Source: Myxococcaceae bacterium
GTDB lineage: Bacteria > Myxococcota > Myxococcia > Myxococcales > Myxococcaceae
Length of the DNA: 33,226 bases
NCBI GenBank assembly: GCA_003818285.1
Contig: RPRB01000034.1
Coordinates: 1-33,226, forward strand
Reading direction: 5' to 3'
Shown: positions 1 to 33,226 of the stretch, piece by piece
Layout: each line of letters starts with the position of its first letter
How positions within the stretch are numbered: position 1 is the stretch's first letter
The notes under the pieces: model-generated
What the model was told of the DNA's origin: nothing
The model's database searches: none
What the model saw: the letters and a program-made list of their open reading frames with translations, nothing else
Made by a program: the position numbers and the translations under genes

Positions 1-864
1 CTGCAGATCCTCGGCCAGTACCCGGTGCCGCCGGGCACCCCCGCGGACCTCCCCGGCATGGAGTACGCGGGCACGGTGCAGGCGGCGGGCCCGCGGACCT
101 TCCGGTTCCGGCCGGGTGACCGGGTCATGGGGCTGGTCCCGGGGGCGGCCTTCGCCGAGCGGCTGGTCACCCACGAGCGGGAGGCGGTACCCGTCCCCGA
201 GCGGGTGCCGCTCACCGAGGCGGCGGCCATTCCCGAGGCCTTCTTCACCGCCTTCGACGCCCTGGTGCTCCAGGGCCGCCTCGGCGCCGGCGAACGGGTG
301 CTGGTGCACGCGGTGGCGAGCGGGGTGGGCACCGCGGCGGCGCAGGTCGTCCAGGCCGCGGCCGCCACCGCCATCGGGACCGGCCGGGACGCAGGCAAGC
401 TCGAGCGCGCGGTAGCGCTGGTCCCCTTCACCCCGCTCACGGTGGCCCGCGACGGCCCGCGGTTCGCCGAGCAGGTGCTGGAGCTCACCGGCGGCGAAGG
501 AGTGGACCTGGTCCTCGACCTCGTCGGTGGCCGCTACACGGCCGAATCGCTGGCCTGTCTCGCCCCGCGGGGGCGGATGATGCTGGTGGGCACCGTGGAC
601 GGGGTGAGGAGCGAGCTCGATCTCCGCCTCGCGCTGGGCAAGCGCGCGCAGATCACCGGCACCGTCCTGCGGGCCCGGCCCCTCGAGGAGAAGATGTCGC
701 TCGCCCGGGCCGTGGAGCGGCACGTGCTCCCGCTCTTCGCCCGCGGAACCTACCGGCCGGTGGTGGACCGGGTCCTTCCGGTGGACCAGGTGGCCGAGGC
801 GTTCGAGCATCTGGTGGCGGACCGGAACGTGGGAAAGATCGTCCTCGCATGGAGCGGCCGATGA
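1..864 (+). CDS. NAD(P)H:quinone oxidoreductase, zinc-free MDR family (5' partial)
   Basis: The reading frame is open from base 1 and the gene starts upstream of the window; an internal GTG at 25 is probably not the start, because the residues before it (LQILGQYPVPPGTP) already match the family's N-terminal region. The visible 287 residues are a medium-chain dehydrogenase/reductase of the quinone oxidoreductase (PIG3/QOR) type, which reduces quinones with NADPH in the cytoplasm. Seen: the GMEYAG segment at the start of the catalytic domain, and the nucleotide-binding stretch AVASGVGTAAAQ (around bases 310-350) in place of the usual GGASGVGT. There are no zinc-ligand cysteine clusters, which fits the zinc-free branch. 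The C-terminal DRVLPVDQVAEAFEHL segment is typical. The stop overlaps the start of the next gene (ATGA at 861), so the two are probably translationally coupled. Exact substrate unknown. Confidence 0.88.
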   Translation: MQILGQYPVPPGTPADLPGMEYAGTVQAAGPRTFRFRPGDRVMGLVPGAAFAERLVTHEREAVPVPERVPLTEAAAIPEAFFTAFDALVLQGRLGAGERVLVHAVASGVGTAAAQVVQAAAATAIGTGRDAGKLERAVALVPFTPLTVARDGPRFAEQVLELTGGEGVDLVLDLVGGRYTAESLACLAPRGRMMLVGTVDGVRSELDLRLALGKRAQITGTVLRARPLEEKMSLARAVERHVLPLFARGTYRPVVDRVLPVDQVAEAFEHLVADRNVGKIVLAWSGR

Positions 865-1889
865 GCTTCGACCCCGGTGCCCCGGGATTTCCGGGGAAGG
901 CCTACGGCCTCCCCCACTCCGTCGACGAGGCGCGGGTGGTGCTGGTGCCCGTCCCGTTCGAGGCGACCACCTCCTACGGAGGCGGTGCGGCCGAGGGCCC
1001 GTCGGCGGTGCTGCGGGCCTCGGCGCAGGTGGACCTGTTCGATCTGGAAACCGGCCGTCCGTACGTCGATGGAATCGCGATGCTCCCGGAGGAACCGCGG
1101 GTGCGGGTCTGGAACGCCGAGGCCAAGAAGCTCGCCGGACCGATCATCGAGGCCGGCGGTGCCCCGCCCGGGGACGCGGGCCTGATGAGGGTGAATGCGA
1201 TCTGCGAGGAGCTCAACGGCTGGCTCGAGCGCACCGTGGCCCGGCTCATCGCCGACGGGAAGCTGGTCGCCACGGTGGGCGGTGACCACGGGAGCATCTA
1301 CGGGGCAATCGCCGCCCACGCGCACGCGTATCCGGGGATGGGCGTCCTCCACCTGGACGCGCACGCCGACCTCCGGGATGCATACGAGGGCTTCACCTGG
1401 TCGCACGCCTCCATCTTCCACAACGTGGTCCGCCTGCTGCCGGAGGTATCGCGGCTGGTCCAGGTGGGCCTGCGCGACATCTCCGAGGCCGAGCTCCGTC
1501 TGGTCGACTCCTCGGGCGGCCGGGTGCTCATCCACACCGACCCCGAGCTCAAGCGGCGGGCGTTCGAGGGCGAGCCCTGGGCCCGGCAGGTGGACCGCAT
1601 GGTCCAGGCGCTCCCGGAGCAGGTCTATCTCTCCTTCGACATCGACGGGCTGGATCCCACCCTGTGCCCGCACACCGGGACCCCGGTGCCGGGGGGTCTG
1701 TCCTTCCCCGAGGCCACCGCGCTCGTCGCCGGGGTGGTGCGCTCGGGCCGGAGAATCATCGGGATGGATCTGGACGAGGTGGCGCCAGGACCGGAAGGCG
1801 ACGAGTGGGACGGGAACGTGGGGGCCCGGCTGCTCTACAAGATGATCGGCTGGGCGCTGCGCTCCCAGCGCGGAGGGGAAGGACGCTGA
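861..1889 (+). CDS. Arginase/agmatinase-family (ureohydrolase) enzyme
   Basis: 342 residues, a manganese ureohydrolase that would hydrolyse a guanidino compound such as agmatine or arginine to urea plus an amine. The whole binuclear metal site is visible: H143 in GGDH, D166/H168/D170 in DAHAD, and D260/D262 in SFDIDGLDP; E306 in DLDEVAP is the usual late acidic residue. I chose the ATG at 861 over the ATG at 849 because GGAGCGG at 851 sits at ribosome-binding distance and because it makes an ATGA overlap with the upstream stop. Residues 62-118 form an insertion relative to E. coli SpeB and may shape a different substrate pocket, so agmatinase is only the best guess; formimidoylglutamase-like or other ureohydrolase activities remain possible. 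It is followed by an overlapping protease gene (TGATG), suggesting one transcript. Confidence 0.9.
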   Translation: MSFDPGAPGFPGKAYGLPHSVDEARVVLVPVPFEATTSYGGGAAEGPSAVLRASAQVDLFDLETGRPYVDGIAMLPEEPRVRVWNAEAKKLAGPIIEAGGAPPGDAGLMRVNAICEELNGWLERTVARLIADGKLVATVGGDHGSIYGAIAAHAHAYPGMGVLHLDAHADLRDAYEGFTWSHASIFHNVVRLLPEVSRLVQVGLRDISEAELRLVDSSGGRVLIHTDPELKRRAFEGEPWARQVDRMVQALPEQVYLSFDIDGLDPTLCPHTGTPVPGGLSFPEATALVAGVVRSGRRIIGMDLDEVAPGPEGDEWDGNVGARLLYKMIGWALRSQRGGEGR

Positions 1890-3190
1890 TGCGCCCTCTC
1901 TCGGTGGTGGCGCTCGGGTTGCTGGTGATTCCGGCGGCCCGGGCGGACGTGGCCCGGCGACGCTCCCCGGTGACGGACGTGGTCCAGAAGGTCGGGCCGG
2001 CGGTGGTGTTCATCGGCACCGAGCAGGTGGTGGACCGCAGGATGCGCGGCTCGCCCCTGGAGGAGCTCCTCCTCGGCGATGGCCGGCGTCCCCAGCGGCA
2101 GACGGTGCAGTCGCTGGGCTCGGGGGTGATCATCGACCCATCGGGGACCATCGTCACCAACGACCACGTCATCCGCGGGGCCTCGGCGGTGCACGTGGTG
2201 CTGGCGGACGGGCGCCAGATCGACGCCGAGGTGGTCGGAGCCGATGCCCAGAACGACCTGGCGGTGCTCCGGGTCCAGTCGAAGACGCCACTCCCGGCCG
2301 CGAAGCTCGGCACCTCGAGCGATCTGATGATCGGCGAGACGGTGGTGGCCATCGGCAGCCCCTTCGGGCTCACCAAGACGGTCACCTCCGGCGTGCTCTC
2401 CGCCGTGGGCCGGAGCTTCAAGGCCAATGATCAGCTCTACATCGATTTCTTGCAGACGGACGCGGCCATCAACCCGGGCAACTCGGGTGGGCCGCTGATG
2501 AACCTGGACGGCGAGGTCATCGGCATCAACACCGCCATCTTCAGCGGAGCGCAGGGCATCGGCTTCGCCATCCCGGTGGACAAGGTGCGGCGCATCGTCC
2601 AGGAGCTGAAGAGCTTCGGGAAGGTCAGGCCCGCCTGGGTTGGCATCAACGCGATGGACCTGACGGCTCCCGTCGCCCGGAAGCTGGGCTGGGAGCGGAG
2701 CGACGGCGTGGTGGTGGAGTCGGTGGATGCGGGCAGCCCCGCGGCTGCGGCAGGCATCCGACCCGGGGACGTCGTGGCGGAGCTGGGAGGGACGCCGGTG
2801 CAGGACACGGACGAGCTCCAGGCCAGGCTCCGGGGCTACCCGGCCCGTGCGGCCATGCCGCTCGTCCTCTGGCGCGAGGGGCGGCGGGTGGAAGTCACCG
2901 TCACCCCCACCGGGTTCCCATCGGAGCAGGCGGATGCCTTCGCCTGGGACCGGCTGGGGCTCCGGCTCACCCCCTCCCGCGGGACGCTGACGGTCTCGGC
3001 CGTGCGCGCGCAGAGCCAGGCCGAGGCCTTCGGGATCGACCGGGGAGACCTCATCGTCCGGCTGAACAACGTCGCCCTGGATTCCCTCGGAACTTTCCGG
3101 GAGGCGTTGATCTCCGCGCGGCACGCGCGGTCGGTGTTGCTCGTGGTGAGACGTGCGGGTCGCAACTACCTCGTCACGTTCAGACTGTAA
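1889..3190 (+). CDS. Secreted HtrA/DegP-type serine protease with two PDZ domains
   Basis: 433 residues. The start ATG overlaps the previous stop and follows a purine-rich GGAGGGGAAGGA (1872-1883); a longer in-frame extension upstream lies entirely inside the previous gene and is rejected. A signal peptide (residues 1 to about 19, cleaved near ARA) sends it to the periplasm or envelope. The trypsin-like domain (about 25-240) has the complete triad: H93 in TNDHV, D123 in QNDLAVL and S199 in GNSGGPL. PDZ1 is about 250-335 (AGIRPGDVV) and PDZ2 about 345-433 (FGIDRGDLI). Members degrade or refold damaged envelope proteins. DegP, DegQ and MucD-type roles cannot be separated from sequence alone. 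The link to the two metabolic genes upstream is positional only. Confidence 0.95.
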   Translation: MRPLSVVALGLLVIPAARADVARRRSPVTDVVQKVGPAVVFIGTEQVVDRRMRGSPLEELLLGDGRRPQRQTVQSLGSGVIIDPSGTIVTNDHVIRGASAVHVVLADGRQIDAEVVGADAQNDLAVLRVQSKTPLPAAKLGTSSDLMIGETVVAIGSPFGLTKTVTSGVLSAVGRSFKANDQLYIDFLQTDAAINPGNSGGPLMNLDGEVIGINTAIFSGAQGIGFAIPVDKVRRIVQELKSFGKVRPAWVGINAMDLTAPVARKLGWERSDGVVVESVDAGSPAAAAGIRPGDVVAELGGTPVQDTDELQARLRGYPARAAMPLVLWREGRRVEVTVTPTGFPSEQADAFAWDRLGLRLTPSRGTLTVSAVRAQSQAEAFGIDRGDLIVRLNNVALDSLGTFREALISARHARSVLLVVRRAGRNYLVTFRL

Positions 3191-3301
3191 GGGTCGCAGC
3201 AGACCCGATCGCCGGGTACGACTCCTGGACACAACCCGGGTAAGCATGCACCCGGTCGATTTCTCGGTGCCCGAGCAAGCGCAGTAGAGTGCCGCTCCAG
3301 C

Positions 3302-5089
3302 GTGACCCGAATCGTCCCGACTTATCGCACTGCGGGGCCGCTGCTGGCGGGCACCCGGTCGAGCGCCATGCTGGGGCTCGAGGAGCGTGAGGCCTCCGCG
3401 CGGCCCGTGGTCCTGGTCTGGGCACCGCCTGATCTGCCGAAGGACGAGGACCGCTTCTCCCAGCTACAGCGAGACACGCGGCGCGCGGTCACGCTCGAGC
3501 ATCCGCACATCGTGAAGGTGCACGGCCTGGCCACGCTCGACCACGGGCTGGCCCGGGTCGTGGAGTACGTGGACGGGGAGTCGCTCCGGGACGTGCTCGA
3601 GCACACCGGCAAGCTCTCCCCGGGCCTCGCCGGGCGCATCGCGGTGGACTGCGCGCTGGGCATCCACTACGCGCACGTGGCCGGCAACGACGACGGCACT
3701 CCGCTGATCCACGGCGATCTCCGACCCGAGACGGTGATGCTCGCCTTCTCCGGGCGCGCGAAGGTGGGGGGCTACGGAGCGCTGGCGGTCGCGCCCAAGG
3801 AGACCAACGGGCAGCGGGTGGTGAATCGCCGCCGCTACTGCGCGCCGGAGCAGATCATCGGCGGCCGCGCCGCGCAGACGGCGCAGACCGACGTCTTCCT
3901 CCTCGGGCTGGTCCTGTACGAGTGCCTCACCGGGCGGATGCCCTGGGACAAGGAGTCGGACTTCGACCAGGCGGTGATGACCGCGCCGCTGCCCCTCGAT
4001 GGGTTGCCTCTGCCGGTCCAGGAGCTGCTCCGGAAGGCGACGGCGAAGCGGGCCTCGGAGCGGCACAAGACCGGCCTCGCCTTCCGCGACGCGGTGGACG
4101 AGGTGCTCGCTCCGCTCTCGACCCCGGCGCAGCTCTCCGAGCTGCTCGAGCACCACTTCCCGGCCCAGGACTCGCCGCGCGCGGCGCGGAAGCAGGTGCT
4201 GGACGCGGCGCTGGAGGCCCACGCCCGGGCCTGGGCGGCGCAACCCCCCAAGGCCTCGGAGTCCCCCACCATCCCCATCTCCCAGCGCGAGCTGGCGGAG
4301 CTGGAGGCGCCGCGGTTCGACTGGCGCTCGAAGGTGCCCCTGGTCTTCGGGGTGGTCGTGGCGAGCGCGCTGGGCGTCGCGTTCCTGCTCCAGGCCCGGC
4401 ACGCGGTGCCCAGGCCGATGATCGTGGTGCCCCCCGGCCAGGAGCAGGCGGCGCGTCCGGCGGCGGCCGGCACCCGGCCCGCCTCGACGGTCGCCACCGG
4501 CACGGCGCCGGCCGCGGCGCCCGCGGTGGACCACGCTCCCGCGCCCGTGGCGGCTGCCGCACCCGTGGCGGTTGCCGCGCCCGTGGCAGCTCCCGCGCCC
4601 GCCGCTGCTCCGGCCCCCGGCGCTGCCGCGAAGCCCGCGGTCGCGGACGGCCGCCCCCAGGGCGCTTTCATGACCACCGGGCTGGACCTGGTGACGGATC
4701 CGCCGGTGGAAGTGGCGCTGGACAAGAAGCCCTTCGGCCGGACGCCCATCGTCATCCCGGCCACTCCCGGGCGCCACGTGCTGACGCTCAGCGATCAGGC
4801 GAAGGGCATCAACCAGTCGCGGGTGGTGACGGTGAAGAAGGATGCGGTCACCCCGCTCCACCTGACGCTGGGTCGGGGCACGCTCTCGGTCCGCGCGCCG
4901 CAGGGGGCACGGGTCATCGTGGATGGCCGCGTCGTGGGCTCGAGCCCGGTGGATGACCTGCACCTCTTCGAGGGCACGCACCACCTCAAGGTCACGCTCG
5001 GAGATGCGGTGTGGCAGCAGTCGTTCGTGCTCCGGAACGAGCAGAGCCTCCGCTACGACGTGGAGCTGAAGCCGACCAACGGCGGCTGA
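3302..5089 (+). CDS. Probable pseudokinase: Ser/Thr kinase-like domain, TM helix and two PEGA domains
   Basis: 595 residues from a GTG start with no clear ribosome-binding site; an ATG at 3368 is a weaker alternative. The kinase fold is recognisable at residues 5-275, with HPHIVKV, an HGDLRPE catalytic loop, APEQ at 181-184 and DVFLLGLVLYECLTGRMPW. Key catalytic residues are missing. The VAIK lysine position reads VVLVW (W40), the catalytic-loop Asn is T144, the DFG motif is G157-Y158-G159, and the glycine loop is degenerate. D139 is kept. A single membrane helix lies at about 345-363, then an Ala/Pro-rich linker (about 382-445), then two PEGA-like repeats (about 452-520 and 525-592) predicted outside the membrane. 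PEGA-tailed kinases are common in myxobacteria. I infer a regulatory or scaffold role rather than phosphotransfer. It appears to be monocistronic. Confidence 0.88.
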   Translation: MTRIVPTYRTAGPLLAGTRSSAMLGLEEREASARPVVLVWAPPDLPKDEDRFSQLQRDTRRAVTLEHPHIVKVHGLATLDHGLARVVEYVDGESLRDVLEHTGKLSPGLAGRIAVDCALGIHYAHVAGNDDGTPLIHGDLRPETVMLAFSGRAKVGGYGALAVAPKETNGQRVVNRRRYCAPEQIIGGRAAQTAQTDVFLLGLVLYECLTGRMPWDKESDFDQAVMTAPLPLDGLPLPVQELLRKATAKRASERHKTGLAFRDAVDEVLAPLSTPAQLSELLEHHFPAQDSPRAARKQVLDAALEAHARAWAAQPPKASESPTIPISQRELAELEAPRFDWRSKVPLVFGVVVASALGVAFLLQARHAVPRPMIVVPPGQEQAARPAAAGTRPASTVATGTAPAAAPAVDHAPAPVAAAAPVAVAAPVAAPAPAAAPAPGAAAKPAVADGRPQGAFMTTGLDLVTDPPVEVALDKKPFGRTPIVIPATPGRHVLTLSDQAKGINQSRVVTVKKDAVTPLHLTLGRGTLSVRAPQGARVIVDGRVVGSSPVDDLHLFEGTHHLKVTLGDAVWQQSFVLRNEQSLRYDVELKPTNGG

Positions 5090-5096
5090 TCCGCCG
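5080..5096 (+). terminator. GC hairpin at the end of the kinase-like gene
   Basis: CGGCGG, a five-base loop that includes the stop codon, then CCGCCG: a perfect 6-bp stem. There is no T-run after it, so this is only a candidate transcript end. Confidence 0.25.
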
Positions 5097-5233
5097 CCGC
5101 GGCACCCGCCCGAGCTCGTGATCGGGGCGGGGCGCACCTCGTGGAGCACCGCGTACGCCCCGACGTCGATCGACCCCCGCGGCCGGATCTCCGTGCTGAA
5201 CGACGGCGAGCTGAGCGCCCCTCGGCCGCTAGG

Positions 5234-5331
5234 TCAGCCCTCCGGGTGGTGGCTGAGCGCCACCCCCCTCCGGGTCCGGGACGTGGAGCGTCCAGCGGGT
5301 CTCGTGGACAGAGGGATTCCGCGCCGGTCGA
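5234..5331 (-). pseudogene. Frameshifted 3' remnant of a VOC/glyoxalase-like gene
   Basis: These 98 bases align with the last 104 bases of the intact VOC gene at 8928-9031, in the same orientation, at roughly 90% identity by eye. Two deletions (5 bases near 5267 and 1 base near 5312) break the frame. Reading the minus strand, DRRGIPL is in one frame, VHETRWTLHVPDPEG in a second, and GVALSHHPEG returns to the first, ending at a TGA (5234-5236). The intact gene reads DRRGIPLVHETRWTLYVRDPEG and VALSHHPDG. No start or N-terminal half is present, so it is a dead fragment. Weak similarity may continue to about 5360. The two copies bracket the amidohydrolase gene. Confidence 0.85.
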
Positions 5332-5454
5332 TCCGCCCGCGGCGCGGTGATCGGTGTGCCCTGGCGTCCACGGCGGACGTGCCGACTGGGACGACGTTCC
5401 TTCGAACGACGCGGCCGTCGACCAGGCGGCACTCAGGCTGCCACGCTGTTGACG

Positions 5455-5470
5455 GTGGAGCACGCTCCAC
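5455..5470. promoter_or_regulatory. Perfect inverted repeat next to a TTGACG element
   Basis: GTGGAGC-AC-GCTCCAC is a perfect 7-bp dyad with a 2-base centre, an operator-like shape. It directly follows TTGACG (5449-5454), which resembles a -35 box. No convincing -10 box lies 16-18 bases further on, so promoter activity is uncertain. Confidence 0.3.
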
Positions 5471-5484
5471 ACGCAGGGCGTCGG

Positions 5485-5508
5485 GTGACAGACGGAGACG
5501 CGTGTCAC
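5485..5508. repeat. Inverted repeat GTGACA-N12-TGTCAC
   Basis: Perfect 6-bp arms separated by 12 bases. The spacing would suit a dimeric regulator site or a small RNA hairpin. It lies about 270 bases upstream of the amidohydrolase start. Confidence 0.3.
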
Positions 5509-5520
5509 TCTTGATTCCGT

Positions 5521-5547
5521 CGCGAGCGGGTGCTCGCGTCTCTTTCG
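5521..5547 (+). terminator. Candidate intrinsic terminator
   Basis: CGCGAGC-GGGT-GCTCGCG is a perfect 7-bp stem with a 4-base loop, followed by TCTCTTTC, a moderately T-rich tail. This is the best terminator-like structure in the window. It could end transcripts from the kinase-like gene or a leader transcript running toward the amidohydrolase. Confidence 0.4.
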
Positions 5548-5779
5548 CCACGCAGCGCGTCGCTCGAGCGTCGAGACCGCCTGTCAAAGCGCATCGCGTC
5601 GACGCGGGGCCGTGCGCCTGGCAGCCCTCCGCCCGTCCGTTGCGTTCGCATCGACAGCTTTAAGACACCCGATGGCTTCGCTGCGGCGCCTCCGACCGCA
5701 AGAGCGCCTACTCGCGCGCCCAACGTCCCGGCACGGATGGCCGCGCCGGGCACGGGAACAGGAACAGGAGGAGGGACCC

Positions 5780-8700
5780 TTGCACCCACAGCGTCGATCG
5801 TCGCGCCTCGCACTCCTCGTGCTCACGGCCGTTCTCTTCGGGGGACTCGCCGCGGTGCCGAGCGGCAGCTCATGCTCCACCCGGAATCTCGTCTTCCACG
5901 AGGGCACAAACATCGCCGCCACCGTCTCTCCGGATGGGCAGACGGTGATCATGGACCTTCAGAACAATCTCTGGTCGCTCAAGATCTCGGGCGGCAAGGC
6001 GGAGAAGATCACCGACGACTTCCAGGAGCCCTCGCGGCCGCACTGGTCGCCCACCGGCGAGCTGGTGGCGTTCCAGTCCTTTGCCACCGGCACCTTCCAC
6101 ATCTGGGTGATGAAGCCCGACGGAAGCGGCCTCCACCAGCTCACAGACGGGCACGGCGACGATCGCGACCCCCGCTTCTCCCCGGACGGCAAGCGCATCG
6201 CCTTCTCCTCGGACCGGGCGTTCGCCGGCAGCTACGACATCTGGGTGGTGGACGTGGCCACCGGTGAGCTGACGCAGTGGACGAGCGGTCCGGCGGACGA
6301 GTTCGAGCCGAGCTGGACTCCGGACGGCAAGGAGATCGTCTTCATCAGCGGCGCGGGCGCGGTGGGGACGACGATCCAGGCGATGGATGCCTCGGGCACT
6401 GCCCATACCCTCATCACCGCTCCCACCGGTTTCCGGCTCAACTCGCCGGTCGTGTCACCCGACGGGACCCGGGTCGCGTACGAGCAGTTCGCGGCGAACA
6501 AGAGCACCCTGATGGTGTCCGAGCAGCAGGTCGGGACCAGCACCGACGTCTTCCCCTTCCACGCCACCTGGCTCTCCAACGACCGGCTGCTCTACACGGC
6601 CGACGGAAAGATCCGGGTCACGGACCTCTCCGGGGGGAGCACCGACGAGATCGCCTTTTCCGCCGCGTACCGGATGCAGCGCGCGCGCTACAGCCGGAAG
6701 CACTTCGACTTCGATTCCCGCGACTCGCGCCAGGCGAAGGGCATCGTGGGCCCCGCGCTCTCTCCCGACGGCACCCGCGTGGTGTTCCAGGCGCTGAACC
6801 AGCTCTGGCTGATGAAGATCGGCGAGGCGCCCCAGCAGCTGACGGGCGACAGCTACTACAAGTGCGATCCCTCCTGGTCGCCGGACGGCAAGCGCATCGC
6901 CTACTCCTCGGACAAGGCGGGAACCGAGGACCTGTACGTGCTCGATCTCGAGTCCGGGGACGAGACACGGGTGAGCTCGATCGTCGGCGCGGAGGTCTCC
7001 TCCGCCTGGTCGCCGGACGGCTCGCAGCTCGCGTTCCAGGACCAGACCGGGGCCACCTTCGTGCTCGACCTGGGCACCGGGAACGTCCGGCAGGTCATCG
7101 CCTCGCTGTTCGCCCCCAGCAAGCCCAGCTGGTTCAAGGACGGCAAGACCATCGCGGTGGGCGCTCTCAAGCCCTACACGCGCCGCTTCCGCGAGGGGAC
7201 GAGCCAGATCCTGACGGTGGACGTGGCTTCTGGCGCGCTGACCTACACCGAGCCGTCGCCGTTCAAGTCCATCAGCACCCGCGGCGAGGACGGACCGGTC
7301 TACGCGCCGGACGGCTCGGCGGTGGCCTTCGTCATGGAGAGCACCCTCTGGGTCCGTCCGGTGGACGAGCACGGCGTGCCCACCGGAGAGGCGAAGCGGA
7401 TCAACTTCGAGGCCACCGACGCGCCGTCCTGGAGCGGTGACTCGAAGAGCCTGCTCTACCTGTCCAACGGCGAGCTGCGGATGATCCCCCGCGAGGGCGG
7501 CACGCCCGCCACCGTGGGGGTCGACCTGTCCTGGACGCCGCAGATGTCCCAGGGCCGGGTCATCGTCCACGCCGGGAAGCTCTGGGACGGCCGAGGTCCC
7601 AATGTCCGGGAGGACGTGGACATCGTGATCGAGGGCAACCGGATCCAGGAGATCCGCCCGCACCAGGCCACGGGCGGAGACCCTGGCGACAAGACCGCGC
7701 GGTTCATCGACGCCTCGCAGCTCACGGTCATCCCCGGGCTCTGGGAGTCGCACACCCACGAGTGGATCTCCGGGAAGTTCTACGGCGCCCGGCTCGGGAG
7801 GCTGTGGATGGTCTACGGGGTCACCTCGCTCAACTCCGTGGGTGACCCGGTCTACCGGGCTGCGGAGACGCGCGAGGCCTACGGCTCGGGCCAGCGTGTC
7901 GGTCCGCGGTTCTTCGCCACCGGCGAGGCGATCGACGGCGAGCGCGTCTTCTACAACTTCATGCGACCGACCTACGGGTCGGACGAGCAGTTCGAGCGGG
8001 AGATCTCCCGGGCCGAGGCACTGGAGTACGACATGGTGAAGACCTACGTCCGGCTCCGGCACGAGGACAACGCACGGATCACCCAGCGGGTGCACGACCG
8101 GATGAAGGTCTGGACCGCCTCCCACTACATGCTCTCGCCCATGGCCTACGGCGAGGACGGGCAGACGCACGTGAGCGCCACCACCCGGACCGGCTTCTCT
8201 TACACCCGGTCGTTCGCGGGCATCAGCTACGAGGACATGCGAACGGTGTTCAAGCGAACCGACGCCTTCGACATCAGCACCACCTTCAGCTCCACCCTCT
8301 ACGCCGACGACCCGACGATGGTGGAGGATCCCCGACTCACGACCCTGAACACCCCCTGGGACCAGGTGCTCCTGGTGGCCAAGCGGGACGCGGCCGTCAG
8401 CACCGACCAGACCGTCGCCCGCGACAGCCTGCAGAAGGAGGAGGACACCGTCGCCGCCATCCGCCGCGGCGGCGGGGTCATTCTCGCCGGGACCGACTCG
8501 CCCCTGGACAACGTGGCCACCGCGCTCCACCTGAACCTCCGGGCACAGGTGCGGCTGGGAGGCCTCCAGCCGTGGGAGGCGCTCGAGTCGGCGACCTCCC
8601 TCACGGCGACGGAGGTGGGCGTGGGCAAGGACCTGGGAACGGTGGAGCCGGGGAAGCTGGCGGACCTGGCCTTCATCGCCGGTGACCCGCTCACCACGAT

Positions 8701-8902
8701 CGAGGACCTGGCGAACGTGCAGGGGGTGATGAAGAACGGGCGGCTCTACACCGTGCCCGAGCTGATGCTCCCCTTCGTCTCTCCGGGCGGGCTGCAGAAC
8801 ACGCTCCGGTCGCAGCAGACGGTCCCGGCCGCTCCGGGGGTCGAGCGCTCGCGGTCCACCCACTGGTGGCACAACCCCGAGCTGATGGAGGACCACCACT
8901 AG
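5780..8902 (+). CDS. Exported TolB-propeller / amidohydrolase two-domain protein
   Basis: 1040 residues starting at a TTG placed just after AGGAGGAGGG (5766-5775); the longer in-frame extension upstream lacks such a site and is Arg-rich. A signal sequence (about 1-30) predicts export. Residues about 40-590 are a beta-propeller of repeated TolB/PD40 units (SPDG, SPDGKRIAF, SWSPDGKRIAYSSD). Residues about 595-1000 are a metal-dependent amidohydrolase of the imidazolonepropionase/prolidase-like branch. Its likely metal ligands are H658 and H660 (SHTHEW), K754 (the position carboxylated in this group), H782, H797 and D906 (AGTDSP). The fold hydrolyses amide or ring bonds; propeller fusions are often annotated as peptidase-like, but the substrate is unknown. 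The gene stands alone on the plus strand, bracketed by two copies of a VOC gene end. Confidence 0.9.
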   Translation: MHPQRRSSRLALLVLTAVLFGGLAAVPSGSSCSTRNLVFHEGTNIAATVSPDGQTVIMDLQNNLWSLKISGGKAEKITDDFQEPSRPHWSPTGELVAFQSFATGTFHIWVMKPDGSGLHQLTDGHGDDRDPRFSPDGKRIAFSSDRAFAGSYDIWVVDVATGELTQWTSGPADEFEPSWTPDGKEIVFISGAGAVGTTIQAMDASGTAHTLITAPTGFRLNSPVVSPDGTRVAYEQFAANKSTLMVSEQQVGTSTDVFPFHATWLSNDRLLYTADGKIRVTDLSGGSTDEIAFSAAYRMQRARYSRKHFDFDSRDSRQAKGIVGPALSPDGTRVVFQALNQLWLMKIGEAPQQLTGDSYYKCDPSWSPDGKRIAYSSDKAGTEDLYVLDLESGDETRVSSIVGAEVSSAWSPDGSQLAFQDQTGATFVLDLGTGNVRQVIASLFAPSKPSWFKDGKTIAVGALKPYTRRFREGTSQILTVDVASGALTYTEPSPFKSISTRGEDGPVYAPDGSAVAFVMESTLWVRPVDEHGVPTGEAKRINFEATDAPSWSGDSKSLLYLSNGELRMIPREGGTPATVGVDLSWTPQMSQGRVIVHAGKLWDGRGPNVREDVDIVIEGNRIQEIRPHQATGGDPGDKTARFIDASQLTVIPGLWESHTHEWISGKFYGARLGRLWMVYGVTSLNSVGDPVYRAAETREAYGSGQRVGPRFFATGEAIDGERVFYNFMRPTYGSDEQFEREISRAEALEYDMVKTYVRLRHEDNARITQRVHDRMKVWTASHYMLSPMAYGEDGQTHVSATTRTGFSYTRSFAGISYEDMRTVFKRTDAFDISTTFSSTLYADDPTMVEDPRLTTLNTPWDQVLLVAKRDAAVSTDQTVARDSLQKEEDTVAAIRRGGGVILAGTDSPLDNVATALHLNLRAQVRLGGLQPWEALESATSLTATEVGVGKDLGTVEPGKLADLAFIAGDPLTTIEDLANVQGVMKNGRLYTVPELMLPFVSPGGLQNTLRSQQTVPAAPGVERSRSTHWWHNPELMEDHH

Positions 8903-8927
8903 CAATCGCGGCGGGGGGCCGTTGCGC

Positions 8928-9317
8928 TCAGCCGTCGGGATGGTGGCTGAGCGCCACCCGGTTGCCCTCCGGGTCCCGGACATAGAGCGTCCAGCGCGTC
9001 TCGTGGACCAGCGGGATGCCGCGCCGGTCGAGCTGGGCGCGGATTCGGGCACGATCGGCCCGGGGAATCCGCAGCGCGACCATGAACAGTCCCGGACGGC
9101 CATCCCGGAACGCCGGGTCGGGCGACGGGGCCGTCTCCACCCGCTCGAGGGCCAGGAACCCTCCTCCGCCCACGTCGAGCCAGATGCTCCGGAGCCCGCC
9201 GTCGTCCGCGTGGTGCCGCTCGATCTCCCGGAGCCCGAGCACCTCGCGGTAGAAGCCCGCGACGTCCTCCAGGGCCTTCACCTGGATCGCGAGGTGATGG
9301 AAGCCCTGCAGGTTCAT
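8928..9317 (-). CDS. VOC-family (glyoxalase/bleomycin-resistance fold) protein
   Basis: 129 residues, a single vicinal-oxygen-chelate domain. Seen: the opening FHHLAIQV strand with a candidate metal His (H7 or H8), FYREVLGL, then FLALERVE and the closing YVRDPEGNRVALSH. The usual final metal Glu (as in GNRIEL) is an Ala here, so metal binding may be altered. The ATG at 9317 overlaps the stop of the upstream membrane-protein gene (ATGA), making this the last gene of the Mla-type operon. VOC proteins cover glyoxalase, dioxygenase, epimerase and resistance functions, and I cannot choose among them. A broken copy of its 3' end lies at 5234-5331. Confidence 0.9.
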   Translation of the reverse strand: MNLQGFHHLAIQVKALEDVAGFYREVLGLREIERHHADDGGLRSIWLDVGGGGFLALERVETAPSPDPAFRDGRPGLFMVALRIPRADRARIRAQLDRRGIPLVHETRWTLYVRDPEGNRVALSHHPDG

Positions 9318-10270
9318 CGAGGGCCTCCTCCCGTCCACGGCGACAGCGGACCGACCGGGCGCGCCTCGATCACCTCTGCGGAGGGGACGAGCGTGGCCAC
9401 CGGGACCGGCTCCGCCCGTGGCCTCGCGGGCGGCGGCGGCAGCTCCCTCATCCGATCGAGCACCAGCGCCGCCAGCGCATCGAGCCGGATCAGGGTCGCC
9501 AGCGCCTCGATGAGTGCCCCGAGCACCACGGCGACACCGGCGGCGGCGCCCGCGGCCCGGCCCGGCCCGGGAGCTCCCGCCTGGAGCACCTGCACGCCGG
9601 CGGCGAGGAAGCCGGCCGGCATCGCGGTCAGCAGCCAGAGCGCCACCACCGCTCCGGGGCGGGCGAGCAACGTCTCCAGGGACGTCCGAGCGGCCTCGCC
9701 CAGCTTGGCCGGCCTGACCACCGAGGCGACCAGCCCCAGCTCGAGCCACAGCGCCGCCGCCGGCCCGAGGAACAAGCCAAGGGTGAGCACCAGGGCCACC
9801 CCCGTGACGCCCAGGAACGAGACCAGCGGCCCACCGAGGAAGGTCGCGGCGCCGCTCGCCAGCAGCACGCCCCAGAACCAGAGCCCGAGCAGCTGATCGA
9901 CGATCACCGCGACGGCGGCCCAGGCAATGCCCCGGAGGCCCGCGCGAGCAGCGGAGATGGACGGGGGCGCCGCCGACGCGCGGAGCCGCGCGGCCCCGGA
10001 GTGCACCGCCACCGCGAGCACGACCGCGCGGACCAGCGAGGCGAGCACGAGCAGCGCCATGCCCGAGAGCAGCAGCGTCTCCTCGAGACGGAGCGCCGGG
10101 TCGCCGAGGAGGAGCACCCCCGGGAGCGTGCGCCACACCACCTGGGAGGCGGCGATCACCCCTGCCAGCACCAGCACGGCGAGGGCCGAGGACACGGCGG
10201 CGCGGGCTCCCAGCCGGAGCACCCACCCCACGGACGCAGCCGCGGGGGCTGCAGTCTCCTCGCCGGTCAT
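9314..10270 (-). CDS. Polytopic membrane protein in the Mla-type operon, function unknown
   Basis: 318 residues. The ATG overlaps the mlaD stop (ATGA at 10267-10270) and the stop overlaps the VOC start. About six or seven hydrophobic helices are visible, for example around residues 20-45, 52-75, 100-125, 132-165, 168-190, 205-225 and 235-265, and then a Pro-rich cytoplasm-like tail (ELPPPPARPRAEPVP). I recognise no named family; the layout resembles uncharacterised small-residue-rich integral membrane proteins. Tight coupling to mlaEFD suggests a membrane role linked to lipid transport, which is inference from position only. Confidence 0.82.
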   Translation of the reverse strand: MTGEETAAPAAASVGWVLRLGARAAVSSALAVLVLAGVIAASQVVWRTLPGVLLLGDPALRLEETLLLSGMALLVLASLVRAVVLAVAVHSGAARLRASAAPPSISAARAGLRGIAWAAVAVIVDQLLGLWFWGVLLASGAATFLGGPLVSFLGVTGVALVLTLGLFLGPAAALWLELGLVASVVRPAKLGEAARTSLETLLARPGAVVALWLLTAMPAGFLAAGVQVLQAGAPGPGRAAGAAAGVAVVLGALIEALATLIRLDALAALVLDRMRELPPPPARPRAEPVPVATLVPSAEVIEARPVGPLSPWTGGGPR

Positions 10271-11481
10271 CGCGCGGCGTCCGAGCGCGGGGCAGCGGAC
10301 TGCGGGGGCGGGGGCGGGGCCGGTGGCGGCTCGGAGACCGTGGTCAGCGGACGCCCGTCGGTGGGGTGGCCGGCCTGTTCCATGCCGCCCCGGTTGCTCA
10401 CGGTGATGCGCACCAGCTCCTGGAGGACCCGGTTGCGCTTCACGTTGCCCAGCACGGTCCGGAGGTCGTCGTAGACGCTGGGGTCCACCACCAGCGCCCC
10501 CAGGGTCCCCTCCCCGGCCCGGACCTTCCCGGTGATGACCCGCAGGTCCTCGGACATCGCGCCCAGGTTCTTGAAGAGGTCCCGGGCGTCGCCGTAGACG
10601 AGCTGGTGGATCGCGCCGTTCTCGGTGGTGCGGGCGTCGTGGAGAAGGGTGGCGATCTCCCCGGCCGCGTCCCCGAGCTGCCCCACCGCCTTGCCGGCCT
10701 TGGGGTCGTAGAGCAGCGCGTGGAGCGCACCCTCTCCCTTCCGGGCGTCCTCGAGGATGCGGGTCACCTGCTCGAGCGCGCGCTCGGCCTGTCCCGAGGC
10801 CCCGGCGAGCTTCTCCAGCAGCTGGCGGGTCTGGGCCGCGCCCTTCTGGTCGTAGATCAGGGCGTGGAGGGCCCCGTTCCCCTTCTCGATCCCCTGGAGG
10901 ATGCTCCGGACGCTGGCCAGCGAGGCGGTGAGGTCCCGCGACACCTCCGGCTGGCCGAAGGCATCGGTGAGCCTGCGGACGTTCTCGCTGGCTGCCAGCA
11001 GGTTGTCCATCAGCGCTCCGCCCGACTTGAGGAGCGAGGTCAGGTCCCCTGACGAGCCGCTGGGGATGGTGCCGTCGAGCGGGATGAGGTCCCCCTCGGC
11101 GGTGCCGAGCGAGATGTCGATCGCCTTGTCCCCGAGAACGCCGCGCCCGCCCACCCGGGCCACGCAGTCGGTGCGCACCCGCGCGGCAAAGGACTTGGAC
11201 ATCTCGATCACCACGTCGATCTTCTTGTCCCCCAGATCCGGGGAGAAGGAGATCGACACCACGCGGCCCACTTCGAGGCCACCGAGCCACACGGGCGAGT
11301 CGCGCTTGAGACCCTCCACGTTCTCGAAGAAGGCGTGGTAGCGGACCTGCCGATCGAACAGCCGGTTCTCCTTGCCGATGAGGAGGACCACGATCCCGAA
11401 GAGGACCAGGGCGGTGCCCACGAACAGGCCGGCCCGGACGACGAGCCGGCGTTCTCGCTGGGTGGCGGTCCCGGTGGTCAT
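10267..11481 (-). CDS. mlaD: MCE-domain substrate-binding protein of a lipid ABC transporter (MlaD-like)
   Basis: 404 residues. One N-terminal membrane helix (about 14-35) anchors it in the inner membrane with the rest periplasmic. The MCE domain follows at about 43-122 (GLKRDSPVWLGGLEVGRVVSI is the typical start). MlaD proteins form hexameric rings that carry phospholipid between the membranes. The protein is much longer than E. coli MlaD (about 180 residues). The extra region is predicted to be helical and carries four spaced repeats at about 201-212, 249-260, 288-299 and 323-334 (GALHALIYD, GALHALLYD, GAIHQLVYG, GTLGALVVD). It ends in a Pro-rich tail (PPPAPPPPPQ). Three bases separate it from mlaF, giving strong operon evidence. 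Confidence 0.92.
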   Translation of the reverse strand: MTTGTATQRERRLVVRAGLFVGTALVLFGIVVLLIGKENRLFDRQVRYHAFFENVEGLKRDSPVWLGGLEVGRVVSISFSPDLGDKKIDVVIEMSKSFAARVRTDCVARVGGRGVLGDKAIDISLGTAEGDLIPLDGTIPSGSSGDLTSLLKSGGALMDNLLAASENVRRLTDAFGQPEVSRDLTASLASVRSILQGIEKGNGALHALIYDQKGAAQTRQLLEKLAGASGQAERALEQVTRILEDARKGEGALHALLYDPKAGKAVGQLGDAAGEIATLLHDARTTENGAIHQLVYGDARDLFKNLGAMSEDLRVITGKVRAGEGTLGALVVDPSVYDDLRTVLGNVKRNRVLQELVRITVSNRGGMEQAGHPTDGRPLTTVSEPPPAPPPPPQSAAPRSDAAR

Positions 11482-11484
11482 CGG

Positions 11485-12270
11485 TCAGTCCACCCGGGCC
11501 TCGCCCTTGCGGGCGTCGAGAAAGGCCCGGACCTCCTTCACGGTGCTGGCCCGCATCTCGGCGACGGTGCCCACCTGGACGATGCGGTGGCTGGCGAGCA
11601 TGGCGATGCGGTCCGACACCGAGAACGCGCTCTGCATGTCGTGGGTGACGACGATCGAGGTGCAGCGGAGCTTGGCCCGCATGCCCTTGATGAGGTTGTC
11701 GATGATGCGCGTGCTGATCGGATCCAGCCCGGTGGTGGGCTCGTCCCAGAGGATGACGTGCGGCTCGGTGGCGATGGCACGGGCCAGCCCCACCCGCCGG
11801 CGCATGCCACCGGAGAGGTCCGATGGACGCATCGCCTCGATGCCCGGCAGGTTGACCAGGGAGAGCACCCGCGCCACGCGATGGGCTCGCTCCTCGTCCG
11901 ACATCTCCGGGAAGTGGACCCGGAGGGGGTACTCGATGTTCTCGCCCACCGAGATGCTGTCGAACAGCGCCGACGCCTGGAACACCATGGCCACCCGCCG
12001 GCGGATGGGGAGGAATTCCTTCTCCCCGAAACCGGTGAGATCCTGCCCGTCGAAGATGATGCGCCCGTCGTCGGGGTCCATCAGGCCGATGAGGCACTTC
12101 AGCAGCACGCTCTTCCCGGCGCCCGAGCCGCCGATGACGGCGAGGGTCTCGCCCCGGCGCACCTCGAGCGAGAGGTCGTCGAAGACGACCTTGGGGCCGA
12201 AGGCCTTGTGGAGGCCCTCGAAGCGGATCAGCGCCTCGGAGGAGGCGGGCGTGGCTGCGGGCGCGGTCAC
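11485..12270 (-). CDS. mlaF: ABC transporter ATPase of the Mla/MCE system
   Basis: 261 residues from a GTG whose GTGA overlaps the mlaE stop. The ATPase motifs are complete: Walker A GGSGAGKS (47-54), signature LSGGM (152-156), Walker B VILWDEP with D176 and E177, and the switch His in VVTHDM. Overall it matches the MlaF/Ttg2A family, which powers phospholipid movement between inner and outer membranes with MlaE and MlaD. No mlaB, mlaC or mlaA homologue is visible in the window, so these would have to be elsewhere or absent. The extended C-terminal tail is as in MlaF. Confidence 0.95.
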   Translation of the reverse strand: MTAPAATPASSEALIRFEGLHKAFGPKVVFDDLSLEVRRGETLAVIGGSGAGKSVLLKCLIGLMDPDDGRIIFDGQDLTGFGEKEFLPIRRRVAMVFQASALFDSISVGENIEYPLRVHFPEMSDEERAHRVARVLSLVNLPGIEAMRPSDLSGGMRRRVGLARAIATEPHVILWDEPTTGLDPISTRIIDNLIKGMRAKLRCTSIVVTHDMQSAFSVSDRIAMLASHRIVQVGTVAEMRASTVKEVRAFLDARKGEARVD

Positions 12271-13118
12271 GTGATGGTGAGGAGAAGCTTGGTCAGGAAG
12301 AAATCGGCGAGCAAGACGGCGACCGAGGACACCGCCACGGTCTGGGTGGTGGCTCGCCCTACCCCTTCCGTCCCGCCCTCGACGTGAAGGCCCTTGTAGC
12401 AGCCCACCACCGCGATGATCAGACCGAAGACCACGGACTTGCCCACCCCGGACAGGAAGTCGCTCTCGTCCACGGTGTCCAGGGCCGAGGTGAAGAACTG
12501 GGCGAACGAGATGTCGTACTCGAACTTGGTGACCCAGGCGCCGGCCAGGAACCCGGTCACGTCGGCGAGCACGGTGAGCATCGGCATCACCACCAGGCAG
12601 GCGTAGACCCGGGGCACGACCAGCCGCTTGATCGGATCCGCCCCCAGTGCGCGGACCGCGTCCACCTGCTCGGTGACCTTCATCGAGCCGAGCTCGGCGG
12701 CGATGCCGCTGCCGATCCGGCCCCCCACGGTGAGCGCGGTGAGCACCGGCGCGAGCTCCCGGAACAGGGTGAGGACCACCACCTTCCCCACCGTGTGCTG
12801 GACGCCGAAGCGGGCGAGGAAGAACCCGAACTGGATCGCGATGACCAGACCGGCGAACGCCGCGGTCAGCGTGCCGATGGAGACGGAGCGCGCCCCGAGC
12901 GACTCCACCTGGTACACGATGGCGCCGAAGCTGGACGGCGGCTGGACTCCCCGGGCGAGCGCACGGCCGGCGAGGACGAACATCCCGCCGAGCTGGGCCA
13001 TGCCGCGCCGGAACTTGGCCCGGAAGGGAATGAGGCTCTCCAGCTCCTGACCGACGATGGCGCCGAGCGACTCGCGGTCCGACTCCTCGGAGCTGTACTC
13101 GTCGTCCGGCGCAGTCAC
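12267..13118 (-). CDS. mlaE: MlaE-type ABC transporter permease
   Basis: 283 residues from a GTG start that overlaps the stop of the upstream lipoprotein gene (GTGA). It has the MlaE/Ttg2B family signature ELGSMKVTEQVDAVRALGADP around residues 145-165, followed by the PRVYA segment and five or so membrane helices (for example GTLTAAFAGLVIAIQFGFF, and the GVGKSVVFGLIIAVVGCY region). It is the inner-membrane channel subunit pairing with MlaF and the MlaD ring. The N-terminal 35 residues are acidic and serine-rich (EYSSEESDRES), an extension not needed by the family. Confidence 0.94.
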   Translation of the reverse strand: MTAPDDEYSSEESDRESLGAIVGQELESLIPFRAKFRRGMAQLGGMFVLAGRALARGVQPPSSFGAIVYQVESLGARSVSIGTLTAAFAGLVIAIQFGFFLARFGVQHTVGKVVVLTLFRELAPVLTALTVGGRIGSGIAAELGSMKVTEQVDAVRALGADPIKRLVVPRVYACLVVMPMLTVLADVTGFLAGAWVTKFEYDISFAQFFTSALDTVDESDFLSGVGKSVVFGLIIAVVGCYKGLHVEGGTEGVGRATTQTVAVSSVAVLLADFFLTKLLLTIT

Positions 13119-13633
13119 TTCACTCGCTCCGTGGCAAAGCCCTGGACCAGCCTGGTGAACGCCTGGAGCTGCTCGTCGTAGGCGCCCCGGGGGCAGGTGT
13201 AGGTGAAGTCGTAGATGCAGCCGTCCTTCTTGAGGGTCAGGAGGCCCAGCTCCACCGGGACGCCGTCGAGCTTGGCTCGCCAGCGGGAAAAGAGCGCCGC
13301 GCGTCCGTCCACCATCTCCTCACGCTCCTCCACCCGCTCGGTCGCGGTGAAGCCGACCATCTGCTGCCGGCGCAGCGCCGTGAGGGAGGCCTCGTTGTAG
13401 TCCGCGCACATCGAGCTCACCGCCAGGGTGTGACCACTCGAGTCTCGCACCCAGGAGACGTCCACGTCTCCGAGCGCCACCCGCCGCCAGTCGGGCCCCG
13501 GCTCCCCGAACCGGTAGCGGGTCCGCTCGGTGACGACCTCCCCTGCCTGGGGTCCCTGGCGGACCTTCACTCCGGAACACGCCGCGAGGACCGAGGCGCC
13601 GAGCAGCACAGCAGCCACGAGACGGGTGGGCAC
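13115..13633 (-). CDS. Small lipoprotein, first gene of the Mla-type operon
   Basis: 172 residues from a GTG start; GGAAGG lies about 12 bases upstream. A lipoprotein signal is clear: VPTRLVAAVLLGASVLAAC with the lipobox VLAAC, so the mature protein begins at Cys19 and is membrane-anchored. The mature part has no named domain I recognise; it contains WRRVALGDVDVSWVRDS and a C-terminal YTCPRGAYDEQLQAFTRLVQGF segment. A much longer in-frame reading running into lexA on the other strand is a shadow. Its stop overlaps the mlaE start, so it is probably an accessory part of the lipid transport system. It is divergent from lexA across about 130 bases. Confidence 0.85.
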   Translation of the reverse strand: MPTRLVAAVLLGASVLAACSGVKVRQGPQAGEVVTERTRYRFGEPGPDWRRVALGDVDVSWVRDSSGHTLAVSSMCADYNEASLTALRRQQMVGFTATERVEEREEMVDGRAALFSRWRAKLDGVPVELGLLTLKKDGCIYDFTYTCPRGAYDEQLQAFTRLVQGFATERVK

Positions 13634-13698
13634 GTGGAGCGAGACCTTCCCACAGCATCCCGGGGGCTTGCAGGTTTTCGCCGGCCCTGGCGAAAGTG

Positions 13699-13727
13699 TT
13701 GACTCTGCACGCCCGTTCAGGCAGGGT
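13699..13727 (+). promoter_or_regulatory. lexA promoter with embedded LexA box
   Basis: A -35 box TTGACT at 13699-13704 is followed at 13705-13721 by CTGCACGCCCGTTCAGG. That 17-base site agrees at every position with CTRHAMRYBYGTTCAGS, the Myxococcus xanthus LexA-box consensus as I recall it from the literature. It exactly fills the 17-base spacer; the -10 candidate is CAGGGT (13722-13727), which is weak. Binding there would block RNA polymerase, so LexA would repress its own gene. The same site could also influence the divergent lipoprotein-mla operon. Confidence 0.75.
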
Positions 13728-13762
13728 GGAACTCGCTTGGAAAGCGTCCAGTGGAGGGCACG

Positions 13763-14416
13763 ATGGAAGAGCTGACCGGCAGACAGCGCGAGATCCTCCA
13801 CTTCATCGTCCGGCAGACCGAGGAGCGCGGCTTTCCGCCCACCATCCGTGAGATCGGAGAGGAGATGGACATCCGGTCCACCAACGGCGTGAACGACCAT
13901 CTCAAGGCCCTGGAGCGCAAGGGGTACCTCCTGCGGGGCGAGCAGCAGTCCCGGGCCCTGGTGCCAACGAAGCGCGCGAGGCTGGTCCTCGGGATGGGCG
14001 CTCCACGGCGGGACTCGGGGATGGTGGAGGTGCCGCTGCTCGGGAAGGTGGCGGCCGGCGCCCCGCTGCTCGCGGTCGAGAACATCGAGGACTCGGTCCG
14101 GATCGACAGCTTCCTCCTGGGCGGCAACGGCAAGGAGGTCTTCGCCCTCCGGGTGAAGGGCGAGTCCATGATCGACGACGGCATCCACGACGGGGACTAC
14201 CTCTTCGTGCGCAAGACGGCGTCGGCGCGCGAGGGGGAGATCGTCGTCGCCCTCATCGAGGACGAGGCCACCTGCAAGCGCTACTACCCCGAGGGCGACC
14301 GGATCCGGTTCCAGCCGGCGAACAAGACCATGGCGCCGATCTACGTCCACCGGTCCCAGTTCCGGTCCACGATGATTCTCGGGCAGGTGGTGGGCGTTTA
14401 CCGGAAGGTCCACTAG
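13763..14416 (+). CDS. lexA: LexA, SOS-response repressor
   Basis: 217 residues. The start is the ATG at 13763, with GGAGGG at 13753-13758; the upstream GTG at 13751 lacks such a site. The N-terminal winged helix (about 1-65) has the expected [10 protein letters not shown] and [18 protein letters not shown]. The self-cleavage bond is A98-G99 (VAAGAP). The catalytic dyad is S135 (GESM) and K172 (TCKRYY), 37 residues apart as in E. coli (S119/K156). DNA damage leads RecA filaments to trigger self-cleavage, which frees SOS promoters. A LexA box lies in its own promoter. Confidence 0.97.
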
Positions 14417-14741
14417 ACCCTGAGCCGGGCTCCGCGCGAGCGCGGCGCCGACAATCCAGCTCGCGACTCGAACGACGCCCCCAGCGCACGTGAGCTCCGA
14501 GGCGCCCCGGCGGGCCCTCCATCAACGCGTGTGGAGCCGGCCCATCTCGCGAGTCGACAGGGGGGAACGCCGGCAGCGCACATCGCGCCGGGGCGTGCCC
14601 TGGCGGGGCCGGCCACTCGACGCACCTCGTGGACGGGGACGGAACGCCCCGTTCTTCGATCGTCGCTATCCTCTGGACCCCCTTGTCCGTCTCTTCCGCA
14701 TGACGACCGGCGCTCCCCTTCCCTGCACGCCTTCCCCTTCC
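14417..14741. other. Intergenic region between lexA and an alpha/beta hydrolase gene
   Basis: 325 bases without a supportable gene. It begins with two adjacent GC hairpins (14422-14445). The rest is GC-rich, with overlapping shadow frames only. A TATCCT at 14667-14672 could be a -10 box for the downstream gene, but no matching -35 box is seen. Confidence 0.5.
14422..14445 (+). terminator. Tandem GC hairpins after lexA
   Basis: GAGC-CGG-GCTC is followed directly by CCGCG-CGAG-CGCGG, two short perfect stems starting 5 bases after the lexA stop. No T-run follows, so intrinsic termination is only possible, not shown. Confidence 0.3.
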
Positions 14742-15563
14742 ATGCGCCGTACCGGACGGCTCGGCGTCCTGGTCCTCGGTGGAACCCTCGTTGCCGGCTG
14801 TGCCGCCGCCCAGAAGGGCCACGCACCGGTGAACGGGATGCAGGTCTATTACGAGGTTCACGGGTCGAGCGGCGAGTCGGGGACGCCGCTGGTGCTGCTG
14901 CACGGCGGCGGCTCGACCTTCGAGACCTCCTTCGCCGATGTCCTTCCTGCGCTGTCCAGAGGCCGGCGGGTCATCGTCTACGATCGGCAGGGGCACGGCC
15001 GCACGGCGGACGTGGATCGCCCCTTCTCCTTCCGGCAGTCGGCCGAGGACGCCGTCGCCCTCCTTCGCCAGCTGGGCGTCTCGCGGGCCGACTTCATGGG
15101 CTTCAGCAACGGAGGACAGATCGCCCTCCAGATCGTGCTGAGCCACCCCGAGGTCGTCCGGAAGCTGGTGATCGAGTCGGCCATGTTCAGCCGCGAGGGA
15201 GCCGACCCGGCGTTCTGGGCGGGATTCGACCACGCCAGGCTCGAGGACATGCCCGCGGAGCTCCGGGAGGCGTACGTCCAGGTGGCTCCTCGGCCGGGCG
15301 ACCTCCCGACGATGTTCCGGAAGAGCGTGGACCAGATGAAGAGCTTCGAGGGCTGGACCCCGGAGCAGATCCGCTCCATCCGGGCACCGACCCTGGTGTT
15401 GCTGGGCGACCGGGACGTGGTCCGGCCCGAGCACGGAGTCGCTCTGTATCGTCTGCTCCCGGACTCGCAGCTCGCGATCCTGCCGAACACCGATCACCGG
15501 GCGATCTGCCAACCCCCGGCGTGGGTTCCGACGCTCATCACCACGTTCCTCGACGCGCCCTGA
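14742..15563 (+). CDS. Alpha/beta-hydrolase lipoprotein
   Basis: 273 residues from the ATG at 14742, chosen because it begins the lipoprotein signal MRRTGRLGVLVLGG with lipobox VAGC (Cys20). An ATG at 14700 would add 14 residues before the charged start. The alpha/beta-hydrolase core has the oxyanion-loop LLHGGGSTF, nucleophile S122 in GFSNGG, acid D225 in LGDRDVV and base H252 in NTDHRA, so the triad is intact. YDRQGHGRT is typical of the epoxide-hydrolase/esterase-like branch. The substrate is unknown. It is predicted to sit in the envelope. It converges with the GNAT gene downstream. Confidence 0.88.
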   Translation: MRRTGRLGVLVLGGTLVAGCAAAQKGHAPVNGMQVYYEVHGSSGESGTPLVLLHGGGSTFETSFADVLPALSRGRRVIVYDRQGHGRTADVDRPFSFRQSAEDAVALLRQLGVSRADFMGFSNGGQIALQIVLSHPEVVRKLVIESAMFSREGADPAFWAGFDHARLEDMPAELREAYVQVAPRPGDLPTMFRKSVDQMKSFEGWTPEQIRSIRAPTLVLLGDRDVVRPEHGVALYRLLPDSQLAILPNTDHRAICQPPAWVPTLITTFLDAP

Positions 15564-15633
15564 TGACCAGCGCGCCCGAGGCGACCCCTCGCTCCACGAT
15601 GACCGGCGCGCCCGAGGGATCCGCTCGCTCGGC
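15562..15633. repeat. Two-copy 36-base imperfect tandem repeat
   Basis: Copies at 15562-15597 and 15598-15633 share GATGACC, then AGCGCGCCCGAGG or GGCGCGCCCGAGG, then a CTCGCTC core. It lies between two convergent genes, overlapping the stop of the hydrolase gene, and looks non-coding. Confidence 0.55.
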
Positions 15634-15648
15634 GAGCTGGAGTCGTCG

Positions 15649-16137
15649 TCAGCGCACGACCTTCTCGTAGCGCCGGCACGGGAGGAGGACCGGGCCGGCC
15701 GCGGTCTCCGCGGGATAGTCCAGCGCTGCCGCATCGGACCAGCCTTCGCGGGCATAGAAGCGGCGAGCACGGGCGTTGCCCACCGCCACCGCAAGCCAGG
15801 CCTTCGAGTACCGCGCGGCGATCACCTTCTCTCCGTGCCGGAGCAGGGCCGCAGCGACGCCTCCCCCACGGGCGGAAGCAGCGACATACAGCTGCTCGAG
15901 TTCATCGTCGCGCACGGTGACGAATCCGACGATCTCCTGGCCGACCGTCGCGACGGTGGTGGTCGGGATCCTCGGAGGGACGCGCTGCTGGAAATCGACC
16001 AGGCGACGATGTGCGTGGAGCGCCTCGGGAACGTGCCCGAGGTGACCGTCGATCCACCCGCGATGCCAGAGGGCGGCGATGTCCACTGCATCTCGCGGGG
16101 AGGCCGGGCGCAGCGTGATCTGGGAGGAGTCGACCAT
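15649..16137 (-). CDS. GNAT-family N-acetyltransferase
   Basis: 162 residues. Start at the ATG at 16137 (MVDSSQITLRPASPRDAVDIAAL), where the family's N-terminal beta strand begins; a TTG 36 bases upstream is a weaker option. The GNAT fold is supported by LRPASPRDAVDIAALW, the acetyl-CoA-binding motif A LYVAASARGGGVAAALLRHGE (R-x-x-G-x-A type loop) and motif B with NARARRFYAREGW. It transfers an acetyl group from acetyl-CoA to an amine on a small molecule or protein; the target cannot be told. It converges with the hydrolase gene and is divergent from the esterase gene across about 250 bases. Confidence 0.88.
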   Translation of the reverse strand: MVDSSQITLRPASPRDAVDIAALWHRGWIDGHLGHVPEALHAHRRLVDFQQRVPPRIPTTTVATVGQEIVGFVTVRDDELEQLYVAASARGGGVAAALLRHGEKVIAARYSKAWLAVAVGNARARRFYAREGWSDAAALDYPAETAAGPVLLPCRRYEKVVR

Positions 16138-16385
16138 GTGAAGGGATCCGCGACCGTACCAGCCACCGCCCAAGCCGGGCTGGGCGGAGGTGACGGAAGC
16201 GACAGGAAGCGGTCATCGGAACCCTCCAGGCAGGACCTCCCGGTTACGCCCGGACGGGCGGTCCGGCCACGGTCGCTTCCGTCCGCTCGATGACTGCGCG
16301 GCGGCATCCGCTCGCTGAAGAGACGGATCCCGGTGCACCCGGGGTGATAGCGAGGCAGCCGGGGAGAGTCTCCGGGGGACCCTGG

Positions 16386-17243
16386 ATGCTGCGCGCACGC
16401 TGCTCCCTGCTGCTCCTCGTGGGCTGCGCCTCCGGTGAAGGGGCGTTCCCCGACGGCGGAGGAGCCGGGCCGCCTCCAGCCGTGTGCTTCCGCCCGATCG
16501 ATGGAGGCGTGCTCACCACCCGCCCGGAGATCCCGGTCCCCGGCTGCGCGCGCGACCCGCAGGACGTGGGAGTCCGGGACCTCGGAACGCTCGGACCGTC
16601 ACTCCAGGGCGGGCTGCTCTCGATCCCCGAGGCTCCCCCGGGAACGCCCCTGCCGGTGGTGTTCGTGTTCCACGGGGCGGGCGGAACGGGCGCGGTGGCG
16701 AGAGCCTACGGCCTCGAGAGCGCCGCCGACGGAGGCGCGATCTTCGTCTACCCGGACGCGGTCCAGGGCACCTGGGACGTGGGGGGCCGGTCCGTGGACG
16801 CTCGCCGCGTGGAGAGCATCCTCCGTCGACTCGTCGAGACCCGCTGCGTCGATCCCGACCGCGTCTATCTCGCCGGGTTCAGCGCCGGCGCGGTCTTCAC
16901 GCTCTACCTGGGGTGCAACGTCCCTGACCGGTTCCGCGCGATGGCCGTCATCGCCGGCAGCGACCAGCGCTTCGACGCCCGCTGCTGCACGGGCGCGGTC
17001 TCGGGACTCTTCATCCACGGCACGTCCGACGACACGATCCCGCTCCTCCAGGGCGAGCTCGCGCGGAACCGGACGCTCGGACGCGACGGATGCTCCTTCA
17101 CCCCGGCGCCGGGCGACGGCCCGTGCCAGACCTACGCCTGCCCCGCGCCGTGGCAGGTCGAGTCCTGCCCCTGGTCCGGCGGCCACGCCGTCCCGGACTG
17201 GGCCGGCGAGGAGATCTGGCGGTTCTTCTCGGCCGGCCCCTGA
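16386..17243 (+). CDS. PHB-depolymerase/LpqC-type esterase lipoprotein
   Basis: 285 residues from the ATG at 16386, which begins a lipoprotein signal (MLRARCSLLLLVGC, lipobox LVGC, Cys14); the earlier in-frame start adds a non-signal segment and is not preferred. The alpha/beta hydrolase domain has VFVFHGAGG, the nucleophile S166 in AGFSAGA, D216 in HGTSDDTIP and H267 in SGGHAVPDW. The spacing and Cys pattern (C174-ish, CC at 200-201, C246/C252/C261) fit secreted PHB-depolymerase/feruloyl-esterase-like enzymes. It would act at the cell envelope on ester polymers or conjugates. It ends 8 bases from a convergent gene. Confidence 0.87.
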   Translation: MLRARCSLLLLVGCASGEGAFPDGGGAGPPPAVCFRPIDGGVLTTRPEIPVPGCARDPQDVGVRDLGTLGPSLQGGLLSIPEAPPGTPLPVVFVFHGAGGTGAVARAYGLESAADGGAIFVYPDAVQGTWDVGGRSVDARRVESILRRLVETRCVDPDRVYLAGFSAGAVFTLYLGCNVPDRFRAMAVIAGSDQRFDARCCTGAVSGLFIHGTSDDTIPLLQGELARNRTLGRDGCSFTPAPGDGPCQTYACPAPWQVESCPWSGGHAVPDWAGEEIWRFFSAGP

Positions 17244-17251
17244 GGATCGCC

Positions 17252-17815
17252 TCAGCGCTCGCCCGCAATCGACCGGATGACCCGGCAGGGGTTTCCTGCG
17301 GCGAGCACTCCCTTGGGGACGTCACGAGTGATCACGCTCCCCGCGCCGATCACGCTCCGGGAGCCGATGCGCACCCCGGGGAGGATCAGCGCTCCTCCGC
17401 CCACCCAGACATCCGACCCGATCTCCACCGGCTTTCCGAACTCCTGACGGCGCCGCAGCTCGGCCTCGAGCGGGTGCATCGGGGTGAGGATCTGCACCCC
17501 GGGTCCGAAGAGCGTGAAGTCGCCGATGCGCACCAGGCAGACGTCGAGCACCACGCAGTTGAAGTTGAAGAAGACCCGCTCGCCCAGCTCGATGTTCGCG
17601 CCGTAGTCGCAGAAGAACGGCGGCTGCACCCACACGCTCTCGCCGCCCCGACCGAGGAGCTCGCGGAGGATCGCGCGGCGCGCCTCGCTCTCGGTCTCGC
17701 GGGTGGCGTTCAGCGCCTGGCAGAGGTCGCGCGCCCGCGTCCGGGCGGCGACGAGCTCCGCGTCCATCGGGTCGTACAGCTCGCCGGCCAGCATCTTCTC
17801 GTGTTCGGAGCGCAT
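17252..17815 (-). CDS. maa: Maltose O-acetyltransferase-type hexapeptide acetyltransferase
   Basis: 187 residues, close to E. coli Maa in length and layout: MRSEHEKMLAGELYDP at the start, PPFFCDYGANIELGERVFFNFNCVVLDV, TPMHPLEAE with the probable catalytic His, then left-handed beta-helix hexapeptide repeats (IGSDVWVGGGALILPGVRIG and IGAGSVITRDVP), ending AAGNPCRVI. It transfers acetyl from acetyl-CoA to a sugar or similar hydroxyl in the cytoplasm. Close relatives include NodL and galactoside acetyltransferases, so the sugar is unproven. Last gene of a long minus-strand block; 97 bases from the M23 gene and possibly separately transcribed. Confidence 0.88.
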   Translation of the reverse strand: MRSEHEKMLAGELYDPMDAELVAARTRARDLCQALNATRETESEARRAILRELLGRGGESVWVQPPFFCDYGANIELGERVFFNFNCVVLDVCLVRIGDFTLFGPGVQILTPMHPLEAELRRRQEFGKPVEIGSDVWVGGGALILPGVRIGSRSVIGAGSVITRDVPKGVLAAGNPCRVIRSIAGER

Positions 17816-17912
17816 CCGCGGACGAGTATCAGACACCGGGCGGCTCGTGATGGCCCGCGTCCTCCTCGCGGCAGGTCCTCGGCCGTCTCCTGCACCTCGC
17901 CCGTCGTCGAGC

Positions 17913-19082
17913 TCACGCGCTCGGCGGCGGGCCGAGGAAATCGAGCGGATCGACCGGCGCGCCATCCTGCCGGACCTCGAAGTGCAGGTGCGGACCGCTG
18001 GTCTTCCCGGACTCACCGACGGTGGCGATGGCCTGGCCCTCGCGGACCTGCTGCCCGGTCCGGACCCGGAGGTCGCGGTTGTGCGCGTACACCGTCACCA
18101 GCCCGTGCGCGTGCTCGACGATCACCAGCAGGCCGTAGCCCCGCTGTGGTCCGGCGAACAGGACCGAGCCCTCGCCCGCGGTCCGCACCGGGGTGCCGGC
18201 CGGCGCGGCCAGGTCGATGCCGTCGTGCGGGGACTTCCCCTTGCGCCCGAAGCGCGCGTACAGCACTCCGCGGAGTGGCCACTGGAGCTGCCCCGAGCCG
18301 CGCCGCAGGGGCGACACCGGGGCCTTGCCCGCCTGCGTCTGTGGCAACGCACCCAGCATGCTGGACTCGATCCGGCCGGGCACCCGCCCGTCCCGCCCTG
18401 CAGGAGCCCCGGCGCGCGCGGACGGAGCGCTCCCGTCCGGGGCGTGGGCAGCCGGCTGGCTCGACGGCTCGCGCGAAGGAGACGGGGCAGCCGCCCGCGC
18501 TCCCGAGCCGCCGTTCGCGCTCGCGGGCCGGAGCGCTCCCGCCGGCTTCCCGGCTGTCTCGAACGCCGCCGCGAGCGCCGGCGGAAGCACGCCGGGATCG
18601 TCCTCCTTCTCAGCGGGCGGCGGCTCCTCCGGCCGGACCGGCGGTGGCGATGCGGCCGGCGCGCCACCCGTGCCCGCCGGTGCGGGAACGACCAGCACCT
18701 GCCCCACCACGAGCGGGGTCGACACCGAGATGCCGTTCATCTCCGCGAGCGCTCCCGGAGTGCTGCCGAGCCCACGGGCGATCCGGTACAGCGTCTCCCC
18801 CGCCGCGACCCGATGCGTGCCGGGGGCCGGCGAGGCAGCCGCCGGTGACCGGGTCAGGGGGCGCTCGTCCACCAGGTCCGGCTCGGCGTGCGCGGGCGCG
18901 AGCACCACCCGCGGTCCGTCGGGCGTCATGCGCCGCGGTGCCGGGAGGTCATCGGTGCGGAGCGAGGTGCGCCGCCCCGGGCGCTCGCCACTCACCGGCG
19001 TCCCGCAGCCCGAAGCGAGCAGCGTCAACAGGCCCAGACCGGCGAGCGCACCGGTCCCCCGCCGCCGAACGGCTGCGACCAT
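17913..19082 (-). CDS. LysM/M23 peptidase lipoprotein (NlpD-like, catalytic residues intact)
   Basis: 389 residues from the ATG at 19082. A lipoprotein signal ends at Cys26 (LLASGC). A LysM peptidoglycan-binding domain lies at about 89-133 (HRVAAGETLYRIARGLG). A low-complexity Pro/Ala/Ser linker (about 135-255) leads to a C-terminal M23 LytM domain (about 265-382). The zinc and catalytic residues H286 and D290 (SPHDGID), H334 (VYAHN) and H367 (PHLHFEV) are all present, so it should cleave peptidoglycan cross-links, unlike E. coli NlpD whose LytM domain is degenerate. It lies 76 bases after surE, the same gene order as gammaproteobacterial surE-(pcm)-nlpD. I left the symbol blank because activator versus hydrolase roles differ. 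Confidence 0.9.
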   Translation of the reverse strand: MVAAVRRRGTGALAGLGLLTLLASGCGTPVSGERPGRRTSLRTDDLPAPRRMTPDGPRVVLAPAHAEPDLVDERPLTRSPAAASPAPGTHRVAAGETLYRIARGLGSTPGALAEMNGISVSTPLVVGQVLVVPAPAGTGGAPAASPPPVRPEEPPPAEKEDDPGVLPPALAAAFETAGKPAGALRPASANGGSGARAAAPSPSREPSSQPAAHAPDGSAPSARAGAPAGRDGRVPGRIESSMLGALPQTQAGKAPVSPLRRGSGQLQWPLRGVLYARFGRKGKSPHDGIDLAAPAGTPVRTAGEGSVLFAGPQRGYGLLVIVEHAHGLVTVYAHNRDLRVRTGQQVREGQAIATVGESGKTSGPHLHFEVRQDGAPVDPLDFLGPPPSA

Positions 19083-19158
19083 CAGGGTCCGGGTGGGAGC
19101 CCGAAGAACCACGGAACACGCCTCCAGCGTCCAGGTGTACCCCGGAACCCGGGGGACA

Positions 19159-21284
<2,126 letters not shown>

Positions 21285-21530
21285 CTACTGAAGTTCGCGG
21301 AGGTCGATGACGACGACGCCGCGCTTCGGCTTCTCGTCGCGGCGGTCCTGGTCGCTGCGGCGCACCGGGCGCTCGCAGTCGTCGGGAGGCGGAACGGGCA
21401 GCTCCACCGCCGGTCGCTCGCGCTCGTCGCGCTCCGCCCGATCCCGGCGGCCGACCTGGTCGATGACGAAGCTGTCGAGCATTCCGGCGTCTCCCACGAG
21501 GTCGGCGACGGGCCGGCCTTTAACCCTCAT
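21285..21530 (-). CDS. Small hypothetical protein upstream of enolase
   Basis: 81 residues, starting ATG at 21530. I recognise no family. The N-terminal half reads like a folded segment (VADLVGDAGMLDSFVIDQVG), the middle is very charged (RRDRAERDERERP and DDCERPVRRSDQDRRDE), and it ends KRGVVVIDLREL. The ribosome-binding site is weak (GGGGGGACC about 14 bases upstream). It sits 50 bases after the RatA-like gene and 57 before eno, on the same strand, which supports a real small gene. It could also be a leader-region shadow. Confidence 0.5.
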   Translation of the reverse strand: MRVKGRPVADLVGDAGMLDSFVIDQVGRRDRAERDERERPAVELPVPPPDDCERPVRRSDQDRRDEKPKRGVVVIDLRELQ

Positions 21531-21580
21531 TGTAATGCCTGAGGTCCCCCCAGCAAGGGTCGCTCCCGGACCCCTCCGGG

Positions 21581-22006
21581 CTATCGCGCCTCCGCTCGTT
21601 TCTTGAATGCTTCCAGGAGCTTGGGGAGCGACTGGTCGACCAGCATGTTGACGATGGACCGCGGTACCAGGGGACCCACTCCCACCTCGATGGTGTACGT
21701 GGCGCGCGTCTTTCCGTCGGGCGTTGCCTCGAGGGTCCAGTCGCCGTGGTTGTCGCGCATCAGCTCGCCTTTCACGAACGTCCAGCGCACCGAACGCGGG
21801 CGCTCCTCGACGTGGTGGAGCGTGTAGTGGATGCGCTTCACCACGTCGATGCCGTAGTCCACGTCGACCTCGTTCCCCTTCCGGTTCCGGCTCCGGGCCT
21901 CCTTCACCTCGGGGAGGAACTCCGCGTAGCGGTCGTAGTCGACGATGACGTCGAACAGCCGCTCGGGTGGCGTGTCGATGACGATGCTCCGGGTGGCCGC
22001 GGGCAT
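21581..22006 (-). CDS. RatA/COQ10-type START-domain (SRPBCC) protein
   Basis: 141 residues, one SRPBCC/START-like domain. Seen: RSIVIDTPPERLFDVIVDYDRYAEFLPEVKEA, which is the classical opening of RatA/COQ10-type polyketide-cyclase-like proteins, and the final long helix LVPRSIVNMLVDQSLPKLLEAFKKRAE. The start is preceded by GGAGG (nine bases away) spanning the glpX stop. Family members bind hydrophobic ligands such as ubiquinone precursors or associate with ribosomes, and the role here is not fixed by sequence. No RatB-like partner is next to it. Two bases separate it from glpX, so co-transcription is near certain. Confidence 0.86.
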   Translation of the reverse strand: MPAATRSIVIDTPPERLFDVIVDYDRYAEFLPEVKEARSRNRKGNEVDVDYGIDVVKRIHYTLHHVEERPRSVRWTFVKGELMRDNHGDWTLEATPDGKTRATYTIEVGVGPLVPRSIVNMLVDQSLPKLLEAFKKRAEAR

Positions 22007-22008
22007 GT

Positions 22009-22992
22009 TCAGTGACCTCCGGCCTGTCGCGAGAAGTACTCGGGCTTCGTCTCGAACCGGTGCTGGGCCTGGACGTAGCGGATGGTCCCGGTCTTGCTCC
22101 GCATCACCACCGACCAGGTCTCCGCGCCGCCGCCGAAGAAGCGCACGCCGCGGAGGAAGTCGCTGGAGGTGACGCCGGTGGCGGCGAACATCACCTCGCC
22201 CTGGGCCAGCTCCTCGGCGGTGTAGATTCGATTCAGGTCGCTGATGCCCATCCGCCGGGCCCGGACGATCTCGTCGTCGTTGCGTGGCTTCAGCCGGCCC
22301 TGCATGTCGCCTCCGACCGACTTGACCGCCGCGGCGGTGATGACGCCTTCCGGTGCGCCGCCGATGCCCATCAGCACGTCCACGCCCGTCTCGGGGAAGC
22401 AGGTGGCGACGCCGCCCGCCACGTCGCCGTCCTCGATGAGTCGGATCCGGGCGCCAGCGGAGCGGACTTCGCGGATCAGCTCCTCGTGCCGCGGGCGGTC
22501 GAGGATGACCACCGTCAGGTCTCCGGGATCACGCTCGAGCGCCCGGGCGATGGAGCGCAGGTTCTCGGTGGGCGTCTTCCGCAGGTCGATCACTCCCCGC
22601 GCCTGCGGCCCGACCGCGAGCTTCTCCATGTAGGTGTCCGGGGCGTTGAGCAGCTTGCCGCGCTCGGCGAGCGCCACCACCGCGATGGCCCCCGGCCGCC
22701 CGTAGGCGCAGAGGTTGGTTCCCTCCAGAGGATCGAGGGCGATGTCGATGCCCGGGTCGTCCGGCCCCCACCGGCCGACCTTCTCGCCGATGTAGAGCAT
22801 CGGTGCCTCGTCGCGCTCTCCCTCCCCGATGACCACCGTGCCCTGGATGTGCAGCGTGTCGAAGGCGCGGCGCATGGCATCGACCGCCGCCTGGTCCGAC
22901 AGGTTCTTCTCTCCTCGCCCCATCAGCCGGGCCGCGGCGATCGCCGCCAGCTCGGTGACGCGCACCACCTCCAGCGCCAGGTTGCGGTCCAT
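22009..22992 (-). CDS. glpX: Class II fructose-1,6-bisphosphatase
   Basis: 327 residues, the standard GlpX length. The start ATG at 22992 has a strong GGAGGAGGA upstream; a longer in-frame extension is rejected. Family landmarks: the opening MDRNLALEVVRVTELAAIAAARLMGRGEK region, VIGEGERDEAPML, the metal site ALDPLEGTN, GIGGAPEGVITAAA and FAATGVTSSDFLRGV. It removes the 1-phosphate of fructose-1,6-bisphosphate in gluconeogenesis. Together with eno downstream it makes this strand a carbon-metabolism neighbourhood. The thioesterase gene is 101 bases upstream. Confidence 0.95.
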   Translation of the reverse strand: MDRNLALEVVRVTELAAIAAARLMGRGEKNLSDQAAVDAMRRAFDTLHIQGTVVIGEGERDEAPMLYIGEKVGRWGPDDPGIDIALDPLEGTNLCAYGRPGAIAVVALAERGKLLNAPDTYMEKLAVGPQARGVIDLRKTPTENLRSIARALERDPGDLTVVILDRPRHEELIREVRSAGARIRLIEDGDVAGGVATCFPETGVDVLMGIGGAPEGVITAAAVKSVGGDMQGRLKPRNDDEIVRARRMGISDLNRIYTAEELAQGEVMFAATGVTSSDFLRGVRFFGGGAETWSVVMRSKTGTIRYVQAQHRFETKPEYFSRQAGGH

Positions 22993-23093
22993 CGACGTCC
23001 TCCTCCCCGTGGTGCGGCGGACCGTACTCCGCTGGGTCGAAGGAGGCGACGGTTGGATGGCGCATCCGCCAGGCATCGGGCGTTTCCCGAGCG

Positions 23094-23495
23094 TCAGGCG
23101 GTGGACGGGGACACGAGCGCGGCCACCCAGTCCGGGAGCCGCGCCGGCCGGCCGCTCTTTCCCAGGCAGGCGTGGATGGTGCTCCCGGTGCAGAGCACCT
23201 CGGACTCTCCCTCGCGGGTGACCTGGTAGCGGAAGGTCAGCGTCACCCGGGTGACCGCCGGCACCTCGACCCCCACCAGGAGGAGGTCCTCGTAGCGCGC
23301 CGGCGCCAGATAACGGCAGGTGGCCTCCACCACCGGCAAGCTGAACCCCTCGGCCTCCATCTCGCGGTAGCTCTTGCCGTGGGCGCGGAGGAGCTCGCTC
23401 CGGGCGAGCTCGAAGTAGCGGAGGTAGTTCGCGTAGTACACGACCCCCATCTGGTCCGTGTCGCCGTAGATGACCCGCACCTGCGCCTGGAACAT
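23094..23495 (-). CDS. YbgC-type acyl-CoA thioesterase (hot-dog fold)
   Basis: 133 residues with a strong AGGAGGG before the ATG at 23495. The 4HBT signature is clear: VIYGDTDQMGVVYYANYLRYFELARSE, with the Asp in DTDQMG as the catalytic acid, then the central helix and a final FRYQVTREGESEVLCTGSTIHACL strand. YbgC-type enzymes hydrolyse short-chain or hydroxyacyl-CoA or -ACP and are often linked to Tol-Pal envelope genes, but no tol genes are visible here. It is divergent from the alkaline phosphatase gene across 95 bases. Confidence 0.92.
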   Translation of the reverse strand: MFQAQVRVIYGDTDQMGVVYYANYLRYFELARSELLRAHGKSYREMEAEGFSLPVVEATCRYLAPARYEDLLLVGVEVPAVTRVTLTFRYQVTREGESEVLCTGSTIHACLGKSGRPARLPDWVAALVSPSTA

Positions 23496-23590
23496 CCGTG
23501 CCCTCCTGTCGGAGACGGTAGGCGTCGGGATGCACGCGCGACAAGCGTCACGAAGCTCGTCGCGCTCGGGGTTACACTCCGCTGCCCCCG

Positions 23591-25207
23591 ATGACCCGCG
23601 CACTTGCCCTCGCACTCGTCCTGCTCGCCACGCCCGCGCTCGCCAAGCCACCCCGGCTCACCCTCTTCATCGCCGTGGACGCGCTGGGAACCGACCTGCT
23701 CCTCCGCTCGCGCCCTCAGCTCAAGGCCGGGCTCGCTCAGCTCATCGACCGGGGCGCCTTCTATCCGGACGTGCGCTACCAGCAGTCGCTGGTGGCGACC
23801 GCCCCCGGGCACAGCGTGCTCTCCACCGGCGCCTACCCCTGGCGGACCGGCGTGGTCGGCAATCGGGTGATGAACCGCACCACGGGGAAGGAGGAGCCGG
23901 TGTTCTGGGATGCCACCCACCCGGCGCTCGATGCGCCGGCGAGTGTGGAGGACGTCTCGCCGGAGCCGATGCTCGCCGAGACCCTCGCCGACCACCTGCG
24001 GCTGTTCACCGCGGGGCGCGGAAAGGCCATCGCCTTCTCGGGCAAGGCGCGGGCGGCGATCGCGCTCGCCGGCCGCCTGGGCCAGGCGTTCTGGTTCAAC
24101 GAGCAGGTGGGCCGGCTGGTCACCGGGACCGCGTACATGAAGGAGCTTCCAGCGTGGCTCCGGGCCTTCAACGACCGCCGCCTCCCCGACGCGGCCTTCG
24201 GCACCGAGTGGACCCTGGCCCTGCCGACGAAGGAGTACCTGGGCGAGGATGACCGGCCTTTCGAGGCACCGTCCTACGGGATGGGGCGGACCTTCCCGCA
24301 CTCGCTCAAGGGCGGAGCGACGTCGCCCGGTCCTCCCTCCTACGCCGCGTTCGCCTCCTCCCCCTTCGCCAACGATCTGCTGCTCCAGGCGGCGAAGGCC
24401 GCCATCGCGGGAGAGGGGCTGGGCAAGGACGACGTGCCGGACCTGCTCGCCGTGAGCTTCAGCGCGACGGACCTCGTGTACCACCAGTACGGCCCCTACT
24501 CCTGGGAGATGCAGGACGCGCTGGTGCGGCTCGACCGGCAGCTGGCCGACCTCGTCGCCGCGGCGGAGAAGGCGGCGGGTGGGCGGCAGAACCTCCTGGT
24601 CGTGCTCTCCTCGGACCACGGCGGCGCGGCGCTGCCCGAGGAGTGGATCGCCGCGGGCATCAATGCGACGCGGCTGAAGCCGTCGGCGCTGAAGCAGGGT
24701 CTCGCGCAGGAGCTGCAGACCCGCTTCGGTGCACCGGTTCTGCTGGGGCTGGTGGACCGGGACGTCTTCCTGAACGGCAAGGTGCTCGCGGAGAAGAAGC
24801 TGGACCCGGCGGTGGTGCGCCGGGTGGCGGCGGATTGGCTGGGCCGCCAGCCGGCAGTGGCGCTCGTGGCCACGCAGGAGGACCTCGAGTCGGGGCAGGA
24901 GCTGAGCGGATTCCTCCCCGCGCTCCGCCGCGGCCACTACCCGGGCCGGAGCGGCGACGTGACGTTCCTCCTGCGGCCCTACGTCGTCTTCACCGAGTAC
25001 GACACGGGCACGACCCACGGAGAGCCCTACGCCTACGACAACCAGGTTCCGCTGGTGCTCTACGGGAAGGGAGTGAAGCCCGGCCTCTACCGGATGCAGG
25101 TGCACGCGAGCGACGTGGCACCGACCGCGGCGATGCTGATGGACATGGGCGCACCGGCGTCGGCGGAGGGCGAGCCACGGGTCGAGTCGGTCGTGCAGGG
25201 ACGGTGA
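23591..25207 (+). CDS. PafA-type secreted alkaline phosphatase
   Basis: 538 residues with a cleavable signal peptide (cut near residue 18, ATPALA). It belongs to the alkaline phosphatase superfamily branch with a Thr nucleophile. The full active site is visible: D30 (IAVDALGTD), nucleophile T70 (LVATAPGHS), D294 and H298 (ATDLVYHQYGP), D342 and H343 (SSDHGG) and H476 (TTHGEPY). Such enzymes hydrolyse phosphate monoesters in the periplasm and in some bacteria are not repressed by phosphate. Nucleotide pyrophosphatase-like diesterases share this frame, so substrate breadth is uncertain. A TACACT at 23573-23578 might be a -10 box but would leave a very short leader. Confidence 0.92.
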   Translation: MTRALALALVLLATPALAKPPRLTLFIAVDALGTDLLLRSRPQLKAGLAQLIDRGAFYPDVRYQQSLVATAPGHSVLSTGAYPWRTGVVGNRVMNRTTGKEEPVFWDATHPALDAPASVEDVSPEPMLAETLADHLRLFTAGRGKAIAFSGKARAAIALAGRLGQAFWFNEQVGRLVTGTAYMKELPAWLRAFNDRRLPDAAFGTEWTLALPTKEYLGEDDRPFEAPSYGMGRTFPHSLKGGATSPGPPSYAAFASSPFANDLLLQAAKAAIAGEGLGKDDVPDLLAVSFSATDLVYHQYGPYSWEMQDALVRLDRQLADLVAAAEKAAGGRQNLLVVLSSDHGGAALPEEWIAAGINATRLKPSALKQGLAQELQTRFGAPVLLGLVDRDVFLNGKVLAEKKLDPAVVRRVAADWLGRQPAVALVATQEDLESGQELSGFLPALRRGHYPGRSGDVTFLLRPYVVFTEYDTGTTHGEPYAYDNQVPLVLYGKGVKPGLYRMQVHASDVAPTAAMLMDMGAPASAEGEPRVESVVQGR

Positions 25208-25238
25208 CGAGCGCGGCGCCACGGCGCGGATGCAGGTA

Positions 25239-25251
25239 GCGGGGTTCCCGC
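25239..25251. terminator. Short hairpin between convergent genes
   Basis: GCGGG-GTT-CCCGC, a perfect 5-bp stem, lies in the 50-base gap between the phosphatase and nadC stops. It could serve both strands. There is no T-run. Confidence 0.25.
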
Positions 25252-25257
25252 CGCAGC

Positions 25258-26094
25258 TCAGCGCTCGACGATCTCCAGCGACAGGTCCATCGCCCGTGCC
25301 GAGTGGGTGAGCGCCCCCATCGACACGAAATCCACGCCGATCTGCGCGAGCCGCGGCAGCCGCTCCAGCGTCACGTTGCCCGACACCTCCAGCTGCACCT
25401 TCCCGGCGGCGATCCGCACCGCCTCGGCGACGGTCGCGTCGTCCATGTTGTCGAGGAGCACCACGTCGGCGCCGCCGGCGATGGCCTCCGGCAGCTGCTC
25501 CAGCCGGGTGATCTCGATCTCGATCTTCACCAGCTGCGGCGCATGCGCCCGCGCCCGGCGGAGCGCCTCGCGCACGTCCCCTCCCACCGCTGCCAGGTGA
25601 TTGTCCTTGATGAGCACCCCATCGAAGAGCCCGAAGCGATGGTTCGACGCGCCGCCGGCCCGCACCGCCTCCTTCGACAGCCCGCGCATGCCGGGGCTCG
25701 TCTTCCGCGTGTCGAGGACCCGGAGATGGGAGCCCTTCACCGCGTCGGCCGCCCGCGCGGCGAGCGTGGCGATGCCACAGGTGCGCTGGAGGATGTTGAG
25801 AGCGGTGCGCTCACCCACCAGCAGCGTCCGGAGAGCAGCGGCGACCGACCCGATGACCGCCCGGCCGGAGATGCGCGCGCCGTCGGCCTCGGAGAAGCGC
25901 ACCTCGGCCGCGGGCTCGAGCCGGGTGAACACGCGCGCGAAGGCCCGCGTACCGGCGAGCACCAGCGGCTCCTTCGCCCAGACCTCCGCGCGGCCGCGCG
26001 CACCCTCGGGGACGAGCGCCTGGGTGGTGACGTCCCCCGCCGCACCCAGGTCCTCCTCCAGTGCCAGGTCGATCAGACGGTCGACGAAGTCCAT
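25258..26094 (-). CDS. nadC: Nicotinate-nucleotide pyrophosphorylase (quinolinate phosphoribosyltransferase)
   Basis: 278 residues. NadC converts quinolinate and PRPP to nicotinate mononucleotide in de novo NAD synthesis. Landmarks: LEEDLGAAGDVTT, the RTALNILQRTCGIAT helix, LDTRKTSPGMR, the GASNHRFGLFDGVLIKDNHL segment, EIEI, VVLLDNM and LEVSGNVT. All are conserved in the family and the length is normal. No ribosome-binding site is evident. It follows the histone-like gene by 31 bases and is probably the last gene of the minus-strand run; nadA and nadB are not visible. Confidence 0.96.
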   Translation of the reverse strand: MDFVDRLIDLALEEDLGAAGDVTTQALVPEGARGRAEVWAKEPLVLAGTRAFARVFTRLEPAAEVRFSEADGARISGRAVIGSVAAALRTLLVGERTALNILQRTCGIATLAARAADAVKGSHLRVLDTRKTSPGMRGLSKEAVRAGGASNHRFGLFDGVLIKDNHLAAVGGDVREALRRARAHAPQLVKIEIEITRLEQLPEAIAGGADVVLLDNMDDATVAEAVRIAAGKVQLEVSGNVTLERLPRLAQIGVDFVSMGALTHSARAMDLSLEIVER

Positions 26095-26125
26095 GGCCTG
26101 GAGGAGGCGCCCTGCCGAGGTGACT

Positions 26126-26548
26126 CTAGCGGCGGGACTTCCGCGCGCCGCGCCTCGCCTGCCTTGCCCCGCGCCGCGCCTGGCGCCTGGTCTGCCGCGC
26201 GCCGCGCCTCGCCTGCCGTGCCCCGCGCCGCGCCTGGCGCCTTCCCTTGCGCGCGGTCCGCTTCGCCTTGCGGCCGGTCTTGCGAGCCGCGCTCTTCTTC
26301 GCGCGGCCGGCCTTCCGGGCGGCCTTGCGGGCAGGGGCCTTCTTCGTGCCCGCGGCCTTCTTCTTCGAAGCGCCGGATCGGCGAGGCTTGCTGGGCGCGG
26401 CCGAGGTCGCGGCAGGCGCCATCGACTCGCCGCCCATGCCCATCCCCATCCCCATCCCGCTGGGGGGCTCGGCAGGCGGGCCGCCCATTCCTCCGCCCAT
26501 GCCGCCCATCCCGTTCGACTCCATCTCTTCCGGTGTTCTCTCGGACAT
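26126..26548 (-). CDS. Arg/Lys-rich histone H1-like protein with Met-Gly-rich N-terminus
   Basis: 140 residues with GGAGG before the ATG at 26548. Three zones are visible. Residues 1-45 are acidic, then Met/Gly-rich (GMGGMGGGMGG and GMGMGMGMGG). Residues about 46-100 are Ala/Lys-rich with AKK and ARK patterns like histone H1 or chlamydial Hc1 tails. Residues about 101-140 are Arg-rich, built from ARRGARQ units. The tail contains an 18-residue unit repeated twice with only minor change (a 54-base direct repeat). It is strongly basic with almost no acidic residue after about 45, so nucleic-acid binding is likely. Whether it compacts DNA or binds RNA or ribosomes is unknown. It lies 12 bases after valS. 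Confidence 0.82.
   Translation of the reverse strand: MSERTPEEMESNGMGGMGGGMGGPPAEPPSGMGMGMGMGGESMAPAATSAAPSKPRRSGASKKKAAGTKKAPARKAARKAGRAKKSAARKTGRKAKRTARKGRRQARRGARQARRGARQTRRQARRGARQARRGARKSRR
26141..26242. repeat. 54-base direct repeat inside the histone-like gene
   Basis: Copies start at 26141 and 26195. The first 48 bases of each differ at one position by eye. The period is 18 codons, so the reading frame is kept. Confidence 0.8.
26433..26458 (-). other. G-quadruplex-forming motif on the coding strand
   Basis: Five C-runs of 3-4 bases on the plus strand give five G-runs with 2-3 base loops (GGGATGGGGATGGGG and on) on the minus strand, i.e. in the mRNA sense of the histone-like gene near codons 31-39. 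This satisfies the standard G3+N1-7 pattern. Confidence 0.6.
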
Positions 26549-26560
26549 CGTTCCTCCAGG

Positions 26561-29317
26561 TCAGATCCGACTGAGGTTGTCCAACAGCTTGGCCCTGCGG
26601 GCCTCGAGCTCGATCACCCGGGCTCGATCCTTCTCGACCACGTCGGCCGGAGCCCGCGCAACGAAGCTCGGATTGTCCAGCTTTCGCCTCAAGGCTGCCA
26701 GATCAGACTCGACACGGGCGATCTCTTTCCGCAGACGCGCGCGTTCTTCGTCGAGATCCAACAGCCCCGCCAGCGGGACGTAGACTGAAACCCCCTGTCC
26801 CACCCACGACGCGCTCGAAGGCGGCGGAGCGCCGGTGGGCTGGAGCATCAGCTCCGACAGCCCCGCCAGCGGCTCCACGTAGGCGCGGTGGCGCTCCAGT
26901 GCCGCTCGGAGCGCCGCGTCGTCGGTCTGCACCACAGCCCGAATCCTCTGGAGTGGCGGCAGGTTGCTCTCGCCCCGGATGTTGCGAATTCCCTCGATGA
27001 CCGAGATGACCGGGGCCATCTCGGCTTCGGCGGCGGGGTCCTCGGCCCCGGCCTGCGGGTATGCGGCCAGCATCAGGAATGCATCTGGGGGAACTCCCGG
27101 AAGCCGGTGCCAGATCTCCTCGGTGATGAAGGGGATGAAGGGGTGCAGGAGCCGCAGCACCCGGTCCAGCACGTGGACGAGCACCGCGCGCGTGGTGTCA
27201 CCCCGCTCGGAGTCGGTGCCCTGGAGCGGGGGCTTGGCCAGCTCGATGTACCAGTCGCAGAACGCGTGCCAGGTGAACTGGTAGAGGGCCGAGGCCGCCT
27301 CGGCGAACTCGTACCGGCCCAGCGCGTCGTGCACCTCGCGGGTCACCCGCTCGGTGCGCGAGAGGATCCACCGGTCGGCGAGCGTGAGGGGGCGATCGCG
27401 CAGCGGGCGGTTCCCGGGATGGAAGTCGCCGACGTTGAGGAGCAGGAATCGCGAGGCGTTCCACAGCTTGTTGGTGAAGGCCTTGTAGCCGTTGACTCGC
27501 TCGAGCGAGAGCTTGATCTCCCGGCCCTGGGCAGCGAGCGCGGCGAGCGTGTAACGCAACGCGTCAGCACCGAAAGCCGGCAGTCCCTGGGGGAACTTGT
27601 TCTTCAGGCTGCGGGGGACGGCCTCCGCGTCGGTGCCGTGGATGACGTCGAGGGGATCGATGACGTTCCCCTTCACCTTCGACATCTTCTCGCCCTTCTC
27701 GTCGCGCACCATTGCGTGCAGGTACACGGCGCGGAAGGGCACGTCGCCCATGAAGTGGATGCCGAGCATCATCATCCGGGCCACCCAGAAGAAGAGGATG
27801 TCGTGCCCGGTCTCGAGGACCGAGGTCGGATAGAAGGTCTCGAGCTCCGGCGTCTGCTCGGGCCAGCCCAGCGTGCTGAAGGGCCACAGCCCCGAGCTGA
27901 ACCAGGTGTCCAGCACGTCGGGGTCCTGCCCCAGCGCCGAGCCCTTGCACGTGGGACACGACTCCGGCCGGGTGCGGGCGACGATGGGTGTCGCCTTCTC
28001 GAGGTCGAGCGCGCCGGAGCGAGTCCTGGGCGTGCACGCCTCGCAGTACCAGGCGGGGATCTGATGGCCCCACCACAGCTGCCGGCTCACGCACCAGTCC
28101 TGGATGTTCCGCATCCAGTGGAAGTACGTCGTGTTCCACGTGTCGGGGACGATGCGGGTCCTGCCCTGCTCCACCGCCTCGATGGCCGGCTTCGCGAGCG
28201 GCTCGATCTTCACGAACCACTGCGGTGAAAGCCGTGGCTCGACGATGGTCCCGCTCCGCTGGCACAGGCCGATGCTGAGCGTGTGCGGCTTCTCCGAGAC
28301 GAGAAGGCCACGCTCCTCCAGGTCTTCGATCACGCGCTCGCGGGCCTTGAACCGATCCAGCCCGGCGTAGGGTCCCGCGGCCTCGTTGGTCCGCGCCGCC
28401 TCGTCGAGGATGGAGATCATCGGAAGGCCGTGCCGGAGCCCGGTCTGGTAGTCGTTGAAGTCGTGCGCCGGGGTGACCTTCACCACGCCGGTGCCGAACT
28501 CCGGGTCCACTAGGGTGGCGTCGGCGATGACCGGGATCTCCCGCTCGAGCAGGGGGAGGATGACGGTCTTCCCGATGAGCTCGCGGTAGCGGGGGTCCTC
28601 CGGGTGGACCGCCACCGCCGTGTCGCCGAGCATCGTCTCCGGCCGGGTGGTGGCCACGGTCAGGAACCGGTCCTGCCCCTTCACCCGGTAGCGGATCTCC
28701 CAGATCGACCCCTCCCGCTCCTCGTGCTCCACCTCGAGGTCGCTGAGCGCGGTCTGGCAGTCCGGGCACCAGTTGATGAGGCGGTTGGCGCGGTAGAGGA
28801 GCCCCTCCTCGTACAGCCGCACGAACACCTCCACCACCGCGCGCGAGCTGCCCGGGTCCATGGTGAAGCGCTCGCGGCTCCAGTCCAGGCTCGCTCCCAG
28901 CGCCTCGTGCTGGACCTTGATGCGCGCGCCGTAGCGCTCCTTCCACTCCCAGACCCGGCGGACGAACTCCGCGCGGCCGAGGTCGTGGCGTGACTTGCCC
29001 TCCGTCTTCCGCAGCTCGCGCTCCACCACCATCTGGGTGGCGATGCCCGCGTGGTCCACGCCAGGCTGCCAGAGGGTGTTGAACCCGCGCATCCGGTGCC
29101 AGCGGATGAGGATGTCCTCCAGCGTGGCGGTGAGCGCGTGGCCGATGTGCAACGAGCCGGTGACGTTGGGAGGCGGCAGGATGATGCAGTACGGCGGCTT
29201 GCTCGACGTGGCCTCGGCCTTGAAGCAGCCCGCGTCTTCCCAGCGCCGGTACCAGCGCGCCTCGACTTCCGAAGGCTCGTAGGCCTTGGGAAGTCCTCCC
29301 TGGTTCTCGTCCGACAT
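26561..29317 (-). CDS. valS: Valyl-tRNA synthetase
   Basis: 918 residues, a class I aminoacyl-tRNA synthetase that charges tRNA-Val. The HIGH motif is at 57-60 (PPPNVTGSLHIGH). The KMSKS motif is K544-M545-S546-K547-V548 (EKMSKVKGN), with Val in the last position. The editing domain and an anticodon-binding region follow, then a C-terminal coiled coil (about 850-918, LDLDEERARLRKEIARVES), as in bacterial ValRS. The start is 18 bases after the RomR-like gene stop, and the stop is 12 bases before the histone-like gene, so an essential housekeeping gene sits inside a run with regulatory genes. Confidence 0.97.
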   Translation of the reverse strand: MSDENQGGLPKAYEPSEVEARWYRRWEDAGCFKAEATSSKPPYCIILPPPNVTGSLHIGHALTATLEDILIRWHRMRGFNTLWQPGVDHAGIATQMVVERELRKTEGKSRHDLGRAEFVRRVWEWKERYGARIKVQHEALGASLDWSRERFTMDPGSSRAVVEVFVRLYEEGLLYRANRLINWCPDCQTALSDLEVEHEEREGSIWEIRYRVKGQDRFLTVATTRPETMLGDTAVAVHPEDPRYRELIGKTVILPLLEREIPVIADATLVDPEFGTGVVKVTPAHDFNDYQTGLRHGLPMISILDEAARTNEAAGPYAGLDRFKARERVIEDLEERGLLVSEKPHTLSIGLCQRSGTIVEPRLSPQWFVKIEPLAKPAIEAVEQGRTRIVPDTWNTTYFHWMRNIQDWCVSRQLWWGHQIPAWYCEACTPRTRSGALDLEKATPIVARTRPESCPTCKGSALGQDPDVLDTWFSSGLWPFSTLGWPEQTPELETFYPTSVLETGHDILFFWVARMMMLGIHFMGDVPFRAVYLHAMVRDEKGEKMSKVKGNVIDPLDVIHGTDAEAVPRSLKNKFPQGLPAFGADALRYTLAALAAQGREIKLSLERVNGYKAFTNKLWNASRFLLLNVGDFHPGNRPLRDRPLTLADRWILSRTERVTREVHDALGRYEFAEAASALYQFTWHAFCDWYIELAKPPLQGTDSERGDTTRAVLVHVLDRVLRLLHPFIPFITEEIWHRLPGVPPDAFLMLAAYPQAGAEDPAAEAEMAPVISVIEGIRNIRGESNLPPLQRIRAVVQTDDAALRAALERHRAYVEPLAGLSELMLQPTGAPPPSSASWVGQGVSVYVPLAGLLDLDEERARLRKEIARVESDLAALRRKLDNPSFVARAPADVVEKDRARVIELEARRAKLLDNLSRI

Positions 29318-29335
29318 ACCCGTGAGGGTGGGTGT

Positions 29336-30523
29336 TTAGCCTTTTCCGTCCCGCTCGCGCATCGTCCGCTCGGCGATTTCGCGCACGATCGTCTCGGCGA
29401 GCTGCGGGACGACTTCCCAGGCAATCTTCTCGATGACCTCGCGGGAGGCCTTCCCCAGGGCTTCCCGGAGCTGGGCCTCGCCGCCGTCGGCCGCGGCCGC
29501 GGGCGAATCCGAGCCGAGGTCGAGCGACATCTCCTCCGCCGCGGCCGGAGGGGCGATCTGCGGCTCGACCTGGTAGCCCCGGACGGGGGTGCTCGCCGGG
29601 GCCGACAGGCCGAACGGATCGCGGCCGCGGGCCGCCACCGGGGCCGCGGGGGTGGACGGCACGGGAGGCAAGGGGGCGGCACCCGGCGCCCGGGGGAACC
29701 CTCCGGGGGTCATCGGGGCGGCGGGCCGGGCGAAGCCGGACTGGGTGACGAGCGGCATTCCCGGTCGAGGAGCGCCGGGAACCGTGCCCCCGCCGAGCGG
29801 CTGCGGCGGTCGGGGAAGCCCGGCCGGCGCGGAGCCGGGCGGACGGGCCGTGGGAACGCCCGACTGGGTGATGGGACGGGCCATCGGCTGCGCCGCCGGG
29901 CGCGGCACCCCCGCCATCGGCGTGGCCGCCGGGCCGGCCGGACGTGGGATCCCAGCCGGTCCAGGCATGGGCTGCGGGATGCCGGCGGTCGGAGCCGGAC
30001 GGGGCGCCCCGACCGCAGAGAAGGCGCCGGTCGCGGCCGGGCGCGGAGCCCCCGAGGCCATCGGCTGGCTCGGCCGGGGAACCGCGGGCTGCGAGGTCGC
30101 CGGAGGAGTCGCGGTGGCCACCGGGCGCCGTGCCGGCATCATCGGCTGGCCGGCGGGGAGGCCGAGCAACGCGCGCACCCGGTCGAGGAACGCCTGGCTC
30201 TCGAAGGGCTTGGTGATGTGCGCGTCCGCCCGGGCGGCGCGGGCACGCGCCTCGTCGAAGGGCTCGAAGTTTCCGGCGAGGAGCAGCACTGGGGTGGAGG
30301 CGGTGGCCGGGTCCGACTTCAGCGTCTCGCACACCTCGTAGCCGCTCCGGCCCGGCATCAGCACGTCGGCGATGACGAGGTCCGGGCGCATCTCTCGCGC
30401 GCGGGCAATGGCGTCGATGCCGTTGTCCACCGCGGTGATCTGAAAATCCTCGAGCGCGAGCACCATCCCGATGACCTTGCGGATGGTGAGCGAGTCATCG
30501 GCGACGAGCAGGGTCTTCGGCAT
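29336..30523 (-). CDS. romR: RomR-like response regulator (REC, Pro/Ala-rich linker, conserved C-terminal helix)
   Basis: 395 residues. The receiver domain (1-120) has the acid pair D9-D10, phosphoacceptor D53 (IADVLMPGRSGYEVCETLKSD) and K105 (HITKPF). The usual Thr/Ser switch position is Ala83 (LLLAGNF). A roughly 220-residue Pro/Ala/Gly-rich linker follows, then a conserved amphipathic segment (EVIEKIAWEVVPQLAETIVREIAERT) near the C-terminus. This layout, the length (M. xanthus RomR is about 420) and the MPK-LLVADDSLTIRKVIGM opening match my recollection of RomR, a polarity regulator that localises MglA for gliding. Similar C-terminal helices occur in other deltaproteobacterial regulators, so the name is probable, not proven. 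One base separates it from the CheW-like gene. Confidence 0.78.
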   Translation of the reverse strand: MPKTLLVADDSLTIRKVIGMVLALEDFQITAVDNGIDAIARAREMRPDLVIADVLMPGRSGYEVCETLKSDPATASTPVLLLAGNFEPFDEARARAARADAHITKPFESQAFLDRVRALLGLPAGQPMMPARRPVATATPPATSQPAVPRPSQPMASGAPRPAATGAFSAVGAPRPAPTAGIPQPMPGPAGIPRPAGPAATPMAGVPRPAAQPMARPITQSGVPTARPPGSAPAGLPRPPQPLGGGTVPGAPRPGMPLVTQSGFARPAAPMTPGGFPRAPGAAPLPPVPSTPAAPVAARGRDPFGLSAPASTPVRGYQVEPQIAPPAAAEEMSLDLGSDSPAAAADGGEAQLREALGKASREVIEKIAWEVVPQLAETIVREIAERTMRERDGKG

Positions 30524-30524
30524 G

Positions 30525-31391
30525 TCAGCTCGCGATATCTGATGGGCCGCGCCTCGGCCCTGTCAAGTTCGAGGCTCCCACCAGGCGCGTGACATCCGGT
30601 GCGAGGACCACGTGCCCGTCCGCCGTCCACCAGCGGCCGGGCTCGCCCGCAGATGCGAGCCGATGCTCGATGCCCAGGACGCGCGAGGCGCAGACCGCGA
30701 CCTGGATCCCGGCGAGCTCGAGGAGCACCACCTGCGACTCCACCGCCAGCGGCTCGCCGAGGAAGGCGGGCAGCCCGTACACCGGCCACAGCGCCCCGGC
30801 GTGCGCCAGGAGCCCGGCGATGACCCCGCCCGGCACGGGGAAGGGGCAGAAGGCGGCCAGCACCGGGGAGATCTGCAGCACGTGGGCCAGCGGGACCCCG
30901 AAGAGCGTGCTCCCCGACTCGAAGAGCAGCGCCGGACCCTGCGGTGAATCGAGCCAGGTGACGATCCGCGGCGCCGGAGTGGGCAGCATGCAGGTCTGCC
31001 CCAGCGCCTCGGCACGCAGCTCGAGGTACAGGCGACCCTCGTGCTGGAGCGCGCCCCTGACCAGCGTGCCGATCCGCTGCGCCAGGTCCCGGGTCAGCTC
31101 GAAGTGCGGCGCACCGGCGACGTCCGCCACTTCCGCACCTTCACGCACGCGCACCGCCAGCGTGGGACTGGTGTCGAGGAGCACCGCCAGACCGGGGCGC
31201 CGCTCGGGCGCACCGCCCATGAGCGTGGAGAGGTCCTCCAGGGGGAAGACGCCGCGCACGCTGGCCCGCTCGGAGTCCGGATCGGGCGGCGTGACCTCGA
31301 GGACCCGCGAGGCCTCCAGCGCGTACCGGGCGGGGCCGGCCTCGAAGAGGAGCGCGAGCCTGCGACCTCCATCATGGGTGTGCGCAGCCAT
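30525..31391 (-). CDS. Tandem CheW-like domain protein
   Basis: 288 residues from the ATG at 31391 (AGGA upstream); a longer in-frame start is less likely. Two CheW-like domains are visible. The first (about 8-128) has RLALLFEAGPARYALEASRVLEV and GVFPLEDLSTLMGG. The second (about 150-280) has PALLFESGSTLFGVPLAHVLQI, AGALWPVYGLPAFLG and VVLLELAGIQVAVCASRVLGIEH. CheW domains couple receptors to CheA kinases. Both copies look diverged. It lacks a receiver domain, so it is not CheV. Its stop lies one base before the romR-like start, so the pair is almost certainly co-transcribed. The role is inferred to be in a chemosensory or polarity pathway. Confidence 0.75.
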   Translation of the reverse strand: MAAHTHDGGRRLALLFEAGPARYALEASRVLEVTPPDPDSERASVRGVFPLEDLSTLMGGAPERRPGLAVLLDTSPTLAVRVREGAEVADVAGAPHFELTRDLAQRIGTLVRGALQHEGRLYLELRAEALGQTCMLPTPAPRIVTWLDSPQGPALLFESGSTLFGVPLAHVLQISPVLAAFCPFPVPGGVIAGLLAHAGALWPVYGLPAFLGEPLAVESQVVLLELAGIQVAVCASRVLGIEHRLASAGEPGRWWTADGHVVLAPDVTRLVGASNLTGPRRGPSDIAS

Positions 31392-31471
31392 GGGCGATTC
31401 CTGATCCTCGAAGGCTATCCCGAGCCGGCGCGATCCTGTCATGCTCGCATCGCAGGCACGGCGCGAAGCGG
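31392..31471. promoter_or_regulatory. Shared intergenic control region of the CheW-romR operon and the diguanylate cyclase gene
   Basis: 80 bases between divergent starts, so both promoters must lie here or inside the genes. I see no convincing -35/-10 pair. Recorded as a probable bidirectional promoter from gene arrangement only. Confidence 0.4.
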
Positions 31472-32818
31472 ATGGCGACCATCCTTCTGGTGGACGACGA
31501 GAAGGTCGCCCGTACGGTGTACGGCGACTACCTGACCGCCGCGGGTCATACGGTGACCTGCGTCGGCTCGGTGGCCGAGGCGCGCGCCGCGCTGGCCCTG
31601 CACCCGGTGGACCTGGTGGTCACCGACCTCATCCTCCCCACCGGCGACGGGATGGAGGTCCTGCACCACACTCGCGAGCGGTACCCCGGCGTGGAGGTGG
31701 TGGTCATCACCGCCCTGGACAAGGTCGACCCGGCGGTGCGCGCCATCAAGAGCGGCGCGGCGGAGTACCTGGTCAAGCCGGTGAAACCCGAGGCGCTGAA
31801 CCACGCCGTCCACCGGGCGCTGATGACCCGTGCGCTGCTGGCGGAGAACGCGGCGCTGAAGCGGCACCTCTCGCTCGTCGAGGCGGGGCAGCGCCTGCTC
31901 ACCACCCTGGACCGCGCGCGGCTCGGGCAGACGGCGAGCGCAGCGTTCCGGCAGCTCTCCGGCTCGGAGGGAGTGCTGCTCTGGTCGCGGGGCGCCGATA
32001 CCGTCCGGCTCGAGGCCTCCGACGGGGTCTCGGCGGAGGTGCTGCGCCATCTCGTGGTCCGCTACGACGCCGAGCTGCCCGACCTTCCCGCCCGTCCTTT
32101 CGACGCCCCCTGGCCGGAGGGACCGGGACGGGTGCTGGGGTTCCCGGTGGGCGACGCCGGCCGCCACCGCGGGTGGGCCTTGCTGGTGACGCTCGATGCG
32201 CTGACTGACCCCCTGCGGGAGGCGGCCGAGTACCTGGCGCGGCACCTGTCCCTGGCCTGGGAGCACCTGGAGCGTTTCGCCCGGGTCGAGGACCTCGCCT
32301 ACCTGGACGACCTCACCCGGCTGTACAACGCCCGCTACCTCGACGAGGCGCTCGAGCGCGAGCTGCACGGGAAGGGGCCCTTCAGCCTCCTGTTCCTCGA
32401 CCTCGACCACTTCAAGAGTGTCAACGACACCCACGGCCACCTGGTGGGGAGCAAGCTCCTGGTGGAGGCGGCCCGCGTGGTGAAGTCCTGCACCCGCGAC
32501 CAGGACGTGGTCGCGCGCTGGGGCGGCGACGAGTACGTGGTGCTCCTCCGCGAGACCGACAGCGGTGGGGCCCTCAAGGTGGCAGAGCGCATCCGGCGGA
32601 CGGTCGAGTCGCACTCCTTCCTCGCTCGCGAGGGCTACGGGCTCGGAGTGACGGTGTGCATCGGGGTGGCCAGCCATCCCGAGCACGGCGTGGACCGCCG
32701 GACACTGCTCGACCTGGCGGACCGGGCGATGTACCGGGGGAAGCGCACCTCGCGGAACGTGGTGTACGTCGCCGCGGCGTCCGGCGAGGAGGTCGTCAAG
32801 CGGAGCGGCGCGGCCTGA
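31472..32818 (+). CDS. Response-regulator diguanylate cyclase (REC-GAF-GGDEF)
   Basis: 448 residues. The receiver domain (1-120) is complete: D8 and D9, phosphoacceptor D52 (VVTDLILP), T80 and K102 (LVKPVKP). Residues about 135-270 look like a GAF domain. The GGDEF domain (about 280-435) carries GGDEY at 351-355 and the product-inhibition site RDQD at 342-345, exactly five residues before it, so it should make cyclic di-GMP and be feedback-inhibited. DLDHFKSVNDTHGH is typical. Phosphorylation by an unlinked histidine kinase is likely. It is divergent from the CheW-RomR pair, suggesting shared control of polarity or motility. Confidence 0.94.
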   Translation: MATILLVDDEKVARTVYGDYLTAAGHTVTCVGSVAEARAALALHPVDLVVTDLILPTGDGMEVLHHTRERYPGVEVVVITALDKVDPAVRAIKSGAAEYLVKPVKPEALNHAVHRALMTRALLAENAALKRHLSLVEAGQRLLTTLDRARLGQTASAAFRQLSGSEGVLLWSRGADTVRLEASDGVSAEVLRHLVVRYDAELPDLPARPFDAPWPEGPGRVLGFPVGDAGRHRGWALLVTLDALTDPLREAAEYLARHLSLAWEHLERFARVEDLAYLDDLTRLYNARYLDEALERELHGKGPFSLLFLDLDHFKSVNDTHGHLVGSKLLVEAARVVKSCTRDQDVVARWGGDEYVVLLRETDSGGALKVAERIRRTVESHSFLAREGYGLGVTVCIGVASHPEHGVDRRTLLDLADRAMYRGKRTSRNVVYVAAASGEEVVKRSGAA

Positions 32819-32856
32819 GGGGAGCGCTGCGCGCGGGCGGGTGCATCGCCGTCGAC

Positions 32857-32874
32857 GGCCCGCGGCTGCGGGCC
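32857..32874 (+). terminator. Hairpin after the diguanylate cyclase gene
   Basis: GGCCCGC-GGCT-GCGGGCC, a perfect 7-bp stem with a 4-base loop, 38 bases past the stop. Followed by TTGTGG only, so a weak intrinsic terminator at best. Confidence 0.4.
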
Positions 32875-32914
32875 TTGTGGCGGAAGGCGGAAGCGCTCTA
32901 AGCCAGCCAGCGCC

Positions 32915-33226
32915 GTGCGGGTCCTCCGTCCCTCCTCCTGGGCGCTCCTGCCGCGCCTCCTCCTCGTGGCTCTCGTGGGGCTCGCCGGGTGCGAGCAGCC
33001 CCCGGTCGACGAGCTGCGATTCCGGGTGGGGTACCCGGACATCCCGAGCACGCTGCTCCTCTATGTGGCCCAGGACCACCGCCTCTTCGCCGCCGAGCAC
33101 CTGAAGGTCGAGACCAAGGTGTTCCCCACCGGCCGGGAGGCGCTCGCCGCCACCATCGCCGGCGAGCTGGACGCGTCGGTGGTCTACTCGACCCCACTGG
33201 TGCTGGCCGCGATGCAGGGCGAGGAC
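32915..33226 (+). CDS. ABC-transporter solute-binding lipoprotein (3' partial)
   Basis: Open to the window end, 104 residues visible from a GTG start. A lipoprotein signal is clear (LLLVALVGLAGC, Cys26). The mature part starts FRVGYPDIPSTLLLYVAQDHRLFAAEHLKVETKVFPTGREALAATIAGELDASVVYSTP, the pattern of NMT1/THI5-like and SsuA-like periplasmic binding proteins for small organic ligands such as sulfonates or thiamine precursors. It probably begins a transporter operon beyond the window; ligand unknown. No strong ribosome-binding site. Confidence 0.85.
   Translation, partial: MRVLRPSSWALLPRLLLVALVGLAGCEQPPVDELRFRVGYPDIPSTLLLYVAQDHRLFAAEHLKVETKVFPTGREALAATIAGELDASVVYSTPLVLAAMQGED

Follow-up and report, generated by a model that had tools for sequence, protein, structure and literature searches.

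A tandem CheW-domain gene and a divergent diguanylate cyclase gene upstream of romR in a Myxococcaceae genome and its relatives

In the Wsp system, a chemosensory kinase activates WspR, a protein with receiver (REC) and GGDEF domains whose gene belongs to a che operon of its own. The route from chemosensory output to the MglA/RomR polarity module of myxobacteria is an acknowledged open question, and the way in which Frz output proteins act on this module has been stated to be unknown (PMC10329633). RomR of M. xanthus (MXAN_4461) combines a REC domain, a Pro-rich linker and RomR-C, a C-terminal part defined by an invariant Trp and an invariant Pro (PMC3441718) which binds MglC (PMC12719032), and mutants of its Asp53 show reversal phenotypes (PMC3441718). 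MXAN_4462 was catalogued in 2014 as the orphan CheWa, with two CheW domains and a gene outside all che operons, in a listing that gives neither a function nor a romR context (PMC3945109, Table 2); no paper linking CheWa to romR was found in the literature searched. FrzB, a single-domain protein encoded in the frz operon, lacks the CheA-contact segment, and this absence stops it binding its CheA (PMC6952110). Finally, single mutants in all but three (dmxA, sgmT and tmoK) of the 24 c-di-GMP genes of M. xanthus moved normally (PMC4877007), and an insertion in MXAN_4463 was not EPS-negative (PMC4671073).

The window analysed here is a stretch of 33,226 nt from Myxococcaceae bacterium (assembly GCA_003818285.1, contig RPRB01000034.1), in which the locus occupies positions 29,336-32,818. 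All the features placed by a preliminary description of this DNA were found at their positions, and the parts of the locus are as follows:

26561-29317, minus strand: valS, valyl-tRNA synthetase, the old neighbour of romR (Pfam)
29336-30523, minus strand: romR orthologue, 395 aa (RomR clade in the REC tree, RomR-C motif, valS synteny)
29339-29488, minus strand: RomR-C helix, aa 346-395, EVIEKIAWEVVPQLAETI, with Trp and Pro (alignment)
29489-30160, minus strand: Pro/Ala-rich linker of RomR, aa 122-345 (sequence; without a Pfam match)
30161-30523, minus strand: RomR receiver domain, aa 1-121 (Pfam PF00072, 2.4e-20; Asp53, Ala83, Lys in TKPF)
30524: single base between the CheW2 stop and the romR start (sequence)
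30525-31391, minus strand: CheW2, tandem CheW protein, 288 aa (51% identity to the positional M. xanthus gene, Pfam, AlphaFold2, Foldseek)
30567-30950, minus strand: C-terminal CheW domain of CheW2, CheA-P5-contact segment kept (domain alignment)
30990-31370, minus strand: N-terminal CheW domain of CheW2, without about 13 residues of the CheA-P5-contact segment (domain alignment)
31392-31471: divergent promoter region between CheW2 and the diguanylate cyclase gene (sequence; short divergent spacing at the CheW2 loci read)
31472-32818, plus strand: REC-(GAF)-GGDEF diguanylate cyclase, 448 aa, MXAN_4463 orthologue (Pfam; 60% identity; GGDEY and RxxD I-site)

The regulator, first described as RomR-like, is a genuine RomR: the REC tree, the Trp- and Pro-bearing RomR-C motif and the synteny with valS are in agreement. 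In a tree of 49 RECs it fell inside a clade that gathers all RomR (support 97/96), with M. xanthus RomR in a Myxococcaceae set supported at 98/95. Its RomR-C is 76% identical to that of M. xanthus over 42 aa and keeps both invariant residues; the two REC domains also share 76% identity, whereas the linkers differ. The domain order, the downstream valS and the presence of mglBA in the genome are common to both organisms, MglA of the window genome (C116:9599-10183) being 90% identical to its M. xanthus counterpart and preceded directly by an MglB frame. The receiver holds a candidate phospho-acceptor, Asp53, within IADV. Position 83, the Thr/Ser switch site, is Ala in myxobacteria including M. 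xanthus, and Val, Gly, Thr or Cys in others. The proposal that Ala83 makes signalling atypical is thus ruled out by orthologue comparison: it is the normal RomR residue, also present in the M. xanthus protein whose Asp53 mutants have reversal phenotypes.

Comparison of gene order shows that the locus is made of an older romR-valS pair and of a younger two-gene unit upstream, CheW2 and the divergent REC-(GAF)-GGDEF gene. valS adjoins romR over a range that runs from the Myxococcota as far as Acidobacteria and Aminicenantes. RomR predates CheW2 and has a much wider distribution, RomR-C having been detected in 37 of 40 relatives and CheW2 in 23. The survey of romR orthologues confirmed that the CheW-like neighbour is conserved: the order GGDEF gene, CheW2, romR is kept in Myxococcaceae, M. 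xanthus among them (MXAN_4463, MXAN_4462 and MXAN_4461), and in some of their sister families, and since it is kept in dozens of genomes it is far beyond chance. In nearly all genomes that carry CheW2 the next gene downstream is romR, and the GGDEF gene stands divergent beside CheW2 in every one with a readable flank, the exception being a short contig that ends first (L071). The one-base spacing between CheW2 and romR is exact in the window, but it is peculiar to this genome and is ruled out as a conserved feature; a space of about 33-135 bp separates the two genes in relatives (116 bp in M. xanthus) and may hold a separate promoter for romR.

Where the cluster breaks, it tends to do so on the romR side. 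The CheW2-GGDEF pair has moved off romR as a unit in two genomes (G042 and G043) and is separated from it by about 2 kb in a third; CheW2 is therefore tied more tightly to the GGDEF gene than to romR. From one genome (G021, locus L009) CheW2 alone has been lost while the GGDEF gene and RomR persist, so the GGDEF enzyme can do without CheW2. Mirror-tree comparisons on a dereplicated set, made with no unrelated control gene, gave correlations of CheW2 with GGDEF distances beyond valS (r 0.34-0.64) and with RomR-REC distances given valS (partial r 0.57-0.62, p 0.002-0.011), so that CheW2 tracked these two neighbours to a similar degree. The residual between RomR-REC and GGDEF was about zero, which may merely reflect a short, noisy REC. 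These correlations of CheW2 with both neighbours lend weak support to their association.

CheW2 shares with CheWa its place in the locus, 51% identity, two CheW domains and a position outside any che operon; no CheA, MCP or CheR/B genes were seen beside it in the window or in relatives. It is 17 aa longer than CheWa, with a C-terminal extension past the usual LDLxRMFS end. A longer ORF of 305 aa begins at 31442, and the inner start at 31391 is favoured because of the relatives and of an AGGA upstream of it. Pfam PF01584 recognises two CheW stretches (1.5e-11 for the whole protein, above cut-off; best stretch at 171-260 of the 305-aa ORF), while NCBIfam and a phmmer search against the PDB gave no match for CheW2. 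An AlphaFold2 model shows two CheW-like barrels (pLDDT 85.7, pTM 0.83), for which significant Foldseek matches (E<=0.001) were solely CheW and CheA-P5 structures. Neither half has an intact CheA-P5-contact segment. The N-domain, whose best hhalign partner is FrzB, lacks about 13 aa, most of the segment that is absent from FrzB, and joins FrzB as the second example of such a loss in a CheW domain; FrzB differs in having no second CheW domain and in its place in a frz operon. The C-domain has a segment of the right length, but in the sequences aligned it lacks the Arg of NLRG, and its C-terminal portion is shortened, so binding to receptor and kinase is doubtful for this half too. Omega values of 0.04-0.30 in seven species pairs show that CheW2 evolves under purifying selection. 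For the profile search, CheW2 sequences were trimmed of the stretches that read through the GGDEF gene in antisense. The preliminary description suggested that the two-CheW protein could be an undescribed adaptor; the word undescribed can be kept for its function and romR context, the orthologue being already listed as CheWa.

In the divergent gene, Pfam finds GGDEF (1.3e-40) and REC (1.9e-22) domains as first described; the GAF domain is merely likely because its match (16.1 bits) falls below the Pfam cut-off (28.6 bits). With the sequence RDQD-x5-GGDEY, which comprises I-site and active site, the enzyme is a predicted diguanylate cyclase, GGDEY being present in 46 of 47 orthologues and the RxxD I-site in all 47, and its receiver has the canonical Asp, Thr and Lys. 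MXAN_4463 has the same REC-GGDEF composition, 60% identity and divergent orientation, in a frame of 458 aa, the published length. By exclusion its mutant is motile, since it is among the 21 of 24 genes without a motility defect (PMC4877007), which speaks against the suggested c-di-GMP control of polarity by this gene. A match of MXAN_4463 to the DifD specificity residues (PMC4671073) was not used, as in our own reading 1 of 5 agrees.

The Frz system, to which the locus had been linked, cannot be the partner here because in the window genome mglBA is present and a Frz cluster is absent. Its only CheW-domain loci (C59, C83 and C236) comprise CheW2 itself along with one Dif-like and one CheA-CheW-CheW cluster; a CheW-domain scan and local tblastn found no frzA-frzB-frzCD-frzE operon, and the CheAs are closer to DifE-type and Che8-type clusters than to FrzE. 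A Frz adaptor is thus ruled out for this organism. Across genomes, CheW2 occurs solely where there are no fewer than five further CheW-domain matches, the median being 16 in genomes with CheW2 and 5 in those without, a relation confounded with genome size and kinship, and it is missing from those with the fewest chemosensory genes, where RomR is kept.

The reading that we tentatively prefer makes CheW2 a divergent scaffold, rather than a standard MCP-CheA coupler, which would couple a non-Frz array to the neighbouring diguanylate cyclase in a unit upstream of romR. Its array would most likely be the Che8-like or the Dif-like one, the sole two in the window genome. By analogy with Wsp, CheW2 would direct the output of the kinase to the adjacent REC-GGDEF enzyme, at its canonical receiver, although this locus, unlike that of WspR, has no CheA or MCP nearby. 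Being upstream of romR, the unit could give a c-di-GMP branch made in proportion to RomR; direct contact between CheW2 and RomR would be possible and is not required. The kinase, the partner and the output are our proposal, set on the observed gene order and CheW2 domain changes. We counted in its favour the movement of the pair as a unit, the CheW-rich genomes, the kept GGDEY, I-site and receiver, the FrzB-like N-domain, omega, the CheW2-GGDEF distance tracking, and MglA and MglB without Frz. Counted against it were the similar tracking of RomR-REC, G021, the MXAN_4463 mutant phenotypes and the confounding of CheW number; gene neighbourhood, moreover, does not equal interaction.

A shared promoter region or vertical inheritance may instead hold together three genes of separate pathways. 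This agrees with the persistence of romR-valS across phyla without an obvious functional tie, with pieces lost or moved independently, and with the normal motility of the 21 c-di-GMP mutants; given the joint movement of CheW2 and the GGDEF gene in two genomes, and the absence of CheW2 where chemosensory genes are fewest and RomR is kept, we consider it somewhat unlikely. A direct adaptor between a non-Frz array and RomR, drawing either the receiver of RomR towards the kinase or the array towards the pole and thereby helping to trigger polarity switching, would explain the position of CheW2 directly upstream of romR and its partial correlation with RomR-REC, and would address the stated gap in Frz output. 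It seems unlikely, however, in view of the older and wider distribution of RomR, the two genomes where CheW2 left romR with the GGDEF gene, the lack of Frz and the gap in which romR may have its own promoter. A general array modulator like FrzB, one that takes up receptor or ring positions but does not activate CheA, its proximity to romR being secondary, would fit the complementary losses of the two halves, the orphan state of the M. xanthus gene and the link with CheW-domain number, but is very improbable, as it leaves the conserved GGDEF linkage unexplained and the C-domain lacks the NLRG Arg.

Beyond our preferred scaffold reading, CheWa/CheW2 might be a new kind of adaptor, its halves with complementary losses docking a non-Frz array onto both the RomR receiver and the diguanylate cyclase at the pole; we regard this as distinctly unlikely. 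M. xanthus nevertheless carries this conserved, apparently unstudied CheW-type gene directly upstream of romR, and since the same gene set is present there, a link between sensing and polarity can be tested directly in the model organism, where a deletion strain of the divergent c-di-GMP gene (SA5600) already exists. If the docking adaptor were true, it would supply a physical connection, missing so far, that joins chemosensing and c-di-GMP to the front-rear polarity of myxobacteria.

Coordinates and Pfam matches bear out the preliminary description of three genes, coding for a RomR-like polarity regulator, a tandem-CheW protein (CheW2) and a diguanylate cyclase. Together with the neighbouring valS they are:

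26561-29317, valS, which comes after romR
29336-30523, minus strand, romR, with a receiver (REC) domain
30525-31391, minus strand, CheW2 gene, with two CheW stretches
31472-32818, plus strand, REC-GGDEF gene, with REC and GGDEF domains; its GAF match is under the Pfam cut-off

The REC-GGDEF gene is divergent from the CheW2-romR pair, whose one-base spacing is unique to the window (gaps elsewhere are ~33-135 bp). Three minus-strand genes farther off, read from sequence only as an MCE-like gene (10267-11481), an ABC ATPase gene (11485-12270) and a third beside them (12267-13118), resemble an Mla-type lipid transporter set.

The identity of the regulator as RomR is secure. A tree built from 49 receiver domains, among them the nearest available paralogues from the window's own genome, puts its receiver inside the RomR clade (support 97/96), in a 98/95-supported set shared with M. 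xanthus RomR; several paralogue branches are long, and no paralogue lies inside the clade. The C-terminal helix carries the family Trp and Pro in EVIEKIAWEVVP, the motif that defines RomR-C (PMC3441718), and corresponds to the MglC-binding part (PMC12719032). The same genome encodes MglA (90% identity to M. xanthus MglA), with MglB directly upstream. RomR-C is present in 37 of 40 relatives; the other three are fragmented assemblies, and in two (G004, G012) romR crosses a contig end. Ala83, first taken as a possible sign of atypical signalling, is a RomR family trait: all aligned myxobacterial RomRs have Ala (as in M. xanthus), Gly or Cys, the residue is Val in Acidobacteria and Geobacter and Thr in one Holophagales, and M. 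xanthus D53 mutants change reversals despite Ala83 (PMC3441718).

A scan of named genomes yielded 61 loci, whose neighbours were found by tblastn with the window proteins. The divergent GGDEF gene followed by CheW2, romR and valS recurs in Myxococcus, Corallococcus, Pyxidicoccus, Hyalangium, Archangium and several MAG lineages. More diverged versions occur in three other families (f2, f3, f5) of the same order. Conservation of the CheW2-romR neighbourhood is secure. The romR-valS adjacency extends to Geobacter, other Desulfuromonadia, Acidobacteria and Aminicenantes. This adjacency is far older, and outside the CheW2 lineages a different gene stands upstream of romR, in some myxobacterial-like MAGs frequently groEL; CheW2 and the GGDEF gene thus joined the locus later. 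The linkage of romR to valS (L043-L068, Myxococcota through Aminicenantes) is very old and unexplained. In lineages without CheW2, groEL lies upstream of romR in L047, L049, L051, L052 and L056, directly in most and one gene farther off in L049; in L009 it is located behind the GGDEF gene. One Myxococcus-like romR locus (L015, BNCN01000007.1) is titled Comamonas sp. KCTC 72670, an assembly that is likely mislabelled or mixed.

The cluster is broken in a few relatives:

L009:3154-5863, GGDEF gene and romR 166 bp apart, CheW2 lost (genome G021, equated by identical RomR-C coordinates)
L137:2862-5006 and L138:2159-4275, CheW2 and the GGDEF gene relocated jointly, far from romR and still in divergent orientation (L038 and L040 genomes)
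L093:566-2362, ORF of ~598 aa within the ~2 kb between CheW2 and romR (genome G005)

Full-length CheW2 was not found elsewhere in the L009 genome, nor in that of L042. By these patterns of loss and relocation, the tie of CheW2 to romR is looser than its tie to the GGDEF gene.

The AlphaFold2 model of CheW2 consists of two CheW barrels (pLDDT 85.7, pTM 0.83), and Foldseek matched it only to CheW and CheA-P5 structures. Its halves were aligned with FrzA, FrzB, other M. xanthus CheWs and E. coli CheW. The N-domain lacks ~13 residues of the LPxxPxFIxGVxNxRG segment, the same segment from which FrzB lacks 20; the C-domain retains the segment length, lacks the conserved Arg and is shortened close to its end. 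In hhalign, with weak scores and shallow profiles, the N-domain is nearer to FrzB (6e-4, versus 0.024 for FrzA) and the C-domain to FrzA (1e-3, versus 0.2 for FrzB). The absent segment leaves FrzB unable to bind FrzE (PMC6952110). Purifying selection acts on the CheW2 gene (omega 0.04-0.30).

The suggested partnership with Frz does not hold, because the genome, judged by its CheW-domain loci and CheA comparison, has no frz operon; CheW2 thus cannot be Frz-specific. Besides CheW2, CheW domains occur only in loci C236 and C83. The C236 CheA shares 55% identity with the CheA of an M. xanthus CheA-CheW-CheW cluster, whose gene content matches Che8 (PMC3945109 Table 2), and 34% with FrzE; the C83 cluster (MCP-CheW-CheY-CheA-CheC) is Dif-like. 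Other CheW-domain matches number 5-27 in those of the 40 relatives that carry CheW2 and 0-14 in the rest (Mann-Whitney p 2e-5; p 0.02 within 4-8 Mb), uncorrected for kinship.

GGDEY is found in 46 of 47 GGDEF orthologues, identified by motif, and RxxD in all 47; the window protein has a canonical receiver. In valS-controlled, dereplicated distances, CheW2 correlates with RomR-REC (r ~0.6) and with the GGDEF protein (r 0.3-0.6), and these two correlate less with each other; with valS as sole control gene, co-evolution is suggestive at best. Our best guess, a tentative one, is that CheW2 and the GGDEF protein would form one signalling unit that takes its input from a non-Frz array, as the relocated pairs and the CheW-domain counts may indicate. 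Simple neighbourhood of the three genes, compatible with the old romR-valS linkage and to be weighed against the joint relocation of CheW2 and the GGDEF gene, is rather unlikely. A direct RomR adaptor, to which the conserved adjacency and the RomR-REC correlation would point and the separations from romR would not, is a still more doubtful reading. That CheW2 is a general array modulator, for which the changes in its two domains and the CheW-domain counts might speak and its linkage to the GGDEF gene would not, seems improbable.

In M. xanthus AM003 (L021) the GGDEF gene adjoins a ferritin-like protein gene, and no EncC-like gene adjoins it in the window:

L021:4249-4641, next after the GGDEF gene, encapsulin cargo EncC

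The protein end, LTVGSLRR, fits EncC, MXAN_4464 (PMC12693112), and the 458-aa GGDEF frame matches the published length of MXAN_4463; the M. xanthus run is therefore MXAN_4464-4463-4462-4461. Of the 24 M. xanthus c-di-GMP genes, 21, MXAN_4463 among them by exclusion, can be mutated singly with motility unaffected (PMC4877007), and an MXAN_4463 insertion does not abolish EPS (PMC4671073). MXAN_4462 is catalogued as 'CheWa', of 271 aa with two CheW domains and no che operon (PMC3945109); in the open-access literature we found no study of it, nor any tie to romR. M. xanthus offers a clean and unexploited test of CheW2 function.
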